Under the pieces are notes generated by a model, which saw only the letters and a program-made list of their open reading frames with translations, made no database searches and had not been told where the DNA came from. From the NCBI RefSeq assembly GCF_000169155.1, contig NZ_AAWL01000013.1, positions 1-64,000 on the forward strand: a stretch of DNA of 64,000 nt. Reading direction: 5' to 3'. Both the position numbers and the translations under genes were made by a program. The DNA comes from Thermosinus carboxydivorans Nor1. GTDB taxonomy: Bacteria > Bacillota > Negativicutes > Sporomusales > Thermosinaceae. The number at the start of each line of letters is the position of its first letter. Positions within the stretch are counted from its first letter, which is position 1. Of the stretch, positions 1-64,000 are shown in pieces.

Positions 1-2
1 GT

Positions 3-506
3 CGTTGGGTATATTGGACGTGTGTAGCGCTGGCGGTGGTAATTGCGGTTGTCGCCTGGGCATATCTGCACAAGCCGCCGCCAGTCACCGTTATGGCGCA
101 AGAAGAGGTGCGGGACCCGGTGCAGGTGGCGCAAAAAATAGACGTGCCGCAGTCTGTCGCCCGGGAGATTGTCCGCGAGGTGCAGGTTGTCACGCAGACA
201 CCGCCGGCCGCGACGTATACGGTGCAGGCAACGGATACGAAAAAAGCTGCCCAGATGGTTGAGCAGCAGATAAAACTTGACAAAGCACCGGTCTCGTTGC
301 CGCCGGCGGATAAAACGATTGTGACGCCGCGCGAGCAAAAGGTGGACGTGTACCGTATTACGCTTGACAAACCGCGCGCGGTCGGGGTGTACGCCAGCAC
401 AGAGAGTGTCGGCATTATGGCGCAGTACAAAAACATAATAGTATTCGGCGGACCCAAATACCAGGGTGGATATGAGATAGGGGCCGCCTACATGATTAGG
501 TGGTAA
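3..506 (+). CDS. Membrane-anchored protein, 5' end outside window
   Basis: The reading frame is open from the window edge to a TAA at 504-506, so the N-terminus is missing. The visible part starts with a hydrophobic, membrane-spanning stretch (about residues 4-22, including VALAVVIAVVAWAYL). A polar linker rich in Gln, Val and Pro follows, and then a C-terminal part with alternating hydrophobic residues ending in GAAYMIRW. This suggests a single-pass protein anchored in the membrane with a small external domain. I do not recognise a family. A strong terminator follows directly. The first ATG in the visible part lies inside the membrane segment and is unlikely to be the true start. Confidence 0.55.
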   Translation, partial: RWVYWTCVALAVVIAVVAWAYLHKPPPVTVMAQEEVRDPVQVAQKIDVPQSVAREIVREVQVVTQTPPAATYTVQATDTKKAAQMVEQQIKLDKAPVSLPPADKTIVTPREQKVDVYRITLDKPRAVGVYASTESVGIMAQYKNIIVFGGPKYQGGYEIGAAYMIRW

Positions 507-508
507 TT

Positions 509-534
509 GCCGCTCCGAAAGGGGCGGCTTTTTT
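509..534. terminator. Intrinsic terminator, probably bidirectional
   Basis: An 8-bp GC-rich stem (509-516 with 521-528, one G-U pair) closes a GAAA loop and is followed by six T. It sits between the convergent ends of the genes at 3-506 and 538-756. Confidence 0.85.
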
Positions 535-537
535 CTA

Positions 538-756
538 TTATTGTAACCAAATCATATGCAACACATCTTGATAGGCGTGCCAATGGTTTTCCACCATTTC
601 CATGAGGTTGTCGCGCATAGTGCCTGTCGCCTGTTCCATGGCGTCAAGAGCAGTATGCAACAATTCCAACTGCTCAATGGCTTCCTGATGAAGAAGCTGC
701 ATATGATCGACATCCATGGCCAGCGGCTTGCGCTCACGCCATTTTCGCATGGGCAT
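538..756 (-). CDS. Small helical protein of unknown function
   Basis: This 72-residue protein is rich in Met, His, Gln and Glu and looks almost entirely alpha-helical (for example HMQLLHQEAIEQLELLHTAL), without a membrane segment or signal. The start is the ATG at 756, four bases after a GGAAAGGAGG ribosome site; a TTG at 759 and an ATG at 750 are possible alternatives. I do not recognise the family. The strong ribosome site and the shared terminator downstream support a real gene. Its Met/His-rich make-up might suggest metal contact, but that is a guess. Confidence 0.55.
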   Translation of the reverse strand: MPMRKWRERKPLAMDVDHMQLLHQEAIEQLELLHTALDAMEQATGTMRDNLMEMVENHWHAYQDVLHMIWLQ

Positions 757-830
757 CAATCCTCCTTTCCAGGGGACTTACCACATTCTATGCAGTGAGG
801 GCAGAGAGCGCGCTAGCGGCAATGTGGTCT

Positions 831-1160
831 TTACGATTTATATGGCGCGATGAACCGCAGCATTCGGAGCGGAATATGCATAGATACTGGGCGGCGGCCC
901 AGGCACACGTTGACAATGATAAAGTCACAGCCTACATAGCATAGGGTGCCGCAAAAAGACTCGCGGCCGCAGATGCGAGCATCGACCGAGAAGATAATTT
1001 CGTCGCCTAACATGCAAAGAATGCGGTCTTTAAATGTATCTAGTGCAAAGTCCATCATTTTATAGGGCATATGTTCATCACAGACCATATCTTTCCCCGG
1101 GTACTCGCAACAGGTTTCATGCTCAGGATACCAATGCGGGTACTTTCTTTCCATAAACAA
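831..1160 (-). CDS. Cys-rich hypothetical protein, possible LSm-like coat fold
   Basis: This 109-residue protein has about nine cysteines. Its N-terminal half is rich in His, Pro and Tyr. The C-terminal half alternates hydrophobic strands (DEIIFSVDARICG, CDFIIVNVCLG, MHIPLRMLRFIAP), a pattern like the small beta-barrel proteins found in spore coats of Firmicutes. That resemblance is only by eye. A TTG at 1166 in the same frame has better spacing (6 bases) from the AAAGGAGG site than the ATG at 1160, and an in-frame stop lies just upstream, so the protein may begin two codons earlier. Confidence 0.5.
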   Translation of the reverse strand: MFMERKYPHWYPEHETCCEYPGKDMVCDEHMPYKMMDFALDTFKDRILCMLGDEIIFSVDARICGRESFCGTLCYVGCDFIIVNVCLGRRPVSMHIPLRMLRFIAPYKS

Positions 1161-1278
1161 AAGCAGCCTCCTTTATTTATAGTTTGAAAAATGTTAAAAT
1201 GAAAGGGATCTATCTGCTACATCATATGCGTGTTTGCAACATAATGCTACCGCCCGTAAACATTTTGGGGGGAGAAAA

Positions 1279-1618
1279 ATGCCGAGTTGGCTTAACTATG
1301 AACGCATTGTATACGTCCTGCTCACGGCAACGGCTATCCTATGGGGCGGCCCGTGACTGCTAAATATACGGTCGGTGAACTCTCGCCAATAACAACTGCT
1401 TTTTTTCGGTTTGCGAAAGCCTTGCCTACGGTTCGCCAGTTGCCGTGGTTGCTAGCTTTGGGAATGACAGGAATATTTCTATGGCTTTTGCCGCTCTTTT
1501 TTTGCACGAGCGGCTTGTTTGACCGCAGCTACTTGGGGCTGCTATGATTATTGCCGGTGTTTGGCTGATAACCCAAACGGGGGCAGTAGCAGGCCGGCTG
1601 GTTGAAAATGAGACTTAG
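1279..1618 (+). pseudogene. Decayed EamA/DMT-family transporter
   Basis: A ribosome site (GGGGGGAG) precedes an ATG at 1279 whose product begins like an EamA transporter (VYVLLTATAILWGG) but stops at 1356. The next frame continues the family pattern (TAKYTVGELSPITTAFFRFA, the usual LSPxTxxFxRF segment) to a stop at 1547. A third frame then gives the usual C-terminal helix start (AMIIAGVWLITQTG) to a stop at 1618. Two frame changes and a large internal deletion (about 110 of roughly 290 codons remain) show a dead gene. An intact EamA gene lies at 10634-11515. Confidence 0.8.
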
Positions 1619-1630
1619 GAGGGATGATAA

Positions 1631-2044
1631 ATGTTAATCTTGATGCTTATCATCGTTATTATCGGTATTGCTTTATTTATGATGATGCGTCCTCGCCAAA
1701 CGCCGGAAAATAGTGTGGCTGCGCAGCCGCAGTATGAAGCACCCGGGCATGGCGGCTTTAATAGAGTGGGCGGGATGCTGACCGGGCTAATTCTTGGTTA
1801 TTTGCTAAGTCAACATCTTATTACGCCTGAGCAGCACGAGACGTGGCGCAATATGAACAGCGACGAGTTGCGGGAAACACTGGCCAATCAGGGTATTCTA
1901 AGTGAACGCCAATTTGACATGCTGGTTGACCAGGCGAATGCCGGCGGCTTTGATGACACTTATTTTGCGGCGGCTGACAGTTGGGACGCTGGTCAAGCAT
2001 TTGATAACTTTGATGATTTTGATGGCGATAGTTTCGATGTTTGA
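1631..2044 (+). CDS. Membrane-anchored protein with acidic tail
   Basis: This 137-residue protein starts with one hydrophobic helix (LILMLIIVIIGIALFMMM) followed by a Pro/Gln linker. A second, weaker hydrophobic stretch (GGMLTGLILGYLLSQHLI) comes next, then a helical segment and a very acidic C-terminus (FDNFDDFDGDSFDV). The AGGAGGG ribosome site at 1617-1623 sets the ATG at 1631. Two small membrane-protein genes follow in the same direction, so the three are probably co-transcribed. I do not recognise the family; the acidic tail may bind a partner or cations. Confidence 0.6.
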   Translation: MLILMLIIVIIGIALFMMMRPRQTPENSVAAQPQYEAPGHGGFNRVGGMLTGLILGYLLSQHLITPEQHETWRNMNSDELRETLANQGILSERQFDMLVDQANAGGFDDTYFAAADSWDAGQAFDNFDDFDGDSFDV

Positions 2045-2124
2045 AAAATTTAAGGACGCAGCAGGAAATCGCACCGTGGTCGCAAAATAATAATTGTTAT
2101 GTTTTGAAGAGGTGCATCTAGTTA

Positions 2125-2379
2125 GTGAATATTAGTTATGCGGTTTGGGGCGTTTTCTTTGGCTGGCTGTTGATGCCTAGCTGGCGTAAGCGCAGTTTTC
2201 GGGCACTCACGCCGCTTCTAGCGTATGCTACGGCATTAGTGGCCGGAGCTGCCGTCACGTATTTTTTTCACATGCAGCGGCAGACTTGGTTTTTTATTGT
2301 CGGTATGATTAGCCAGTTTTTGACGTTTCTGCTTGCACATGCTGCTCGCACGGTCTGGTGGAAAATCAAAAATCGTTAA
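2125..2379 (+). CDS. Small two- or three-helix membrane protein
   Basis: This 84-residue protein starts at GTG behind a GAGGTG ribosome site. It carries hydrophobic segments at residues 5-17, 29-47 and 52-72, with a basic stretch (SWRKRSFR) between the first two, which places that loop in the cytoplasm by the positive-inside rule. It is the middle gene of a three-gene group of small membrane proteins. No family is recognised. Confidence 0.55.
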   Translation: MNISYAVWGVFFGWLLMPSWRKRSFRALTPLLAYATALVAGAAVTYFFHMQRQTWFFIVGMISQFLTFLLAHAARTVWWKIKNR

Positions 2380-2403
2380 GATGGTATTGGGTGGGGAGAT
2401 GGC

Positions 2404-2655
2404 ATGGATTTAGTCAAATACGGTAACGTTATCTTACTTGGCTTTCTAGTGTGGCTGCTCATTGCTCCGCGCGCCGGCAGTCCACAATACAGCGAGTCTT
2501 TCTTGGCTTACATGGTGGCACTGCTTTTCTCGCTCATTGGCAGTTCGGAAATCATGATGGTTAAGCCGGTGGCGTTTTTCTTCACAATTGGCGGCGTGTT
2601 TGCATTTTGTTATATTGTAGCGAGTTCCGCTATTCGCGTTGGATTGCGCAAATAA
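2404..2655 (+). CDS. Small three-helix membrane protein
   Basis: This 83-residue protein starts at ATG after GGTGGGGAG. It has three hydrophobic helices (about residues 6-22, 32-49 and 52-75) and a basic C-terminus. Size and layout resemble the preceding 84-residue protein, and the two may be distant paralogues or partners. It is the last gene before a strong bidirectional terminator. Function unknown. Confidence 0.55.
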   Translation: MDLVKYGNVILLGFLVWLLIAPRAGSPQYSESFLAYMVALLFSLIGSSEIMMVKPVAFFFTIGGVFAFCYIVASSAIRVGLRK

Positions 2656-2679
2656 CTTCTTTTAACAAGGCAAAAAAAA

Positions 2680-2717
2680 AAATTAAACCGCTCGTGTTGG
2701 CGAGCGGTTTAATTTTT
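2680..2717. terminator. Bidirectional intrinsic terminator
   Basis: A perfect 15-bp inverted repeat (2680-2694 and 2701-2715) with a 6-base loop is flanked by A and T runs. It separates the convergent small membrane-protein group and the uracil permease gene. Confidence 0.9.
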
Positions 2718-2731
2718 AGACGCTAAACCTA

Positions 2732-3991
2732 TTAATTTTCTTGTTTAAGGTCGTTAGTCAATCCAAGCATATCCAGAACCTTGAAGCATAAACTGAGAAT
2801 TATGGATACAACCGTAGCCAGGGCCATGCCTTTCATTGCGACAGACCCGATCGTAATTTGGGCGCCACTGACGCCGATAATCAGGACTACTGACGTCAGG
2901 ATCAAGTTGCGGGCGCTGCTATAGTCCACCTTAGCTTCAACCAGGATGCGGATGCCGGAAGCGGCAATGACACCGAACAGCAGCAGGGATACGCCGCCCA
3001 TTACGGGTACCGGAATACTCTGAATGGCGGCTGCCAGTTTACCCACGAAGGAGAGAATGATAGCGATTACTGCGGCAAACCCGATAACCCAGACGCTGTA
3101 GACTTTGGTAATGGCCATAACACCAATGTTTTCACCATAGGTAGTATTAGGTGTGGAACCGAAGAAGCCGGACAGCATCGTTGACAAGCCGTTACCCAGC
3201 AGTGAGCGGTGCAGGCCGGGGTTTTTTGCGAGATCGCGGCCGACAATATTGCCAGTTACAATAAGGTGGCCAATGTGCTCGGCAATAACGACCAGGGCAG
3301 CGGGAGCAATGATCGCAATGGCACTGGGGTTAAATTCGGGGGTGTAGATAGGCGGTACGGCTAACCAAGGCGCTTTGGCAATACCGCTCAGGTCAACTAG
3401 TCCCATTACAAAGGCCAGGGCGTAGCCGGCTATTATGCCGATGAGAATAGGAATTACGGCCAAAAAGCCGCGGAACAGAACCGAGCCGAGGATAGTAACC
3501 ACCAGCGTGAAGATTGAAACGGCGATGATTTTGGGGTCGGGGTTCTTTGCCGTCAGCCCTGCCATTTCGGCCGCAACCGGCGCCAACTCCAGACCGATGA
3601 CCGCTACGATGGCTCCCATGGCGGCCGGCGGAAAAACAACGTCGATCCATTTAGTGCCAATGACACCGATACTAATGGCTACAAGGGAAAAGATAGCACC
3701 AACGGCGATGAACCCGCTTAGGGCGGCAGGGTATCCGTACTGAGGCAATACAACAAAGACGGGGGAGATAAAGGCGAAGCTTGACCCCAGATAAGCGGGA
3801 ATTTTGCCTTGGCAAATCAGCAGGTATAAAATGGTGCCGATGCCGTTGAAAAGCAGGATCGTTGCCGGGTTGACCTTAAATAAAATGGGTACCAGGACGG
3901 TTGCACCAAACATGGCGAAGAGGTGCTGCAGGCTGAGAGGAAGGGTCTGCATAATGGGAAGCTTTTCGTCGACTTGAATTTCGCGTCTCAT
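2732..3991 (-). CDS. uraA: Uracil permease, NCS2/NAT family
   Basis: This 419-residue polytopic membrane protein imports uracil, most likely with protons. Its N-terminus has the family's QHLFAMFGATVLVP segment, and the NCS2 signature appears as NTTYGENIGVMAITK in the second half. The membrane core has the usual 12-14 hydrophobic segments. The start at 3991 follows an AAAGGAGG site by seven bases; the frame is open further upstream but without a site. A PyrR-type attenuator leader lies upstream, which favours a pyrimidine substrate over xanthine. The gene appears monocistronic, with a terminator just downstream. Confidence 0.88.
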   Translation of the reverse strand: MRREIQVDEKLPIMQTLPLSLQHLFAMFGATVLVPILFKVNPATILLFNGIGTILYLLICQGKIPAYLGSSFAFISPVFVVLPQYGYPAALSGFIAVGAIFSLVAISIGVIGTKWIDVVFPPAAMGAIVAVIGLELAPVAAEMAGLTAKNPDPKIIAVSIFTLVVTILGSVLFRGFLAVIPILIGIIAGYALAFVMGLVDLSGIAKAPWLAVPPIYTPEFNPSAIAIIAPAALVVIAEHIGHLIVTGNIVGRDLAKNPGLHRSLLGNGLSTMLSGFFGSTPNTTYGENIGVMAITKVYSVWVIGFAAVIAIILSFVGKLAAAIQSIPVPVMGGVSLLLFGVIAASGIRILVEAKVDYSSARNLILTSVVLIIGVSGAQITIGSVAMKGMALATVVSIILSLCFKVLDMLGLTNDLKQEN

Positions 3992-4026
3992 AATTTTTCC
4001 TCCTTTTGTACCTTTGGCACACAATA

Positions 4027-4115
4027 AAGCCTCTTACCGGAGTAAGAGGCTTAAAGGTCACTAAGGCACAGTAGGCCCGTCCTTATTGTGCACCTTATTA
4101 GTCTCTCCGGACTAA
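4027..4115 (-). promoter_or_regulatory. PyrR-type pyr attenuator leader
   Basis: On the minus strand, the hairpin at 4115-4098 (TTAGTCCGGAGAGACTAA) matches the PyrR binding loop consensus ARUCCNGNGAGGYU with one change that keeps the stem paired. Next comes a segment (AGGTGCAC...AAGG) able to pair with CCTTAGTGACCT to form an antiterminator. An 11-bp terminator stem (4052-4042 with 4037-4027, UCCG loop) then precedes the uracil permease gene. In known pyr leaders, PyrR with UMP stabilises the first hairpin and so permits termination. The T run after the stem is weak (TTATTGTG). Confidence 0.75.
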
Positions 4116-4359
4116 TTTAAAGGTTTTTCTTAAATTTATCATAAACCACGTCATTTGTCTATAGGTTTTGGCGAAAAACTCTTACTCGCCATTAGTCTTT
4201 CCTTTTTTAGTGATAGATATTAATTTAATATAAAGAAAAGTTATTAATAAAATAATATAATTAATAATAAATTTTTATTAGCTTTTGCAGGAATTTTTTA
4301 AACACCGAAAAATTATAATAATATATACAAATCGTTCCAGCGAAGGAGGAATTTGCGCT

Positions 4360-4755
4360 ATGAAGTTTGTTGATATTGTGCAAAGTGCGGACTGGAAGGC
4401 CGAAAAACATGTTCCGGTAATTGACGCCCCGGCTATAGTCAAAGCTGGCGAAAAAGTGACCATTGAAGTGGGGGTAAGTAAGGAAATCGCTCATCCTAAC
4501 ACTACGGAGCATCATATCCGTTGGATTAAGCTTTATTTCAAGCCGGAAAACGGTAAGTTTGCCTATGAGTTGGCCAACTTTGAATTTAATGCTCATGGCG
4601 AATCGGGTGAAGGTCCCAATAAGGGCCCCGCTTATAGTGAACCTTTCGGCAAGGTAGTGGTAAAACTAGGCGGTTCCGGTACGCTCCTTGCAACGGCCTA
4701 CTGCAACATTCACGGCTTGTGGGAAAGTTCCCACGAAATCAAAGTAGAAGCGTAA
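4360..4755 (+). CDS. Superoxide reductase, neelaredoxin type
   Basis: This 131-residue cytoplasmic enzyme reduces superoxide to hydrogen peroxide at a ferrous site bound by four His and one Cys. The expected ligands are visible: EKHVP near residue 16, HPNTTEHHIRW near residues 42-52, and CNIHG near residue 115. It lacks the N-terminal rubredoxin-like Cys4 domain of two-iron desulfoferrodoxins, so it is the one-iron form. The start follows an AAGGAGG site at 4342-4348. The AT-rich stretch upstream (4200-4340) probably holds the promoter. The enzyme fits a strict anaerobe with oxygen tolerance. Confidence 0.9.
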   Translation: MKFVDIVQSADWKAEKHVPVIDAPAIVKAGEKVTIEVGVSKEIAHPNTTEHHIRWIKLYFKPENGKFAYELANFEFNAHGESGEGPNKGPAYSEPFGKVVVKLGGSGTLLATAYCNIHGLWESSHEIKVEA

Positions 4756-4868
4756 ACTGCTAATTTTGTATGCAAGTCTCGGTGTTCCGCCGGGACTTTT
4801 CTATTTTGAATACCGGCAGAGCTTGCCAGGGAAACAATTTGCCGCAATCCTGCAGGGGGGGAGGAAAA

Positions 4869-5309
4869 ATGCCCAAGCTGCTTTTGTTTATTGCGCTCTG
4901 TTCCTTTGTCTGGAACTACTCCATTCCAAAGCGGTACTGGTGTTATGAGCAGGGAATAGGCCGATGCGGCCGCCGGCTCTTTAGGCTAATGTTCCTCCGT
5001 TTTGCCACCAAAGTAGGCGCCAAAACGGCCCGGTGGACGGCATTAACCATCTTGTTTGTCGCTTGGCTAATTTTGGCATTTTATTGTGTTGCCGTCACAG
5101 CCTATTTTTCGGCCTGGGGTTTAAAAATGGTGGCATTGTTTACGGCCGTGTTAGCTACGGTATCTTTCGTTCAGGATTATGCCCAAGCATACAGCAGTTT
5201 TACTGAATGGTGTTACAGCCAGGAGGATAATGTCTTATTTTTGGCCAAAGGGTGTTGGGAAATTGTTTTGGGTGGTTTGGTCTTGGTTCAGACATTTTTA
5301 CAAATGTAA
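4869..5309 (+). CDS. Four-helix membrane protein of unknown function
   Basis: This 146-residue protein starts at ATG behind GGGGGGGAGG. It has a short N-terminal hydrophobic segment, a basic Cys/Arg-rich loop (GRCGRRLFRLMFLRFATK), two adjoining helices near residues 58-100 and a C-terminal helix ending in VLVQTFLQM. I do not recognise a family. It lies 84 bases upstream of aspartokinase in the same direction and may share its transcript, but nothing in it suggests a link with amino-acid synthesis. Confidence 0.6.
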   Translation: MPKLLLFIALCSFVWNYSIPKRYWCYEQGIGRCGRRLFRLMFLRFATKVGAKTARWTALTILFVAWLILAFYCVAVTAYFSAWGLKMVALFTAVLATVSFVQDYAQAYSSFTEWCYSQEDNVLFLAKGCWEIVLGGLVLVQTFLQM

Positions 5310-5393
5310 TGTTCACCACAGAGAGGATTTTGTTCGCCTACGAAGAATAGATATAGAAAGACAAGCAACTAAATGCGGCTAAGGAGGATGAAA

Positions 5394-6629
5394 ATGGCGC
5401 TAATTGTCAAAAAATTTGGCGGTAGCTCTGTGGCGACACCGGAAAAAATAATGGCTGTAGCTAAAAGGGTAATACGGGAAAAAGGGCCTGAAGATAGAAT
5501 TGTCGTGGTAGTATCCGCAATGGGGGATACTACCGATGAACTCATTGACCTAGCCCGGAAGATTGACGAGGGCGCCGACGGGCGGGAGATGGATATGCTA
5601 TTAGCGACGGGTGAGCAGGTGTCAATTGCTCTCTTGGCGATGGCTCTGCGAAGGCTTGGACATCCTGCTGTTTCTCTAACCGGGGGACAGGCTGGCATCA
5701 TGACCAGTAATCACCACCGGAAGGCAAAAATTATTGATATTAAGCCGGAGCGGGTATTAGCCGAATTGGCACAGGGCAAAATTGTGGTAGTCGCCGGATT
5801 TCAAGGGGTGACTGCATCAGGGGATATTACGACCCTTGGTCGGGGCGGCTCTGATACTACGGCGGTGGCCTTGGCCGGCGCTCTTAAAGCTGATGTCTGT
5901 GAAATATTTACGGATGTGGAGGGCGTATATTCGGCCGATCCCCGCGTCGTAGGTAGTGCTCGGCGAATGCAGGAAATTACTTATCGCGAAATGCTGGAGA
6001 TGGCCCGCCTGGGTGCGGTTGTTATGCAACCCCGCGCAGTAGAAATGGGGAGCCATTACCAGGTGCCAATTCATGTCCGCTCAACATTTACTGACAAACC
6101 CGGAACATTTATCAGGGAGGGATATACTATGGAAGAAAAAGAATTTGTAATTCGTGGGGTGACCCATGATACTAACGTTGTCAAGATCGCCGTTCTTGGC
6201 GTACCGGACAGACCGGGTGTTGCCTACAAGATATTTTCGGCTTTGGCTAAAGCCAATATTGATGTGGACATGATTGTCCAGAGCATTCGCAACGCCGATA
6301 AAAATATCAACGACATTGTCTTTACCATAACGAAACCTGACTTACCTCAGGCAAAGGCGATTATTACGGAAGTAGGTAAAGAATTGGGCGTAATGGGAAT
6401 TGTCGTTGAAGAAAATGTAGCAAAAGTATCTGTTGTCGGCGCTGGCATGTTAGGTAATCCCGGTATTGCGTCCACCATGTTTGGGGCCTTGGCTGACGCC
6501 GGGATTAACATTGAAGTAATCAGTACTTCGGAAATTAGCATTTCCTGCCTGGTGCGGGCCGACCGCGTTAAAGATGCGGTTAATGCTATCCATGCCCGCT
6601 TTTTCCCCGAAGAGCGGGAGACACATTAG
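5394..6629 (+). CDS. lysC: Aspartokinase, alpha and beta subunits
   Basis: This 411-residue enzyme phosphorylates aspartate, the first step to lysine, threonine, methionine and diaminopimelate. The amino-acid kinase domain fills about residues 1-245, with the KFGGSSV motif at 7-13 and GRGGSDTTAVALAG near 150. Two ACT domains follow (about 265-410), the usual site of feedback inhibition. The ATG at 5394 is six bases after AAGGAGG; an ATG at 5388 is too close. A second strong ribosome site and ATG lie inside at 6129, as in Bacillus aspartokinase II, which makes a separate beta subunit. No lysine riboswitch was found upstream. Confidence 0.92.
   Translation: MALIVKKFGGSSVATPEKIMAVAKRVIREKGPEDRIVVVVSAMGDTTDELIDLARKIDEGADGREMDMLLATGEQVSIALLAMALRRLGHPAVSLTGGQAGIMTSNHHRKAKIIDIKPERVLAELAQGKIVVVAGFQGVTASGDITTLGRGGSDTTAVALAGALKADVCEIFTDVEGVYSADPRVVGSARRMQEITYREMLEMARLGAVVMQPRAVEMGSHYQVPIHVRSTFTDKPGTFIREGYTMEEKEFVIRGVTHDTNVVKIAVLGVPDRPGVAYKIFSALAKANIDVDMIVQSIRNADKNINDIVFTITKPDLPQAKAIITEVGKELGVMGIVVEENVAKVSVVGAGMLGNPGIASTMFGALADAGINIEVISTSEISISCLVRADRVKDAVNAIHARFFPEERETH
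6114..6131 (+). promoter_or_regulatory. Internal ribosome site and start for aspartokinase beta subunit
   Basis: The sequence AGGGAGGG lies seven bases before an in-frame ATG at 6129, between the kinase domain and the ACT domains. Translation from here would give a 166-residue regulatory protein (MEEKEFVIRGV...), the same arrangement as the beta subunit of Bacillus aspartokinase II. Confidence 0.75.
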
Positions 6630-6654
6630 CAAAAACTCAGCTAACCTAACTTTA

Positions 6655-6684
6655 GCGCCTGGTGTCGAGGCGCCGTTTTTTTTT
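6655..6684 (+). terminator. Intrinsic terminator after aspartokinase
   Basis: A short GCGCCT/AGGCGC stem with a 7-base loop is followed within two bases by nine T. Confidence 0.75.
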
Positions 6685-6823
6685 ACCCAATTTTGTCTAC
6701 CTTGCGGCGGCCCGCTTGCACAGTCGTTAGTTTTTTGCGCCAATATTTACATTGTATTTGATTGTCGGAATACGGTCATGATATTAACGGGTACCAAATA
6801 CTTTGAAATGGAGGGTTTGTCGA

Positions 6824-7027
6824 ATGGCTAGGAGCAGAAAACCGGTTAATCCCAATGCCCAAAAGGCCCTTGACCAACTGAAGTTGGAAGTTGCCAACGA
6901 GCTCGGCCTGAAAGACTACCAGAACCGTTACAAAGGTGCCCTTACCTCCGCTGATAATGGCCGTGTTGGTGGTCACATGGTTCGCAAAATGATTGAAGCC
7001 CAAGAGAGTAAATTTACCGGCCAATAA
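6824..7027 (+). CDS. Alpha/beta-type small acid-soluble spore protein
   Basis: This 67-residue protein coats and protects spore DNA. It shows the family's two hallmarks: the germination-protease site region (EVANELGL, residues about 24-31) and the C-terminal DNA-binding segment (TSADNGRVGGHMVRKMIEAQE, residues about 43-63). The ATG at 6824 follows GGAGGG by ten bases. It is monocistronic and followed by a perfect terminator. It is the best evidence in the window that the organism forms endospores; expression would be expected in the forespore. Confidence 0.95.
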   Translation: MARSRKPVNPNAQKALDQLKLEVANELGLKDYQNRYKGALTSADNGRVGGHMVRKMIEAQESKFTGQ

Positions 7028-7040
7028 CGTTGCTGCTAGT

Positions 7041-7072
7041 GCAAAAGCAGGCTGTTTTCAGCCTGCTTTTGC
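7041..7072 (+). terminator. Intrinsic terminator after SASP gene
   Basis: A perfect 14-bp stem (7041-7054 with 7059-7072) closes a TTTT loop; the 3' arm carries the T-rich run. Confidence 0.85.
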
Positions 7073-7283
7073 CATACATAAAAACATTGCCGAGAGGAAA
7101 TTTCCACCCAAGGGAACATATAATTAAACAAGTACATTCGGTATCCCTTTTTTGCACAATCTATACTCGAGCGTTGCCAACGATTTCCCGGGAAATAGGT
7201 AGACCGGACAATCGCCAAAGCAGGAATTTGACTGACATTACCAGAATATCTAATGGAAATAAACAACTTGGGGAGGAAAGAGT

Positions 7284-8528
7284 ATGACGTTGAGTCTTGC
7301 TGCTTCGCATGCCAAAGGCAAATTCGGGTTGGACAAAATCATGGCGGCCAGTGCTGCCGCGAATAAGGCGATCGCTCAGTATGGCCGGGAAAATATCATC
7401 AATGCTACCATCGGGGCTATTTTAGATGATAATGAAAACCTGGTGTGCCTGCCGACGGCGGAAAAAGTCTTCCGCACACTGCCAATTACGGAAGTTATTA
7501 ACTACGCGCCTATCAGCGGCCTGCCCGAGTATTTGGAGGCCGCTATTGACGTCACTTTCGCCGCTAACCGCCCTGATGCGTACATAAAGGCTATTGCCAC
7601 TTCCGGTGGTTCGGGCTGTATCCATCATGTCGTACACAATTATTCCGAGATTGGCGACACCGTTCTTACGTCAGACTGGCATTGGGGACCGTACAGTGTT
7701 TTTTGCAAGGACGCTATGCGCAAGCTGGAGACTTACGAGCTGTTTGACGCAGAACAAAAATTTAACATCCGGTCGTTTGCGGAGAAAGTGCAAGCCCTTT
7801 TGGCCAAACAAAACAGTTTGATTATTATTCTGAATACTCCTGCGCACAATCCGACCGGCTATAGCCTGTCGGACAGCGAGTGGGACCAGGTGCTGGATTG
7901 TCTTAAAGAATGTGCCAAAGATACAGCCAAACGCATTGTTCTGGTTGTTGACATCGCTTATTTGGATTTTGCCGGCGAAAAGAACGAGGCACGCGCCTTT
8001 ATGAAAAAGCTCGGCGGATTGCCGCCCAACCTTTTGACTATTTTGGCCTTCAGCATGTCTAAAGGCTATACTATGTACGGCCAGCGTACCGGTGCGATGA
8101 TTGGCGTTACTTCCAGCCAGGAAGTGGCCAAAGAATTTGAAGATATTAACGGTTATGCCAGCCGCGCTACCTGGTCAAGTATAAACCGCGGCTGCCAACG
8201 GCTGCTTGTCACTATTCACAAAGACAAAGAACTAGAAGCGCAGTTGGAACAGGAACGCAATTTCTATTACCGGCTGATTCAAGAACGTGCTGCTATCTTT
8301 ACTCGTGAAGCCAAAGAAGTTAACCTTAACATGTTACCTTATATTGCTGGCTTTTTCCTGACCATCCCGGCCAAAAATCCGGATGCCGTCTGTGATAAGC
8401 TCCATGAGGATAAGGTATTTGCTGTACCGCTGGGCAAAGGGGTGCGTATTGCGGTCTGCGCCGTTCCGTCGAAAAAGATAACCGGTCTGGCGGCCAAAGT
8501 GGCTAAGGCAATGGCAGCCGTCGACTAG
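7284..8528 (+). CDS. Class I/II pyridoxal-phosphate aminotransferase
   Basis: This 414-residue cytoplasmic enzyme belongs to the fold-type I aminotransferases, in the aspartate/aromatic group. Visible landmarks are the tetrapyridine-stacking region (DWHWGPYS, near residue 132), the Asn of NTPAHNPTGY (near 188), DIAYLDF (near 222) carrying the ring-nitrogen Asp, the Schiff-base Lys of FSMSKGYTMYG (near 260), and the phosphate-binding Arg just after it (GQRTGAM). The start follows GGGGAGGAAAG. Exact substrate cannot be told; aromatic amino acids or aspartate are likeliest. A perfect 19-bp terminator follows, so it is probably a single-gene unit. Confidence 0.85.
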   Translation: MTLSLAASHAKGKFGLDKIMAASAAANKAIAQYGRENIINATIGAILDDNENLVCLPTAEKVFRTLPITEVINYAPISGLPEYLEAAIDVTFAANRPDAYIKAIATSGGSGCIHHVVHNYSEIGDTVLTSDWHWGPYSVFCKDAMRKLETYELFDAEQKFNIRSFAEKVQALLAKQNSLIIILNTPAHNPTGYSLSDSEWDQVLDCLKECAKDTAKRIVLVVDIAYLDFAGEKNEARAFMKKLGGLPPNLLTILAFSMSKGYTMYGQRTGAMIGVTSSQEVAKEFEDINGYASRATWSSINRGCQRLLVTIHKDKELEAQLEQERNFYYRLIQERAAIFTREAKEVNLNMLPYIAGFFLTIPAKNPDAVCDKLHEDKVFAVPLGKGVRIAVCAVPSKKITGLAAKVAKAMAAVD

Positions 8529-8539
8529 AATTGAATATC

Positions 8540-8580
8540 TTAAATCAAAAAGTCGGGGATACCCCGACTTTTTGATTTAA
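8540..8580. terminator. Perfect 19-bp bidirectional terminator
   Basis: Arms 8540-8558 and 8562-8580 are fully complementary around a 3-base loop, with A and T runs in the outer parts of the arms. Confidence 0.9.
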
Positions 8581-8653
8581 AACACGATCTATCAGAAATT
8601 TCCTTCAGTGACAGTTGGTAAATTGGGAACAATAAATACAAGGAGGCGATAAG

Positions 8654-8842
8654 ATGGGATATCATAATAATAACTGGATTGACGATACTGTCTGGGAATT
8701 TCCACGTACTGGTTTTTGGCTTATTCACATCTTGGGTGCGGCTTTTGTGTTTTTAGCCGGCATGCGTTTTGCTTTGCGGCGAGCGCCAATCTGGCCGGTA
8801 TTGATTTTTCGCTTGTTTCGCCTGATGAAGGGGCGCAGCTAA
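8654..8842 (+). CDS. Small single-helix membrane protein
   Basis: This 62-residue protein starts behind AAGGAGG. A polar N-terminus (GYHNNNWIDD) precedes a membrane stretch (residues about 21-37) and a hydrophobic, arginine-rich C-terminus. It lies alone between two terminators. I do not recognise it; the good ribosome site and flanking terminators support a real gene. Confidence 0.55.
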   Translation: MGYHNNNWIDDTVWEFPRTGFWLIHILGAAFVFLAGMRFALRRAPIWPVLIFRLFRLMKGRS

Positions 8843-8856
8843 TATTTTTTATAAGC

Positions 8857-8883
8857 GCGGGTGATTTTAGCCCGCTTTTTTTA
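8857..8883 (+). terminator. Intrinsic terminator
   Basis: The GCGGG/CCCGC stem around a 9-base loop is followed by eight T. Confidence 0.75.
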
Positions 8884-8979
8884 TTTTTCCAATTGTCTAT
8901 CTTTGGTTCAAAATATAGTAAATTACCTTTTTTTCCGGTATACTGTTGATGGATATGCATTTTACGGGAGGATAAAGCA

Positions 8980-9607
8980 ATGTTTAGCTTAAAACCTAAA
9001 GAGGACAAGTTCTTCGAGCTATTCGCCGAGAGTACACGTGTCCTGCGGCGGGGCGCCTACCTGCTTAAAGATAGCCTGAATGACCATGAGAATATTCTGA
9101 AAAAAATGGATGTCATGTCTGACCTTGAACACGAGGCTGATGAAATTAACGACGCCATTATTGACAAGCTCAACCGCACCTTCATCACGCCGTTAGATCG
9201 CGAGGATATTTACTCTCTGGCGACGATGCTCGACGATGTTGTCGATTTTTTGCAGGGAACGATTGAGCGCATGGTGCTGTACCGCACTGGGAAACCGACC
9301 GCCGGCGCGATTGAATTAGCCCGGTTATTGGCCGACTGCACCGATGAACTTGTTAAAGCCTTCGATCTACTTAGGAAATATTAAGGGTAATCAGCATAAA
9401 ATATTAGACCACACGCGAAAAATCGTGGTGCTGGAAAGCGAAGGCGACCGTATTTACCGACAGGAAGTTGCCCATCTATTTACCCATTGCGTTGATCCAA
9501 TCGAAATAATTAAATGGAAAGAAGTGCTTGAACACCTGGAGGGAGCTCTCGACCATTGCGAGAGTATTGCCGATCTTTTGCGGGGCGTGGTAATGAAATA
9601 TGCTTGA
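8980..9607 (+). pseudogene. DUF47/PhoU-like phosphate transport partner, frameshifted
   Basis: The first frame encodes 134 residues of a DUF47 (PhoU-like helical bundle) protein and stops at 9384. The remaining third (NIKGNQHKILDHTRKIVVLE... to VVMKYA) continues in the next frame to 9607. Family alignment by eye places the break at LLRK/IKGNQHK, where one extra base (T near 9379) would explain it. DUF47 proteins are helical partners of PiT transporters, and the stop overlaps the start of the PiT gene by eight bases, the usual order. It is either a true broken gene, a sequence error or, less likely, a frameshifted product. The site is not a homopolymer. Confidence 0.85.
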
Positions 9608-10592
9608 TGTTTTGATGATTACTGTCGTTATTCTTGCCCTTGCGTTTGACTACATAAACGGTTTTCACGACACGGCAAACGCCATTGCCACTTCGGTATC
9701 TACCCGGGCGTTAACGCCCCGGGCTGCTGTCTGGCTGGCCGCTTTCCTCAACTTTCTCGGTGCCATGTATAGTACAGGGGTAGCCAAAACGATTGGTGGC
9801 GATATTGTCAAGTCAGCCCAGATGGTTAATGAACCGATTATCATTGCCGCCCTGGTTGGGGCCATATTCTGGAATTTGTTGACGTGGTGGCTGGGGATAC
9901 CTAGCAGTTCGTCCCATGCGCTGATAGGCGGCGTCATGGGCGCGGTGCTGATGGCGCGCGGGGTTGATGCCCTAAAAGTCCAGGGGATTATAAAAATTGT
10001 CGCCTCGCTGGTCTTTTCGCCGATCGTTGCCATGCTAACCGGTTTGGTCATTATGATCGGCCTACTGTGGATTTTCGGCCGCATGGCGCCGTCGCGCATA
10101 AATGCCGGTTTTAAACGGATGCAGATTTTGTCTGCGACGTTGATGTCTTTCTCGCACGGTTCAAATGATGCGCAAAAAGCGATGGGCATTATCACGCTCA
10201 GTCTTGTCAGTGCCGGTTATCTTCCCACGTTAGAAGTCCCGACATGGGTTAAACTTGCTGCCGCAACGGCCATGGGTCTAGGGACGGCAGCAGGCGGCTG
10301 GCGTATTATCCGCACAATGGGCGGCAAAATCTTCAAGCTTGAACCGATCAGCGGCTTTGCCGCCGATTTGAATTCAGCAGCCGTCATCTTCGGGGCAACG
10401 CTACTGCATCTTCCGGTCAGTACTACCCATGTCGTGTCCGGCTCCATCATGGGGGTGGGCGCGGCTAAGCGGATTAGTGCCGTACGGTGGGGGGTAGCGC
10501 AACAGATGGTCATGGCCTGGGTGCTAACTATTCCACTGTCAGCTTTGGTCAGTGCTTTAACTTACAAAATCATCGCCGTATTGTTTCTTTAA
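9600..10592 (+). CDS. pit: PiT-family inorganic phosphate transporter
   Basis: This 330-residue membrane protein takes up inorganic phosphate by cation symport. The two inverted family repeats are clear: GFHDTANAIATSVSTRAL near residue 21 and SFSHGSNDAQKAMG near residue 184, each a version of the GANDVANA signature. It has about ten hydrophobic segments. Its start overlaps the end of the DUF47 gene by eight bases, implying translational coupling. A terminator follows directly. Confidence 0.92.
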   Translation: MLDVLMITVVILALAFDYINGFHDTANAIATSVSTRALTPRAAVWLAAFLNFLGAMYSTGVAKTIGGDIVKSAQMVNEPIIIAALVGAIFWNLLTWWLGIPSSSSHALIGGVMGAVLMARGVDALKVQGIIKIVASLVFSPIVAMLTGLVIMIGLLWIFGRMAPSRINAGFKRMQILSATLMSFSHGSNDAQKAMGIITLSLVSAGYLPTLEVPTWVKLAAATAMGLGTAAGGWRIIRTMGGKIFKLEPISGFAADLNSAAVIFGATLLHLPVSTTHVVSGSIMGVGAAKRISAVRWGVAQQMVMAWVLTIPLSALVSALTYKIIAVLFL

Positions 10593-10617
10593 GCCTGGTT
10601 GACGGGCTTCTTTTTTT
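10591..10617 (+). terminator. Intrinsic terminator after PiT gene
   Basis: A 7-bp stem (AAGCCTG with CGGGCTT, one G-U pair) and 5-base loop are followed by C and seven T. The stem begins at the stop codon. Confidence 0.8.
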
Positions 10618-10633
10618 ACACAGGGAGGGGCCA

Positions 10634-11515
10634 ATGAAGAACTGGTTCGGCTATTTTTTGGTGCTGCTAGGCGCGGCTGCGTTCGCTGCTTCATCGGTAG
10701 TTATCAAATTTACTTATTTAACGGGATTAGAGCCGTTGCCGGTGCTGGTCATCCAGAATCTTGTTGCGACTACGTTGGCATGGGGGTGGGTACTGATCAA
10801 CAAGAAAAAGGCGACCATTCCCCGCGCATTATGGTTGCCGATGGCTGCGCAGGGCGCGATCGGCGGTTTTTTCACTTCCATACTGTTTTATACGGCGCTG
10901 GATATTTTAGGGGCCGCGCTGGCTACGCTGCTCATTTTTACCTATCCGGCCTTTGTTGCCTTGTATAACAAATTATTTAGACAGGTAAAACTGACCGCTG
11001 TGCAGGTGGTTGCACTGGTCCTGGCTCTAATCGGTCTGATTTTCAGCGTCGATCTTTTTCATTCCCAGTGGACGGTTACAGACCGGTGGGCGCTGCTGTT
11101 AGGATTGGGTTCGGCTGTAACTAATGCCTTTCTTACTTTAAATGGCGAACGGCTGCTTGCGGTGGTGGATACTTTTGTTGTGACCGCGTGGTCTTTCACC
11201 TTTTGCACCCTCATGCTGCTTATCGTCTATCGACCGGTCTGGTTGACGGCTATAGACTTGTCCGGCTTGCAATTTGGCTTAATTTTCGTCGGGGCCGTGC
11301 TTTTGTTGGCTCCGGTAGTTATATACCTTGCCGGGTTGAGACGCATCGGCGCCGGCATAGCCTCGATTATTAGTACGGCTGAGATACCTATTACCCTGGT
11401 CCTGGCTTGGCTGTTTTTACATGAAACCATGAATGAGTGGCAAATATTCGGCGGGATGTTGATTACCCTAAGTGTTGTTCTCTTATACTATTATGGCAAC
11501 CGCCCGAACAGGTAA
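10634..11515 (+). CDS. EamA/DMT-family transporter
   Basis: This 293-residue protein has ten hydrophobic segments arranged as two EamA repeats (about residues 7-135 and 153-288), typical of drug/metabolite transporters that export amino acids or related compounds. The second repeat ends ITLVLAWLFLHETMNEWQIF, the family's conserved LFLxExxxxxQxxG segment. The ATG at 10634 follows GGGAGGGG. Substrate unknown. The decayed EamA fragment at 1279-1618 is a separate family member. Confidence 0.85.
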   Translation: MKNWFGYFLVLLGAAAFAASSVVIKFTYLTGLEPLPVLVIQNLVATTLAWGWVLINKKKATIPRALWLPMAAQGAIGGFFTSILFYTALDILGAALATLLIFTYPAFVALYNKLFRQVKLTAVQVVALVLALIGLIFSVDLFHSQWTVTDRWALLLGLGSAVTNAFLTLNGERLLAVVDTFVVTAWSFTFCTLMLLIVYRPVWLTAIDLSGLQFGLIFVGAVLLLAPVVIYLAGLRRIGAGIASIISTAEIPITLVLAWLFLHETMNEWQIFGGMLITLSVVLLYYYGNRPNR

Positions 11516-11604
11516 ACATATCAGAGGAATTTTTTACAGTGCCGCAAAATATCTTTTCATACATACCTGTGTCAGGGTAAATTTGCGTGCAGGGAGGCGA
11601 CCAG

Positions 11605-13266
11605 ATGTCAGACTGGATAGAGGTTCGTTTCATTAATGGAGACAAGCGGCGATATCCCAAGGAAACTACGCTGTTAGCGATAAGCCGCGAACGCGCTGCT
11701 TTTTATACCAGCCCTATTGTAGCGGCAAAAGTGAATAACGATATAAAGGACCTCCAAACTGAAATAAATGACGATTGTTTGGTAGATTTTATTGATCTGA
11801 GGTCAGAGGAAGGCATTCGGGTATATCAGCGCAGCCTTGTTTTTGTGATGGTTGCCGCCGCCCGGGATTTGTTTCCCGATGGTGAAGTGACGGTAGAGCA
11901 TTCCCTTAGCAAAGGACTATACTGTGAACTTAATATTGGTCGTGCGGTGACACCTGAAGACATCGAACGGTTGGAAGTACGGATGAGGCAGATTGTGGCC
12001 GAGGACCGTCCCATTGTCCGCAAAAGCTATCAGCTGCAGGAAGCTATTCGGTTATTTGAAGCAGCTGGCCAGACGGAAAAGGTCAAACTGTTAGGCCAGC
12101 TAAAGCGTGAACGGGTAAGCATTTACTATTGTGGCGACGTATATGATTATTTTTACGGGACAATGGCGCCCTCGACCGGGTGTTTGCAGGTATTTGGCCT
12201 GTTGTTCCATCCTCCCGGGTTTTTGCTTAGGTTTCCGGAAAAAGACCATCCTGATAAACTGCCAGAATTTGTTCCTCAGCCCAAGTTGGCGGCCATATTC
12301 CAGGAAGCCGAGCAATGGGGGAAAATTCTGCGTTGCGGCTATGTCGCCACCCTCAACGACTGTATTCGTAACGGGCAGATTGCCGATATTATCCGCATTG
12401 CCGAAGCACTGCACGAGAAGAAAATTGCCCAAATCGCCGATTTTGTGTCTGAGCATCGTGGAAAAGTACGCGTTATCCTGGTTGCCGGACCGTCGTCTTC
12501 CGGTAAAACGACTTTTGCCCATCGGTTAAATATTCAGCTCCGGGTGAATGGGGTCTGGCCTGTACCAATATCGTTGGACGATTACTTTGTTGACCGGGCG
12601 CATACGCCGCGGGATGAAAAGGGCGACTATGACTTTGAAGCCATCGAAGCCATCGACTTGGAGCTCTTTAATGAACATCTTACCCGGCTGCTCAGCGGGG
12701 ACGAAGTGAAGATCCCGTCGTATAATTTTGTAACCGGACAACGGGAATACCGCGGCCGCAAAATCCGGATTGACAAAGACCAGCCGCTTATTATTGAAGG
12801 CATTCATGGCCTGAATGAGCGGCTTACCAGCGCCGTACCCCGCGAGCAGAAAGTTAAGATTTATATCAGTGCGCTGACGCAGCTTTCCATCGATAATCAT
12901 AACCGTATTCCCACGACCGACACGCGCCTGATTCGCCGTATTGTTCGCGACAGTCAGTTTCGTGCCCATGATGCCCTCAATACACTCAAGTTATGGTCAT
13001 CGGTGCGCCGGGGGGAAGAACGCAACATCTTCCCGTTCCAGGAAGAAGCGGATGTTATGTTTAACTCGGCTCTCATTTATGAATTGGCCGTGCTAAAAAA
13101 ATACGCTGAGCCCCTCCTTGAACAAATTGGCCCTGAGCACGAGGTATATTCCGAGGCGCGGAGGCTGCTCAACTTTCTGGCATACTTTGCCCCGGTCGAC
13201 GATGACGAAGTTCCGCTCAACTCGATTTTACGGGAATTTATTGGCAAGTCTTGTTTTTACAAATAA
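11605..13266 (+). CDS. TGS-domain nucleoside (uridine) kinase
   Basis: This 553-residue protein joins an N-terminal part resembling the TGS and second domains of threonyl-tRNA synthetase (residues 1 to about 215) to a uridine-kinase-like P-loop domain (about 285-490). The Walker A sequence GPSSSGKTTFAHR is near residue 295 and SLDDYFVDR near 323; the kinase core has the usual DxxxDYDF and IIEGIHGLN segments. Proteins of this fused type are annotated as nucleoside kinases in Firmicutes, but the role of the N-terminal part is unclear. The ATG at 11605 follows AGGGAGG. It appears monocistronic. Confidence 0.85.
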   Translation: MSDWIEVRFINGDKRRYPKETTLLAISRERAAFYTSPIVAAKVNNDIKDLQTEINDDCLVDFIDLRSEEGIRVYQRSLVFVMVAAARDLFPDGEVTVEHSLSKGLYCELNIGRAVTPEDIERLEVRMRQIVAEDRPIVRKSYQLQEAIRLFEAAGQTEKVKLLGQLKRERVSIYYCGDVYDYFYGTMAPSTGCLQVFGLLFHPPGFLLRFPEKDHPDKLPEFVPQPKLAAIFQEAEQWGKILRCGYVATLNDCIRNGQIADIIRIAEALHEKKIAQIADFVSEHRGKVRVILVAGPSSSGKTTFAHRLNIQLRVNGVWPVPISLDDYFVDRAHTPRDEKGDYDFEAIEAIDLELFNEHLTRLLSGDEVKIPSYNFVTGQREYRGRKIRIDKDQPLIIEGIHGLNERLTSAVPREQKVKIYISALTQLSIDNHNRIPTTDTRLIRRIVRDSQFRAHDALNTLKLWSSVRRGEERNIFPFQEEADVMFNSALIYELAVLKKYAEPLLEQIGPEHEVYSEARRLLNFLAYFAPVDDDEVPLNSILREFIGKSCFYK

Positions 13267-13275
13267 GGACAGCAA

Positions 13276-13305
13276 AAGGCCTCCGGCGATTGTGTCGGAG
13301 GCCTT
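13276..13305. terminator. Bidirectional terminator between convergent genes
   Basis: A 10-bp GC-rich inverted repeat (AAGGCCTCCG with CGGAGGCCTT) around a 10-base loop separates the nucleoside kinase and the carboxyltransferase genes. Confidence 0.8.
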
Positions 13306-13310
13306 GATTA

Positions 13311-14663
13311 TTATTTACGGTTGGTTTCAAAGAATTTGAGGGCTACTTCGGGGAAGAGGGCATAAGACAGGACATCTTCTACTGACGCGTTGGGGTAGCC
13401 TTTTTCCGCCAGTTCTTGGCGCAGGCTGTCCATTTGGGGTGGAATGTCATCGGCCGGACGGTGGGTGATAATGGGTTCGTCGCCGACGATCATTTTGACA
13501 AATTCAGGATCGATCGGCGCCGGTGTACGCCCATATTTACCGCGTACCAAGTCTTTAACTTCCCGCGGGACAATCTTATAACGGCCCAGCATGACGTTAA
13601 AGGCCGCCATGGAACCCGTAATTTGGCTAGTGGGAGTAACGAGCGGCGGATAGCCAAGCTCGGCGCGGACGCGTGGCATTTCCTCCAGTAGTTCAGGATA
13701 CTTATCAGCCATGCCCTGCTCTTTCATCTGGTTAAGGAGGTTGGATAGCATGCCGCCCGGGATTTGGAAGGTCAACACTTTGGTATCAATATCGATAGCG
13801 GTATTCAACTTGAAGGTTTCCGCCAACTGTTTTTTCACGGCACGGAAGTGATCGGCGATGGGGAAAAGTTGTTCTTTTTTGATGCCGGTATCGCGGTCGG
13901 TTCCTTCAAGAGCGGCAACAATCGCCTCGGTAGCCGGTTGGGAAGTACCTAAGGCAAAGGGTGAAAGGGCGCAGTCAATGATATCTACGCCGGCTTCAAT
14001 TGCTTTCAGGTAGGTCATGGAAGCCATTCCGCTGGTATAGTGGGTATGCAGATGGATGGGTACATTGATGTCGGCTTTCAGGGTTTTGACAAGATCGTAG
14101 GCCACATAGGGGGCCAACAAGCCGGACATGTCTTTGATACAAATTGAGTCAGCGCCAAGCTGAACCAAGTCTTTAGCTACCTTTAGGAAGCTTTCTTTGT
14201 CATGGTAGGGACTGATGGTGTAGACAAAAGCGCCTTGGACATGAGCGCCAGCCTCTTTTGCTGCTCGCATGGCCACTTCCAGGTTACGCACGTCATTGAG
14301 GGCGTCAAAGATCCGGATGACGCCAACGCCGTTCTCGACAGCGCGGAAAACAAATTCTCTAACAACGTCGTCGGCATAATGATTATAGCCAAGGACGTTT
14401 TGGCCGCGCAGCAGCATCTGAATAGGCGTCTTTTTCAGGTGCTTTTTCAGGGTGCGCAGGCGCTCCCAGGGGTCTTCGTTCAAGAAGCGCAGGCAACTGT
14501 CGAAAGTGGCGCCGCCCCAGGCTTCAATGGCCCAGTAGCCGACATTGTCCAGTTGTTCCAGCACGGGCAGCATGTCTGAGGTCCGCATCCTGGTGGCTGC
14601 CAGCGACTGATGCCCGTCGCGCAGCACTGTTTCTACGATTTTAACAGGTCGTTTATTCGACAT
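13311..14663 (-). CDS. Carboxyltransferase subunit (pyruvate carboxylase B / oxaloacetate decarboxylase alpha type)
   Basis: This 450-residue protein is the HMGL-like TIM-barrel carboxyltransferase that moves CO2 between carboxybiotin and pyruvate/oxaloacetate. Landmarks are ETVLRDGHQSL (residues 11-21, metal and substrate site), the carboxylated-lysine segment CIKDMSGLL near 174, and HLHTHYTSG near 204 (metal ligands). It ends without the Pro/Ala linker and biotinyl domain (MKM motif), so the biotin carrier must be a separate protein, not in this window. The start follows AAGGAGG by seven bases. Whether it works in carboxylation or sodium-pumping decarboxylation cannot be told here. Confidence 0.88.
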   Translation of the reverse strand: MSNKRPVKIVETVLRDGHQSLAATRMRTSDMLPVLEQLDNVGYWAIEAWGGATFDSCLRFLNEDPWERLRTLKKHLKKTPIQMLLRGQNVLGYNHYADDVVREFVFRAVENGVGVIRIFDALNDVRNLEVAMRAAKEAGAHVQGAFVYTISPYHDKESFLKVAKDLVQLGADSICIKDMSGLLAPYVAYDLVKTLKADINVPIHLHTHYTSGMASMTYLKAIEAGVDIIDCALSPFALGTSQPATEAIVAALEGTDRDTGIKKEQLFPIADHFRAVKKQLAETFKLNTAIDIDTKVLTFQIPGGMLSNLLNQMKEQGMADKYPELLEEMPRVRAELGYPPLVTPTSQITGSMAAFNVMLGRYKIVPREVKDLVRGKYGRTPAPIDPEFVKMIVGDEPIITHRPADDIPPQMDSLRQELAEKGYPNASVEDVLSYALFPEVALKFFETNRK

Positions 14664-14786
14664 CGCTATCCTCCTTCAGGTTTCAAATACTTTACAAAAA
14701 TAATAGCAAATTTTTGGATTTTTAGCCATATCATTCTCTTAACAATATGAAAAAAATATACTGTATACAATGCCTCTGGGGAATTA

Positions 14787-16175
14787 CTACGAATTCCCGG
14801 TTAGTTTGCGCGCTAACAATACAGACATCGGGCCTTCACCGGTCAGCTCGGGCAACTGTTTGTGGCCTAAACGCGCCAAAATGGCGTAAACATGCGGGTT
14901 TTCTACCGGTGTTTGGGCATGAGAGACACTGCCGTAACTATTGACATATGCGGTTCCCTCTTCCGGCGGTATCAGCCGGCCCGGTCCGCCGACACAACCG
15001 CCCTTGCAGGCCATACCTTCAATGAAATTGGCGTCGAGTTGGCCGGTCTTAATGCGATCTAGCACCTTTTGGCAGTCCGGGATACCGTCGACTTTAACTG
15101 GTTTAAAGTTTTCCGCCCGTCGCGGTACGAGCGCTTTGAGCGTACTGCCTACGGCACTACTGACGCCGCCGGTACGGCCGTAAATCCGGCCGCCCCATGA
15201 AGCTTGGGCGTTTTCTTCGTCCGGCTGGTCTTCTATGTTAATGCCCGCCGCCGCAAAAATGGTAGCCAACTCCTGAAATGTGAGAACAAAGTCGATGGCC
15301 CCTTTTAGATCAGGAAGTTGCGCTTCCGATTTTTTGGCCACACAGGGCCCGATAAAGACGACTTTTGCTTCAGGCTGCAGCGCTTTGATGACCCGACCGG
15401 AGGCAATCATGGGGGAAACGGAAGGAGAAATGCGGTCGATTAGTTCGGGAAAACGGCTTTCAATTAACTTAATCCAGACAGGGCAGCAGCAACTGGTAAG
15501 CATAAAGTCTGTTTCCGTTTGGACGAAGTGGTCGTATTCGAAGGCTTCTTTCATCGTAATCAAGTCGGCATACAGAGCCGTTTCGACCATGTCGGTAAAA
15601 CCGAGTTTTAAAAGAGCAGAGCGGAGTTTGCCCGGGGTAACATTTGGGCCAAACTGTCCGGCAAAAGCGGGAGCGACGGATGCATAAACGGGGTGGGAAC
15701 GCTGCCGTAGGATTTCGATGAGCGGCACAAACTGCGACTTGTGGGCCAGAGCACCAAAGTCGCAAACATCGACGCAGTGGCCGTCCCCGATGCATTTTTC
15801 GTAGTTGATGCGCAGGCGGCCAAGCTCGTCACGGGTAATGGCCGCGACCGGACAGGCCTTTTCGCAGGCGCGGTCGCCTTCCGGGCAAGAGCGGCAGGCA
15901 TCCGGGTTGGCGACAACCACCGGTTCGCTGCCCATGCCCATCAGGGCTAGTTCGTCGTCTTCCGTTAGTACGGCAGCGTCATCATGGGGGTCAAGACCCA
16001 TGGCAATCCGGATTTGGTTGGCCACCTGCCGCTGCGTTGCTTTGTCCTGGAATTCCTGCATGACGAGCCGGCAAATTTCTTCGCGTTGCTCAAACAGCTT
16101 GCCTTCCCAGGCTGCCTTCGCTACTTGGTAAAGAATGCGTGGTCTAATGTTCAAAGGTTTGGGTTGTTCTGCCAT
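14787..16175 (-). CDS. [FeFe] hydrogenase, group-B-like monomer
   Basis: This 462-residue protein carries all three H-cluster motifs: TSCCCPVW near residue 233, GPCVAKKSE near 280 and EGMACKGGCVGGP near 392. The first has an extra Cys relative to the classic TSCCPGW form, as I recall for group B enzymes. Upstream are two [4Fe-4S] ferredoxin motifs (CRSCPEGDRACEKACP and CIGDGHCVDVC, residues about 94-140) with non-standard spacing. There is no signal peptide and no NuoE/NuoF-like partner next to it, so it is probably cytoplasmic and ferredoxin-linked. It would need HydE, HydF and HydG; hydG is at 54019. The start follows GAGGTG. Confidence 0.88.
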   Translation of the reverse strand: MAEQPKPLNIRPRILYQVAKAAWEGKLFEQREEICRLVMQEFQDKATQRQVANQIRIAMGLDPHDDAAVLTEDDELALMGMGSEPVVVANPDACRSCPEGDRACEKACPVAAITRDELGRLRINYEKCIGDGHCVDVCDFGALAHKSQFVPLIEILRQRSHPVYASVAPAFAGQFGPNVTPGKLRSALLKLGFTDMVETALYADLITMKEAFEYDHFVQTETDFMLTSCCCPVWIKLIESRFPELIDRISPSVSPMIASGRVIKALQPEAKVVFIGPCVAKKSEAQLPDLKGAIDFVLTFQELATIFAAAGINIEDQPDEENAQASWGGRIYGRTGGVSSAVGSTLKALVPRRAENFKPVKVDGIPDCQKVLDRIKTGQLDANFIEGMACKGGCVGGPGRLIPPEEGTAYVNSYGSVSHAQTPVENPHVYAILARLGHKQLPELTGEGPMSVLLARKLTGNS

Positions 16176-16306
16176 GTTAGCACCTCGTTTATAGTCAAAT
16201 TTAAATATTTAATTGTTTTGATAAGCTGACCCCACTTTTTTCTTGTTGCGAATTTTGTTGTTTTTTGTTATCGTTATCTTGTTTTGTTTTAGCATGCGAA
16301 AGGAGG

Positions 16307-17707
16307 GTGTCGGGTGAGAAAGGGGCAAGCATCATCTCTAAAAAAGATTTAGGCCTTGTTCCGGCCATGGCTCTTGTCGTTGGCATGGTCATTGGTTCGG
16401 GCATTTTTATGAAGCATGGCAAAGTTATCGCCGCGGCCGGTGATTCGACCATGGGACTGGTCGCTTGGCTGCTGGGCGGGGTAATTACCATGGCGGCAGG
16501 TTTAACTATTGCCGAGTTAGGGGCCCAAATCCCCAGAACAGGAGGGCTTTACGCATATTTGGATGAGGTGTATGGCAGGTTTTGGGGCTATTTGTTTGGT
16601 TGGGTACAAGCCCTCATTTACGGACCGGCTACATCGGCCGCTCTTGGCCTTTATTTTGCCGCACTATTTATTCCTTTTTTCGGTTTAGCGGATCAATGGC
16701 GAGTGCCAACGGCATTTGTCACCGTCCTATTTCTCAGTGCTGTTAATGCCTTTGGTTCAAAATATGGAGGTTGGGTTCAATCTTTGTCGACGGTTGCCAA
16801 ACTGGCGCCGATCGTGCTCATTGCCATAGTCGGCCTATGGAAAGGCGATGGGCAGGTCCTGGGGATGCAAAGCGGTCTGACGGAGTCGGCAGGTATGGGC
16901 GCGGCTATTTTGGCGACGCTGTGGGCTTATGACGGTTGGATTGGCGTTGGTTATGTAGCCGGCGAAATGAACGATCCTGCCAAGCAATTGCCGCGGGCGA
17001 TTGTTTTCGGCTTAGGAATTGTTATGTTGGCATATCTGTTTGTCAATATTGCTATGCTTCATGTATTGCCGGCAGCGCAAATCGTTGCGCTCGGCAATCA
17101 AGCGGCCGGCGCAATAGCCGGCCGGTTATTCGGCGAAATTGGCGGCAAACTTGTAAATATTGGCATTTTGATATCCGTTTTCGGTGCGCTTAACGGTTAT
17201 ATTCTTACCAGTGCCCGTGTCCCTTATGCTATGGCTTTACAGGGGTTGCTCCCCGGTTCAGGGTGGCTGGCGCGGCTCCACGCGCGTTCCGGTGCGCCTG
17301 TTAATGCTATTATTCAGCAGCTTATTATGACTGCCTTATTGATGATGCTGGGGGACCCTGACCGGCTTACCGACATCTCCATGTTCATTATAGAAGTCTT
17401 TTATATTCTGGGCTTTATCGCTGTGTTTCGGTTGCGCCGCATTTTCCCGTCGCGGCAGCGTCCCTACAGTGTTCCCTGGTATCCCTTTATTCCGGGTTTG
17501 GCAGTTGTTGGTGCTGTTTATATCGTTATCAGTACAATACTGGCTAATCCTATAGATACCATCTACGCGCTCGGATTAACGCTAGCCGGCGTTCCTTTAT
17601 TCTGGCTTCTTAATAAGGAAGAAAAGGCGCCGCAACTGCTATCGCAAACAGAATCCACATACGTCAAACGAACGGCTGACCTAGAGTTGATCGATAACAA
17701 TTCATAA
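16307..17707 (+). CDS. APC-family amino acid permease, uncertain 5' end
   Basis: This roughly 466-residue protein has twelve hydrophobic segments and the APC signature VVGMVIGSGIF followed by GGLYAYLDEVYG, typical of amino-acid permeases or exchangers. The start is doubtful: the in-frame GTG at 16307 touches the AAAGGAGGG site. A GTG at 16314 has ideal spacing but lies in another frame. One more A in the A6 run at 16340-16345 would join that start to the main frame as MRKGQASSLKKDLGLVP, a more usual N-terminus for the family. Substrate unknown. A hairpin without a T run follows the stop. Confidence 0.82.
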   Translation: MSGEKGASIISKKDLGLVPAMALVVGMVIGSGIFMKHGKVIAAAGDSTMGLVAWLLGGVITMAAGLTIAELGAQIPRTGGLYAYLDEVYGRFWGYLFGWVQALIYGPATSAALGLYFAALFIPFFGLADQWRVPTAFVTVLFLSAVNAFGSKYGGWVQSLSTVAKLAPIVLIAIVGLWKGDGQVLGMQSGLTESAGMGAAILATLWAYDGWIGVGYVAGEMNDPAKQLPRAIVFGLGIVMLAYLFVNIAMLHVLPAAQIVALGNQAAGAIAGRLFGEIGGKLVNIGILISVFGALNGYILTSARVPYAMALQGLLPGSGWLARLHARSGAPVNAIIQQLIMTALLMMLGDPDRLTDISMFIIEVFYILGFIAVFRLRRIFPSRQRPYSVPWYPFIPGLAVVGAVYIVISTILANPIDTIYALGLTLAGVPLFWLLNKEEKAPQLLSQTESTYVKRTADLELIDNNS

Positions 17708-17727
17708 GGCACCCTGCTAAGGGTGCC
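17708..17727 (+). terminator. Hairpin after APC permease, weak terminator
   Basis: A perfect 8-bp stem (GGCACCCT/AGGGTGCC) with a GCTA loop begins just after the stop codon, but it lacks a T run. Confidence 0.45.
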
Positions 17728-17798
17728 TCCGTTGCATGGTAAGTAGTCTATAGTTTATTATACCACCGGAAAGGCGGGCGGTGTGCGGGGAAAGGGAA

Positions 17799-17830
17799 AA
17801 TCCTGCGTTTTTTTCGACGCAGGATTTTTT
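17799..17830. terminator. Terminator of the first GntP gene
   Basis: A 10-bp stem (AATCCTGCGT/ACGCAGGATT) with T runs on both strands lies just beyond the stop of the gene at 17834. The stem sequence is shared with the terminator of the paralogous gene at 19839-19871. Confidence 0.75.
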
Positions 17831-17833
17831 GGT

Positions 17834-19240
17834 TTACAGTATTCTTGTCAGCGAGTGGAAGAGAATGACAAGGAACACCATAGAAGTTTTTATAACCGTC
17901 ATTACAAAGATATCGCCGTAGGAATCTTTGTGAGTGAGACCGCAAACGGCCAGCAGAGTGATAACCGCGCCATTGTGAGGCAGGGTGTCCATACCGCCGG
18001 AGGCCATGGAGGCAACACGGTGGAGGATTTCCGGCGACATGCCGATAGAGTTGGCCCAGGCCAGCCAGTCTTTGGCCATTAGGTCCAGGGCGATAGACAT
18101 ACCACCAGAGGCGGAACCGGTAATACCGGCAAGGACGTTTACGGTAACCGCTTCGGAGACCAGCGGGGAACCGCCAATCTTAATGCTCATGAGTGCAGAT
18201 GAAATGGACTTGAACCCGGGCAGCGATGCGATTACGTTGCCGTAGCCGACCTCGGACGCGGTGTTCATAATCGCCAGCAGCGAACCAATGGCGCCGGCAT
18301 TGAGGGCTTTGGCCAGACCGCCTGTGGGTAGTCGGTTGAAGCCTAGGGCGATTGCCAGCAAGATGCCGCAGACCAAGGCGATAATAAGTGCCCAAATACT
18401 GATGACATTTTTAACCGCCGGGGCGACAAGTGGCAGTTTCATTGCCTGGAACGGAGCGAGCAGGGAAGGATCCCAAGTGAAAACACGGGTCATGATAAAG
18501 TTGACAACTAATACGGTTAACAATGGCAAAACAGCAACATACCAGGCCGGCAGATTAATTTCGTCTTTGTGTTCCGGCTCGTTGACAGTATGGTTGCCGT
18601 AGCCTTCACCGGCAGCTTGGGCTGTTTTGCGGCGGCGTTCCAGCCACAGCATGCCCAAGATAAAAATGGCCGTGCCGCCCAAAAGGCCGCTTACCGGGGC
18701 GGCATAGATATTGGTTCCGAAAAAGTTAGTGGGAATAATGTTTTGGATTTGGGGAGTGCCTGGGAAAGAATCCATCGTGAAAGTAAAAGCCCCAAGGGCG
18801 ATGGAACCGGGGATCAAGCGCTTGGGAATGTCCGCTTCCCGGAAGAGGGCGGCGGCAAACGGATAAACGGCGAAAACAACAACGAACAGACTTACACCGC
18901 CGTAGGTCAAAACCGCTCCGGAGAGGACGACAGCGAGAATGGCCCGTTCTTTGCCGAGGCCTTTGATGATGGCATGGGCCACGCTTTTGGCCAGGCCGGT
19001 GTCTTCCATCACCTTGCCGAAGACGGCGCCGAGCATGAAAACGGGGAAGAAAGATTTAATATAGGTTACCGCTTTGCCCATGAAAAGTTCGGTATAGGCA
19101 GGCATTAACGGAAGGCCTGACATGGTTGCGGCGAGCAGCGCAAATACCGGGGCAAACAGAATTACGGAAAAACCACGGTAGGCAAAGAACATTAATAAAA
19201 ATAAACTCAGAATAATCCCGATTACTTCCATGGTAGTCAC
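17834..19240 (-). CDS. GntP-family permease, first copy
   Basis: This 468-residue membrane protein has about twelve hydrophobic segments and belongs to the GntP (gluconate/hydroxy acid:proton symporter) family; the conserved FGTNIYAAP and SASGGMSIALDLMA stretches are visible. The likely start is the GTG at 19240, four bases after AGGAGG, giving MTTMEV; the ATG three codons later is too distant. It is very similar along its whole length to the gene at 19894. A sigma-54 promoter lies about 160 bases upstream, so expression probably needs an enhancer-binding activator. The substrate is likely a small organic acid but cannot be named. Confidence 0.85.
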   Translation of the reverse strand: MTTMEVIGIILSLFLLMFFAYRGFSVILFAPVFALLAATMSGLPLMPAYTELFMGKAVTYIKSFFPVFMLGAVFGKVMEDTGLAKSVAHAIIKGLGKERAILAVVLSGAVLTYGGVSLFVVVFAVYPFAAALFREADIPKRLIPGSIALGAFTFTMDSFPGTPQIQNIIPTNFFGTNIYAAPVSGLLGGTAIFILGMLWLERRRKTAQAAGEGYGNHTVNEPEHKDEINLPAWYVAVLPLLTVLVVNFIMTRVFTWDPSLLAPFQAMKLPLVAPAVKNVISIWALIIALVCGILLAIALGFNRLPTGGLAKALNAGAIGSLLAIMNTASEVGYGNVIASLPGFKSISSALMSIKIGGSPLVSEAVTVNVLAGITGSASGGMSIALDLMAKDWLAWANSIGMSPEILHRVASMASGGMDTLPHNGAVITLLAVCGLTHKDSYGDIFVMTVIKTSMVFLVILFHSLTRIL

Positions 19241-19396
19241 CTTACCTCCTGACGGTTGCAGTTTTTGGGCTTGTTTACTGCCGCTTTTGGTCTATTCCCA
19301 GATAGAGCAACTCTATCCAGCAATTATTTGGTTAGGGCTTGTTAGGCCTGTTTAAGGACACCTCCTTTCAACAATTGCGGCACCCAAAGAGATGTT

Positions 19397-19416
19397 ATGC
19401 AAGTTTAATGCCAAAG
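19397..19416 (-). promoter_or_regulatory. Sigma-54 (-24/-12) promoter for first GntP gene
   Basis: On the minus strand TTGGCATTAAACTTGCAT matches the sigma-54 consensus TGGCAC-N5-TTGCA, with GG and GC exactly ten bases apart. The spacing and sequence are repeated before the second GntP gene. Confidence 0.8.
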
Positions 19417-19475
19417 TACAGATTTACCTGAAATCACGACAAAAACAATAATATTCATTATCTAACGAACTAAAC

Positions 19476-19515
19476 GACAATATCAAATTGTCTATAAAAA
19501 AAGACAATTTGTGTA
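19476..19515. promoter_or_regulatory. Upstream inverted repeats, probable activator sites
   Basis: GACAAT-N5-ATTGTC at 19476-19492 is a perfect 6-bp inverted repeat, followed by a half-like copy (AGACAATTTGTGTAC) from 19502. They lie 60-100 bases upstream of the sigma-54 promoter, where enhancer-binding proteins normally dock. Confidence 0.6.
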
Positions 19516-19534
19516 CGCAAAAATCTACACTTCA

Positions 19535-19670
19535 CGGTCGGTAACTTTTATGCCATTGTCCAATTCCGTCTGTTTCTTGGATTGGGCATTTAAACCGATC
19601 ATTTCGCCGGATCTAAAACTGATGGACGCGCGTATTTCCCAAGAAGGACCAATGGGCTTGAAAATTTAAT
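19535..19670 (-). other. Possible degenerate coding remnant
   Basis: One minus-strand frame reads FKPIGPSWEIRASISF...ELDNGIKVTDREV and stops at about 19535. The composition looks protein-like, but there is no start, ribosome site or recognised family, and an in-frame stop lies just upstream. It may be the tail of the transposase relic next to it or of another lost gene. Confidence 0.25.
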
Positions 19671-19679
19671 TGAATCTTC

Positions 19680-19819
19680 TTAGTTCTGATCAGCGACCAC
19701 TGGACGCATTTGTTTCAGGGCATCGAACTTTTCTGAGAAGGAAAACCGGCAGAAGGCACAATCCGGGAGCAATCATCGTCAATGGCGAACAAGAACGTTT
19801 TGAGTTTCTTTCCGTCCAT
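19680..19819 (-). mobile_element. Transposase (integrase-core) relic
   Basis: The minus strand from 19819 reads MDGKKLKTFLFAIDDDCSRI, which matches the integrase-core catalytic stretch KTFLFAFIDDCSRI of DDE transposases. After a frame change it continues SEKFDALKQM, the next conserved segment, and then runs into a stop at 19680. Only about 45 codons remain, with a frameshift, so it is dead. It lies between the terminator of the second GntP gene and the activator sites of the first. I could not define terminal repeats. Confidence 0.65.
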
Positions 19820-19838
19820 GGTAAGGTAAGTCTACACC

Positions 19839-19875
19839 AAAAATCCTGCGTCAAAATGACGCAGGATTTTTGTGT
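19839..19875. terminator. Bidirectional terminator of second GntP gene
   Basis: A 14-bp stem (19839-19852 with 19858-19871) closes a 5-base loop with A and T runs. It shares AATCCTGCGT with the terminator of the first GntP gene. Confidence 0.85.
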
Positions 19876-19893
19876 GTTTAGGAGATTGTTGTT

Positions 19894-21291
19894 TTACAGT
19901 ATTCCGGTAAGAGTATGAAGGGCTATTATGACAAAGACCATAAATGTTTTGATAATCGTCATGGCGAAAATGTCAGGGTAGGAATCCTTGTGAGTGAGAC
20001 CACAAACGGCTAGCAGGGTAATAACCGCACCATTGTGAGGCAGGGTATCCATACCACCGGAGGCCATCGAGGCGACTCTGTGGAGGACTTCTGGCGACAA
20101 GCCAATAGAGCTGGCCCAGGCCAGCCAGTCTTTGGCCATTAAGTCTAGGGCGATGGACATGCCGCCTGAAGCCGATCCAGTAATGCCTGCCAGGATATTA
20201 ACAGTAACTGCTTCAGATACGAGTGGGGAGCCGCCTACTTTGATGTTCATCAGGGCAGAGGAAATTTGCTTGAAGCCGGAAAGTGAAGCAACTACATTGC
20301 CATAACCAACCTCGGAGGCGGTATTCATGATGGCCAAGAGCGAACCGATAGCACCGGCATTCAAGGCTTTAGCCAGCCCGCCTTTGGGGAGCCGGTTGAA
20401 GCCAAGGACAACGGCAAGGGTAATGCCACACACAAGAGCGATAATGAGGGACCAGATGCCGATAACGTTTTTGACTGCCGGCGCCACCAGCGGAAGTTTC
20501 ATGGCCTGGAAGGCTTTCAGCAGGTTGGGATCCCAGTTGAATATGCGGGTCATAACAAAGTTGACCGCCAATACGGTGAGCAGCGGCAGTATGGCAACTT
20601 GCCAGGATGGTAAGTTGGCTTCATCTTTAATTTCCGGTTCATTCAGAGTATGGCTGCCGTAGCCTTCACCCGCAGCCTGAGCTTTCTTGCGACGGTGCTC
20701 CAGCCACATCATGCCAAGCACGAATATAGTGGAACCGCCAATCAGCCCTAAAATGGGCGCCGCGTAAATATTGGTTCCGAAAAAGTTGGTAGGAATAATG
20801 TTTTGGATTTGTGGAGTGCCAGGAAAAGCGTCCATAGTAAAGGTGAAGGAACCAAGGGCGATGGAACCGGGGATGAGGCGCTTGGGAATATCGGCTTCCT
20901 TAAACAGAGATGCAGCAAAAGGATAAACGGCGAATACCACGACGAACAGGCTGACACCGCCGTAGGTCAAGACGGCGCAGGCGAGGACGACCGACAGAAT
21001 AGCTCGTTCCTTGCCCAGGCTCTGAATAATGGCGTGGGCGATACTTTTGGCCAGGCCGGTATCTTCCATTACTTTACCAAATACAGCACCTAACATGAAT
21101 ACGGGAAAGAAAGACTTAACGTAGGTTACCGCTTTGGCCATGAACAGCTCGGTATAAGCGGGCATCAGGGGCAGTCCCGACATAGATGCAGCGAGCAGCG
21201 CGAATACAGGGGCAAACAGTATTACTGAAAAACCTCTGTAGGCAAAAAACATCAATAGAAACAAACTGAGAATTATACCTAAAACTTCCAT
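19894..21291 (-). CDS. GntP-family permease, second copy
   Basis: This 465-residue GntP permease is a close paralogue of the protein encoded at 17834. Differences are scattered conservative changes (for example KSVAHAIIKGLGKERAILAV versus KSIAHAIIQSLGKERAILSV). It starts at the ATG at 21291; AAAGGAGG lies 12 bases upstream and a weaker AGAAGGG lies closer. Its own sigma-54 promoter and inverted repeats precede it. The duplication includes promoter, gene and terminator, with silent and coding drift, so it is an old tandem duplication rather than an assembly repeat. Substrate unknown, likely a hydroxy or keto acid. Confidence 0.85.
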   Translation of the reverse strand: MEVLGIILSLFLLMFFAYRGFSVILFAPVFALLAASMSGLPLMPAYTELFMAKAVTYVKSFFPVFMLGAVFGKVMEDTGLAKSIAHAIIQSLGKERAILSVVLACAVLTYGGVSLFVVVFAVYPFAASLFKEADIPKRLIPGSIALGSFTFTMDAFPGTPQIQNIIPTNFFGTNIYAAPILGLIGGSTIFVLGMMWLEHRRKKAQAAGEGYGSHTLNEPEIKDEANLPSWQVAILPLLTVLAVNFVMTRIFNWDPNLLKAFQAMKLPLVAPAVKNVIGIWSLIIALVCGITLAVVLGFNRLPKGGLAKALNAGAIGSLLAIMNTASEVGYGNVVASLSGFKQISSALMNIKVGGSPLVSEAVTVNILAGITGSASGGMSIALDLMAKDWLAWASSIGLSPEVLHRVASMASGGMDTLPHNGAVITLLAVCGLTHKDSYPDIFAMTIIKTFMVFVIIALHTLTGIL

Positions 21292-21456
21292 GTACCCTTC
21301 TGACCTCCTTTGATTTTATGACTGCCATGCTGAATTCCAATGCCATTTTTCACTGTGAATGCCTGAGACTACCCCTTAGGATGTGGTGCTGCTTAGGATA
21401 TTGTTTATCCCCTCCTTTCCCTTTTTTTATATTGGGTGGGATGTATTAGTTTATAT

Positions 21457-21477
21457 ATGCAAGTTATATGCCAAAAG
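21457..21477 (-). promoter_or_regulatory. Sigma-54 (-24/-12) promoter for second GntP gene
   Basis: On the minus strand TTGGCATATAACTTGCAT matches the sigma-54 consensus with ten bases between GG and GC, and is nearly identical to the promoter at 19397-19416. Confidence 0.8.
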
Positions 21478-21535
21478 ATTAAATAGTAAAACTTTAAATA
21501 AAATTCAGATAATAACAGCAAAACTGCAAAAACTC

Positions 21536-21574
21536 AGACGGTTATTGTCTAAAAATCTAGACGATACTGTCTAG
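21536..21574. promoter_or_regulatory. Upstream inverted repeats, probable activator sites
   Basis: Two inverted repeats, AGAC-N7-GTCT at 21536-21550 and CTAGAC-N6-GTCTAG at 21557-21574, lie 60-100 bases upstream of the sigma-54 promoter. Both share the AGAC/GTCT arms, and GAC/GTC arms also occur upstream of the first GntP gene. Confidence 0.6.
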
Positions 21575-21805
21575 GTTGGTATACATGTTGTAGTCATTTT
21601 CAGGAAAGTTATGTCAGTATTATAGAATTTCATGCATTTTGCCGGAATTTTGGCTGAGTGGCGTGGAAGGAAGGCGTATACACTTTCTAAAGCAAAAGTC
21701 AAGTCTTAACAGGTTTCCCTCGCTGTCGATTGGTACGTGGGGATTTTTGTTTCTGCTTATATATGGTAAAATAGTTACATAAATGGCATACGAGGAGGGG
21801 TGTGC

Positions 21806-22360
21806 ATGTATCACTCTCATAAACTAAATAAGGCTGACAGCGTATTGGTGGTAGTAGATGTGCAGGATAAGTTGCTCCATGCTATTCATGACTGGCCTGA
21901 CGTTCTCGAAAATACCGTAAAAATGATTAAATTTGCCCAGGTTTTGGAAGTCCCTGTCGTGGTAACCGAGCAGTACCCCCGCGGCCTTGGCGCGACTAAT
22001 GAAAAGATTCGCGAACTTTTTCCCCAATTTACCGCTTATGAAAAAACGGTCTTTAGCTGCTTTGGGGCGCCGGGCTTTGGTGAGAAACTTGCCGAACTTG
22101 GCGCCAGAACGCTGGTTATTGTCGGTATTGAGGCCCACATTTGCGTATTACAAACCGCTCTTGAAGCTTTGGCGCGTGGGTTTAACGTGCATATAGCGGC
22201 TGACGCCGTCGGCTCACGACTGCCCGCTAATAAAGAAATAGGCCTTGCCAAGATGCGTCAGGCCGGAGGGATAATTACTAGTACCGAGATTGCCCTGTAC
22301 GAATGGCTTGAGCGTGCCGACAGTAAAGAATTCAAGACTGTTTTGCCACTGATTAAATAG
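21806..22360 (+). CDS. Isochorismatase-family cysteine hydrolase
   Basis: This 184-residue cytoplasmic protein has the isochorismatase/nicotinamidase fold with the complete Asp-Lys-Cys triad: DVQDKL (Asp near residue 19), EKTVFS (Lys near 81) and GIEAHICVLQT (Cys near 117). The non-prolyl cis-peptide region (GIEAH) precedes the Cys, as usual. It matches the short group often annotated YcaC-like or nicotinamidase-related; the substrate is not clear. The ATG at 21806 lies five bases after GAGGAGGGG. It is a single-gene unit. Confidence 0.85.
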   Translation: MYHSHKLNKADSVLVVVDVQDKLLHAIHDWPDVLENTVKMIKFAQVLEVPVVVTEQYPRGLGATNEKIRELFPQFTAYEKTVFSCFGAPGFGEKLAELGARTLVIVGIEAHICVLQTALEALARGFNVHIAADAVGSRLPANKEIGLAKMRQAGGIITSTEIALYEWLERADSKEFKTVLPLIK

Positions 22361-22384
22361 CTGAAACAATGATATGCAAGTGAG

Positions 22385-22416
22385 CCTATCCATCTTCAGG
22401 ATAGGTTTTTATTTTT
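22385..22416 (+). terminator. Intrinsic terminator after isochorismatase gene
   Basis: A 7-bp stem (CCTATCC/GGATAGG) with a 7-base loop is followed by TTTTTATTTTT. Confidence 0.85.
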
Positions 22417-22644
22417 GATTATATGTTCATAAAAATGTACCCGCGCCCCTGATCCCGGAAATGGCGCTGCAGCAGGCAGCAAAGGAATTGTTCGCTATGC
22501 CATCCATAATGCCAGTTCGCGGTGCCAGGGCCCGTTTAGCAAGTTCAGGATTTTACCAAAAACTTCACAAGTACATAATTAAATAATCAGGGTTTGGCGA
22601 CTACCAGGAGACTATAGTATGTGGATAGTAGTGTATATAAATAG
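22417..22644. other. Intergenic stretch without a convincing gene
   Basis: A short plus-strand frame from about 22464 (MALQQAAKELFAMP...KYIIK) has no ribosome site and no family resemblance. I see no RNA gene or repeat here. It may hold an unrecognised remnant. Confidence 0.3.
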
Positions 22645-22685
22645 AAGACCTCCCAGCGCTGTCTGGGAGGTCTTGTTGTTTTTGC
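22645..22685. terminator. Strong hairpin terminator
   Basis: A 12-bp stem (AAGACCTCCCAG/CTGGGAGGTCTT) with a 6-base loop is followed on the plus strand by TGTTGTTTTT. It may end transcription from either side; the diguanylate cyclase gene ends 125 bases away. Confidence 0.75.
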
Positions 22686-22810
22686 GAGATTGACAAACCC
22701 TGGCAATATGCGGTACGGCCCCGGAGTGCCCGGCGGAACCAGAGCTACCCCGTTACCGGGCTGAATCCGGGCGTCAAGGGGCTGGCTATTGTGACGATCC
22801 TGGTTTTCGG

Positions 22811-25195
22811 CTATTGGACCAGGGCGGCGTTGACTACCCGGTTGCGTCCTTGCTGTTTTGCCTGGTAAAGAGCCTTGTCGGCCCAAGCGATAAGGTCTTC
22901 CATGTCAGGAACGCCGCCGGATGTTATGGCAGGGTCGTAGGTGGCTACGCCAAGACTGGCTGTAATCCTGGCGGTAAAGGCGCCGAGGTTATCGGGGAAA
23001 TGGGTTTCCTCTACGATCTGGCGCAGTTTTTCCGCTATGGCTAACGCCTCGGCATTAGTACATTCAGGCAGGATAATACTAAACTCTTCTCCGCCATACC
23101 GGGCCGGCAGGTCGATGCTCCGTACATTATGGCGAAGGATTTCGCCAATTTGGGCCAATAGTTTATCGCCGGTAAGATGGCCATATGTGTCATTGTAGGT
23201 CTTGAATTTATCCAGGTCGAACATGATTAAACTCAGGGGGCGCTTCAAAGTAAACGAACGTCGGAGTTCGGCTTTTAAAAACATGTCGAAATTGCGGCGG
23301 TTGGCAAGACCGGTTAAACCATCAGAGAGGGCCATGGCTTTAACCTGATTATACAGGTTCGCTTTTTCAAGGCCTAAGGCGATTTGTTGGGCCATCAGGG
23401 CGGCGAAAGGCAGCCGTTCCAGCCGGTCCGGGGCAACAAAGCCTCGCCAACCCAGGATAATAACACCTAATAGGCGGTGGTCTACTGACAGTGGTAAGAC
23501 AAGTAGGTGTTTAGCGGTATTTTTACCGCAGGATTGGGATAAAAACGGGAAAGCATCAGCGGTAGCGGCTGCCGGTTTAAACGCGCCAGTTAATTCAGCT
23601 AGCTTCGGACAGGCTGCCAGTTCAACGTCGGTAATGGTGCAGTCGATGCCAACCGTCGCTTTGGCCGATAATATTCTTCCGCTGCTGCCAAGCAGAAAAC
23701 CGATGCCCATATCGGCGTTAAGCGCGTTGACAGTATGAGTGGTGCATTGAGCCATTATGGTATCTGTGTCAATGGTGGAAGCAGCGGACTGAGCGATTTG
23801 GTAGAGAAACTTTTCCTCGTCCAGCCGCAGCTTAGTTTCTTCATAAAGCATGGCACTGGCAATGGCTGCACCGGCGTATGACCCCAGCGCTTTGAGGAAG
23901 AGGGCATCCCGTTCGGTAAAAGCCGCTTTATCACTGCTATAGGCCTCGATGACACCAATCACTTCTTGGTCATTGACAAGAGGAGCACAGATAAGGGAAC
24001 GGATACTCGAAAAGATAAGTTGCGGCCGGAAAAGTTCGGGGTGAAGTGTCAAGTCATCAATATATAATGCTGTCTTGTTTTCAAGGACTTGCCCGGCGAG
24101 ACTGGACTGCAGGGGAATAACTACTGGCGGTGTGTTGATACCATAGGTAGCGGCGACCTGCAGAACGGAATGGTCTTTTGTCAATAGGGCGATACAGCTC
24201 TGTCGGGCGTGCATCATGTCGGCCACCATGTCGGCAATGGCGTCTAGTGTGTCTTTCAGATTAAGCTGGGAAGAAATGATTGTACCGATTTTAGCCAAAG
24301 TATCTTCAATCAGGTTGCGCTGCTGTTCCGATTCCTGATATAGCTTGGCGTTATTAGCGGCCAGTTTTTCCATTTCATCCTTGAATTTCATGATTTCTTC
24401 ATAGGGATTTTGAATTACGACGACAAAAATGGCCCGCTGCAAGTAATAGTAGCTGAGAACTTTGCAAAGGTGTGCCGACACGTTGAGAACAAAGGGAGTA
24501 TGGCTGGAAAAAAGATAACTCAAATCGGCAAGAAAGCTGAAAATCAAGGCCATTTGCAAGAAGTTGCGGGACACATGGTTTGGGTGGTAGCGGCGCAGAA
24601 TAATAAAGGCAGCGGCGTCGGCAACTAAAACCACAACGCGGCCCAAAACGGCAAGCGGGTGGTCATAACGGTCAATATAGAGGCTGGGCGATAAGGTATT
24701 ATTGAAACTGACGTTGGCCATTAGGGCGGCGACGACGAGCAAGGTAGAGTAGAGGAGTGTCTTATTGGGATAATAGGCGAACGTGCCGTTTGACGCTGGG
24801 AGCGTCATGGCATAGAGCAGGCCAAAGCCCCAGATTAAGCGTGCGACCAGCGAGTAGGTGATCCAAAGGTGATCAAGCGTTTCAGTTGCGATCTCGGGCA
24901 TACCGGGATAGGCAAGTACATGGCCGATTTCAAAGATGCTTATACTCAGTGCAATGAGGCTGATGACACAAGCCTGAATCCCCACGTTATGGTTGGTTGC
25001 ATACCAGACAATAAAGAAGATGATAAATCCCAAAGTTATACCTGAAATTTCCATAATGTTATGCAGTGTCAGCAGGACAGGTGTGGACAACTTGCAGGCA
25101 GTCAGGCCACTAAATAGCCAAATAACCAAAAGGCCTAGAATTACCCAGAAGAAAAGCTGATTGGCTTCGTTTGTTTTTTTCGGTATGGTAAGCAA
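22811..25195 (-). CDS. Membrane GAF-GGDEF diguanylate cyclase
   Basis: This 794-residue protein makes the second messenger cyclic di-GMP. The N-terminal 250 residues hold about eight hydrophobic helices, resembling a MASE3-type membrane sensor. A short coiled coil (KDEMEKLAANNAKLYQESEQ) follows, then a GAF domain (about 330-470), a second GAF-like region (about 490-630) and a GGDEF domain (about 640-790) with the active-site RYGGEEF. The metal-binding segment MFDLDKFKTYNDTYGH is intact. I place the start at TTG 25195, eight bases after GGAGG; the open frame upstream overlaps the divergent gene. The signal sensed is unknown. Confidence 0.88.
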   Translation of the reverse strand: MLTIPKKTNEANQLFFWVILGLLVIWLFSGLTACKLSTPVLLTLHNIMEISGITLGFIIFFIVWYATNHNVGIQACVISLIALSISIFEIGHVLAYPGMPEIATETLDHLWITYSLVARLIWGFGLLYAMTLPASNGTFAYYPNKTLLYSTLLVVAALMANVSFNNTLSPSLYIDRYDHPLAVLGRVVVLVADAAAFIILRRYHPNHVSRNFLQMALIFSFLADLSYLFSSHTPFVLNVSAHLCKVLSYYYLQRAIFVVVIQNPYEEIMKFKDEMEKLAANNAKLYQESEQQRNLIEDTLAKIGTIISSQLNLKDTLDAIADMVADMMHARQSCIALLTKDHSVLQVAATYGINTPPVVIPLQSSLAGQVLENKTALYIDDLTLHPELFRPQLIFSSIRSLICAPLVNDQEVIGVIEAYSSDKAAFTERDALFLKALGSYAGAAIASAMLYEETKLRLDEEKFLYQIAQSAASTIDTDTIMAQCTTHTVNALNADMGIGFLLGSSGRILSAKATVGIDCTITDVELAACPKLAELTGAFKPAAATADAFPFLSQSCGKNTAKHLLVLPLSVDHRLLGVIILGWRGFVAPDRLERLPFAALMAQQIALGLEKANLYNQVKAMALSDGLTGLANRRNFDMFLKAELRRSFTLKRPLSLIMFDLDKFKTYNDTYGHLTGDKLLAQIGEILRHNVRSIDLPARYGGEEFSIILPECTNAEALAIAEKLRQIVEETHFPDNLGAFTARITASLGVATYDPAITSGGVPDMEDLIAWADKALYQAKQQGRNRVVNAALVQ

Positions 25196-25289
25196 AAGCG
25201 CCACCTCCGCATTGTAAAGGCCTTCTGTAATAAGATATGCGGCGATGGGGGCTAAGCGTGCGCAAGTATCACCAAAAATGGAGGGTGTT

Positions 25290-25526
25290 ATGGAAACGGT
25301 ATGTATGTTGTGCAATGGGATGATGGATATTGACCAGTGGTGTCCGCATTGCGGCAGCAAGCTGACTGATGGCGGGGCGTTAGAAAATTATCTCGGACCG
25401 TATAGTCCTTATGTAGCTGTTGATAGTATTAATTACGGACTGCCGGACAAACAATGTGTACATCTTTTGGTCTGTCCTGTTTGCGGCTACGATACCCGAA
25501 TTGCAACTGCATTCGTTACGATTTAA
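25290..25526 (+). CDS. Small zinc-ribbon-like protein
   Basis: This 78-residue protein has three CxxC knuckles: CMLC (residues 5-8), CPHC (18-21) and CPVC (62-65). Two of these could form one zinc ribbon. The middle part (LENYLGPYSPYVAVDSINYG) has no known motif. The ATG at 25290 follows GGAGGG. It is divergent from the diguanylate cyclase, with start codons 95 bases apart, so they may share a control region. Function unknown. Confidence 0.55.
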   Translation: METVCMLCNGMMDIDQWCPHCGSKLTDGGALENYLGPYSPYVAVDSINYGLPDKQCVHLLVCPVCGYDTRIATAFVTI

Positions 25527-25597
25527 GTAAAAACTGCCAGGATAAAAAGAGGTTATGCTACAGATAATAAGAAAAAACAAAGGGGTGACCGAGTCCT

Positions 25598-25990
25598 ATG
25601 TCAACCACCAACCCGGTTGTAAAGTGTACCGTTGAGCAATGCACCCATCATATGCCTGGCAATCAGTGCGGGGCAGCTAAGATTAGTGTTTATAACAACG
25701 AAGCAACCGGCACTTCCCAAACTTCTGCCGACACTTGCTGCAAGTCGTTCCATCACCGCAAGACGATTGGCGATATGGTTGGCGCTCTGCATAACGCTAA
25801 CTGGGGTGGCGTCATAACAGCCGGCATGTACGATGGTAAGCAGATCACGCCTAATGTAGAGTGTTTTGTGGCCAATTGCAAGTTTTGGGAAACAGGCAAT
25901 TTCTGCAATGCGGGGAGTATTACCGTGACGGGGCGCAACGCGTCCAAGACGGATGATACAGATTGCGAAACATACGTCCCCAAAAGCTAA
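25598..25990 (+). CDS. Double DUF1540 protein
   Basis: This 130-residue protein contains two copies of the Cys-rich DUF1540 motif: VKCTVEQCTHHMPGNQCGA...CCKSF (residues about 8-51) and VECFVANCKFWETGNFCNA...CETY (about 87-127). Each copy has four cysteines in the pattern CxxxxC-x8-C...C and probably binds a metal. DUF1540 proteins are common in spore-forming Firmicutes; their role is not established. The start follows AAAGGGGTGA. A strong bidirectional terminator follows. Confidence 0.8.
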   Translation: MSTTNPVVKCTVEQCTHHMPGNQCGAAKISVYNNEATGTSQTSADTCCKSFHHRKTIGDMVGALHNANWGGVITAGMYDGKQITPNVECFVANCKFWETGNFCNAGSITVTGRNASKTDDTDCETYVPKS

Positions 25991-26002
25991 AGCCTTGTAG
26001 AC

Positions 26003-26041
26003 AAGCAAAAACCGAAGGGCTTGCCCCTTCGGTTTTTGCTT
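26003..26041. terminator. Bidirectional terminator, perfect 17-bp stem
   Basis: Arms 26003-26019 and 26025-26041 are complementary, with A5 and T5 runs within the arms. It separates the convergent DUF1540 and MFS genes. Confidence 0.9.
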
Positions 26042-26058
26042 GGATAAATATTGAAAGT

Positions 26059-27279
26059 TTAACTTAGACTTTCCAAGCGGGAAGTATTGTTTTTCTGGCC
26101 GGTGAAAGTGGCGGTCGGAGCTGTGGGAATAAGATAGGTGAGGATAATGGCCAGCGTGACCGGCGCTATTGTCCAGAGCAGGGCTTGTTTGAGGCCGATG
26201 ACGTCGGCCAGAGCGCCAGTGACGGCGGCGCCCACGCCACCCAAGCCGAAGGATAGGCCCAGCATCATGCCTGACGCCATGGCGGCATTAGACGGGAGCA
26301 GGTCCTGGGCCCAGACAATTGAAGAAGGCAGGGTCGCCTGCAGCGCAGCGCCGCTAACAAACAAAGCTGCCCAGGTTAACGGCGAGAGTTCGGCGCTGGT
26401 TAAAAACAGGTACATTGCTGGCAGACATAAGGCCAGTGAACCCATAATACAACTTTTTCGGCCTAGTTTGTCCCCCACATAGCCGCCGCCTACACTGCCC
26501 AGAGCCCCGCCGAAGAGAAAAATCGTGAGCAGAGAGCCGGCGAGGGTTGGTGAGTGGCCCTGCTGAGCCAACCACACCGGTAAAAAATTCGGGAGAGCGG
26601 CCTGCGGCCACGCGCGCAGGCCCATTGCAATATTGAGGGCCAGCAGGCGGCCGGAGCGGTACCATGCTGCTCCCGGCTGCGTGGTAGCGGCTGTCGTGGC
26701 AGGCATTAGCCGGATGCGGTGCAGACCGGCGAAATAGTAAGCAAGGGTAAGCAAAAGTCCTGGGACTGACAGCCAGAGCAGGTTATCCGCCCCATATCGC
26801 ATAAGAAAGAAAATGACGATGGCTGGCGCGGCGGCAACGCCGAAATTACCGCCGCCGATGAAGACCGCCATGGCCAATCCTTTGTTTTGTTCGGAACTAA
26901 CTTTACCGAGCAGAGCCGAACCTAGGGGATGAAACAGGGATGACGCCAGGCCGGACAGGGTAATGAAGGCAAAAAGTATCATCGGGCTGGCCGCCAGTCC
27001 TGACAGACAGATAAAGATGGCGCTGACGGGAATCGTCAACAAAATTAGCCAGGTATAGCCGCTCTTATCGATATAATAGCCGCAGATTGGTTGTACGATA
27101 TTCGAAGTAAAGGAATACACCATGACGAGCAGGCCGCTGAGGGTAAGCGACAGACCGAGTTTTTCAATAATGACGGGCAGCAAACCCGGTAAAAAAGTGA
27201 CATAAAAATCGCTCAAAAAGTGACCGGCCGCTAAAAGCGCCACATAATAGGCGCTTTGGCGGTGGGGAAGATTTCCCAT
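26059..27279 (-). CDS. MFS transporter, fosmidomycin-resistance (Fsr)-like
   Basis: This 406-residue protein has twelve hydrophobic segments of the major facilitator superfamily. The N-terminus (AGHFLSDFYVTFLPGLLPVI) and the loop LFHPLGSALLGKVSS closely resemble the Fsr group of drug-efflux permeases. The motif-A equivalent GYVGDKLGRKS lies at the start of the second half. The start at 27279 is about six bases after AAAGGAGTG. The gene follows a DUF896 gene in the same direction and may be co-transcribed. The natural substrate is unknown. Confidence 0.82.
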   Translation of the reverse strand: MGNLPHRQSAYYVALLAAGHFLSDFYVTFLPGLLPVIIEKLGLSLTLSGLLVMVYSFTSNIVQPICGYYIDKSGYTWLILLTIPVSAIFICLSGLAASPMILFAFITLSGLASSLFHPLGSALLGKVSSEQNKGLAMAVFIGGGNFGVAAAPAIVIFFLMRYGADNLLWLSVPGLLLTLAYYFAGLHRIRLMPATTAATTQPGAAWYRSGRLLALNIAMGLRAWPQAALPNFLPVWLAQQGHSPTLAGSLLTIFLFGGALGSVGGGYVGDKLGRKSCIMGSLALCLPAMYLFLTSAELSPLTWAALFVSGAALQATLPSSIVWAQDLLPSNAAMASGMMLGLSFGLGGVGAAVTGALADVIGLKQALLWTIAPVTLAIILTYLIPTAPTATFTGQKNNTSRLESLS

Positions 27280-27316
27280 GCCCGCACTCCTTTCGGACTT
27301 AGAGAATATCCAGCTA

Positions 27317-27533
27317 TTAATGGTGGTGATGACAGCCGCAGCGGCAATCGTGGCCGTGGCTGCACTGCTGGGTTTTGAGACGATCCCAGTTGTTCTCTTA
27401 CTTGCGCTTTAATATGGTCGATATATTGGCGGCGCAATATGGCTTGCTCCGTCTTTTCCTGCTCGGACAGTCCGCAGCTGCGCTGCTTGCGGGCTAGCTC
27501 ATTAATCCGGGCAATCATCTCCGGGGTAATCAT
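27317..27533 (-). pseudogene. DUF896 protein with apparent +1 frame change and His/Cys tail
   Basis: The first 50 codons encode a DUF896 (YnzC-like) two-helix protein (ITPEMIARINELARKQRSCG...YIDHIKAQVREQLG). In that frame the sequence becomes Pro/Arg-rich and runs into the MFS gene, which looks unnatural. In the +1 frame it continues LKTQQCSHGHDCRCGCHHHH and stops at 27317, just before the MFS ribosome site. I think the metal-binding-looking tail is the true C-terminus, so one base is missing or extra near 27390, or the gene uses a frameshift. The ATG at 27533 follows AGAGGTG. Confidence 0.6.
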
Positions 27534-27794
27534 AAATAGCACCTCTTTTCTGTATGGAAATGGATGTAAAAATACTAACAGATTATTTGTCAGGATGCAA
27601 GGAGCGTAGCGATAGTTATATCCTTTGCGAAGCCAATGCGGTCTTTTTTTTATTTTTTTGGCATTGTTTCCAATTTTTGTGAATATATGATAGTGACAAA
27701 ATTATTTACTGTAAAAACCACAGCTTTCCGCCCCCTAGGCGTCTACCACGGGTAGTATTTTTCCTTTTTTTCCTTTTTTATAGGAGGTGTTTTC
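27534..27794 (+). promoter_or_regulatory. Upstream region of the Tat/AOR locus
   Basis: This stretch carries the control region of the locus starting at tatA. It has a hairpin (GCAAGGA...TCCTTTGC, about 27597-27633), and 15 bases later T runs that could act as an attenuator. An imperfect inverted repeat, AATTTTTGT-N15-ACAAAATT, lies at 27672-27703 and could be an operator, perhaps for a redox regulator. A small CTACC/GGTAG hairpin follows. None matches a known RNA family by eye, and I could not place -35/-10 boxes with confidence. Confidence 0.35.
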
Positions 27795-27977
27795 ATGTTT
27801 GGCCTCGGTATGCCGGAACTTGTCTTAATTCTCATTATTGCCCTTGTTGTTTTTGGACCGTCGAAATTACCGGAAATGGGTTCGGCTCTTGGCAAAACCA
27901 TTCGTGAATTTCGCAAAGGTACCCAAGAGCCGGAAGAACAGGATGGGCATCAATCAAAAGCTGAAAAAGCGGGTTAA
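27795..27977 (+). CDS. tatA: Twin-arginine translocase subunit TatA
   Basis: This 60-residue protein has the TatA plan: a short N-terminus (MFGLGMPEL), one membrane helix (residues 9-20), the hinge FGPSKLPEMG and an amphipathic helix (GSALGKTIREFRKGTQ), then an acidic, charged tail. TatA oligomers form the transient pore through which folded proteins pass. The start follows AGGAGGTG. It leads a co-directional gene series containing two tatC genes and two Tat substrates. No tatB is present, as usual in Firmicutes, so this TatA may serve both roles. Confidence 0.93.
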   Translation: MFGLGMPELVLILIIALVVFGPSKLPEMGSALGKTIREFRKGTQEPEEQDGHQSKAEKAG

Positions 27978-28022
27978 AAAAGTCCCAACGGGCGAGAAAG
28001 ATAGGGGAGGGAGTACGCTGGT

Positions 28023-28727
28023 ATGAGTGAAAACGAAAAAAAGCCTGAAGGCCAAAATGAACAGGATAGCAAGTACATGTTCTTTACCCGCCGGGAATTT
28101 GTTATCGGCGCCGTAACCGGCGCAGCGGTCGGCTCGGTAATTACCGGCATCGCCACCAAGGGCGGCAGGGGCGCAACGCCGGCCAAACCGGGTGAAAGCG
28201 GCCAGCCGGGCGAGAAAAAAATCAAGGTCCCCAGCTATATTGCCGTAGACTACGCCAAATGCACCGGTTGCCGTATCTGCGAAGCGGAGTGTGCGCTCTT
28301 TCACTACAAAACCCCTGATTTGAGTCGCAGCCGCATCAAGGTCTATTATTTCAACCCGCCGGTTGATGTGCCTTCACTATGCGCCAAGTGCGGTGATGCG
28401 CCCTGTATCAAAGCCTGCCCGGAAAAAGTAGGGGCTTTGACCAAGGATAAGACCACCGGGGCTGTCATCCTTGACGAAAAGAAATGCATCGCCTGTTGGG
28501 CCTGTATCGAGCCTTGCGCCAAAGACCGGGCCGGCGTCATCCGCAAAAGTAAAGATGAAAAAGTTATTGTCGGTATTTGCGATCTGTGCGGCGGTGATCC
28601 GACCTGCGTGAAGGCCTGCCGGGAAGGCGCGCTGTCCATTGTGCCGGTCTATCAGGATGGCAAGTACTTTGCGGCTAAGCCGGCCGACATCGCCCGCGCC
28701 GTAGCCAAAAACCTTTATAAAGCCTAA
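28023..28727 (+). CDS. Tat-signal ferredoxin with four [4Fe-4S] clusters
   Basis: This 234-residue protein has a 21-residue polar N-region, then the Tat motif TRREFVIG and a hydrophobic, Gly-rich stretch without an AxA cleavage site, so it may stay membrane-anchored outside. Sixteen cysteines form four [4Fe-4S] motifs: CTGCRICEAEC, CAKCGDAPCIKAC, CIACWACIEPC and CDLCGGDPTCVKAC (from about residue 80 on). This is the HybA/DmsB/AorA type of electron-transfer subunit. It lies 14 bases before the AOR gene, so it is the likely partner of the enzyme and could carry it out of the cell as a Tat hitchhiker. Confidence 0.9.
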   Translation: MSENEKKPEGQNEQDSKYMFFTRREFVIGAVTGAAVGSVITGIATKGGRGATPAKPGESGQPGEKKIKVPSYIAVDYAKCTGCRICEAECALFHYKTPDLSRSRIKVYYFNPPVDVPSLCAKCGDAPCIKACPEKVGALTKDKTTGAVILDEKKCIACWACIEPCAKDRAGVIRKSKDEKVIVGICDLCGGDPTCVKACREGALSIVPVYQDGKYFAAKPADIARAVAKNLYKA

Positions 28728-28741
28728 GGGGGGAGATCATA

Positions 28742-30559
28742 ATGCCGAACGGATATATGGGAAAGATTTTAGAAATTGATTTAACCAGTAAAAAAATAAC
28801 TATGATTGATACAGACATGAAGCTGGCGGAAAAATTCGTCGGCGGCCGCGGCATGGGCGCAAAGTATCTCTGGGACCGCATCACGTCGCCTGGGCTCGAC
28901 CCGCTCAGTCCGGAAAACCCGCTGATGTTCTGGACAGGGCCGCTGACCGGGACGGCTATTCCCGGGCCATCTCGCATCACCGTCTGCACCAAATCGGCCA
29001 ACACTTCACCGCTGGCTTCGCCGTATCCTCATGCATCCACGGTAGCCTGGTCGTGTATGGGCGGGCAGTTTGCGCCGGAACTGAAATTCGCCGGCTATGA
29101 CGGCATTATCATCACCGGCAAAAGCGATAAACCGGTTTATATTGTTATCGACGATGCCAAAGTGGAAATTAAAGATGCGGCCCATCTTTGGGGTAAGAGT
29201 ACCAACCAGACAGACTTGCTGCTGCAAAAAGAGCTGGGGCCGCAGTTCCGTACCCTCTACATCGGTCCTGCCGGCGAAAACCTGGTTAAGTTCGCGGCCA
29301 TTATCAGCGAGTCGTCCCGTGCCGCCGGCCGCTCCGGTGTGGGCTGCGTCATGGGTTCGAAGAAACTCAAAGCCATCGCTGTCCGTGGCACCAATGTTGT
29401 TCCGGTTGCCGACCCGGAGGGTATGATCAAGTTGCGCAAGGAAATGTTTGCTACTCTGGAGAGCTGGAATGCCTATGACCAATGGCGCCGCTGGGGCACG
29501 GCGTCCATGCTGATTGCCTCCAGCCAGGCGGGTACGCACGTTACTCGCAATTTCCGGGAAGGTACTTATGAACAAGTCGATAAAATCGGCGCTCCCATCT
29601 CAGAAAAAGAGTTTTGGGTCAAGCACCGCTCCTGTTACCAATGTCCTTTGCATTGCATGAAAATCGGCCAGGTAACCAGTGGACCGTACAAGGGCACCAT
29701 TGCCGAGGGGCCGGAATATGAAACGGGTACGATGCATGGCTCAAACTGCCTGGTAACCGACCTCGGCGGCATGATGAAATCGATTGAATTGGCCGATGAC
29801 CTTGGTTTAGACAGCATCACTACCGGCAATATTCTTGGCTTTTTGATGGAGCTTTACGAAAAAGGAATTGTAACCCGGGCCGATTTGGACGGCATTGACA
29901 TGAAATGGGGCAATATTGAGGCCATGCTGGCAATCCAGCAGAAAATCGCCAAGCGGGAAGGCGTCGGCGACATCCTGGCCGAGGGGGTTAAAAAAGCGGC
30001 TGCTAAATTCGGCCAAGACGCCGAAAAGTATGCCATTCAAATTAAGGGACAGGAGTTGGCGGCCTGGAACATTCCCGCCAACCATGGCTTCGCCATCGTG
30101 TACGGCACCTCCAACCGCGGCGCTTGCCACCAGGTCGGGCCGACGGTGGAAGAACAGCATCGCCGCACCATGTGTGATACACTTGTAATTTGCCGTTTCC
30201 CCTACTATGGAATCGGCACCGCTCTATACCAGAAAGCCCTCAACGTTATCACCGGTTGGAAACTGGATGACGCCGGGTTTTTCAAGGTGGCCGAACGCAT
30301 CTGGAATTTGGAAAAAGTGTTCAATGCCCGGGAAGGTTTCCGCCGCGCCGACGACTATGTGCCCAAACGGTTCACCACCGAAGCTTTTACGGTAGGTCCG
30401 AAGAAAGGCGCGATTCTGCCGCCGGAAACGCAGGAGAAAATTCTCGACGAGTATTACACCAAGCGCGGCTGGGATGTCAAAACCAGCCTGCCCGGCGAGG
30501 CCAAGTTGAAAGAACTTGGCTTGGAAGACCTCGTGCCAGTCGTACAGGGTTTAAAATAA
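28742..30559 (+). CDS. AOR-family tungsten/molybdenum oxidoreductase, first copy
   Basis: This 605-residue protein is a full-length aldehyde:ferredoxin oxidoreductase family member, the same length as the Pyrococcus enzyme. The N-terminal domain (KFVGGRGMGAKYLWDR, MFWTGPLTGTAIPGPSR) forms the bis-pterin site. Cysteines of CYQCPLHC (near residues 298-305) and a later Cys in TMCDTLVIC (478 or 484) can hold the [4Fe-4S] cluster. Family enzymes oxidise aldehydes or reduce acids, while relatives such as YdhV and BamB differ in substrate, so the reaction is unknown here. It has no signal peptide, yet its neighbours are Tat proteins. The start follows AAGGGGGGAG. Confidence 0.92.
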   Translation: MPNGYMGKILEIDLTSKKITMIDTDMKLAEKFVGGRGMGAKYLWDRITSPGLDPLSPENPLMFWTGPLTGTAIPGPSRITVCTKSANTSPLASPYPHASTVAWSCMGGQFAPELKFAGYDGIIITGKSDKPVYIVIDDAKVEIKDAAHLWGKSTNQTDLLLQKELGPQFRTLYIGPAGENLVKFAAIISESSRAAGRSGVGCVMGSKKLKAIAVRGTNVVPVADPEGMIKLRKEMFATLESWNAYDQWRRWGTASMLIASSQAGTHVTRNFREGTYEQVDKIGAPISEKEFWVKHRSCYQCPLHCMKIGQVTSGPYKGTIAEGPEYETGTMHGSNCLVTDLGGMMKSIELADDLGLDSITTGNILGFLMELYEKGIVTRADLDGIDMKWGNIEAMLAIQQKIAKREGVGDILAEGVKKAAAKFGQDAEKYAIQIKGQELAAWNIPANHGFAIVYGTSNRGACHQVGPTVEEQHRRTMCDTLVICRFPYYGIGTALYQKALNVITGWKLDDAGFFKVAERIWNLEKVFNAREGFRRADDYVPKRFTTEAFTVGPKKGAILPPETQEKILDEYYTKRGWDVKTSLPGEAKLKELGLEDLVPVVQGLK

Positions 30560-30568
30560 AAGTTGCGA

Positions 30569-30600
30569 CATGCCAGTTGGCCAGTGGGCCAACTGGCATG
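30569..30600 (+). other. Perfect stem-loop inside the AOR operon
   Basis: A 14-bp perfect inverted repeat (CATGCCAGTTGGCC/GGCCAACTGGCATG) with an AGTG loop lies between the AOR and the next gene. It has no T run, so it is more likely an mRNA-stabilising or processing element than a terminator. Confidence 0.6.
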
Positions 30601-30624
30601 CCCGCCTTATGAGGAGGGGTCGCA

Positions 30625-31092
30625 ATGCGTCGAATAACGCCGGTGGTAATGGGGGTGACGGCGGCGACGCTGGCGGTGAGCGCCCAAGCTTTTCTGGCGG
30701 TGCAGCCGCCGCCGGCCTATGGGTTGTGCGTGGTCTGCCATGGCCGGGACCTAATTATTTGGCTTGCCGCCAAACTTACCGGCGCGGAAATGATCGTCGC
30801 CGCCGCATCGCAAGCGTGGCCTTTGTTAACAGTGCTCGGTATTTTTCTGGGTGCCTGGTATGCAGCCTGGTCCCATGACGAATATAAGTCCCAGTGGGTT
30901 GAACCACCGGTAACCGCCTTTTTCTGCGGCATGGTAATTATGTTTTTGGGCCTCGTTATTATGGCTTGCCCCACCCGGCTGCTGCTCCGGGCCGCCTACG
31001 GCGATTTTATTGGCGCCGCTGGCGCCGCTTCAGTCCTCATGGGAACGACAGCGGCTACGCTGGTCATGCGCTGGAGGGCGAAACGATGCTGA
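30625..31092 (+). CDS. YeeE/YedE-like transporter, first half
   Basis: This 155-residue protein has four hydrophobic segments and the sequence PPAYGLCVVCHGRDL near residue 30, which resembles a conserved segment of YeeE/YedE sulfur-compound transporters, especially those linked with selenium metabolism. The next gene encodes a second YeeE/YedE-like part and overlaps it by seven bases, so the two probably form one split transporter. YeeE imports thiosulfate; substrate here is inferred as a sulfur or selenium species. The first hydrophobic stretch could be read as a signal peptide but is more likely a membrane helix. The start follows GAGGAGGGG. Confidence 0.6.
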   Translation: MRRITPVVMGVTAATLAVSAQAFLAVQPPPAYGLCVVCHGRDLIIWLAAKLTGAEMIVAAASQAWPLLTVLGIFLGAWYAAWSHDEYKSQWVEPPVTAFFCGMVIMFLGLVIMACPTRLLLRAAYGDFIGAAGAASVLMGTTAATLVMRWRAKRC

Positions 31093-31649
31093 CGCCGTTT
31101 ATTTCCCTGCTTTTCGGTTTCATTATTGGCTATATGGCCCAGCGGTCGCGCATGTGTTTTATCGGTGGCTTGCGTGATTATGTTTTGGTCCGCGACACCG
31201 AACTGTTAAAGGGACTATTAAGTTTTGTCGTTACTGCGGCCATTTTATTTCCCCTAGTAAACGCTTTAGGCGGCGATACTCTCGGTTACCCCTGGTATAA
31301 CCGGGAAAAAGCCAAAACGGCGATCGAACTGGCTCGTGACTACTATGCCTTTGCCGCCTGTATGATCCCGGACGAGTTGTTGCTGGTCGTGCAAGCGGCC
31401 ATGGACAACGCTGTAAAAGGTATCCGGCTGCCGGGGGGCATGATTCTAACTTACACCGCCGTGACGGCGATCGCCGGGGGCCTGGGGATTGGCTACCTTT
31501 CGACGGTTGCCAACGGCTGCCCCTTGCGACAACACGTTATGGCGGCGTCAGGCAATAAAAGCGCCCGCGTTTACCTTTGTGGTTTCTATGCCGGCGCGGT
31601 AGTTTACACATACTGGCTTTACCCCTTTGTCAGCAAACTGCTTCCTTAG
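31086..31649 (+). CDS. YeeE/YedE-like transporter, second half
   Basis: This 187-residue protein has about five hydrophobic segments. It carries two YeeE/YedE landmarks with single cysteines: RSRMCFIGGLRDYVLVRD (residues 18-35) and NGCPLRQHVMAASG (near 142-155). In YeeE such cysteines relay thiosulfate through the membrane. It overlaps the preceding half by ATGCTGA, implying coupled translation and a complex. In most bacteria the two halves are fused. Its place beside a cysteine desulfurase and a DUF3343 gene supports a role in sulfur or selenium supply. Confidence 0.7.
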   Translation: MLTPFISLLFGFIIGYMAQRSRMCFIGGLRDYVLVRDTELLKGLLSFVVTAAILFPLVNALGGDTLGYPWYNREKAKTAIELARDYYAFAACMIPDELLLVVQAAMDNAVKGIRLPGGMILTYTAVTAIAGGLGIGYLSTVANGCPLRQHVMAASGNKSARVYLCGFYAGAVVYTYWLYPFVSKLLP

Positions 31650-31665
31650 CAAGGAGGTGACATTT

Positions 31666-32226
31666 TTGCAAGTCACACGGCGTACCTTTCTAAAAATATC
31701 AGGGGCAGCGATTGTCACAGCCGCGGCCTTCGGCGCTACCGGCGCGTTGTCGGCAAATGCCGAGCTGGTAAGGCCGCCGGGCGCGGTGGCGGAAGCGGAC
31801 TTTCGGTATTTGTGCCTGCGTTGTCACCAGTGTATCGACACATGTCCGGAAAAAGCGCTGGCCTCGGCCCATCTAGGTGACGGCTGGAGCAACGCCGCCA
31901 CACCGGTGCTGGTCTCAGGCTGCACGCTGTGCATGAAATGCACCCAGGTATGTCCCAGCGGGGCGCTCACGCCCATAGCGCCGCAAGCAGCGAAAATGGG
32001 CACGGCGGTAATTTTGGAAAATGAATGCGTTGGCTGCGACAAGTGCATTAAACCCTGCCCAACCGGAGCCATCAGTAAAGTGCCGGGCAAACGGCTCGTT
32101 CTGGTCGACCCGGCGAAATGCACCGGCTGTATGAGCTGCGTAAAAGCCTGTCCGGTAACACCGGTAGCCATTAAAGTAACGGCAGCAGGGGCCAAGCGGC
32201 CGCCTTTCAGCGCTGCTAAGAGTTAA
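31666..32226 (+). CDS. NapG/MauM-like Tat ferredoxin
   Basis: This 186-residue protein starts at TTG, eight bases after AAGGAGG. It begins with a model Tat signal (TRRTFLK, hydrophobic Ala-rich core, ANA cleavage site near residue 32). Four [4Fe-4S] motifs follow: CLRCHQCIDTC, CTLCMKCTQVC, CVGCDKCIKPC and CTGCMSCVKAC. This matches the NapG/MauM group, which pairs with the membrane polyferredoxin NapH to oxidise quinol; a NapH-like gene is at 36414. It would act outside the membrane. It is the second clear Tat substrate of the locus. Confidence 0.9.
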   Translation: MQVTRRTFLKISGAAIVTAAAFGATGALSANAELVRPPGAVAEADFRYLCLRCHQCIDTCPEKALASAHLGDGWSNAATPVLVSGCTLCMKCTQVCPSGALTPIAPQAAKMGTAVILENECVGCDKCIKPCPTGAISKVPGKRLVLVDPAKCTGCMSCVKACPVTPVAIKVTAAGAKRPPFSAAKS

Positions 32227-32238
32227 GCGAGGTGCGCT

Positions 32239-33396
32239 ATGCCAATTTATCTTGACAATGCTGCAACGTCATGGCCGAAGGACCCGGCCGTGCTGGCGGC
32301 GATGGCGGAGTATCTGGCCGTTGTCGGTGGCAATCCCGGCCGCTCGGGCCACACCATGTCGGCCGCCGCTGCCCGGATGGTTTTTGACGCCAGGGAAAAC
32401 ATTGCCCGCCTGTTTTCCTGCGCCGCACCTGAGCGGGTGATTTTTACCAAAAACGCCACCGAAGCGCTAAACATAGTATTATTCGGCGTTCTAAAACCTG
32501 GCGACCATGTGATAACCACTGCCATGGAACATAATGCCGTTATGCGACCGTTGCGCCGGTTGGAAAAGGACGGTGTTTGCCTGACCGTTGTCCCTTGTGA
32601 CAGTACCGGCCAGCTTGAGCCGCAGGCGGTGCGGCGGGCTATTACCTCCCGTACGCGGCTGGTGGTTATGACCCATGCGTCCAATGTGGCCGGTACGATC
32701 ATGCCGGTTGCCGAGGTGGGACGCATAACCCGGGAAGCAGGCGTGCTTTTCGCCGTCGATGCCGCCCAAACGGCCGGTAGCGAAGAGATTGACGTTACTG
32801 CGGCCAATATAGATTTTCTGGCCTTTACCGGTCATAAAGGTCTTGGCGGTCCGCAGGGGACCGGGGGACTGGTTATCGGGGATGGGGTTAAGCTGCCGCC
32901 GTTAATTTATGGCGGCACCGGCAGTCTGTCCGAGTCGGAATACCAGCCTGAGTTTCTTCCCGATAAACTGGAAAGCGGTACGCTCAATGCTATCGGGATC
33001 GCTGGGCTCGGCGCCGCCGTGGCGAAACTGAACGCTGGTGGCCTGGCCGGCATCAGACAGCACAAGCGGGAACTGATGGCAAAACTTTTCGCCGGGTTGC
33101 GGGATATACGGGGCATAACTGTGTATGGCGCCCAAACGCTGGCGTATAATGCCGGGGTTATCTCAATTAATGTGGCAGGTATGGTCTGTTCCGAAGTCGG
33201 TCTGGTGCTGGACCGCGTGTTCGGCATCATGACCAGAACCGGTTTGCACTGCGCACCGGCGGCCCATAAAACGCTGGGCACTTTTCCCCAGGGGACCGTC
33301 AGGCTCAGCGTCGGCCAATTTACGACCACGGCGGAGATTGACCAGACCCTTAACGCCTTAAGCCAAATCGCGGAAAAGGTACGGTGCGGCCTATGA
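32239..33396 (+). CDS. Class V aminotransferase-fold cysteine desulfurase
   Basis: This 385-residue pyridoxal-phosphate enzyme takes sulfur (or selenium) from cysteine (or selenocysteine). The N-terminal YLDNAATSWPKDP, the PLP-Lys in FTGHKGLGGPQGTG (near residue 200) and the catalytic Cys in TRTGLHCAPAAHKTLGTFP (near 337) are all present. The Cys loop is short, as in the SufS/CsdB class. It matches the family often found beside DUF3343 and YedE genes. The next gene overlaps its stop by four bases (ATGA), so the DUF3343 protein is probably its sulfur acceptor. Confidence 0.88.
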   Translation: MPIYLDNAATSWPKDPAVLAAMAEYLAVVGGNPGRSGHTMSAAAARMVFDARENIARLFSCAAPERVIFTKNATEALNIVLFGVLKPGDHVITTAMEHNAVMRPLRRLEKDGVCLTVVPCDSTGQLEPQAVRRAITSRTRLVVMTHASNVAGTIMPVAEVGRITREAGVLFAVDAAQTAGSEEIDVTAANIDFLAFTGHKGLGGPQGTGGLVIGDGVKLPPLIYGGTGSLSESEYQPEFLPDKLESGTLNAIGIAGLGAAVAKLNAGGLAGIRQHKRELMAKLFAGLRDIRGITVYGAQTLAYNAGVISINVAGMVCSEVGLVLDRVFGIMTRTGLHCAPAAHKTLGTFPQGTVRLSVGQFTTTAEIDQTLNALSQIAEKVRCGL

Positions 33397-33662
33397 GGTT
33401 GCTTTGCGGAATTATAACTTTTTATTCCTCCCAACATGCCGTTCAGGCCGAGAAGGTGTTGGCCCGGGAAGGGTTCACGGTTGAACTGATACCGGGACCG
33501 AAAGACATCAGCCCTAATTGCGGCGTGGCGCTAAAATGCGACCGCGACCGCTTGCAGGCGGCTGGGGAAACGCTGCGTCGCCACAAGGTGATGTTTGAAG
33601 CCTGCTATGAATATCGTCTGCAGCCGCAAAAGTCGCTGTTTGACAAACTACTGGGGCGGTGA
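33393..33662 (+). CDS. DUF3343 protein, putative sulfur/selenium carrier
   Basis: This 89-residue protein matches DUF3343: a ferredoxin-like small fold starting GIITFYSSQHAVQAEKVL, then PGPKDISPNCGVALKC (residues about 35-50) with two candidate carrier cysteines, and a third Cys near 70. DUF3343 proteins are annotated as putative Se/S carriers because of repeated linkage to cysteine desulfurases and selenium genes; the biochemistry is not settled. It overlaps the desulfurase by ATGA and tatC by GTGA, a tightly coupled trio. Confidence 0.8.
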   Translation: MRLLCGIITFYSSQHAVQAEKVLAREGFTVELIPGPKDISPNCGVALKCDRDRLQAAGETLRRHKVMFEACYEYRLQPQKSLFDKLLGR

Positions 33663-34390
33663 CGGCGGTGGATCAGACGCGGCTAAGCCTGGTCGAACAT
33701 TTAACGGATCTGCGAAAGGCGATCATAGTTGCCCTGCTTTCGTTTATCATCGCCGCCGCGGTCGGCTACTATCTGGCGCCGGCCCTGTTTATAGCGCTGA
33801 AGAAAGTGCTGCCTGTCGCCAATATTGTCTATTTCGGGCCCATCGACGGCTTTTACCTTCATATCCGCCTGGCGGTGCTTTTAGGATTAGTGTTGGCGTT
33901 CCCGGCCATTGCCGCGAGCATGGTCTGGTTCGTTGCGCCTGGCTTATACCGTCAGGAAAAGAGCATACTCGTTATCGGCGGGGTTGTGGTCGTGGCGCTT
34001 TTTGGCCTGGGGGCGGCTTACTCCCTGTTTGTGCTACTGCCACGGGTCATGGACTTTTTGCTTGCCTTCGCCCCTGCCGGCATGATGCCGTTCATTGCCG
34101 GAGAAGAGTACCTGAACTTTATTGTTTCTTTTCTCGTTTATACCGGAATGGCCTTTAATCTGCCGCTCTTTTTCTTTATCTTGCTGCGGTACAACCTTGT
34201 ATCGCCATCCTTCGTGGCTGGCCAGCGCAAGGCGTGCCTGGGGGTGTTGACAAGTCTCGCGTTGTTTCTTGCCCCGGGGGGAGACCTTACTCTGCAGCTA
34301 CTGTTCGCACTGCCCCTTTATCTTTTATTTGAAGTTGCTCTATACACGGCCAAACTTATTAAAAAGTACAGCATTCATTTTTGGAGGTGA
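33659..34390 (+). CDS. tatC: TatC, first copy (keeps signal-recognition residues)
   Basis: This 243-residue protein has six membrane segments of the Tat receptor. It keeps the twin-arginine recognition surface: HLTDLRK near residue 15 (E. coli HLIELRK, with Asp for Glu15) and APGLYRQEK near 96 (equivalent of Glu103). It has lost features of the TatA/TatB docking side: Asn in AFNLP where E. coli has Glu170, and APGGDLTLQ in place of TPPDVFSQ. GTG 33659 overlaps the DUF3343 stop. It is one of two TatC proteins in this locus with opposite patterns of loss; see the copy at 37368. Confidence 0.9.
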   Translation: MTAVDQTRLSLVEHLTDLRKAIIVALLSFIIAAAVGYYLAPALFIALKKVLPVANIVYFGPIDGFYLHIRLAVLLGLVLAFPAIAASMVWFVAPGLYRQEKSILVIGGVVVVALFGLGAAYSLFVLLPRVMDFLLAFAPAGMMPFIAGEEYLNFIVSFLVYTGMAFNLPLFFFILLRYNLVSPSFVAGQRKACLGVLTSLALFLAPGGDLTLQLLFALPLYLLFEVALYTAKLIKKYSIHFWR

Positions 34391-34396
34391 TCAACC

Positions 34397-36397
34397 GTGG
34401 AACAGACCAATGTCCTGCTTGAAGTCACGGTCAAGGGCCAGGTACGGCAGCCCGGCACCTATTCCGTCCAGCCCGGCCATAATTTGCTTGATATTGTCTT
34501 TAGTTATGCCGGGGGAATGGCGACAAACCGGTTTTTGTTAAAAGCCGTATTAGTCGGCGGGGCGGCGGGCCATTTTGTCGGCGAGGCGGAATTAAAGCAG
34601 CCGGTCAGCCAGTCGCAAGAAATCATGGTTTTTGACGAAGGCAGCTGCCTGGTCAATGTCGTCCGCCTGCTGCTGGTTTACAACCGCGTTACTCTGCTCA
34701 GTACGAGAGATGCCGGCTGCCAGGTATGTACCGCCGCCGTGGCCGAAGCGGTCAAACTGCTGGAACGCCTCACCACTTCGGTAGGAACCGCGCGGGATGT
34801 GGCCGAACTGGCCCGGATCGCCGGCAGCCAAAACCCGGATTGCCCCAGCCGCTGCGCCGCTCTCCGGCCGCTTAAAACGGCAATGGCCTTATGGTCGGAC
34901 GAGTTTGCCGCCCATGGCGCCGCACGGTGTCCGGCTAGCATTTGCAGTGAGATTATGCTTAGCCCCTGCGTCAATTCTTGTCCGGCCAACGTAGATTTGC
35001 CAGGGACGATTGCTCTAATGCAGATGGGGAAATTCGGCGATGCTTTAGCCCTGGGCCGGCATGATAATCCTTTCTTTTTAACGTGCGGCTATGTTTGCGA
35101 AGAACCGCCCTGCCAGAAAAACTGCAAGCGGCTTAATTTTGACGACGCGGTCTATTCGCAAAGTTTGCACCGGCATGCCGGCGATCAGGCAGTCAGGCAG
35201 GCCGGCTCGCTAGTCAAAGCATTGATCCACCCTACGCTCAAGCCGGGCCAAGTAACCGGTAAAAAAGTGGCGGTTGTCGGCGCCGGGCCGGCCGGTCTAA
35301 CGGCGGCCTACTTCCTGGTCCGCTTAGGCCACAAAGTTGCGGTTTATGAAAAAAATGACACCGCCGGCGGGATGGCCGCCTATGGCATACCGGCCTATCG
35401 TCTGCCCCGGTCGGTACTGGCGGCGGAAGTCGCGGCCATCGCCGCTTTGGGCGTGGAGCTTAAAACCGGTCACGCGCTGGGGCGGGATATTACCCTTGCC
35501 GGGTTGCAAGAACAGTATGATGCTGTGCTGCTGGCCATTGGCGCCGGCGCCAGCCGCCGCCTGGGTATTCCGGGCGAAGACTTGCCGGGCGTAACGCCGG
35601 CGCTGGCGTTTCTCCATCAGGCGGCGACTGGTGGAGCGGCGGACGTCGGCCCTCGCGTTCTCGTCGTGGGCGGCGGCAACGTGGCGGTCGATGCGGCCCG
35701 GACCGCTCGCCGGTTAGGGGCTGAGCAGGTGGACATGATGTGTGTTGAAGACCGGTTTGAAATGCCGGCTACCGTGCACGAAATTGCGGGCGCTGAAGCA
35801 GAAGGGGTACGCATTCAGGTGCTGACCGTGCCGGTCGAATTCAGCGGTGACGGCCGGGTGGCGGCGGTACGCTACGCGCCGGTCGAGCCCGGCCCCTACG
35901 ATGCCAAAGGCCGGCGCTGGCCGCCTAAGGTATTGGCGGACCAATTACGGGAAGCGGAATATGATACGGTGATCGTGGCCATTGGCCAGACTCCTGACCT
36001 GGATTGTCTGGCTGACGGTGGCATCACGCGGAATGGGCCGTTCATCGCCCATACGGGCGGCCAAGCAATCGGCTTGTCCGGCGTCTTCGTTGCCGGCGAC
36101 TGCGGCGGTCCGGTCAACACGGTGGTAAAAGCCGTCGGTTCGGGCAAGGAGGCAGCATATGTCATCCATAGCCATCTCACCGGTCGCACCGACCGGCTGA
36201 CTTCGCCACTGCGCGGGCAACTGGGCTGTTATACCGGCGATTATACCTGTCTGCCGGCGGGCCGGGCACAAATGCCGGAACAAGACGCAGCAACCCGGAC
36301 GCGGAATTTTGACCTCGTCGAATTGGGACTGAGTGATGAACAGGCCAGGTATGAAATGTTGCGCTGCATCTGTGCCGCCAAAGGCGGTATGCAATAA
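34397..36397 (+). CDS. SLBB/NuoF-tail/GltD-like flavoprotein
   Basis: This 666-residue protein joins three parts. Residues 1-80 form an SLBB-like domain (GQVRQPGTYSVQPGHNLLDI). Residues about 100-175 resemble the C-terminal cluster domain of NuoF, but CGxCxPC is reduced to AGCQVCTAAV and a CPSRC follows later. Residues about 195-640 are a GltD-type unit: cluster motifs CVNSCPANVDLP and CGYVCEEPPCQKNC, an FAD Rossmann fold (VAVVGAGPAGLTAAYFL), an NAD(P) fold (VLVVGGGNVAVDAARTARRL) and a second FAD segment (GVFVAGDCGG). It lacks the FMN domain of NuoF. It probably passes electrons between NAD(P)H and an Fe-S partner in the cytoplasm. GTG start after GGAGGTGATC. Confidence 0.88.
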   Translation: MEQTNVLLEVTVKGQVRQPGTYSVQPGHNLLDIVFSYAGGMATNRFLLKAVLVGGAAGHFVGEAELKQPVSQSQEIMVFDEGSCLVNVVRLLLVYNRVTLLSTRDAGCQVCTAAVAEAVKLLERLTTSVGTARDVAELARIAGSQNPDCPSRCAALRPLKTAMALWSDEFAAHGAARCPASICSEIMLSPCVNSCPANVDLPGTIALMQMGKFGDALALGRHDNPFFLTCGYVCEEPPCQKNCKRLNFDDAVYSQSLHRHAGDQAVRQAGSLVKALIHPTLKPGQVTGKKVAVVGAGPAGLTAAYFLVRLGHKVAVYEKNDTAGGMAAYGIPAYRLPRSVLAAEVAAIAALGVELKTGHALGRDITLAGLQEQYDAVLLAIGAGASRRLGIPGEDLPGVTPALAFLHQAATGGAADVGPRVLVVGGGNVAVDAARTARRLGAEQVDMMCVEDRFEMPATVHEIAGAEAEGVRIQVLTVPVEFSGDGRVAAVRYAPVEPGPYDAKGRRWPPKVLADQLREAEYDTVIVAIGQTPDLDCLADGGITRNGPFIAHTGGQAIGLSGVFVAGDCGGPVNTVVKAVGSGKEAAYVIHSHLTGRTDRLTSPLRGQLGCYTGDYTCLPAGRAQMPEQDAATRTRNFDLVELGLSDEQARYEMLRCICAAKGGMQ

Positions 36398-36413
36398 GGG
36401 GGGAGATGGAAAC

Positions 36414-37352
36414 ATGACGCCCAAACAGGTGAAATTGGTGCGCACTGTCATTCAAGTTGTCTTTTTTTTCTTGCTTGTTGTGGTTTTGACCGGTGCTTTT
36501 TGCGCAGTGCGCCTGGGCGGCAGCGCTAATCTTACCTGCTCGTTAGGCATGCTGCAGCTGACGTTGGGGGCTAGAGAGGTGCTATGGGGGACGGTTATTT
36601 CGGGCAGTTTGCTTTTGGTTGTTACCGTGCTTTTAGGCCGGGTTTTCTGCGGTTGGGTGTGTCCCTTCGGCGCCGTCCTCGATTGGCTGGATAAACCGCT
36701 GTCTCGGCTGCGGCTGGCCGGTAACAAGGTACCATCGGCGCTTCTAAATCCCGATAACCGTCACATTAAGTATGGCGTGCTGGGCGGGGCGCTGCTCGCC
36801 GCCGGCATATTGCGCTATCCCGCGTTTTGTGCTCTTTGCCCGGTAGGCACGACCTGCCGCACAGCCGGTCTGCAGGGGTTAAATATAGGGCTGGAGACGG
36901 CCGTGCTGCCGTTGGCCGCCAGTTTGGATACGGTGCGCAAGCGCTTCTGGTGCAAGGTGCTATGCCCGATTGGAGCGCTCCTAGGGCTCTTTTCTCGGTT
37001 CAGCCTGCTTAAAATCCGCCTGCCCTGGGACCGCTGCACCGGCTGCAACCGCTGTGAACAGGCCTGTGCTATGGATAACCGGCCCCATCAAGGCGGTCAT
37101 GACCGGCTTAAAACCGACCCGGCAGTGTTGACAGCCCTTGTTGACCTTGGCGTCCCCGATTTGCTTGACCGCCCCGGGCGGTATGAGGACTACCCACAAA
37201 GCATAAAAGACCTGCTCAAGCAAAAAATGAAAAGCCTGGCTGTGGACCATAGCGAGTGTTCGCGCTGCTATTCCTGCCTGGCCGCCTGTCCGGTCACAAC
37301 CCGGGAGGCAGCCCCAAGCATCGCGGTTCAGCGCAGCGGCTTAAGCGCCTAA
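36414..37352 (+). CDS. NapH-like membrane polyferredoxin
   Basis: This 312-residue protein has about four membrane helices and the NapH hallmark CGWVCPFGAVLDW near residue 79, plus CKVLCPIGALLGL near 182. Two ferredoxin motifs lie towards the C-terminus: CTGCNRCEQAC near 206 and CSRCYSCLAACP near 285. In the NapGH system this type of protein takes electrons from quinol and passes them to the exported NapG; the NapG-like partner is at 31666. An alternative is electron flow the other way, to quinone. The ATG at 36414 follows AAGGGGGGAG. Confidence 0.88.
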   Translation: MTPKQVKLVRTVIQVVFFFLLVVVLTGAFCAVRLGGSANLTCSLGMLQLTLGAREVLWGTVISGSLLLVVTVLLGRVFCGWVCPFGAVLDWLDKPLSRLRLAGNKVPSALLNPDNRHIKYGVLGGALLAAGILRYPAFCALCPVGTTCRTAGLQGLNIGLETAVLPLAASLDTVRKRFWCKVLCPIGALLGLFSRFSLLKIRLPWDRCTGCNRCEQACAMDNRPHQGGHDRLKTDPAVLTALVDLGVPDLLDRPGRYEDYPQSIKDLLKQKMKSLAVDHSECSRCYSCLAACPVTTREAAPSIAVQRSGLSA

Positions 37353-37367
37353 AAGGAGAAAGCTAAG

Positions 37368-38120
37368 ATGGAAAGCCAGGAATTTTACAGCCTGCTAAGC
37401 CACATCATCGCGCGGGCCCGCCGCCGCTTGTTATGGTTAATCCTGCTGTTGGCCGGTACCAGCACCCTTGGCTATTGGTGGGCCGACGGCGCCATGAAAT
37501 ACATGTTCAGGATGGTTAGACAGGTGATTTTTGTCAGTCCGGCTGAAGCTTTCGTCACCAAAATCAAGGTGGCATTAACCATTGGCCTGGTTCTTGCCCT
37601 GCCGCTACTACTTTATCTGCTGATTGGCGTGGTGCGCACCAGGGTGAAGGGGCTGACGCCTACTACTCACGTTTTACTCACCGCTGTCAGCTTTGGCCTG
37701 TTTACCGGCGGTGCGGCTTTCTGCTTCTATGCTGTATTGCCGGTCGGTATTCAGTTTTTACTGGACTTTGCCACTTTGGAGATGCAGCCACTGCTCTCGG
37801 CCGGGCGTTTTGTGTCGTTTGTGCTGATGTGTCTGTTGGTTTTCGGGATAATGTTTGAACTGCCGTTGGTTATCATGCTGTTGACCTCCATGGGAATATT
37901 GACGGTGGAAAAACTGCGGGCCAAACGGCGCCATGCGATTTTGGGCGTTTTTATCATTGCAGGGATTATTACGCCGTCGCCGGATGTACTGTCGCAAATT
38001 TTGCTTGCTCTCCCGCTGCTGGCCCTCTATGAAATCGGGATTTTTCTCACCCGGTTTTGTACGCGGCCTGTTGAGCGCCTGCCGGAACTGCCAGCCGACC
38101 AGCAGCAGCTTTTTATGTAG
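37368..38120 (+). CDS. tatC: TatC, second copy (keeps TatA/TatB-side residues)
   Basis: This 250-residue six-helix protein is a divergent TatC. It keeps MFELP near residue 165 (Glu170 of E. coli TatC) and TPSPDVLSQILLALP near 205 (the TPPDVFSQ motif). It has lost the twin-arginine recognition residues: the N-terminal motif is HIIARARRR instead of HLxELR, and the loop that should read APALYxxE is RTRVKGLTP, so the Glu103 equivalent is missing. Alone it is unlikely to recognise a Tat signal. It ends the locus and is followed by a terminator. Its pattern is the mirror of the TatC at 33659. Confidence 0.88.
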   Translation: MESQEFYSLLSHIIARARRRLLWLILLLAGTSTLGYWWADGAMKYMFRMVRQVIFVSPAEAFVTKIKVALTIGLVLALPLLLYLLIGVVRTRVKGLTPTTHVLLTAVSFGLFTGGAAFCFYAVLPVGIQFLLDFATLEMQPLLSAGRFVSFVLMCLLVFGIMFELPLVIMLLTSMGILTVEKLRAKRRHAILGVFIIAGIITPSPDVLSQILLALPLLALYEIGIFLTRFCTRPVERLPELPADQQQLFM

Positions 38121-38138
38121 GTTTAATAAACGTTATCT

Positions 38139-38165
38139 AGACTTGGTGCAGCCAGGTCTTTTTTC
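38139..38165 (+). terminator. Terminator at end of Tat/AOR locus
   Basis: An 8-bp stem (AGACTTGG/CCAGGTCT, one G-U pair) with a TGCAG loop is followed by a T-rich run. Confidence 0.8.
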
Positions 38166-38241
38166 TTTATATGCGACTATTTCGCTAAAACTAAATTTGT
38201 AGTAATATGATGTTATTCGGTAAACCAGGGAGGTGCGGGTT

Positions 38242-38883
38242 ATGCGTGTGACCAAAGCGGTAAAGCAGCAAATGCTGGCGATATTGGCGGAACATTACCG
38301 GGGCGCGACGACGGCGCTTAACTATTCAACGCCTTTTGAACTCTTGATTGCCGTGATTTTATCAGCCCAGTGCACCGATGAGCGGGTCAACATCATTACT
38401 GCCCGCCTTTTCCCACAGTACAATACGCCGGCCAAAATCCTCGAACTGGGGCAGAATAAACTTGAGGAATATATTCGGGACTGCGGACTTTTCCGCAGTA
38501 AGGCGCGCAATATCATTGCCACCTGTGAGATACTCTGCCGTGATTATGGTGGGGAGGTTCCCACCCGCTTTGAAGACTTAATAAAATTACCGGGAGTAGG
38601 CCGCAAAACAGCTAACGTAATTGTAAGCCAATTATTTGGTACACCGGCTATTGCCGTTGACACCCATGTGTTTCGGGTAGCCAACCGGACGGGGTTGGCC
38701 AAAGGCAAAACGCCCCATGAAGTAGAGGACGGGCTGATGCGGGTCATACCAAGGCAGGACTGGGCGAGCGCCCATCATTGGCTTATCTGGCATGGCCGCA
38801 AAGTTTGCAAGGCCCGCCAGCCGGCCTGCGGCGTCTGTCCGCTGAACGGTCTCTGCCCGAGCCGGGAAGATGCAACTAAATAA
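38242..38883 (+). CDS. nth: Endonuclease III
   Basis: This 213-residue DNA glycosylase/AP lyase removes oxidised pyrimidines. The helix-hairpin-helix with catalytic Lys (LPGVGRKTANVI, near residue 122), the catalytic Asp (VDTHVFRVANR, near 142) and the C-terminal [4Fe-4S] loop (CKARQPACGVCPLNGLC) are complete. Length is typical. The ATG at 38242 follows GGGAGGTG. It sits between two terminators as a single-gene unit. Confidence 0.95.
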   Translation: MRVTKAVKQQMLAILAEHYRGATTALNYSTPFELLIAVILSAQCTDERVNIITARLFPQYNTPAKILELGQNKLEEYIRDCGLFRSKARNIIATCEILCRDYGGEVPTRFEDLIKLPGVGRKTANVIVSQLFGTPAIAVDTHVFRVANRTGLAKGKTPHEVEDGLMRVIPRQDWASAHHWLIWHGRKVCKARQPACGVCPLNGLCPSREDATK

Positions 38884-38896
38884 TTAGGAAAAAAAT

Positions 38897-38937
38897 AAAA
38901 GGCAATCAACCGCCCATGGTTGACTGCCTTTTGTTTA
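38897..38937. terminator. Bidirectional terminator
   Basis: AAAAGGCA and TCAACC arms pair with GGTTGA and TGCCTTTT around a CGCCCAT-like loop, with a small internal mismatch. It separates convergent nth and the chemoreceptor gene. Confidence 0.8.
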
Positions 38938-38966
38938 AGAGCTTTCACGGTGGCTCTGCGCTTGGC

Positions 38967-40148
38967 TTAATCGTATAGCAGCTTTTCAACAGAGCCGAGC
39001 AGTTTATCACTGATACCACTGATACTTTCCAGGGATTTCGCTACTTCCATGAGCGAATTGTTTTCTTGCCGGGATGCCTGGACAATGCCGGCAATATGGC
39101 GCTGGGTAGTCGTCATATCGTCGGACAGCGCCGTCAGGGCAGGGACGATATTGGCTACTACTCCTTGGATTTCACCGACAGAGTGACGAATGGTATCAGT
39201 AGATTTACGGCTTTCTTCCGCCAGTTTGCGTACTTCCTGCGCGACAACGGCAAAGCCGCGCCCGTATTCGCCGACCCGTGCCGCTTCGATGGCGGCATTC
39301 AGGGCTAATAAGTTGGTCTGGCTGGAGATATGCTTGATGGTGTCGGCGATGCCGCCGATGTTATGGGTTGCCGCCGCCAAGGTCTGGGAGATGTCTACTG
39401 TTTGCCGGATTCTGGCCATTTGCCGGCCAATATGGTTATTGATATTTTGGATGGTTGCCGCTGTAGTGTCAATCGACCGAGAAACTTCTGCGGTAATTGC
39501 CGTTATTTCCTGGAGTTGATGGTTAAGTTGATTAGAGATGCCGGCCACTTCTGCCGCCAGTTGGCGGTGGGCAAAAAGGGTCAGCCACCGAATGACGGCG
39601 CATACGGAGCTGGCGGTAGCCACCCGTCGGGCCCCGATGATTTTGACGTCGGGGCGCAGATACCGGTGGTAGCGACTGTGTAGGACCGACCCGGCGCCGA
39701 CGATTTTTTCCGCACCGATGATGTAGTGAGCGTCCCGCAGCAGCGCCGCAAGTTCGGGTTCAGGCAGTTCGTCATAGGGCGCGTATTGAAACGTTACCTG
39801 ATTAATGCCTACATCCTGGCAATATTTAGCGATTTTGGCCGCCTGGGCGGTATTGTTATTGAACACCGTTACTGTTTCGCCGCGGGGAATTTGAGCCACT
39901 TGGACGAAAAACGCCGCGTCGGGTACCAGTTCAAGGGCCACAATCTTGTCGCGGGGAATTTTCTGCGCTGCCTCGTCCACCCGGGTGGGCAGGCAAATAA
40001 AGAGGTCGGCAACCTGATGGTCGGTTAGGGCCTTAATGGCATAAGCGCGGCCTTCCAGACCCGGGATAAAATGGCGTGCCGCTTCCAACAGCTCATCGGC
40101 CACTAGTTGACTGCTGCCTACTGTTGCGATGCGTGCGATTGCGCTCAC
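38967..40148 (-). CDS. Soluble methyl-accepting chemotaxis-type protein
   Basis: This 393-residue protein has no membrane segment. The C-terminal 190 residues form a chemoreceptor signalling domain with the hairpin tip [20 protein letters not shown] and [14 protein letters not shown], the CheA/CheW contact region. The N-terminal 200 residues form an alpha/beta domain that resembles the PrpR-type sensory domain by eye ([35 protein letters not shown]). It may sense a cytoplasmic metabolite. I favour the GTG at 40148 because the ATG at 40154 abuts the ribosome site. No chemotaxis genes are nearby. Confidence 0.8.
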
Positions 40149-40194
40149 CTTCATCACCTTTTTTGTTGCACTTTGTATGTTGGGGAATGGCGAA

Positions 40195-40866
40195 TTATTT
40201 TAATGTTAAAACTTGGCCGGGCTGCATAATATGTACCGGCGTCCCATAACGTGTTTCCACCTGGTGTTTGAAGTCTTCGGGCGACTGGGCGATGAGCGGC
40301 CAGGTATTATAGTGCATGGGAATGACGTTTTTCGGTTTTAATAGTCCTACGGCTTCCACGGCATCTTGCGGCCCCATGGTAAAATTGTCGCCGATGGGCA
40401 ACAGGGCGTAGTCGATTTTTTCCAGACGGCCTAACAGTTCCATGTCGCCGAACAGGCCGGTATCACCGGCAAAGTAGACCGTCGTGCCGTGGAAATTGAC
40501 AATAAAACCGCAGGCGTGGCCCCCAGGAACGCCGGCGCCATGAAAGGCGAGGGTGATGCGGACATAGCCGAAATCAAAAGTGTGCTTGCCGCCGATGTGC
40601 ATGGCGTGGCTGTTAACCCCCTGTTCACCGCAGAGACGGGCCACTTCCGCCGTGGAAATGACAGTAGCGCCGGTACGCTTGGCAATGCGCACCGTGTCGC
40701 CAAGATGGTCAAAGTGGCCGTGAGAAACGAGAATATATTGGCAGTTCACTTCGTCCGGACCGGCTATTTTAAAGGGGTTATCTGCCAGATAAGGGTCAAA
40801 AAGAAGCGTTGTTTGGCCGTCACTCAGCTCGAAACAGGCATGGCCTAAAAAACGTAAGGTCGTCAT
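40195..40866 (-). CDS. UPF0173 metal-dependent hydrolase
   Basis: This 223-residue protein has the metallo-beta-lactamase fold of the UPF0173/UlaG-like group. The metal ligands are visible in [10 protein letters not shown] (residues about 49-58), the Asp of [11 protein letters not shown] near 134 and a His near the C-terminus (MHYNTWPL). The N-terminal [19 protein letters not shown] is typical. The start follows GAGGTGATT. Substrate unknown. It is divergent from the mobB gene. Confidence 0.88.
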
Positions 40867-41056
40867 ACAATCACCTCGTGCAAAAATTTCTGAATAAGAT
40901 ATTCGCCTTTTTTCCAGCCGAATCCTTCGAATCTTTTTGCTGGGTATCAGCTTTTATTATGCCTGTCAGCAGCGAATTTTTATCCGCCCCATGGCAGGGC
41001 AACAGCAGGAAACGGAGAACTAAAATATACAACTTACAAAAAAATGGAGGAAAATT

Positions 41057-41548
41057 ATGGTTCCGGTGATTTCCATTGTCGGCAAATCTAATTGCGGCAA
41101 AACCACCTATCTTGAAAAGCTGATTCGGGAAATGAAGCGGCGCGGCTATAAAGTTGGTACGATCAAACACGACGTCCATGGCTTTGATATGGACAGACCG
41201 GGCAAGGACACTTGGCGGCACGCCCAGGCCGGTGCTGATGTGGTCTGCATTTCGTCGCCTGCTAAGATGGCCATGATTAAAAAAGTTGAGCAGGAATTGA
41301 CGCTTGACGAAGTAGTGTCGTTCGTGGACGGTGTAGATATTATTTTTACCGAAGGTTATAAACGGGAAGGCAAACGCAAAATTGAGGTATTCCGCCAAGC
41401 CGTCTGCGACCGGCCTTTATGCAGCAAAGAAGAGCTGCTCGCCGTCGTATCCGACGTCGTCCTCTATGACGATGTGCCCCACTTCGGTCTTGATGACGCG
41501 GCGCCGCTGGCCGACTTTTTGGTCGCTCACGTTTTGATAAAGGGCTAG
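41057..41548 (+). CDS. mobB: Molybdopterin-guanine dinucleotide accessory GTPase MobB
   Basis: This 163-residue P-loop protein carries GKSNCGKTT at residues 9-17 and the family segment GTIKHDVHGFDMDRPGKDTWRH. The late TEGYKREGKRKIEVFR is also typical. MobB helps attach nucleotide to the pterin cofactor; the partner MobA is not in this window. It opens the cofactor island and lies 54 bases before moaA. The start follows ATGGAGGAAAAT. Confidence 0.9.
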   Translation: MVPVISIVGKSNCGKTTYLEKLIREMKRRGYKVGTIKHDVHGFDMDRPGKDTWRHAQAGADVVCISSPAKMAMIKKVEQELTLDEVVSFVDGVDIIFTEGYKREGKRKIEVFRQAVCDRPLCSKEELLAVVSDVVLYDDVPHFGLDDAAPLADFLVAHVLIKG

Positions 41549-41602
41549 TGTATAGGCCAGGCAAAAGATTGCAAAAGGATTGTACTAACGGGAGGTGAGG
41601 TA

Positions 41603-42577
41603 ATGCGCGACGGTTATAACCGCTCTATCGACTATCTTCGCATCTCCGTTACCGACCGCTGTAATTTCCGCTGCGCCTATTGCATGCCCCCTGACGGCGT
41701 AAAGCTGCTGGATCATGCCGATATTCTGGCGTACGAGGAAATACTGTATCTGATCAAAGTCTTTAACAAATACGGGGTGAACAAAATCCGCCTAACGGGC
41801 GGCGAGCCGCTGGTGCGCAAGGGTATTGTCGATTTTATTCGCGCGCTCAGCTCGCTCGGCATTATTGATGATTTGTCGCTGACGACCAATGGCAGCCTGC
41901 TTGCGGATATGGCTGAAGATCTCAAAGCCGCTGGACTTCACCGAGTCAATGTCAGCTTGGATACGGTCGATCCTGAGCGGTTTCGGCGCATCACCGGAAG
42001 TGGCAGTCTGGAGCGCACGCTGGCCGGGATTGAAAAAGCTATAACTATCGGCCTGCATCCCGTTAAAATTAACGTCGTTCTAACCAGTGCCTTTATGGAC
42101 AGCGACCTGAGCTATTTTATCGAGATGGTTTACCGCTACCCTATTGCTGTCCGGTTTATTGAATATATGCCGATCGGCTACGACGGTACCGGGCCGGGAA
42201 TGGCGCCGGCAGAGGTTAAAGACCGGTTGAATGCCGCCGGTCTGGGAATGCTGGAGCCGGCGACGGGCAGTATTGGCAATGGTCCGGCCAAATATTACCG
42301 CTTGCCGGGAGCCAAGGGTCTCTTTGGCTTCATCACCCCGATTACGGAACATTTCTGCGGCGCCTGCAACCGCATGCGGTTGACGGCCGACGGCAAGCTA
42401 CGGCCTTGCCTCTTATCCAACCGGGAACTGGATCTCAAAACGCTGCTTAGGGCCGGGGCAAGCGAACAACAGCTCGGCGAAGTTTTTCTCCGGGCGCTGT
42501 CGGAAAAGCCGGCCGGGCATAATTTAGCCGCCGGGCAACCTAGCTTTCGTCGAAAAATGTCGCAAATTGGCGGATAA
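41603..42577 (+). CDS. moaA: GTP 3',8-cyclase MoaA
   Basis: This 324-residue radical SAM enzyme starts pterin cofactor synthesis from GTP. The SAM cluster motif CNFRCAYCMP is near residue 21, and the second cluster appears as CGACNRMRLTADGKLRPCL near 252-270. The two C-terminal glycines needed for activity are present (SQIGG). The ATG follows GGGAGGTGAGG. Its product needs MoaC, which is at 49034. A Moco-family riboswitch lies 90 bases downstream and controls the next gene. Confidence 0.95.
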   Translation: MRDGYNRSIDYLRISVTDRCNFRCAYCMPPDGVKLLDHADILAYEEILYLIKVFNKYGVNKIRLTGGEPLVRKGIVDFIRALSSLGIIDDLSLTTNGSLLADMAEDLKAAGLHRVNVSLDTVDPERFRRITGSGSLERTLAGIEKAITIGLHPVKINVVLTSAFMDSDLSYFIEMVYRYPIAVRFIEYMPIGYDGTGPGMAPAEVKDRLNAAGLGMLEPATGSIGNGPAKYYRLPGAKGLFGFITPITEHFCGACNRMRLTADGKLRPCLLSNRELDLKTLLRAGASEQQLGEVFLRALSEKPAGHNLAAGQPSFRRKMSQIGG

Positions 42578-42663
42578 AAAATGTGCTGATTGGTAAAAGA
42601 GAGCAGGAATTTGCAAAAAATTGCCGTACTTTAGAAAATAACAAACGCATAATAATATAGGGT

Positions 42664-42782
42664 GAGAGTGAGTTCCGAGTTACCATTGCCGTCCAGGCGT
42701 GGTAAACGTAAGGGTATGGGGAGAAATCCCCATGCCTGCCAGTGCGCAAAGGAAGTCCGTAATGGACTTCTTTTTATTTTTT
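42664..42782 (+). ncRNA. Moco-family riboswitch with terminator
   Basis: The leader contains GTTCCGAG, a stem TTACCA...TGGTAA with an inner GCC/GGC stem (42680-42705), and a perfect ATGGGGA/TCCCCAT stem with a GAAA loop (about 42715-42733). GCCAGTGCGCAAAGGAAG comes next. This order (CCGAG, P2, P3 with GNRA loop, GCxCAAAGGAAG) matches the Moco RNA motif as I remember it; Tuco variants lack P3. A 7-bp terminator stem (42752-42758 with 42764-42770) plus T run follows. It precedes an AOR gene, so excess cofactor probably stops its expression. Confidence 0.75.
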
Positions 42783-42805
42783 AATAATTTACAGGGAGGG
42801 GTTTG

Positions 42806-44527
42806 ATGTTTTACCGTGTCAACATGGCTACTTTGACCATCACGCCGGAAGACGGGGCGGCCTATAAAGGGCTTGGCGGCCGGGCATTAACTTCGCGTAT
42901 TGTTAGCGCCGAAGTGGATCCCAACGCTCATCCGCTCGGCAAACAGAACAAACTGGTATTTGCTACCGGACTGCTCTCTGGCACGGGTGCTCCGAATGCC
43001 GGCCGCATGTCGCTCGGGGCCAAGAGTCCGCTGACAGGCACCATCAAGGAGAGCAATGTCGGCGGCGCCATGGGCCACAAGCTGGGGCGGCTGGGAATTG
43101 AAGCCATTATCGTGGAAGACTTGCCCCAAGATGATAAAACTTACGTTCTCAAGGTTGACAAAGACGGTTTATCCCTTATCGAAATGCCCGAGCTCAAAGG
43201 GCTAAACATCTATGATGCCGTTGCCAAACTGCAGGCTAAGTTTGGGGAAAAAGTGGCGATCGGTGTTATCGGCACGGCCGGAGAAAACAAGATGGCCTCG
43301 GCTTGTGTTGGTTTCACCGACATGGAAGGGGCGCCCACCCGGCAAGCGGGCCGTGGCGGTCTTGGCGCGGTCATGGCCAGTAAAGGCCTTAAGGCGATTG
43401 TCGTTGACGACACAGGTGTAAACAAAGTTTCCTTTGCCGACGAAGCCGCCTTCCGGGCCGGAGCGAAAAAACTGGCCAATGCCCTGCTGAAACATCCCGT
43501 TACGTCGCAGGGTCTGCCTACCTATGGCACTGACGTTTTAGTTAATACCCTGAGCGAAGCCGGCGGCTTGCCAACCCGCAACTTTAGCGTTGGCCGTTTT
43601 GAGGGCGCCAACAATATCGGCGGCGAAACGCTGCATGCCATCTGCAAGGAGCGGGGCGGCAAAACCGGCCACGCTTGCTCGCCCGGGTGCATCATCCGCT
43701 GCTCGAATATTTATAAAGACGCGGCCGGAAATGTGGTAACCGGCGGTCTCGAATATGAGAGCTGCTGGTCATTGGGCGCCGATTGCGGCATTGATAATCT
43801 GGACGACATCGCCGTTCTTAACCGTATGTGCGACGATTATGGCGTTGACACCATCGAGATGGGTGTCACGCTGGGCGTAGCCATGGAAGCCGGCCTGGCT
43901 AAGTTTGGCGATGGCAAGGCGGCCATTGAACTGCTCAAGGAAGTAGGCAAAGCTAGCCCGCTCGGCCGTATTCTCGGCGCTGGCGCCGCCGTTACCGGCA
44001 AGGCCTTCGGCGTCAGACGCGTGCCGGTTGTAAAGGGTCAGGCCATTCCGGCCTATGACCCGCGGGCCGTCAAAGGTATCGGTGTAACTTACGCTACTAC
44101 TACCATGGGGGCTGACCATACAGCCGGCTACGCCGTTGCCGCCAATATTCTCGGGGTAGGCGGCAAAGTGGATCCGCTCAGTCCAGCCGGCCAGGTCGAA
44201 CTTTCGCGCAACCTGCAAATCGCAACATCTTTCCTGGATAGCACCGGCCTTTGTTTGTTTGTGGCCTTTGCCATCCTCGACATTCCCGAAGGGCTCGATG
44301 GTATTGTCGAAATGTGCAACGCCCGCTATGGCTGGAACAAGTCGCTTGATGATTATCTGGAACTGGGCAAGCAAGTCTTGCGCGACGAACGGGCGTTCAA
44401 TAAAGCGGCGGGTTTCAACGACGATGCCGACGACCTGCCTGACTTTTTCCGCACCGAACCGCTGCCGCCGCACAATACCGTTTTTGATGTGCCGAAAGAG
44501 GAGCTTAAGTCGCTCTTTAACTTCTAA
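42806..44527 (+). CDS. AOR-family tungsten/molybdenum oxidoreductase, second copy
   Basis: This 573-residue AOR-family protein has a slightly shortened N-terminus. The bis-pterin region includes ATGLLSGTGAPNAGRM and QAGRGGLGAVMASKGLKAI. The [4Fe-4S] ligands appear as CSPGCIIRC (near residues 292-300; spacing differs by one from the CxxCxxxC of the copy at 28742) and a later Cys in DSTGLCLFVAF. It belongs to a different subgroup from the first AOR. No dedicated ferredoxin gene adjoins it. It is cytoplasmic and probably ferredoxin-linked; substrate unknown. The ATG at 42806 follows AGGGAGGGG and a riboswitch. Confidence 0.9.
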   Translation: MFYRVNMATLTITPEDGAAYKGLGGRALTSRIVSAEVDPNAHPLGKQNKLVFATGLLSGTGAPNAGRMSLGAKSPLTGTIKESNVGGAMGHKLGRLGIEAIIVEDLPQDDKTYVLKVDKDGLSLIEMPELKGLNIYDAVAKLQAKFGEKVAIGVIGTAGENKMASACVGFTDMEGAPTRQAGRGGLGAVMASKGLKAIVVDDTGVNKVSFADEAAFRAGAKKLANALLKHPVTSQGLPTYGTDVLVNTLSEAGGLPTRNFSVGRFEGANNIGGETLHAICKERGGKTGHACSPGCIIRCSNIYKDAAGNVVTGGLEYESCWSLGADCGIDNLDDIAVLNRMCDDYGVDTIEMGVTLGVAMEAGLAKFGDGKAAIELLKEVGKASPLGRILGAGAAVTGKAFGVRRVPVVKGQAIPAYDPRAVKGIGVTYATTTMGADHTAGYAVAANILGVGGKVDPLSPAGQVELSRNLQIATSFLDSTGLCLFVAFAILDIPEGLDGIVEMCNARYGWNKSLDDYLELGKQVLRDERAFNKAAGFNDDADDLPDFFRTEPLPPHNTVFDVPKEELKSLFNF

Positions 44528-44540
44528 TCCGTTAATAAAT

Positions 44541-44582
44541 AAAAACCGGACCTGCCGTTGGGCAGGATCCGGTTTTTATTTT
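44541..44582 (+). terminator. Strong terminator after second AOR
   Basis: AAAACCGG and CCTGCC arms pair with GGCAGG and CCGGTTTT around a GTTG loop, followed by ATTTTG. It separates the AOR from the rest of the cofactor genes. Confidence 0.85.
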
Positions 44583-44656
44583 GTGTATTGGAGGAATAAA
44601 ATGGAATTTGGTGAATTAATCATTATATTATCTTTAGTATACAGGAGGCTGGGTCA

Positions 44657-44851
44657 GTGCAAGAATTGCGGGAAGAACTGCTCAACAAAGTACGGGCAGC
44701 GGCGCCAGACGGGAAGCTGTCCTGTGCCGCTGCGCACGAATTGGCGCAAAGTGAGGGCGTGCCGCCGCTCGTTATTGGCAGGGCGGCCAACGTTTTAGGA
44801 ATCAAAATTCGCGACTGCCAATTAGGGTGCTTTGGCGCCCGCAAGGAGTGA
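44657..44851 (+). CDS. Small conserved protein of Mo/W cofactor clusters
   Basis: This 64-residue protein reads like a winged-helix half (LREELLNKVRAAA...LSCAAAHELAQSE) followed by the stretch VIGRAANVLGIKIRDCQLGCFG. The CQLGCF ending recurs, in my memory, in small proteins beside molybdenum cofactor genes in Firmicutes. GTG 44657 follows AGGAGG by eight bases. Five bases separate it from moeA. It may be a regulator or metal-binding accessory; the function is not known to me. Confidence 0.65.
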   Translation: MQELREELLNKVRAAAPDGKLSCAAAHELAQSEGVPPLVIGRAANVLGIKIRDCQLGCFGARKE

Positions 44852-44856
44852 ATGCC

Positions 44857-46092
44857 GTGGATTTCTTCAACTGCCAGACGCTGACCGAGGCGCGTCGGCT
44901 TGTTTTGGCCTACGCCGCTAGCGCTGACATCGGCAGCGAGATTGTGGAACTGGCCGCCGCGGCAGGGCGCATTGCTGCGGTTGATTGTCTTTGCCGCGAG
45001 GAGCTCCCGTCTTTTCCTCGGTCTACCGTAGACGGTTTTGCCGTGCGCAGTGCCGACACCTTTGCCGCCGGGGAAGGAATACCGGCGCTGCTAACCGTCA
45101 TCGGCGAAGTTGCCATGGGACAGACTACGACCTTAGTCCTGGGCCCGGGGCAGGCGGCAGCCGTCCCGACAGGCGGCATGCTGCCCGGCAATGCTGATGC
45201 TGTCGTCATGCTGGAGCATACCGAGCGGGTGGATGACCGGACCTTGCTGGTAACCAAACCCGTTGCGCCCGGTGACAATAGTATTGCCCGCGGCGAAGAT
45301 GCCATGCCCGGTGCCGTGTTGGTGCGGCAGGGACAGAAATTAACGCCCCTTGATATTGGGGTGTTAGCCGCCTGCGGTTTTGCCAAAGTAAGCGTTTACC
45401 GGCGGCTTAAAGTTGGGGTATTGTCCACCGGCGACGAAATTGTCGATGTATCTGTCTCCCCCCAGCCGGGTCAGGTGCGGGATATTAATTCGTACGCGTT
45501 AGCGGCCTTGCTGGAGTCAGCCGGTTATACCGCCGTACGTTATGGCATAATCGGCGATAACTACGCAAGTTTGCAGCTAAAGTTGGCTGAGGCGGCAGCC
45601 GCATGCGACGCCGTGTTGGTTTCCGGCGGCAGCTCGGTCGGAGCGCGGGATTATACGGTCAAAGCGATCGAAGCGTTAGGCGGTCCGGGGGTTTTGCTCC
45701 ACGGGATTGCCGTTAAACCCGGTAAGCCCACGATATTCGGCATGGTCGGCGCCGTACCTGTTTTTGGGCTGCCAGGGCACCCTGTTTCGGCGTTGATTAT
45801 CTATCACCAACTGGTCCGGCCGGCGCTTGCCGTCATGGCTGGGGAAAAGGCGCAGAGAGTGTTTAAAGTTCCGGCTAAGATGAGCCGCAATGTTGCATCC
45901 GCGCCGGGACGGGATGAAATCATCCGGGTGCGGCTATTGCACAGAGACGGCGAGTATTGGGCCGAGCCGGTCTTTGGAAAATCAGGGCTTATTAGCACCA
46001 TGACGGAAGCGGACGGACTCGTTGTTATCGCTCCGGAAAAGAGCGGCCTTTATGCCGGTGAACAAGTGGAAGTGGAGATGCTACGCTGCTGA
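44857..46092 (+). CDS. moeA: Molybdopterin molybdenumtransferase MoeA
   Basis: This 411-residue enzyme inserts molybdate or tungstate into adenylated pterin. The MoeA N-terminal segment (PSFPRSTVDGFAVRS), the hinge PTGGMLPGNADAVVMLEHTE, the MoCF core (GVLSTGDEIVD, VRDINSYALAALLESAG, VLVSGGSSVGARDY) and the C-terminal beta domain are all present. I choose GTG 44857, eight bases after AAGGAG; the ATG nearby is out of frame. The following gene encodes a second MoeA fused to another domain, and such pairs may split Mo and W insertion. Confidence 0.93.
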   Translation: MDFFNCQTLTEARRLVLAYAASADIGSEIVELAAAAGRIAAVDCLCREELPSFPRSTVDGFAVRSADTFAAGEGIPALLTVIGEVAMGQTTTLVLGPGQAAAVPTGGMLPGNADAVVMLEHTERVDDRTLLVTKPVAPGDNSIARGEDAMPGAVLVRQGQKLTPLDIGVLAACGFAKVSVYRRLKVGVLSTGDEIVDVSVSPQPGQVRDINSYALAALLESAGYTAVRYGIIGDNYASLQLKLAEAAAACDAVLVSGGSSVGARDYTVKAIEALGGPGVLLHGIAVKPGKPTIFGMVGAVPVFGLPGHPVSALIIYHQLVRPALAVMAGEKAQRVFKVPAKMSRNVASAPGRDEIIRVRLLHRDGEYWAEPVFGKSGLISTMTEADGLVVIAPEKSGLYAGEQVEVEMLRC

Positions 46093-46106
46093 GAAGGAGA
46101 CATGCC

Positions 46107-48047
46107 ATGCATAATGGAAAAGTATATTTGGACTGTATGCCGCGCCAGGAGGCCGAGGCGCTATGGCAAAATGCCCTGGCTGCCGCGGGCTATTTTGCCA
46201 GGCTGCCAGCGGAAGAAATTGCGGTAGAGCAAGCGCTGGGGCGGGTGACGGAATGCGCCGTCTACGCGGTGCAGTCGGTCCCGCATTACAACGGGGCGGC
46301 GATGGACGGCATTGCGGTCCGGGCCGAAGATACGTTTGGTGCAACCGAGCGGCAGCCGAAAAAACTGCGCGTGCTGCCGGCCGGCGGCCCTATTCTCCCC
46401 GGAACCTGCTGTATCGTTGATACGGGCGATGTCTTGCCGCCGGGAGCCAATGCCGTCGTAATGGTCGAAGATGTCCATTTTGCCGAAGATTATGCGGAAA
46501 TTGCTGCTGCTGCCGCGCCGTGGCAGCATGTCCGGATTATCGGCGAAGACATTGTCCAGGGCGAAATGATTGTACCGGAGCGGCATGTTATCGGGCCAGC
46601 CGATATTGCCGCTTTACTGGCGGCGGGGTTGGAACGAATCAAAGTCATCGCTAAGCCCCGAGTGGCCATCATTCCTACCGGCACCGAAATTGTGGCCAGC
46701 CGGCGGGAGCTGGCGCCAGGGCGGATTTTGGACATTAATTCGCCTATGTTAGCGGCAGCTGTGGCATCCTGGGGCGCTCAGCCCGTGCGGCGCAAAATCG
46801 TGCGGGACGACCGCGCGGCGCTGGCCCAGGCCGTTTCCGCCAGCCTCGATGACTGCGACATGGTGATTACGATCGCTGGCACTTCGGCGGGCACGGAGGA
46901 TTACACTTATTCGGTGATGTCAGAGTTAGGACAGGTGCTGGTTCACGGCGTAGCCATCAAGCCCGGCAAACCGGTCGTATTGGCGGTGTGCCGGGGAAAA
47001 CCGGTTATTGGCTTGCCCGGCTACCCTGTTTCGGCCATGCTGACGGCCGAATTATTCGTCCGCCCGGTTTTACTAGCCCGCCAGGGGCTGCCGACGACGC
47101 CGCCTAAGCAGGTGGAAGCTAAACTCGCACGCCAGCTTTTTTCGACCATCGGGGTAGAAGAATATGTCCGCCTTTCGTTGGGCAATGTCCAGGGCCGGAT
47201 CGTAGCCGCGCCGCTGGCCCGCGGGGCGGGACTTATTTCCTCGCTGACCAGGGCGCGCGGGCTAATGGCCATCCCGGCCGAAAGCGATGGTCTGGCCGCC
47301 GGTACGGCCATTACCGTTAACCTATGCTGTCCGGAGCTGGAGCTAGAGCGGCAGATTTTGGCGGTAGGCAGTCATGATTTAGCCCTTGATTTACTCGGGA
47401 TGCACCTGCGTCGCCATGGCGGCCACATTCTTTCTTGCGCCAATGTGGGCAGTATGGGCGGCATCATGGCCATCCGCAACAACGAAGCCCATCTGGCCGG
47501 TATTCACTTGTTAGATGACGAAACAGGCGAATACAATTTGCCTTTTGTTCGGCGGCTATTGGCGGGACACAAGTGTATGGTCGTTCATCTCGCCAGGCGT
47601 GAGCAAGGCCTGCTTGTTGCCCCGGGCAATCCGAAGGGAATTCGTTCGCTGGCCGATTTAACGCAACCCGGGATTATGTATATTAACCGGCAGCGCGGTT
47701 CAGGAACGCGGATGCTGCTCGATTATGAACTGCGCCGCCTGGGGATTGCCGCCGGACAAATTCAAGGCTATGAAAAAGAAGTAGCTACGCATATGGCCGT
47801 AGCCGCCAGCATTGCCGGCGGGGCCGCCGACGCCGGGTTAGGGATCAGGGCGGCGGCGCAGGCATTGGGGCTGGATTTTATTCCGATTGCCAATGAACAA
47901 TATGACTTAATATTAAATTTCGCGGACGATGACGAGCGGCGGGAAGAAATTATTGCCGTGCTGCGCTCGGACGGTTACCGACGGGAAGTAGAGGCGTTGG
48001 GCGGTTATGATGCTTCCCGCGCCGGGACGGTTTTGTGGGTTGATTAA
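46107..48047 (+). CDS. MoeA fused to a PBP-like substrate-binding domain
   Basis: This 646-residue protein has a full MoeA (residues 1 to about 405, with PHYNGAAMDGIAVRAEDTFG, AIIPTGTEIVASRREL and GTSAGTEDYTYSVMSELG). A periplasmic-binding-protein-like domain (PBP_like, about 415-646; GSHDLALDLLG, GSMGGIMAIRNNEAHLAG, NRQRGSGTRMLLDYEL) follows. That domain resembles oxyanion-binding proteins and may hold molybdate or tungstate in the cytoplasm. The fusion is known in Firmicutes and archaea. It lies 14 bases after the first moeA and likely works with it. Confidence 0.92.
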   Translation: MHNGKVYLDCMPRQEAEALWQNALAAAGYFARLPAEEIAVEQALGRVTECAVYAVQSVPHYNGAAMDGIAVRAEDTFGATERQPKKLRVLPAGGPILPGTCCIVDTGDVLPPGANAVVMVEDVHFAEDYAEIAAAAAPWQHVRIIGEDIVQGEMIVPERHVIGPADIAALLAAGLERIKVIAKPRVAIIPTGTEIVASRRELAPGRILDINSPMLAAAVASWGAQPVRRKIVRDDRAALAQAVSASLDDCDMVITIAGTSAGTEDYTYSVMSELGQVLVHGVAIKPGKPVVLAVCRGKPVIGLPGYPVSAMLTAELFVRPVLLARQGLPTTPPKQVEAKLARQLFSTIGVEEYVRLSLGNVQGRIVAAPLARGAGLISSLTRARGLMAIPAESDGLAAGTAITVNLCCPELELERQILAVGSHDLALDLLGMHLRRHGGHILSCANVGSMGGIMAIRNNEAHLAGIHLLDDETGEYNLPFVRRLLAGHKCMVVHLARREQGLLVAPGNPKGIRSLADLTQPGIMYINRQRGSGTRMLLDYELRRLGIAAGQIQGYEKEVATHMAVAASIAGGAADAGLGIRAAAQALGLDFIPIANEQYDLILNFADDDERREEIIAVLRSDGYRREVEALGGYDASRAGTVLWVD

Positions 48048-48079
48048 GTTGTTGATTAAGTTTGAGAGGGTGTGAATTG

Positions 48080-48316
48080 ATGGTTATCGAAGTAAGGCTG
48101 TATGCCACGCTGCGCCGGTACAGTCCTGCCAGCGCTACTGGCATTGTTATGGTCGATGTTCCCGATGGCATTACGGTGGATGAATTGTTGGCGGAAATGG
48201 AAATTGACCGGCATGAAGTAAAAATGATTATGGTTAACGGCATGCATTCCGATGGCAATCGGGTGTTGGCCGACGGTGATCGGGTCGGTCTTTTTCCGCC
48301 GGTCGGTGGTGGTTAA
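48080..48316 (+). CDS. moaD: MoaD/ThiS-family sulfur carrier
   Basis: This 78-residue ubiquitin-like protein ends in PPVGGG, the C-terminal Gly-Gly that is adenylated and thiocarboxylated. It carries the dithiolene sulfur for molybdopterin synthase. The ATG at 48080 follows GAGAGGGTG by eight bases. The next gene encodes the E1-like activator, as expected. MoaE, the other subunit of molybdopterin synthase, is not in this window. Confidence 0.88.
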   Translation: MVIEVRLYATLRRYSPASATGIVMVDVPDGITVDELLAEMEIDRHEVKMIMVNGMHSDGNRVLADGDRVGLFPPVGGG

Positions 48317-48317
48317 G

Positions 48318-49022
48318 ATGAAAGATGGTGCGGTGCCTGAGCGCTACCAGCGCAATATCGGAACCATCGGCGCTGCCGGCCAGGCCCGGCTGCTGGCAAG
48401 CACTGTGGCCATTGTCGGCGCCGGCGGTCTGGGCGGACTAGTGGTCGAGCTGCTGGCCCGAGCCGGGGTTGGGCGACTGAAAATTATTGATGGCGACAAT
48501 TTTGCCCTCCATAACCTTAACCGGCAAATTCTCGCAACGATGGATAATATTGGTCAAAATAAGGCGGTGGTTGCCGCCGCACGGGTAGCCGCCATTAACC
48601 CGGATGTTGAAGCGATCGCCGTACCTTGTATGTTGGACGAAAAGAATGCGCAAAGTTTCCTCGCCGGGGTGCAGGTTGTTGTCGATGCCCTGGACAATAT
48701 CAAGACCCGGCTGGTGTTAGCAGCGGCAGCGGCCAGGCTGGGCCTGCCATTGGTCCATGGCGCCATTGCTGGCTGCACCGGCCAAGTAATGACCGTTTTT
48801 CCCGGCGACCCCGGTCTGGCGCATGTCTACCGGGGAATGACCGGGGCGGAACGCGGCGTAGAGGCGCTGCTTGGCAATCCCGCGCCGACGCCGGCGCTGG
48901 CGGCGGCGTTGCAGGCGCAAGAAGTCATAAAAATCCTGACTGGCCTTGGTCAGCCTATCAGGAACAAACTGCTTTACTTCGATACCGAGCAAAATATCTT
49001 TGAATTTTTTCATTTCGCATAG
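48318..49022 (+). CDS. moeB: MoeB/ThiF-like E1 adenylyltransferase
   Basis: This 234-residue protein activates the MoaD C-terminus with ATP. The nucleotide fold [17 protein letters not shown], the family NLNRQ (near residue 62) and DALDNIKTR are present. It lacks the two CxxC zinc motifs usual in E. coli MoeB; only scattered Cys remain ([15 protein letters not shown]). The length is slightly short for the family. The start lies one base after the moaD stop. Confidence 0.85.
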
Positions 49023-49033
49023 AGGTGGCTGGA

Positions 49034-49516
49034 GTGGAACTATCGCATTTTAATGAAGCCGGCAAAGCCCGGATGGTAGACGTTACCGCCAAAAATGATA
49101 CGGTGCGGGAAGCTGTTGCCGAGGGCAGGGTAACAATGCGGCCTCAGACACTGGAACTGGTTAAAAAAGGGGCGATGGGTAAGGGCGATGTTCTCGCCGT
49201 AGCCCAAGTGGGAGGCATTATGGGCGCCAAACGCACTTGGGAGCTTATTCCGATGTGCCATCCGCTGCTGCTTACCGGTGTCAACATTGAATTTACCCTG
49301 CGGGAAGAAATCAGCGCCATTGACATTCGCGCCACGGTCAAGACGACCGGTAAAACGGGGGTCGAGATGGAAGCCCTTACCGCCGTATCTGTAGCCGCCC
49401 TTACTATTTATGACATGTGTAAAGCCGTAGATAAGGATATGATAGTGGAATATATCCGCCTGACAGCTAAATCAGGAGGCAAGAGCGGCAATTATCAGCG
49501 AGAGGAGTCGGTATGA
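49034..49516 (+). CDS. moaC: Cyclic pyranopterin monophosphate synthase MoaC
   Basis: This 160-residue enzyme completes the second half of the MoaA reaction. The catalytic stretches [28 protein letters not shown] and [24 protein letters not shown] are intact. I prefer the GTG at 49034 over the one at 49025 because the latter overlaps the AGAGGTGG ribosome site. It follows moeB by 11 bases and precedes the MOSC gene directly. Confidence 0.95.
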
Positions 49517-49957
49517 GTGCGCGGAAAAATTGTAGCCGTTTGCATAAGTAAAAACAAAGGTGAGCGCAAGACAAATGTTGGGACAGGCAGATTGTTGACC
49601 GGCCTTGGCCTGGAGGGAGATGCCCATGCCGGCTTTCAGCATCGGCAGGTTAGCTTGCTGGCCCTTGAGAGCATCGAAAAGATGCGGCAAAAGGGGCTGG
49701 ACGTTAAGCCAGGCGATTTTGCTGAAAACCTGACCACCGAAGGGATTGAACTCACGACCCTGCCGGTGGGTGCCAGGCTGAAAATCGGTGATGCCCTGCT
49801 GGAAGTCAGCCAAATCGGCAAAGAATGCCATACTCGCTGCAGCATTTATTACCAAGCCGGCGACTGTGTCATGCCGAAAGAGGGAATCTTTGCGATTGTT
49901 GTGCAACCTGGCGTAGTTTCGGTCGGCGATATCATTGAGGTGGTTGACAATGTTTAG
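49517..49957 (+). CDS. MOSC-domain protein
   Basis: This 146-residue protein is a stand-alone MOSC domain (GLGLEGDAHAGFQHRQVSLL, GDFAENLTTEGIEL, GKECHTRCSIYYQAGDCVMP). The conserved Cys in GKECH is the site where MOSC proteins bind sulfur, often for cofactor sulfuration or delivery. Such MOSC proteins often adjoin mogA/moaB, as here: its stop overlaps the next ATG by eight bases. The start is the GTG at 49517; an ATG four bases upstream is out of frame. Confidence 0.88.
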   Translation: MRGKIVAVCISKNKGERKTNVGTGRLLTGLGLEGDAHAGFQHRQVSLLALESIEKMRQKGLDVKPGDFAENLTTEGIELTTLPVGARLKIGDALLEVSQIGKECHTRCSIYYQAGDCVMPKEGIFAIVVQPGVVSVGDIIEVVDNV

Positions 49958-50447
49958 CATCGGGATTATCACGGCCAGTGACAAAGGTTCGCGGGGCGAG
50001 CGGGAGGATATGAGCGGCAAAACTATTGCCGAGATGCTGGCTGGTCTGGGAACGGTCAAGCGTTATGTAGTTGTTCCCGATGACCAGGCGGTCATCAGCC
50101 GAGAAATTATCTACATGGCCGATGAACTCAAGATCGATTTAATTCTCACCACCGGCGGGACAGGGCTTGGACCGCGTGATGTTACGCCAGAAGCCACGCT
50201 GGCCGTGATTGACCGGCAAGTACCCGGCATTGCCGAAGCCATGCGGGCCAAATCGCTGGAAAAAACTTCGCGGGCGATGCTATCCCGCGCGGTCGCTGGC
50301 CTGCGCGGGCGCACCCTGATTATTAACCTGCCCGGCAGTCCTAAAGGTGTGCGGGAATGCCTCGAAGTAGTGTTGCCGGCCTTAGAACACGGGCTGGCCA
50401 TTATGAAAGGCGAAGCTGGTGAGTGCGGCGGCGCTCCGGCTCACTAG
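49950..50447 (+). CDS. Molybdopterin adenylyltransferase MogA/MoaB
   Basis: This 165-residue protein adenylates molybdopterin so MoeA can insert the metal. The MoCF fold motifs GIITASDKGSRGEREDMSG, TTGGTGLGPRDVTPEAT and NLPGSPKGVRECLE are present. It resembles both MogA and MoaB; the two cannot be told apart with certainty by eye. ATG 49950 overlaps the MOSC stop. The tungstate transporter genes follow 43 bases downstream. Confidence 0.92.
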   Translation: MFSIGIITASDKGSRGEREDMSGKTIAEMLAGLGTVKRYVVVPDDQAVISREIIYMADELKIDLILTTGGTGLGPRDVTPEATLAVIDRQVPGIAEAMRAKSLEKTSRAMLSRAVAGLRGRTLIINLPGSPKGVRECLEVVLPALEHGLAIMKGEAGECGGAPAH

Positions 50448-50490
50448 TTCGGTAAAAATGGTTGTTTAATAGATGTTTTGAAGGTAGGGT

Positions 50491-51192
50491 ATGGAAAATT
50501 TCTGGAATGGTTTGATACAGGCAATCGCGCTGCTGGCTAGCGGCGACGCCGAAGTGTACCAGGTAACGCTGCTCACGCTGTTTGTCTCCGGAACGGCAAC
50601 GCTCATCAGTGTGGTCGTTGGCCTTCCGCTAGGATTGTGGCTGGCGTTCCGCGACTTTCCCGGCAAGAGTATTTGTTTGAGTTTGATCAATTTTGGCATG
50701 GGTCTGCCGCCGGTAGTGGTTGGCCTTGTTGTCAGCCTGCTTTTCTGGCGCTATGGGCCCTTGGGCATGTTGGGTCTGATGTATACGCCCTGGGCGATGA
50801 TTATCGCCCAGGCATTAATTGCCAGCCCAATCGTCGCCGGACTGAGTTTTGCCGCTATTGCCGGCTTGAACCCCAAACTGCGCTGGCAATTATTATCGCT
50901 GGGGGCTACGTCTTGGCAAGCCAACTGGCTGCTTATCCGTGAAGCACGGCTGGGACTGCTGGCCGCCGTAATGGCCGGTTTCGGCGGCGTTGTTTCCGAG
51001 GTAGGGGCATCTATGATGGTTGGCGGCAATATTAAAGGTCAGACCAGGGTGCTTACGACCGCGACGGTGATGGAGGTCAGCAAAGGAAATTACGATATAG
51101 CTTTGGCGTTTAGTTTTATCTTGCTGATGCTTGCCTATACCGTCATTATTCTGCTGACTATTCTGCAGCAAAAAGGAAGGAAGGCATGGTAA
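50491..51192 (+). CDS. tupB: Tungstate ABC transporter permease TupB
   Basis: This 233-residue protein has about five membrane helices and the ABC permease EAA-like loop (SLGATSWQANWLLIREARLG, near residue 132). Sequence and size fit the TupB group (MGLPPVVVGLVVSLLFWR, GGVVSEVGASMMVGGNIKG). It would pass tungstate inward. The substrate-binding protein TupA, usually next to it, is absent from this window. The start follows GAAGGTAGGGT. Its stop overlaps the tupC start. Confidence 0.88.
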   Translation: MENFWNGLIQAIALLASGDAEVYQVTLLTLFVSGTATLISVVVGLPLGLWLAFRDFPGKSICLSLINFGMGLPPVVVGLVVSLLFWRYGPLGMLGLMYTPWAMIIAQALIASPIVAGLSFAAIAGLNPKLRWQLLSLGATSWQANWLLIREARLGLLAAVMAGFGGVVSEVGASMMVGGNIKGQTRVLTTATVMEVSKGNYDIALAFSFILLMLAYTVIILLTILQQKGRKAW

Positions 51193-52253
51193 TGCAGCCT
51201 GTTCTGCGGATGACAGGGGTGAAGGTCAGGCGGCAGGGACGGACAGTGCTGGATATTGACCATTTCGCTGTAGCACCGGGCGAATTAGTAGCCATTATCG
51301 GCCCCAACGGCGCCGGTAAGAGCAGTCTGCTGCAGGTACTCAATCTGTTTTTGCCGTATTGCGGAAAAGTGGAACTTTTTGGTCAAAATGCGGCCGCGAC
51401 TGAACCGCTGACGCTGCGGCGGCGCTGTGCCATGGTTTTTCAGGAGACGCTGCTTTTGGACGGAACGGTGTTCGAAAATGTGGCACTCGGCCTAAAATTC
51501 CGCCAGTTGCCCCAAGAGGTCGTCAAAGAGAAGGTTGCAGCGGCCCTCGATGTTTTTCACTGTGGTCACTTGGCATCCCGCCAGGCGTCACGCCTTTCCG
51601 GGGGAGAAGCGCAGCGTGTCTGTCTGGCCCGGGCGTTTGTCACCGACCCGGAATTACTCTTGCTTGATGAACCGTTTGCGTCCCTCGACCCGTCCACCAG
51701 GACCGCTCTCCTCACCGAACTGCGGCAGCTTGCCCAAGTACGATCCATGACAGTATTATTGGTTAGCCATAATTTTACCGATGTCCTGTATTTTGCTGAC
51801 CGGGCCGTAGCCATGGCTCAAGGCCGCATTATTCAGGACGGCCATCCGGAAGTGCTGCTCAGACAGCCGGCCGATGAAACAGTAGCCAAACTGGTAGGGA
51901 TGGATAATATTTTTGCCTGCACCGTTGAACCTGGGAGCGAGCAAACGGTGGTGCGGCTGACCGAGTCCATCCGGTTTACGCTGCCCGGCCGGCACGAGGC
52001 AGTCCGGTGCTGTTTGCCGGCAGACGCCATCTATCTTTGGGACGAACGGTTGTCGTTTGAGCGTCCACCATGGGTGGTGGTGGACGGCGTTGTCCGCCAA
52101 GTTGTCGCTGGCATCGGCGCCGAACGGATAATGGTGCAGGCGGAAGGAATTGTGTTTACCCTGTTGGCGCCGCGCCGGCAGGATACGAACCGGCTGCAAG
52201 CGGGCGTGCCGGTACGGTTGGCGTTTCATCCGGCTGATGTTCACCTGTTATAA
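51186..52253 (+). CDS. tupC: Tungstate ABC transporter ATPase TupC
   Basis: This 355-residue ATPase has Walker A GPNGAGKSS (near residue 40), Q-loop FQET, signature LSGGEAQRVCLARAF (near 138), Walker B LLLLDEPFASLD and H-loop VSHN. The C-terminal 110 residues (PGRHEAVRCCLPADAIYLW onward) resemble a TOBE-like oxyanion-sensing domain. It powers TupB. The ATG at 51186 overlaps the tupB stop; an ATG two codons later is also possible. It closes the cofactor island. Confidence 0.88.
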   Translation: MVMQPVLRMTGVKVRRQGRTVLDIDHFAVAPGELVAIIGPNGAGKSSLLQVLNLFLPYCGKVELFGQNAAATEPLTLRRRCAMVFQETLLLDGTVFENVALGLKFRQLPQEVVKEKVAAALDVFHCGHLASRQASRLSGGEAQRVCLARAFVTDPELLLLDEPFASLDPSTRTALLTELRQLAQVRSMTVLLVSHNFTDVLYFADRAVAMAQGRIIQDGHPEVLLRQPADETVAKLVGMDNIFACTVEPGSEQTVVRLTESIRFTLPGRHEAVRCCLPADAIYLWDERLSFERPPWVVVDGVVRQVVAGIGAERIMVQAEGIVFTLLAPRRQDTNRLQAGVPVRLAFHPADVHLL

Positions 52254-52254
52254 G

Positions 52255-53886
52255 TTAACGTGTTACTCTGGCCCAATTGGCATTAATAATTTGGGCCATT
52301 AATTTTTTCCCTTCAATGTCAGGGTGCAGGCCGTCAATGGCGTAATGATCAGGAAGTTCGCGGGCCGCATCGCAGAAAAAGGGATCAAGGTCGATATAAT
52401 AGCGCTGCTGACGGATAAAACGGTTAACGGCGTCAAATTCCTCCCGCCAGTTAGGCACCGTCTCTTCATTAAACGCACGGGCAATGGCGGCGGGATTGAT
52501 GGGCGGCAGAGTGAGAAAGATCGGGCGGATGCCGTATTTTAAACATTTGTCCCGGATTGCCGTCAAGTCTTTTATCACTTCGGATGCCGGCGTGCCGCCG
52601 CGCAGACTGTTGGTTCCGCCCAGAATTATTAGGTATTTGGGTTGAAAGGGCAGGACGTCTCTCTCAAACCGGGCGGCCATGGTTGCCGAAGTGTCGCCGC
52701 TGCGCCCCAGGTTGACGACCGGAAAGTTGAGATAGGTCTGAAAACTATATTCCCAATCGGCCGGCGAATAGGAGATGGCGCCGCCGCCATGGGTGATGCT
52801 GTCGCCGAAGGTGGCGGCGTAATTGCCTTTGGAGAGGTCTACCACATACGGAGCGGCATCGGAAAACACGCCGACCGGGTTGCCGGCAGCGTCCAGCCCG
52901 CGTACCCGCCAGTAATAAGTGCCCGGGCGGATCCGGGGTTCATCATCATAGCAGTCAATACCTTCAACCCGTTTACTCCAGATGCGGTGACGGGAAGGCA
53001 CGATGTCATTGGGGTTTTCCGGAGGCTGGTCGGTCACTTCTACTTCGTACTGCGTAGCACCGATAATCGGGATCCAGGAGTAGACAGGATACAGCGGCGT
53101 CGGCATACCGTCTCGGTTGAGATCGGCATTAATAAGCGGCTTGTGTAGCTGGGGCAGGGAACGGTCAATAAAAATTTCCGCTGCGTCGGAAAAAACGCCC
53201 AGGGGATGGCCATTGTAGTCCAAAGCTCGCACCCGCCAGTAAAGGTGATCGCCGCCATAAGCGGAAAGGTCGGCTTGATAACCGTTGGTAAAGACCTCCT
53301 GGGAAGCAAAGAACCGGTGGCGGGAAGGCAATATGTCGTTCGGGTTTTCCGGTGGTGCGCTCAAAAGTTCGATTTCGTAGTAGACGGCACCTGGGACGGT
53401 TGTCCACGTTAGGAAAGGCCGGACGGGCGCCGGGTCGTGATGGGGATAGTGAGAAGTAGCAACTGGCTTCACCGCATGAAAATTTACGGCGGCAACGTCG
53501 GCTATTTCCGCCAGGTTGACTGCTTCGGAGTAGCGGCCTACCGGCAGACGCAGCAGGCTGCGAGCCGTTACCCGCCAATAGGTGCGGAAGGGGAATTTTT
53601 GGTCAATGACAAACTTGGGTTCCCGCGTTCGGTAACGGGCAATTCGCTCGGTCGGCCCTGCGGGCTCGCGGTCATCAGCCGGCGGGTGATTGAGCACTTC
53701 GATTTCATAGTAAACAGGATAAGGAAGTTTGTCCCAGGTAAGGATATATTCGTTGCTGACGGCGACGATGTTCAGGGTAGGCTTGAAATGAGCAAGAGCA
53801 CTGCGCAGCCAGCTGTCGGCCGCTACTATTGTCAGGGGGATAAGCATAAGGATTAAGATAGTTTTTAATTTTTTCCAGTGACGCAT
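52255..53886 (-). CDS. Membrane-anchored SGNH/GDSL hydrolase with FN3-like repeats
   Basis: This 543-residue protein begins with a signal or anchor helix (TILILMLIPLTIVAA). Three fibronectin-III-like repeats follow (about residues 35-120, 140-235 and 245-335), each with YYEIEVL or YEVEVTD and TYYWRVR strands; the second and third share PPENPNDI and PSRHR. The C-terminal 200 residues form an SGNH hydrolase with GDSITHGGG, GRSGDT, GGTNS and DGLHPD (catalytic Ser, oxyanion Gly/Asn, Asp-x-x-His). It probably removes esters from cell-surface glycans, but the substrate is not known. Start at ATG 53886 after AGGTG. Confidence 0.87.
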   Translation of the reverse strand: MRHWKKLKTILILMLIPLTIVAADSWLRSALAHFKPTLNIVAVSNEYILTWDKLPYPVYYEIEVLNHPPADDREPAGPTERIARYRTREPKFVIDQKFPFRTYWRVTARSLLRLPVGRYSEAVNLAEIADVAAVNFHAVKPVATSHYPHHDPAPVRPFLTWTTVPGAVYYEIELLSAPPENPNDILPSRHRFFASQEVFTNGYQADLSAYGGDHLYWRVRALDYNGHPLGVFSDAAEIFIDRSLPQLHKPLINADLNRDGMPTPLYPVYSWIPIIGATQYEVEVTDQPPENPNDIVPSRHRIWSKRVEGIDCYDDEPRIRPGTYYWRVRGLDAAGNPVGVFSDAAPYVVDLSKGNYAATFGDSITHGGGAISYSPADWEYSFQTYLNFPVVNLGRSGDTSATMAARFERDVLPFQPKYLIILGGTNSLRGGTPASEVIKDLTAIRDKCLKYGIRPIFLTLPPINPAAIARAFNEETVPNWREEFDAVNRFIRQQRYYIDLDPFFCDAARELPDHYAIDGLHPDIEGKKLMAQIINANWARVTR

Positions 53887-53993
53887 CAAATTACACCTAT
53901 TCGTTGAAAATTTTGGTGGACAGTCATTAGAATTTCCCGGATGGTTATATAGTTAACCGCTCAATAATAATTTTACGACAAGATACAAAGGAA

Positions 53994-54020
53994 AAGCCAG
54001 TTGGAAAACCCAACTGGCTT
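53994..54020 (-). terminator. Terminator of the hydG operon
   Basis: GCCAGTTGG pairs with CCAACTGGC around a short loop, and TTTTCC follows on the minus strand. It begins at the hydG stop codon. Confidence 0.75.
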
Positions 54021-55446
54021 AGAAGTACACATCGCGCGTTCCTGCTTCAATCTGTTTAAGCCGCCGTTCGGTTTCTTCCCGTACCGGCGCTTGCGGAATC
54101 TGGTCAAGACTGGCGCGGATTAGCTCTTCGCCCTTTGCCTTGGTCTGGGGATCGGCATAGTCCAGCAGATATTCTTTAAAGGTCAAAATAGCGTTCGGCA
54201 GACAAACATTTTGGATTTCACCGGTTTTAGCCAGCTGCATAAACCGGTCGCCGGTGCGTCCCTGGCGGTAGCAGGCGGTACAATAGCTGGGAATAAACCC
54301 TTTATCGCAGAGCATACGGATTATTTCGTTGGGGGACCGGTGATCGCCAGGCTCAAACTGCATGCCGTTTGCGCAACTGTCGTGCTCGCGGTAGACCTGG
54401 TGGTAGCCACCGACACCGGTGCACGAGCCGGCGCTGATTTGCGAAACGCCATAGGTAATGAGCTCATCGCGCAGAGACGGCTGCTCGCGAGTGGATAAAA
54501 TTATGCCGGTGTATGGGACGGCCAGACGGATAATGGCAACAATTTTCTTAAACTCTTCGTCACTGACGAGGTGCGGGAATTGAGAAAGATCCATACCCCC
54601 CGCCGGACGGAGACGAGGAACCGATATAGTATGCGGCCCGACTCCGAAAGTTTTTTCCAAGTGTTCAGCATGGAGGAAAAGGGCGATTGTCTCATATTTA
54701 TAATCATACAAACCGTACAACACGCCGATGCCTACATCATCAATCCCGGCCTGCATGGCCCGGTCCATGGCGGTCGTATGCCAGTTGTAATCGCTTTTTG
54801 GTCCGGTTGGGTGCATGGCGGCATATGTCGGTCGGTGGTAGGTTTCTTGAAAGAGAATATAAGTGCCAATGCCAGCGCTCTTTAGTTTGCGGTATTCTTC
54901 TACCGTAGTCGCCGCAACGTTCACGTTAACGCGGCGAATACTGCCGTTGCCATCGCGGATGCTGTAGATAGTTTTGATACAGTCTACTACATAATCTATT
55001 GGGCAGTTGACCGGATCTTCACCGGCTTCCACGGCCAGCCGCTTATGACCAAGCGATTCCAAAATTTCGACTTCTTCCTTAATTTCCGCCAGCGTCAGCC
55101 GGCGCCGGAGCTGCTGACGGTTACCAGTGCGGTAGCCGCAGTAGACGCAGTTGTTAATGCAGAAGCTGGAGATGTACAGCGGGGCGAATAGAACGATGCG
55201 GGTGCCGTAAATGGCCAATTTTACTTTAGCGGCCGCAGCGTACATTTCCCGGAGCAGATTTGGGTCTTCGACTTCCAGCAGAACGGCTACCTCCTCCGCC
55301 GTCAGCCCCCGAAAAGCCAGTGCCTTGTTAATGATGCGGCGCACCAGTGGTTCATCCTTGGCTTTGGTTTTGGCCGCTTCCTGCAACGACATGATAAGGG
55401 TGTCGTCAATAAAGGCGTCGGAAGTGCGCTCAAGATCATTAATCAT
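54019..55446 (-). CDS. hydG: [FeFe] hydrogenase maturase HydG
   Basis: This 475-residue radical SAM enzyme cleaves tyrosine to make the CO and CN ligands of the H-cluster. The SAM cluster motif CINNCVYCGYR is near residue 92, ISAGSCTGVGGYH near 345, and the C-terminal second-cluster motif CTACYRQGRTGDRF near 395. Length and C-terminus fit HydG rather than ThiH. It follows a TM1266-type regulator gene with no gap. HydE and HydF are not in this window. It would serve the hydrogenase at 14787. The start follows GGGAGG. Confidence 0.92.
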   Translation of the reverse strand: MINDLERTSDAFIDDTLIMSLQEAAKTKAKDEPLVRRIINKALAFRGLTAEEVAVLLEVEDPNLLREMYAAAAKVKLAIYGTRIVLFAPLYISSFCINNCVYCGYRTGNRQQLRRRLTLAEIKEEVEILESLGHKRLAVEAGEDPVNCPIDYVVDCIKTIYSIRDGNGSIRRVNVNVAATTVEEYRKLKSAGIGTYILFQETYHRPTYAAMHPTGPKSDYNWHTTAMDRAMQAGIDDVGIGVLYGLYDYKYETIALFLHAEHLEKTFGVGPHTISVPRLRPAGGMDLSQFPHLVSDEEFKKIVAIIRLAVPYTGIILSTREQPSLRDELITYGVSQISAGSCTGVGGYHQVYREHDSCANGMQFEPGDHRSPNEIIRMLCDKGFIPSYCTACYRQGRTGDRFMQLAKTGEIQNVCLPNAILTFKEYLLDYADPQTKAKGEELIRASLDQIPQAPVREETERRLKQIEAGTRDVYF

Positions 55447-55719
55447 TTATTTGCCTCCCTTTTCTGTCGTGCTTCTGGCAGTAAGGGCCGATTTGACGGT
55501 AACGCCGGGTAAATTGCCTAACCGTCCGGTTAACGCGCCTACGTCGTCGGTCGTACCTTCGATAATCAGGGCGATTACGCCGACATTTTCCTCGTGCCGT
55601 GGGACGCCCATGCGGCCGATAATAATATGACTGTAGTCACTGATGATGGCATTTACTCTGTCAACGATTGTTTTGGGGTCATCAATGACAATACCAATTA
55701 CTCCGATACGTTTGGCCAC
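55447..55719 (-). CDS. TM1266-type iron-only hydrogenase system regulator
   Basis: This 90-residue protein has the ACT/NikR-C-like fold of the TM1266 family (RIGVIGIVIDDPKTIVDRVN, IIIGRMGVPRHEENVGVIAL, ALTGRLGNLPGVTVKSAL). These proteins are found beside [FeFe] hydrogenase maturation genes and are annotated as putative regulators; no DNA-binding domain is visible. I choose GTG 55719, seven bases after GGGAGG, over the longer open frame. Its stop touches the hydG start, so the two are co-translated. Confidence 0.88.
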   Translation of the reverse strand: MAKRIGVIGIVIDDPKTIVDRVNAIISDYSHIIIGRMGVPRHEENVGVIALIIEGTTDDVGALTGRLGNLPGVTVKSALTARSTTEKGGK

Positions 55720-55746
55720 AGTGTTTCCTCCCGGCGCAAAATACAA

Positions 55747-55777
55747 GGCCTTCTTTTTGCGCACGCAAAAGAAGGCC
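55747..55777 (-). promoter_or_regulatory. Leader hairpin before the hydG operon
   Basis: A long stem (GGCCTTCTTTTGC with GCAAAAAGAAGGCC, one bulge) lies 28-58 bases upstream of the regulator gene on the minus strand, followed by TTGTATTTTGC. It could be an attenuator, or the terminator of a short leader RNA. Confidence 0.5.
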
Positions 55778-55939
55778 AGCTTGCACATATGCCCTGTTCT
55801 TCCTGTGCGCAGGCGGTTGCCCTTGCATGCAGATTTCCGACAGTTTTTTATTTCCTCTAAAACATGGGAAAAACCCACATTTTATCAGAACCAATTCTAT
55901 TATATATCATTTTTCCAGAAAAAAGAACAGGGGTAAAGT

Positions 55940-57037
55940 TTATTTATTGGCATAGGCGAGCACGCGGTCGCGTGTTTTTTCCCATAGTTTTTGCACGCCG
56001 GCAAAATCCATGTTCGGCACATAGTAAGTCTCTAATGTATCATGGAGTTTTTTCGCCTGGTTGATATAAGCAACCGCCTTGGCAAAGAGGGTTTGGTAGG
56101 TCTCTTGCGCGAAAGCTTTCTCGGCCGCCCTTTTTGCAACAAACTGAGGTTTAAGGCATTCATTCATGTTGATGGTCTTGCGAGCATCAGAAGGTTTATA
56201 TGCATGTGGGCCGCAGACGGTGGTAATACCGACGTTCAGGGCGGGAATCAGGACATGCTCTACTTTCTGTGGGGCAAGCGGACAATAATAGGCTTCTACG
56301 TCCAGCCCTTTTGCTACCGCCGTATCTACTACTTTCTGCAGGAGCGTGGCCTTGCCTGTTCCAGGTTCGCCGGTCACGATATAGCGGGTGTTCATGGCGC
56401 CCACCACGGAATCGAGGTAGTTTACCGGACCTTCCGGGGTGATGGCTGAGGCGAACAGTTTGCGCACCTTTCCGGCGCCGATACCGCTAATCCCACCGAA
56501 AATCTCATTTATTAGCTCAGCAGCTTTTTGGTTGGCTACTACGGGATTCAGGGCATCGGTATTGACTGCTTCCCAGTCATCGTACAGGGATTTGGCGGCC
56601 CGCAGAACGCGGTAGGCTCTTTGAAACAGTTTGCTGATTTCGCTAGTGCAGTTCAAAATAGCCTGCTTATTGGCGACCATTTTCGCTTCATCCCAAAAAT
56701 CGCCCAAATGGAGGATTTCGTCGACCCCGCCGGGATGTTTCGGGTCAACGACGTGGGGAGCCGTACCATCGATAAAGGCTACCCGTAGAGCGGGGATGAC
56801 GACCCCGTCCAGGGAATTGTTATCGCTGGAACAGTGGTGAAACTCTACGTCATAGCCGCGGTTTGTCATTACATCACCCATTTTTCTCATAAAAGTTGAT
56901 TTGCCGACACCGGGACCGCCTTTGATGACAAAGATGCGGGCGGCGTCACCGCTGGAGATTATGTAGTCATAGTAGGAAAAAAAGCCGTAAGGAGTATTGC
57001 CGCCTGGAAAGACGTGTTTAACTTTGCCTTTTAACAT
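55940..57037 (-). CDS. Tandem P-loop ATPase (PRK06851 type)
   Basis: This 365-residue protein has two P-loop domains in tandem: GGPGVGKSTFMRKMG near residue 40 and GEPGTGKATLLQKVV near 222. Each is followed by a similar stretch ending in a Cys/His segment and VIPALRVAF or LIPALNVGI, so the protein arose by internal duplication. It matches the uncharacterised PRK06851 group found in spore-forming Firmicutes. The start follows AAGGAGG. The role is unknown; its proximity to hydG may be chance, since 220 bases and a hairpin lie between. Confidence 0.8.
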   Translation of the reverse strand: MLKGKVKHVFPGGNTPYGFFSYYDYIISSGDAARIFVIKGGPGVGKSTFMRKMGDVMTNRGYDVEFHHCSSDNNSLDGVVIPALRVAFIDGTAPHVVDPKHPGGVDEILHLGDFWDEAKMVANKQAILNCTSEISKLFQRAYRVLRAAKSLYDDWEAVNTDALNPVVANQKAAELINEIFGGISGIGAGKVRKLFASAITPEGPVNYLDSVVGAMNTRYIVTGEPGTGKATLLQKVVDTAVAKGLDVEAYYCPLAPQKVEHVLIPALNVGITTVCGPHAYKPSDARKTINMNECLKPQFVAKRAAEKAFAQETYQTLFAKAVAYINQAKKLHDTLETYYVPNMDFAGVQKLWEKTRDRVLAYANK

Positions 57038-57240
57038 GGGGAATTCCTCCTTGCCTTTACGCTGCCTCTGATTTACGATATAGGATATGGGGGGGCGCCA
57101 AAAAGTGTGCCGACCGGTGCGGGAAAAAAGCCGGCACGCATAGAATAATAAAGCAAAGGCAAAAAGGTTAAAAATATAAAAATAGGTACTTTTTTGTCGT
57201 AATTCCCTAAACTATTGTCGTATGCCTAGGAGAGAGGCCG

Positions 57241-57861
57241 ATGGATCTTGGCGTCTTTATAAAAGGGGTTATAATTGGTTTTTCCATTGCTGCACCCGTC
57301 GGGCCGATTGGGGTGTTGTGTATCCGCCGCACGCTGGCCGAGGGACGGGCGTCAGGTTTTTTGTCTGGGCTGGGCGCAGCTACCGCCGATACTCTTTACG
57401 GGTGTATCGCCAGCTTTGGGCTGACCTTCGTGGCTAATTTTCTGACATCACAGCATACGCTGCTAAGGTTTGCCGGCGGTCTATGTCTGTGCATGTTGGG
57501 GCTTAAGACTTTTTTTAGCGAACCAGCCTCACAGTCGGCGGCGGTGAGGGGCAAGGGGTTGGCGGCCGCCTATTTTTCCACTTTTTTGCTGACCTTGACT
57601 AATCCGCTTACTATTCTTGCTTTTGCCGCCATTTTTGCCGCGTTCGGCATCAAAGGGGCAGGTGTTAGTTACTGGGGGGCGATTATGCTGATAGGCGGCG
57701 TTTTTTTGGGATCGACCCTGTGGTGGTTTCTGTTAAGCAGTTTGGTTAGCACTCTCCGCGCCAAGGTGGATGTACGCGTCCTCCATTGGGTCAACCGCAT
57801 ATCGGGGGTCGTTATTACGGTTTTTGGCGTCTTGGTATTGTTTAATATCTTTGAGACATGA
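57241..57861 (+). CDS. LysE-family amino acid exporter
   Basis: This 206-residue protein has six hydrophobic segments of the LysE/RhtB family. The N-terminal signature FSIAAPVGPIGVLCIRRTLAEG is clear. It would export an amino acid or related metabolite; the substrate cannot be told. The ATG follows AGGAGAG by six bases. There is a 200-base gap on each side, in which I see no gene or RNA. Confidence 0.85.
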   Translation: MDLGVFIKGVIIGFSIAAPVGPIGVLCIRRTLAEGRASGFLSGLGAATADTLYGCIASFGLTFVANFLTSQHTLLRFAGGLCLCMLGLKTFFSEPASQSAAVRGKGLAAAYFSTFLLTLTNPLTILAFAAIFAAFGIKGAGVSYWGAIMLIGGVFLGSTLWWFLLSSLVSTLRAKVDVRVLHWVNRISGVVITVFGVLVLFNIFET

Positions 57862-58074
57862 ATCAGGCGTGGGAAGAGACTTTTGCTGAAGGTGTCCGTC
57901 CGAGAAGGGCTTTTTCTTTGTGGTGCTTGAAATTGGGCAAAAAAACGAAAGGTATGGCAGGGGATTGGTACTGGACAGAGAACATATAGAATTGGCCGGC
58001 TGTACATAGTTTAATATTGGGGGCAGGGAAAGCAAGAAACGGATTTGCTGCACTTGCGGGCGGGGGGCAAAGGT

Positions 58075-59469
58075 ATGCTTCTTTCACCAGTACATATGAT
58101 CGGACTGCTCGTAACATTGGCTGCCGTAACGGTGACAGGACTATATGCCGCGCGTAAGGTAAGAAATGCCGCCGATTTTGCTGTCGGCGGGCATAAGTCG
58201 GGGGTGACGATGATTGCTGGGACAATCATCGGTACGATCATCGGCGGCGCTTCTACCGTCGGCACCGCTCAACTTGCATTTACCGTCGGGTTGTCCGCGT
58301 GGTGGTTTACCCTTGGCACGGGGATAGCCTTGCTCGTTATGGGCCTGTTTTACGCTACACCGCTGCGAAAGTCAAATCTGCAGACTATACCGCAATATCT
58401 TGCTATCAGTTACGGACCGCTGGCCGGACCGCTTGCCAGTTTGGCGTCGTCAATCGGCATTTTTTTCAGCATTGTTTCCAGCATTTTGGCGGCGGTGCCG
58501 ATTATTAGCGCCATTTTTCAAATTGACGCCGCCTATGCTGCCGGCATTGTCTTTTTTCTTATCATCGTCTATGTCTTTTTTGGCGGTGTCTGGGGTACAG
58601 GACTAATTGGTACGCTGAAGATGGTCCTAATTTTTATCACGCTAGTGGCCGTTGGCATACTGACTTATACAGGAATGGGCGGTGTGGCCGGCTTTTTGCA
58701 GGCCTTTCCTGCCGACCCGTGGCTTAATTTGGTAGGCCGGGGAGTATGGGTTGATTTTGGCAGTGCGCTGTCACTGCTAGTTGGTACTTTATCCACCCAA
58801 ACATATATTCAGGCAATTTATGCTGCCCGCGATGTTCAAGCGGCCAGGCGGGGGGCAGTGGTGGCCGCCCTTATCACCTTGCCGGCAGGGATTCCGGCCG
58901 TTATGGCCGGCATGTACATGCGGGTACATCACCCCGCTATTGCCCCGATTGACGCGCTGCCACTATTCATTCTTTATTACTTGCCGCCATGGCTTGGCGG
59001 CGTCGCTATTGCCGCGCTGCTCTTAGCGGCGATTGGCTCAGCCGCCGGTTTGGCCCTCGGCGTTGCTACCATGCTGTCGCGCGACATTCTAAGCGAAGTA
59101 TGGGGAATAAGCGGCGACCGGCGGTTGCTGTGGGCTAACCGCGGTGCTGTGTTGGTGGTTACGCTATTGGCTACGCTCTTTACCTTTGGAAACTTAAAAT
59201 CACTTGTATTAGAATGGAATTTTCTATCAATGGGTTTACGCGGAGCCGGCATCTTTTTACCACTGACGGCAGCCGTATTCTGGCCGGGGCGCATTAGGCC
59301 GGTTTATGCCATTTGGTCGATGGTGGGGGGCGCCGGTGCCGCGCTTCTGTGGAAAATTCTTTTTCCTTACGGCATTGATCCGCTATATGCAGGCCTTATC
59401 GTTAGTGCGCTAATGCTGACGGCGGGAGCAGTCGTTCAGCGACGAGGAAAGATGGCGCGGGAGCCTTAA
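58075..59469 (+). CDS. Sodium:solute symporter (SSS family), first copy
   Basis: This 464-residue protein has about thirteen hydrophobic segments of the SSS (SLC5-like) family. The N-terminal FAVGGHKSG and [21 protein letters not shown] stretches are the family's typical start. The substrate is not clear; relatives carry proline, pantothenate or organic acids. I place the start at ATG 58075 after a GGGGGGCAAAGG stretch. It precedes a ferredoxin gene by 56 bases, and a second, frameshifted SSS gene follows that. Confidence 0.85.
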
Positions 59470-59525
59470 TATCGGCGAATTTTGGATATAATATAGCTGA
59501 ATTTTTGAGTGAGAGGTTGGTTACA

Positions 59526-59921
59526 ATGGCAAAAACAGTAAAACGCAAAATTGTTAAAATTAATGAAGACCTTTGTACTGGTTGTGGTAAGTGTGTAGCA
59601 CCTTGTGCAGAAGGAGCCATCGAAATTGTTAACGGTAAGGCGAAAGTGCGGCGGGAAGAATTGTGCGATGGCGCCGGCTTTTGCATCGGCACCTGTCCTA
59701 CGGGCGCACTTACTTTAGAAGAACGGGAAGCAACACCTTTTGACGAAGAGGCGGTGCACGCCCATAAGCGGCAAATCGCCGGTCGGCCGGAATTCAATGT
59801 GATAATGAAATGTCATATGTGCGGCATAACTGAGCACGAGCGGCCGCTGCTGCCGATTAAGACCAAGGGGGAAAGTGATTGGGTATGTGTGCGGTGTATT
59901 CCGCGCCTGATCCATGGCTGA
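59526..59921 (+). CDS. Two-cluster ferredoxin with C-terminal CxxC pair
   Basis: This 131-residue protein has a ferredoxin core: [11 protein letters not shown] (residues about 17-27) and [12 protein letters not shown] (about 52-63). The second cluster has altered spacing (CxxxxxCxxxC), so it may bind differently. The C-terminal half adds CHMC and CVRC, a likely zinc or rubredoxin-like knuckle. The combination occurs in anaerobes as a small redox protein next to various genes. The start follows GAGAGGTTGG. A terminator follows. Confidence 0.8.
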
Positions 59922-59927
59922 GTCTTG

Positions 59928-59952
59928 CCTGCCCTTTTGCGGGCAGGTTTTT
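59928..59952 (+). terminator. Intrinsic terminator after ferredoxin
   Basis: CCTGCCC pairs with GGGCAGG around a TTTTGC loop, followed by five T. Confidence 0.85.
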
Positions 59953-60036
59953 GTATGACCGCCGCTATATGGCTCATTTGGTTGGACAGGGTATATATGC
60001 CGGTTTTCTGTCCGCCTAGCGACCGAGGTGAGATGG

Positions 60037-61466
60037 ATGAACCATTATTTAATGGCGATCGTTTTTTATGCCGTGCTACTCATCGTGACCGGGTTTATCG
60101 TTACCCGGTATGTCAAAGGGGCGGCCGACTTTTTCGTGGCTGGGCGCCAATTAGGCCCGGGACTATTGTTTACAACGCTGATTGCCGCCAATATTGGCGC
60201 AGGTTCGACGGTAGGCGTACAGGCATTGCTTATCAACACGGCCTTTCGGCCTGGTGGTGGATCGGCACGTCGGCCGTAGGCTCATTAGTTTTGGCCTATT
60301 TTGTCGGTCCGCAAATCTGGCAAGTGGCGCAAAAATATAACTTGTATACCCTCGGCGACTATCTCGACATGCGTTATTCACGCTATTTCCGCGGCCTTAT
60401 TGCACTAATGATGGCGGTGGGAACGCTTGCTCTTTTTGCCGGTCAATTGATCGGCATCGCTTGGATTTTGTGGGCAGTCGCCGGCGTGGAGAAGACGATA
60501 GGAATAATCATCGGCGCGATGGTCACAACCCTGTATTTTGCCGCCGGCGGCCTTCTCTCGGCGGCAATTGTGAATATTCTTGAAGTGGCCGTGATTTTTG
60601 CCGGTTTTGTTATTGCTGCGCCATATGCACTGAATTTTGTCGGTGGCTTCAGCGGACTGGAAAAGCTCATTGCCCAAAACGCCGGAAGCGCCGAGGCTGC
60701 CCGGTACTTTCGATGGGATGGCATAGGTCTGACGACAATTATCGGCTATTTTCTTATGCTTACACCTTCTTTCTTTATTTCTCCGGGACTGATTGGCAAG
60801 GTTTACGGGGCGAAGGACATTGGGGCCGTGAAAAGCGGCACGGCTTGGAACGCTATTGTTCAGTTCGGATTCGCCTTTTTACCAGCTCTGCTCGGCATGT
60901 GCGCTTACGCCATTTTTCCGAATTTGTCGCAGCGGGAGCTTGCACTGCCGGTGGCCATGAAAGAGCTAATGCCGTTCTGGGTCTCGGCTTTGGCGCTGGC
61001 AGCCATTTTTGCCGCCGAAGTCAGCACCGCTGACGCTGTACTTTATATGCTGGCCACATCAATTACCAAAGACTTGTATAAGACTTTTATTAACCCCCAT
61101 GTCGCTGATGCCAATTTGCTCAAAACCAGCCGGATGGTCAGTCTGGTCTCCGGCCTCTTGGGCGTAGGGATGGCGTTGCTTTTGCCTAATATTATTACCG
61201 CCCTATCCATTTTTTACAGCCTGATGGCGGCTTCGTTGACGGCGCCGTTATTATTCGGACTCTTTTCTATCCGACCGACAACAACAGCAGCGTTTGCCTC
61301 GGCCATTGTCGGGGTTGCAACGACCATAGCGCTTCACTTCGGTAATCAAGGCAAGGGGCTATGGATTTTAAACGCCCAATCTACCGGCATTTTGGCGTCC
61401 ATTGTTGTCATGGTCGTCCTGATGTATGTTGCGCCGGCGAAAAAGCCTGTCGCCGGAAGGCCTTAG
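60037..61466 (+). pseudogene. Sodium:solute symporter (SSS family), second copy, frameshifted
   Basis: The frame from ATG 60037 (five bases after GAGGTGAG) encodes the first membrane helix and the typical start FFVAGRQLGPGLLFT...GAGSTVG, then breaks. The next frame continues without loss as TGIAYQHGLSAWWWIGTSAVGS to the stop at 61466. The join is at 60217-60218, where one base is missing from the expected VTGIAY. The rest (about 415 residues) is intact and conserved, so the gene is either freshly broken or misread. It belongs to the same family as the gene at 58075. Confidence 0.85.
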
Positions 61467-61498
61467 TCTAATTTGTGCTAAATAGCGGGGTGAACTCG

Positions 61499-61960
61499 AT
61501 GCTGCATATTGTCCTGGTCGAACCGGAGATTCCCGGCAATACGGGCAATATTGCGCGCCTCTGCGCTGCTACTTGCTGTGAACTTCATTTGGTAAAACCG
61601 CTTGGTTTTTCAACCGATGACCGCCATTTGAAGCGGGCGGGGCTCGACTATTGGCATCTGGTAAAGGTGCATTATCACGAAAACTTTCAGGAAGTAGCCG
61701 ACCGCTATGCCGGTCACAATTTCTATTTCAATACTACCAAAGCCCAGAAGCGTTATACCGATATCCGCTACACCGCCGGCGATGTGCTTGTTTTCGGCAA
61801 AGAGACGGCCGGTCTTCCCGAGGAGCTTTTGCGCGCCAACTGGCCTAATTGCATTCGTATTCCCATGCTCGAGGATGCACGGTCGCTCAATCTTTCCAAC
61901 GCCGTGGCCGTTGTTGCTTATGAGGCGCTGCGTCAGCTTGGTTTTCCGGGGCTGTGCTGA
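61499..61960 (+). CDS. trmL: tRNA (cytidine/uridine-2'-O-)-methyltransferase TrmL
   Basis: This 153-residue SPOUT enzyme methylates the wobble base of certain leucine tRNAs. The three SpoU motifs are present: EIPGNTGNIARLCA (residues about 10-23), VFGKETAGLPEELL near 97 and IPMLEDARSLNLSNAVAVVAYEALRQ near 120-145, which form the trefoil knot. Length is typical. The start at 61499 follows GCGGGGTGA. Confidence 0.93.
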   Translation: MLHIVLVEPEIPGNTGNIARLCAATCCELHLVKPLGFSTDDRHLKRAGLDYWHLVKVHYHENFQEVADRYAGHNFYFNTTKAQKRYTDIRYTAGDVLVFGKETAGLPEELLRANWPNCIRIPMLEDARSLNLSNAVAVVAYEALRQLGFPGLC

Positions 61961-61992
61961 TAAAATATGCAAAGTAGTGAGGGATGATTTAG

Positions 61993-62850
61993 TTGTACGC
62001 GCAATTTGGTCCGGCTGGCAACCCTGATGCTTTTTACCAGGCAGGCTATAAAGCTTCGGTCGATATGCCGCAATGGCTGGCCGGTCTTGGTCTTACCGCC
62101 TATGAATATCAGTGTAGTCGGGGAGTAACCATCCGCCCGGAAACGGCAGCGGCGATTGGCCGACAGGCGGCGGAGCATAATATTAAACTCAGCATCCATG
62201 CGCCATACTATATCAACTTGGCAACCGAGGACGCCAAAATAGCCGCTAATACAAAAAAGCACCTACTAAAATCGCTGGAAGCGGCCCAATGGATGGGCGC
62301 CGACCGCGTAGTGTTCCACCCCGGCGGGCCGGGTAGACAGGAACGCCGGCGGGCAATGGAACAGGCCAAGCGGTTATTTGCAGAGGTTTTAGCTGAAGCC
62401 GAACGGCAGGGACTTAATACCGTGTTGCTTGCTCCGGAAACAATGGGGAAACAGAACCAGCTCGGGACGTTGGACGAAGTGCTGGAGTTATGCCGTATGG
62501 CAAAATGGGTGGCGCCGGCGGTTGACTTTGGCCATATGCATGCCGTTACCGGCGGACAATATACTACCCGTGAGGAATTTGCTGCCGTCTTTGACAAAGT
62601 AGCTACCGAATTGGGGGAGGAAGTGGCGGCTAACTTACATATCCATTTTAGCCGGATTGAGTTTACAAAAGCCGGGGAGAAAAAACACTGGACCTTTGAT
62701 GATCCCTTTGGGCCGTCCTATGAACCGCTGCTAGAGGTAATTGCCGAACGGCGTTATACGCCGCGCCTTATCTGTGAATCGGCAGGTACCCAGGCCCGGG
62801 ATGCCAAAATCATGCAGGAATTCTATTTTCGTTGCTTGAATAATTGGTAA
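61993..62850 (+). CDS. Endonuclease IV-like TIM-barrel protein
   Basis: This 285-residue protein has the AP-endonuclease-2 fold with the expected metal ligands: SIHAPYYINL (His near 71), FHPGGPG (His near 111), LLAPETMGK (Glu near 147), VDFGHMHA (Asp and His near 178), HIHFSRIEF near 215 and the C-terminal ICESAGTQ (Glu near 260). It resembles endonuclease IV (Nfo), which cuts DNA at abasic sites. The TTG start follows GAGGGATGA. Confidence 0.88.
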   Translation: MYAQFGPAGNPDAFYQAGYKASVDMPQWLAGLGLTAYEYQCSRGVTIRPETAAAIGRQAAEHNIKLSIHAPYYINLATEDAKIAANTKKHLLKSLEAAQWMGADRVVFHPGGPGRQERRRAMEQAKRLFAEVLAEAERQGLNTVLLAPETMGKQNQLGTLDEVLELCRMAKWVAPAVDFGHMHAVTGGQYTTREEFAAVFDKVATELGEEVAANLHIHFSRIEFTKAGEKKHWTFDDPFGPSYEPLLEVIAERRYTPRLICESAGTQARDAKIMQEFYFRCLNNW

Positions 62851-62890
62851 TGATACGCATAATATAGATTTGTAAATGTGAGGGATGGCA

Positions 62891-63241
62891 ATGCTTGTTT
62901 ACGACAAAGCTCATGAGCTCGCCCGCGCCCTTAAACACTCGGACGAATACCGTGCTTTGCTGGCTGCCCAACAAGCAATCGCTGCCGACGAGCAGACTCT
63001 CAAAATGGTAAAGGAGTTTTTGGCTAAGCAGATGGAACTTGAATATGCGGCGCTCGCCGGGAAAGGCGAAGATAAGGCGCGTGCCGAGCAGCTCCAAAAG
63101 CTGTATGAGTTACTGATGCTGAACAGTAAAGCCAAAGATTTTGTCCAGGCATATTTTCGGTTTCAGCGGATGATGGCTGATATCTATAAAATTATTGGCG
63201 AAGCAGTCGCCGAAGGGCTGGATTTTTTTGTTAAACGATAA
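62891..63241 (+). CDS. YlbF/YmcA-family protein
   Basis: This 116-residue, all-helical protein matches the YlbF (DUF964) family. In Bacillus, YlbF, YmcA and YaaT form a complex that affects RNA maturation by RNase Y, sporulation and competence. Only one member is seen here. I prefer the ATG at 62891, six bases after GAGGG; an ATG at 62885 abuts the site. Its end overlaps the murB start. Confidence 0.8.
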   Translation: MLVYDKAHELARALKHSDEYRALLAAQQAIAADEQTLKMVKEFLAKQMELEYAALAGKGEDKARAEQLQKLYELLMLNSKAKDFVQAYFRFQRMMADIYKIIGEAVAEGLDFFVKR

Positions 63242-64000
63242 CGAGCGGCAGGAATTTCTGAGCAAACTTAAAAGTATAGCCAGCGCCGACCGGGTGCGAA
63301 CAGATGAACCCATGTCGCAGCACACTACTTTCCATATTGGCGGGCCTGCCGACTTTTTCTTTGTACCGGCGTCGACCGGCGAGGTGGCGGCAGCCCTTGC
63401 CCTTGCGGCCAAGTTTGGCTTGCCGGTGACCGTATTGGGTAATGGGTCCAATGTGCTCGTGCTGGATAAAGGAATTCGGGGCTTAGTCATTAAGTTTGAT
63501 GAGCACATGGGTTATATCCGGCATACAGGGGCGCTTATCTATGCTGGTGCCGGCGCATCTTTGGGCGATGTATCCCGCTACGCCGCCCGGCAAGGCCTTA
63601 CCGGTATGGAGTTTGCCGTCGGTATTCCCGGCAGTATAGGCGGCGCGGTCTTTATGAATGCCGGCGCTTACGGCGGGGAGATGGGAAATGTTGTGGCCGC
63701 TGTAACCGCGGTCTGTCCTGACGGCACTCTAAAGCGCTTTACCAAGGCCGAAATAGATTTCGGTTACCGGCACAGCGTGTTTCAGGAAAACAAATGTGTC
63801 ATCTGTGAGGTAGAGTTAGCCTTAAAGCCGGGCAGTCCTGCTGAAATCAGCAGTAAAATGGCTGAATACACTAACAGGCGTGAGGCCAAACAGCCGGTGG
63901 AAATGCCCAGTGCCGGCAGCACCTTTAAACGGCCGCCAGGCTATTACGCCGGAACGTTGATTGAACAGACCGGATTGAAAGGTCTGCGGATCGGAGGCGC
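63228..64000 (+). CDS. murB: UDP-N-acetylmuramate dehydrogenase MurB, 3' end outside window
   Basis: This open frame runs off the window end (257 codons seen of about 300). MurB reduces UDP-GlcNAc-enolpyruvate in peptidoglycan synthesis. The FAD-binding segments are clear: HTTFHIGGPADFFFVP (residues about 29-44), VLGNGSNVLVLDKG near 70, GAGASLGDVSRYAARQGL near 105 and GIPGSIGGAVFMNAGAYGGE near 130; EMPSAGSTFKRPPGYYAG near 228 belongs to the C-terminal domain. The best start is a TTG at 63228 inside the end of the ylbF-like gene; no ATG fits. The overlap suggests coupled translation. Confidence 0.9.
   Translation, partial: MLNDNERQEFLSKLKSIASADRVRTDEPMSQHTTFHIGGPADFFFVPASTGEVAAALALAAKFGLPVTVLGNGSNVLVLDKGIRGLVIKFDEHMGYIRHTGALIYAGAGASLGDVSRYAARQGLTGMEFAVGIPGSIGGAVFMNAGAYGGEMGNVVAAVTAVCPDGTLKRFTKAEIDFGYRHSVFQENKCVICEVELALKPGSPAEISSKMAEYTNRREAKQPVEMPSAGSTFKRPPGYYAGTLIEQTGLKGLRIGG

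Follow-up and report, generated by a model that had tools for sequence, protein, structure and literature searches.

The window, by which we mean the 64,000 nucleotides of Thermosinus carboxydivorans Nor1 that were analysed (contig NZ_AAWL01000013.1, positions 1 to 64,000), contains a tightly packed operon on the + strand that spans positions 27795-38120 and runs from tatA, its first gene and only TatA-family gene, to the second of two tatC genes, here termed tatC1 and tatC2 (Table 1). Two iron-sulphur proteins of the operon are likely Tat cargo, their signals TRREFVI and TRRTFLK being of the ordinary type and kept in relatives, while the aldehyde:ferredoxin oxidoreductase (AOR) presumably rides on a signal-bearing partner for its export. 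The YeeE/YedE-like transporter appears as two overlapping half-size genes, an arrangement that is also seen in relatives. Based on its position, the stem-loop directly 3' of tatC2 is the probable end of the operon, terminator-like sites in the region as a whole being no more frequent than expected by chance. Elsewhere in the window, a second AOR-family gene (42803-44527) encodes a product with 27% identity to the AOR of the operon, and two near-alike permease-like genes lie in tandem on the - strand (17834-19240 and 19894-21291).

Table 1. Features of the tatA-to-tatC2 operon, with positions in the window
Feature	Position	Strand	Evidence or remark
tatA (60 aa), polar Glu at position 8	27795..27977	+	PF02416 (73 bits) and NCBIfam tatAE, both above cut-off
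4Fe-4S protein with twin-arginine signal TRREFVI	28023..28727	+	Likely Tat cargo; RR motif in 5/5 genomes
Aldehyde:ferredoxin oxidoreductase (AOR, W/Mo)	28742..30559	+	Without a signal of its own
Two half-size membrane ORFs that overlap; the second resembles YeeE/YedE (transport of sulphur or selenium)	30625..31649	+	
Second 4Fe-4S protein, twin-arginine signal TRRTFLK	31627..32226	+	Likely Tat cargo
Cysteine desulfurase / selenocysteine lyase-like protein	32239..33396	+	TIGR01977, above cut-off
Putative Se/S carrier protein	33384..33662	+	PF11823
tatC1	33659..34390	+	Receptor-live (H12, D15, F94 and E103 kept); TM4-TM6 face remodelled
SLBB and GltD-like FAD/NAD(P) oxidoreductase	34397..36397	+	
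NapH-like membrane 4Fe-4S protein	36414..37352	+	
tatC2	37368..38120	+	Signal-blind as judged by residues (H12, E15, F94, P97 and E103 lost; T208, D211, Q215 and E170 kept)
Terminator-like stem-loop with T-run, directly 3' of tatC2	38139..38168	+	Position

Both tatC reading frames are intact, tatC1 (GTG start) encoding 243 aa and tatC2 (ATG start) 250 aa. Each product is a full-length match to PF00902 (cut-off 25.1), at 138 bits over positions 1-208 for TatC1 and 163 bits over positions 3-208 for TatC2; on the TatC equivalog model TIGR00945 (threshold 132.7 bits) TatC2 scores above the threshold (138.5) and TatC1 below it (120.4). The motifs that the first-pass annotation had quoted for the two proteins are present exactly as written, and the genes lie where it had placed them. 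AlphaFold2 monomers built from five-sequence alignments of TatC1 and TatC2 were poor (pLDDT 51 and 55) and unfit for a fold search.

Residues are numbered here according to E. coli TatC, in which cryo-EM revealed that the signal is touched by H12, E15, F94, Y100 and E103 (PMC13323110). The receptor set that was scored comprises H12, E/D15, F94 and E103, and the receptor, docking and cap groups of residues were taken from the literature before any counting, although after the finding had pointed there. Among 82 reference TatCs, nearly all of which derive from one phylum, 81 possess all four receptor residues and none has lost more than one. TatC1 retains four of four in each of five orthologues, whereas TatC2 retains none in any of its five, a loss that lies far beyond ordinary variation given the near-invariance of the references. 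The first-pass annotation had proposed precisely this, a signal-reading surface kept in TatC1 and lost in TatC2, and the alignment to many TatCs bears it out. Over those columns in which conservation among the references reaches 90% or more, receptor retention amounts to 32/35 for TatC1 and 3/35 for TatC2. The receptor segments carry a mean net charge of +0.6 in TatC1, +6.4 in TatC2 and +2.1 in the references. The receptor site of TatC2 is thus charge-reversed, forming a basic pocket in all five orthologues, and since the acidic pocket has turned basic TatC2 would be expected to be unable to bind twin-arginine signals.

The second surface of interest is the TatA/TatB docking site, which has been mapped to M205, T208 and Q215 (PMC13323110; PMC5201420). 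TatC2 carries the complete polar cluster (T/S208, D211, Q215) in 5/5 orthologues, as T208, D211 and Q215, and the copy in the window also has E170, in agreement with the FELP and TPSPDVLSQ motifs that it had been said to keep. TatC1, for which loss of this set had been claimed, presents a mixed picture: D211 and Q215 are kept in 5/5 orthologues, and position 208 is either Ser, which is normal, or Ala (2/5, including the copy in the window). It deviates at the conserved columns F165 (T/G/S), G182 (D/N), F201 (T/L), A(M)205 (L) and P210 (G/S), those at 165, 201, 205 and 210 being found in all five orthologues, and also at the periplasmic-cap positions 66 and 150. Retention over the conserved docking columns is 15/30 (50%) for TatC1 and 26/30 (87%) for TatC2, and over the remaining conserved columns 0.70 and 0.88, respectively. 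The Asn at position 170 of TatC1 is indeed present, as had been noted; this position is not diagnostic, because it is Gln in 24 and Asn in 4 of the 84 ordinary TatCs (28 in total), and Glu170 was discarded on this ground as an indicator of TatA docking. The residue pattern points to a docking face in TatC1 that has been remodelled, a partial change rather than a clean loss.

Examination of 60 relatives identified four other genomes with the same two extra TatCs approximately 3 kb apart, so that the pair occurs in five genomes from three families and neither member is ever found alone. Across the 28 genomes of the order, TatC1 is present in five and TatC2 is restricted to these five, so that the two types always occur together, a point that the first-pass annotation had proposed to check. 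The gene order of the operon is kept in all five genomes, the AOR orthologue (81-98% identity) is confined to these same five among 300 genomes of the class, and a scan of the genome collection with TatC1 returned only two loci, both of them known already. Between two species, dN/dS is 0.24 for TatC1, 0.07 for the ordinary TatC and approximately 0.09 for TatC2, a value that indicates purifying selection on TatC2. All five genomes hold a third, ordinary TatC elsewhere, which in T. carboxydivorans adjoins its own tatA, the TatA-family genes of this genome totalling three. The third of these (L040:1183-1383) lies on a 6.7-kb contig (C43), the three TatC matches all being located on other contigs. 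A smaller cousin of the operon occurs in G048 (L259:6208-8949), where only tatA, a twin-arginine ferredoxin and an AOR (55% identity) are found and from which the TatC pair is absent; the two TatCs of that genome sit elsewhere and both have the receptor kept. The TatC pair may consequently be an add-on to a smaller module. In the genome G023, a broken TatC with stops and a frame change (L041:5688-6436) adjoins an intact tatA.

Searches of 398 genomes of the phylum, many of them drafts, with a TatC2 profile and subsequent follow-up revealed that comparable combinations of a live copy (receptor residues kept) and a blind copy (receptor residues lost) are not peculiar to the AOR operon. Nineteen complete adjacent pairs, tatC_a-tatC_b, are present in nine other families. 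The upstream tatC_a has all four receptor residues in 19/19 cases, while the downstream tatC_b keeps none, one, two or three in 5, 6, 7 and 1 cases, respectively. With regard to docking, T208 and D211 are invariant in tatC_b (19/19) and Q215 is found in 17/19; docking-cell retention in the other lineages is 87% for live and 88% for blind copies. Retention at other conserved positions is likewise similar (0.89 for tatC_b, 0.88 for TatC2 and 0.90 for tatC_a). In three tandem pairs (L069, L125 and L142) it is the live copy that has lost Q215 and the blind copy that has kept it, and in two the blind copy has lost it; such loss affects 5/38 paired copies and 0/82 references (Fisher p 0.003, relatedness ignored). 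In the G198 pair (L151:1480-3070) the polar cluster is apparently split, the live copy being without T208 and the blind copy without Q215.

A tatA lies directly 5' of the tandem pair in 14 loci, and 14 tandem-pair genomes have a single TatA-family gene. TatC searches found no third TatC in the tandem-pair genomes, two of which (G246 and G428) are single-contig assemblies, and the tandem pair therefore represents, as far as the assemblies go, the Tat system of these organisms. Where one TatA-family gene and only the pair are found, both copies would share that one TatA. Unlinked live and blind copies were encountered in two more families, a live partner being present in 7/7 genomes: in f152 (G365 and G507) the blind copy lies apart from the live copy, which adjoins tatA, and in f39 all genomes (5/5) have one live copy and, unlinked to it, one blind copy. 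The blind copies of different lineages have suffered loss at the same place and have no common replacement motif. In three control genomes with two TatCs (G097, G385 and G237), both copies are receptor-live. Two further TatCs (L236:1441-2184 and L240:1417-2154) lack only E103, which is replaced by Lys and Trp, respectively, and are possible intermediates; their genomes also hold an intact TatC.

Phylogenetic trees place the a copies and the live copy of f152 in one clade (support 100/98), and the b copies and the blind copy of f152 in a weaker one (88/69), while the f39 blind copies fall apart from b, the clade that contains them being supported at 99/95. This separation suggests that, on these trees, the signal-blind TatC has arisen at least twice. 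By the same topology, the 19 tandem pairs are mostly one old duplication that has been retained, not 19 independent events. TatC1 and TatC2 each form a clade of their own, both on long branches that are placed apart from a and b when free; a grouping of TatC2 with the b copies was not rejected by the AU test (p 0.79), and neither was one that unites TatC1 and the a copies (p 0.76).

Oligomerisation is obligatory for TatC, which functions in no other state (PMC5102672). The E. coli complex was described by cryo-EM in 2026 as (TatBC)3, with an asymmetric TatA1B2C3 form being proposed; every TatA/TatB helix is inserted there where TM5-6 of one TatC face TM1 of its neighbour (PMC13323110). Given this obligate oligomerisation, mixing of live and blind copies would render a complex asymmetric by construction, and the recurrence of live/blind pairs in other lineages favours a heteromer. 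Our preferred reading, which we regard as probable, is that TatC1 and TatC2 are non-interchangeable subunits of one dedicated asymmetric Tat core for AOR/ferredoxin cargo; that built-in asymmetry is the function of the live/blind mixture is, in our judgement, probable to the same degree. TatC1 would bind the TRRxF signals of the cargo, while TatC2 would contribute contacts within the trimer and, with its intact polar cluster, a site for TatA, without binding signals. The docking surface that the blind copy has kept intact would then sit beside the receptor of the live copy, and the mixing would set the number and position of signal-peptide sites, with fewer than three of them live. The same principle could extend to the tatA-tatC_a-tatC_b systems, which would often constitute the whole Tat machine. 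We infer co-assembly, blindness and one-sided docking from residue patterns, co-occurrence, operon linkage and selection; against the pairing, the ordinary TatC in every AOR-pair genome could assemble with either copy.

The first-pass annotation had envisaged a heteromer with split tasks, in which one TatC reads the cargo and the other recruits TatA. Confinement of the receptor to TatC1 and the recurrence of such pairs uphold the first half of this idea, while the second half stands less well, since TatC1 retains D211 and Q215 and a handover of TatA recruitment is not supported in the form proposed. A strict division, whereby TatC1 has given up TatA docking altogether and TatC2 does nothing other than recruit TatA, could draw on the low docking retention of TatC1 compared to TatC2, on its Leu205 and Gly/Ser210, which are unlike nearly all references, and on the three tandem pairs in which Q215 survives in the blind copy only. 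We nevertheless consider it rather unlikely, as the remaining polar residues of TatC1 (including a normal Ser208 in some orthologues), the frequency of Gln or Asn at position 170 in ordinary TatCs, and the two tandem pairs in which it is the blind copy that lacks Q215 all argue against it. TatC1 is also fast-evolving overall, so that its docking loss may in part represent general divergence. As TatC1 and most live partners keep docking residues, the two copies may differ in task only with respect to the binding of signals.

Other roles for TatC2 were weighed on the same evidence. Decay of TatC2 and of the tatC_b copies as redundant duplicates would account for the loss of the most conserved site of the family, but is very improbable and was rejected for TatC2 on the basis of its dN/dS and intact frames: reading frames are intact in 5/5 orthologues and, over many families, in 19 tandem pairs, and other conserved columns are kept as they are in live copies. 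It is unlikely that TatC2 acts as a regulator or spare (poison or stoichiometry) subunit of the ordinary TatC trimer, which TatC1 would likewise join. Dominant-negative TatC variants of E. coli show that mixed oligomers form (PMC5102672), an ordinary TatC is available in all five genomes, and no tatA was found beside the operon in 3/5 of them, for which reason TatA at least would be shared; yet TatC1 and TatC2 occur together in one operon in 5/5, and the tandem-pair genomes elsewhere have no third TatC that our searches could find. An equally unlikely arrangement is that of two separate homo-oligomeric Tat systems, TatC1 serving twin-arginine cargo and TatC2 another ligand or signal type. Organisms of the Bacillus kind with two TatCs do run separate systems (PMC3827258), and the control genomes mentioned above carry two receptor-live TatCs, but these conventional cases keep the receptor in both copies, whereas TatC2 has none of it and a basic pocket in all five orthologues, and the blind copies of different lineages share no common new motif.

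Returning to the asymmetric heteromer, a broader proposition may be drawn from these sequence comparisons, on which we are evenly divided: TatA together with two obligate TatCs, one live and one blind, might constitute a third Tat architecture that is widespread in Bacillota and has at least two origins, its symmetry being broken by duplication of TatC and not of TatA. The AOR operon would be an extreme, cargo-dedicated version in which the docking face is starting to specialise. This proposition bears on a dispute of 2026, in which it was argued on the one hand that the Tat core needs built-in asymmetry, with only one working signal site (PMC13323110), and on the other that each of the three sites is functional and that structural asymmetry is impossible in TatAC systems of the Bacillus type (PMC13186574). 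In the open-licence literature searched, we found no report of TatA-only bacteria whose live and blind TatCs are encoded separately; the nearest printed idea is the suggestion of a 2026 review concerning the halobacterial TatC1/double-TatC pair (PMC13186574).

Several known systems resemble the one described here in part. One is that of Halobacterium salinarum, where TatC1 and the double TatC2 (TatCt) are likewise encoded by two different TatC genes side by side (PMC13186574), although one of the halobacterial genes consists of two fused TatCs plus additional helices while those of the window are separate single domains of 243 and 250 aa. With regard to cargo, the membrane-associated Class V tungsten oxidoreductases (PMC13328260; Cetobacterium somerae, L207) also combine an AOR-family enzyme, a Tat-dependent partner and nearby tatA/tatC; however, the AOR of the window is only approximately 30% identical to the C. 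somerae enzyme, the S subunit of C. somerae and the Tat-signal ferredoxin beside the AOR show no similarity, and the C. somerae locus has one tatC. Bacillus subtilis, with TatAdCd and TatAyCy, is a low-GC Gram-positive relative with two TatCs and TatA-only systems, but these are two separate systems with different cargo (PMC3827258), and comparable two-TatC genomes in our set are receptor-live in both copies, which the AOR pair is not. E. coli TatA1B2C3 (PMC13323110) shares the protein family and, presumably, the trimeric logic, being an asymmetric complex for which one complete signal site has been proposed. Its asymmetry derives from two TatA-family paralogues and one TatC, in contrast to the tandem-pair genomes, which have two TatCs and often one TatA-family gene. 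TatA-only bacteria with separate live and blind TatC genes represent natural experiments on the asymmetry dispute, in which, unlike in a homotrimer, each of the two subunits is amenable to separate mutation, counting and labelling.
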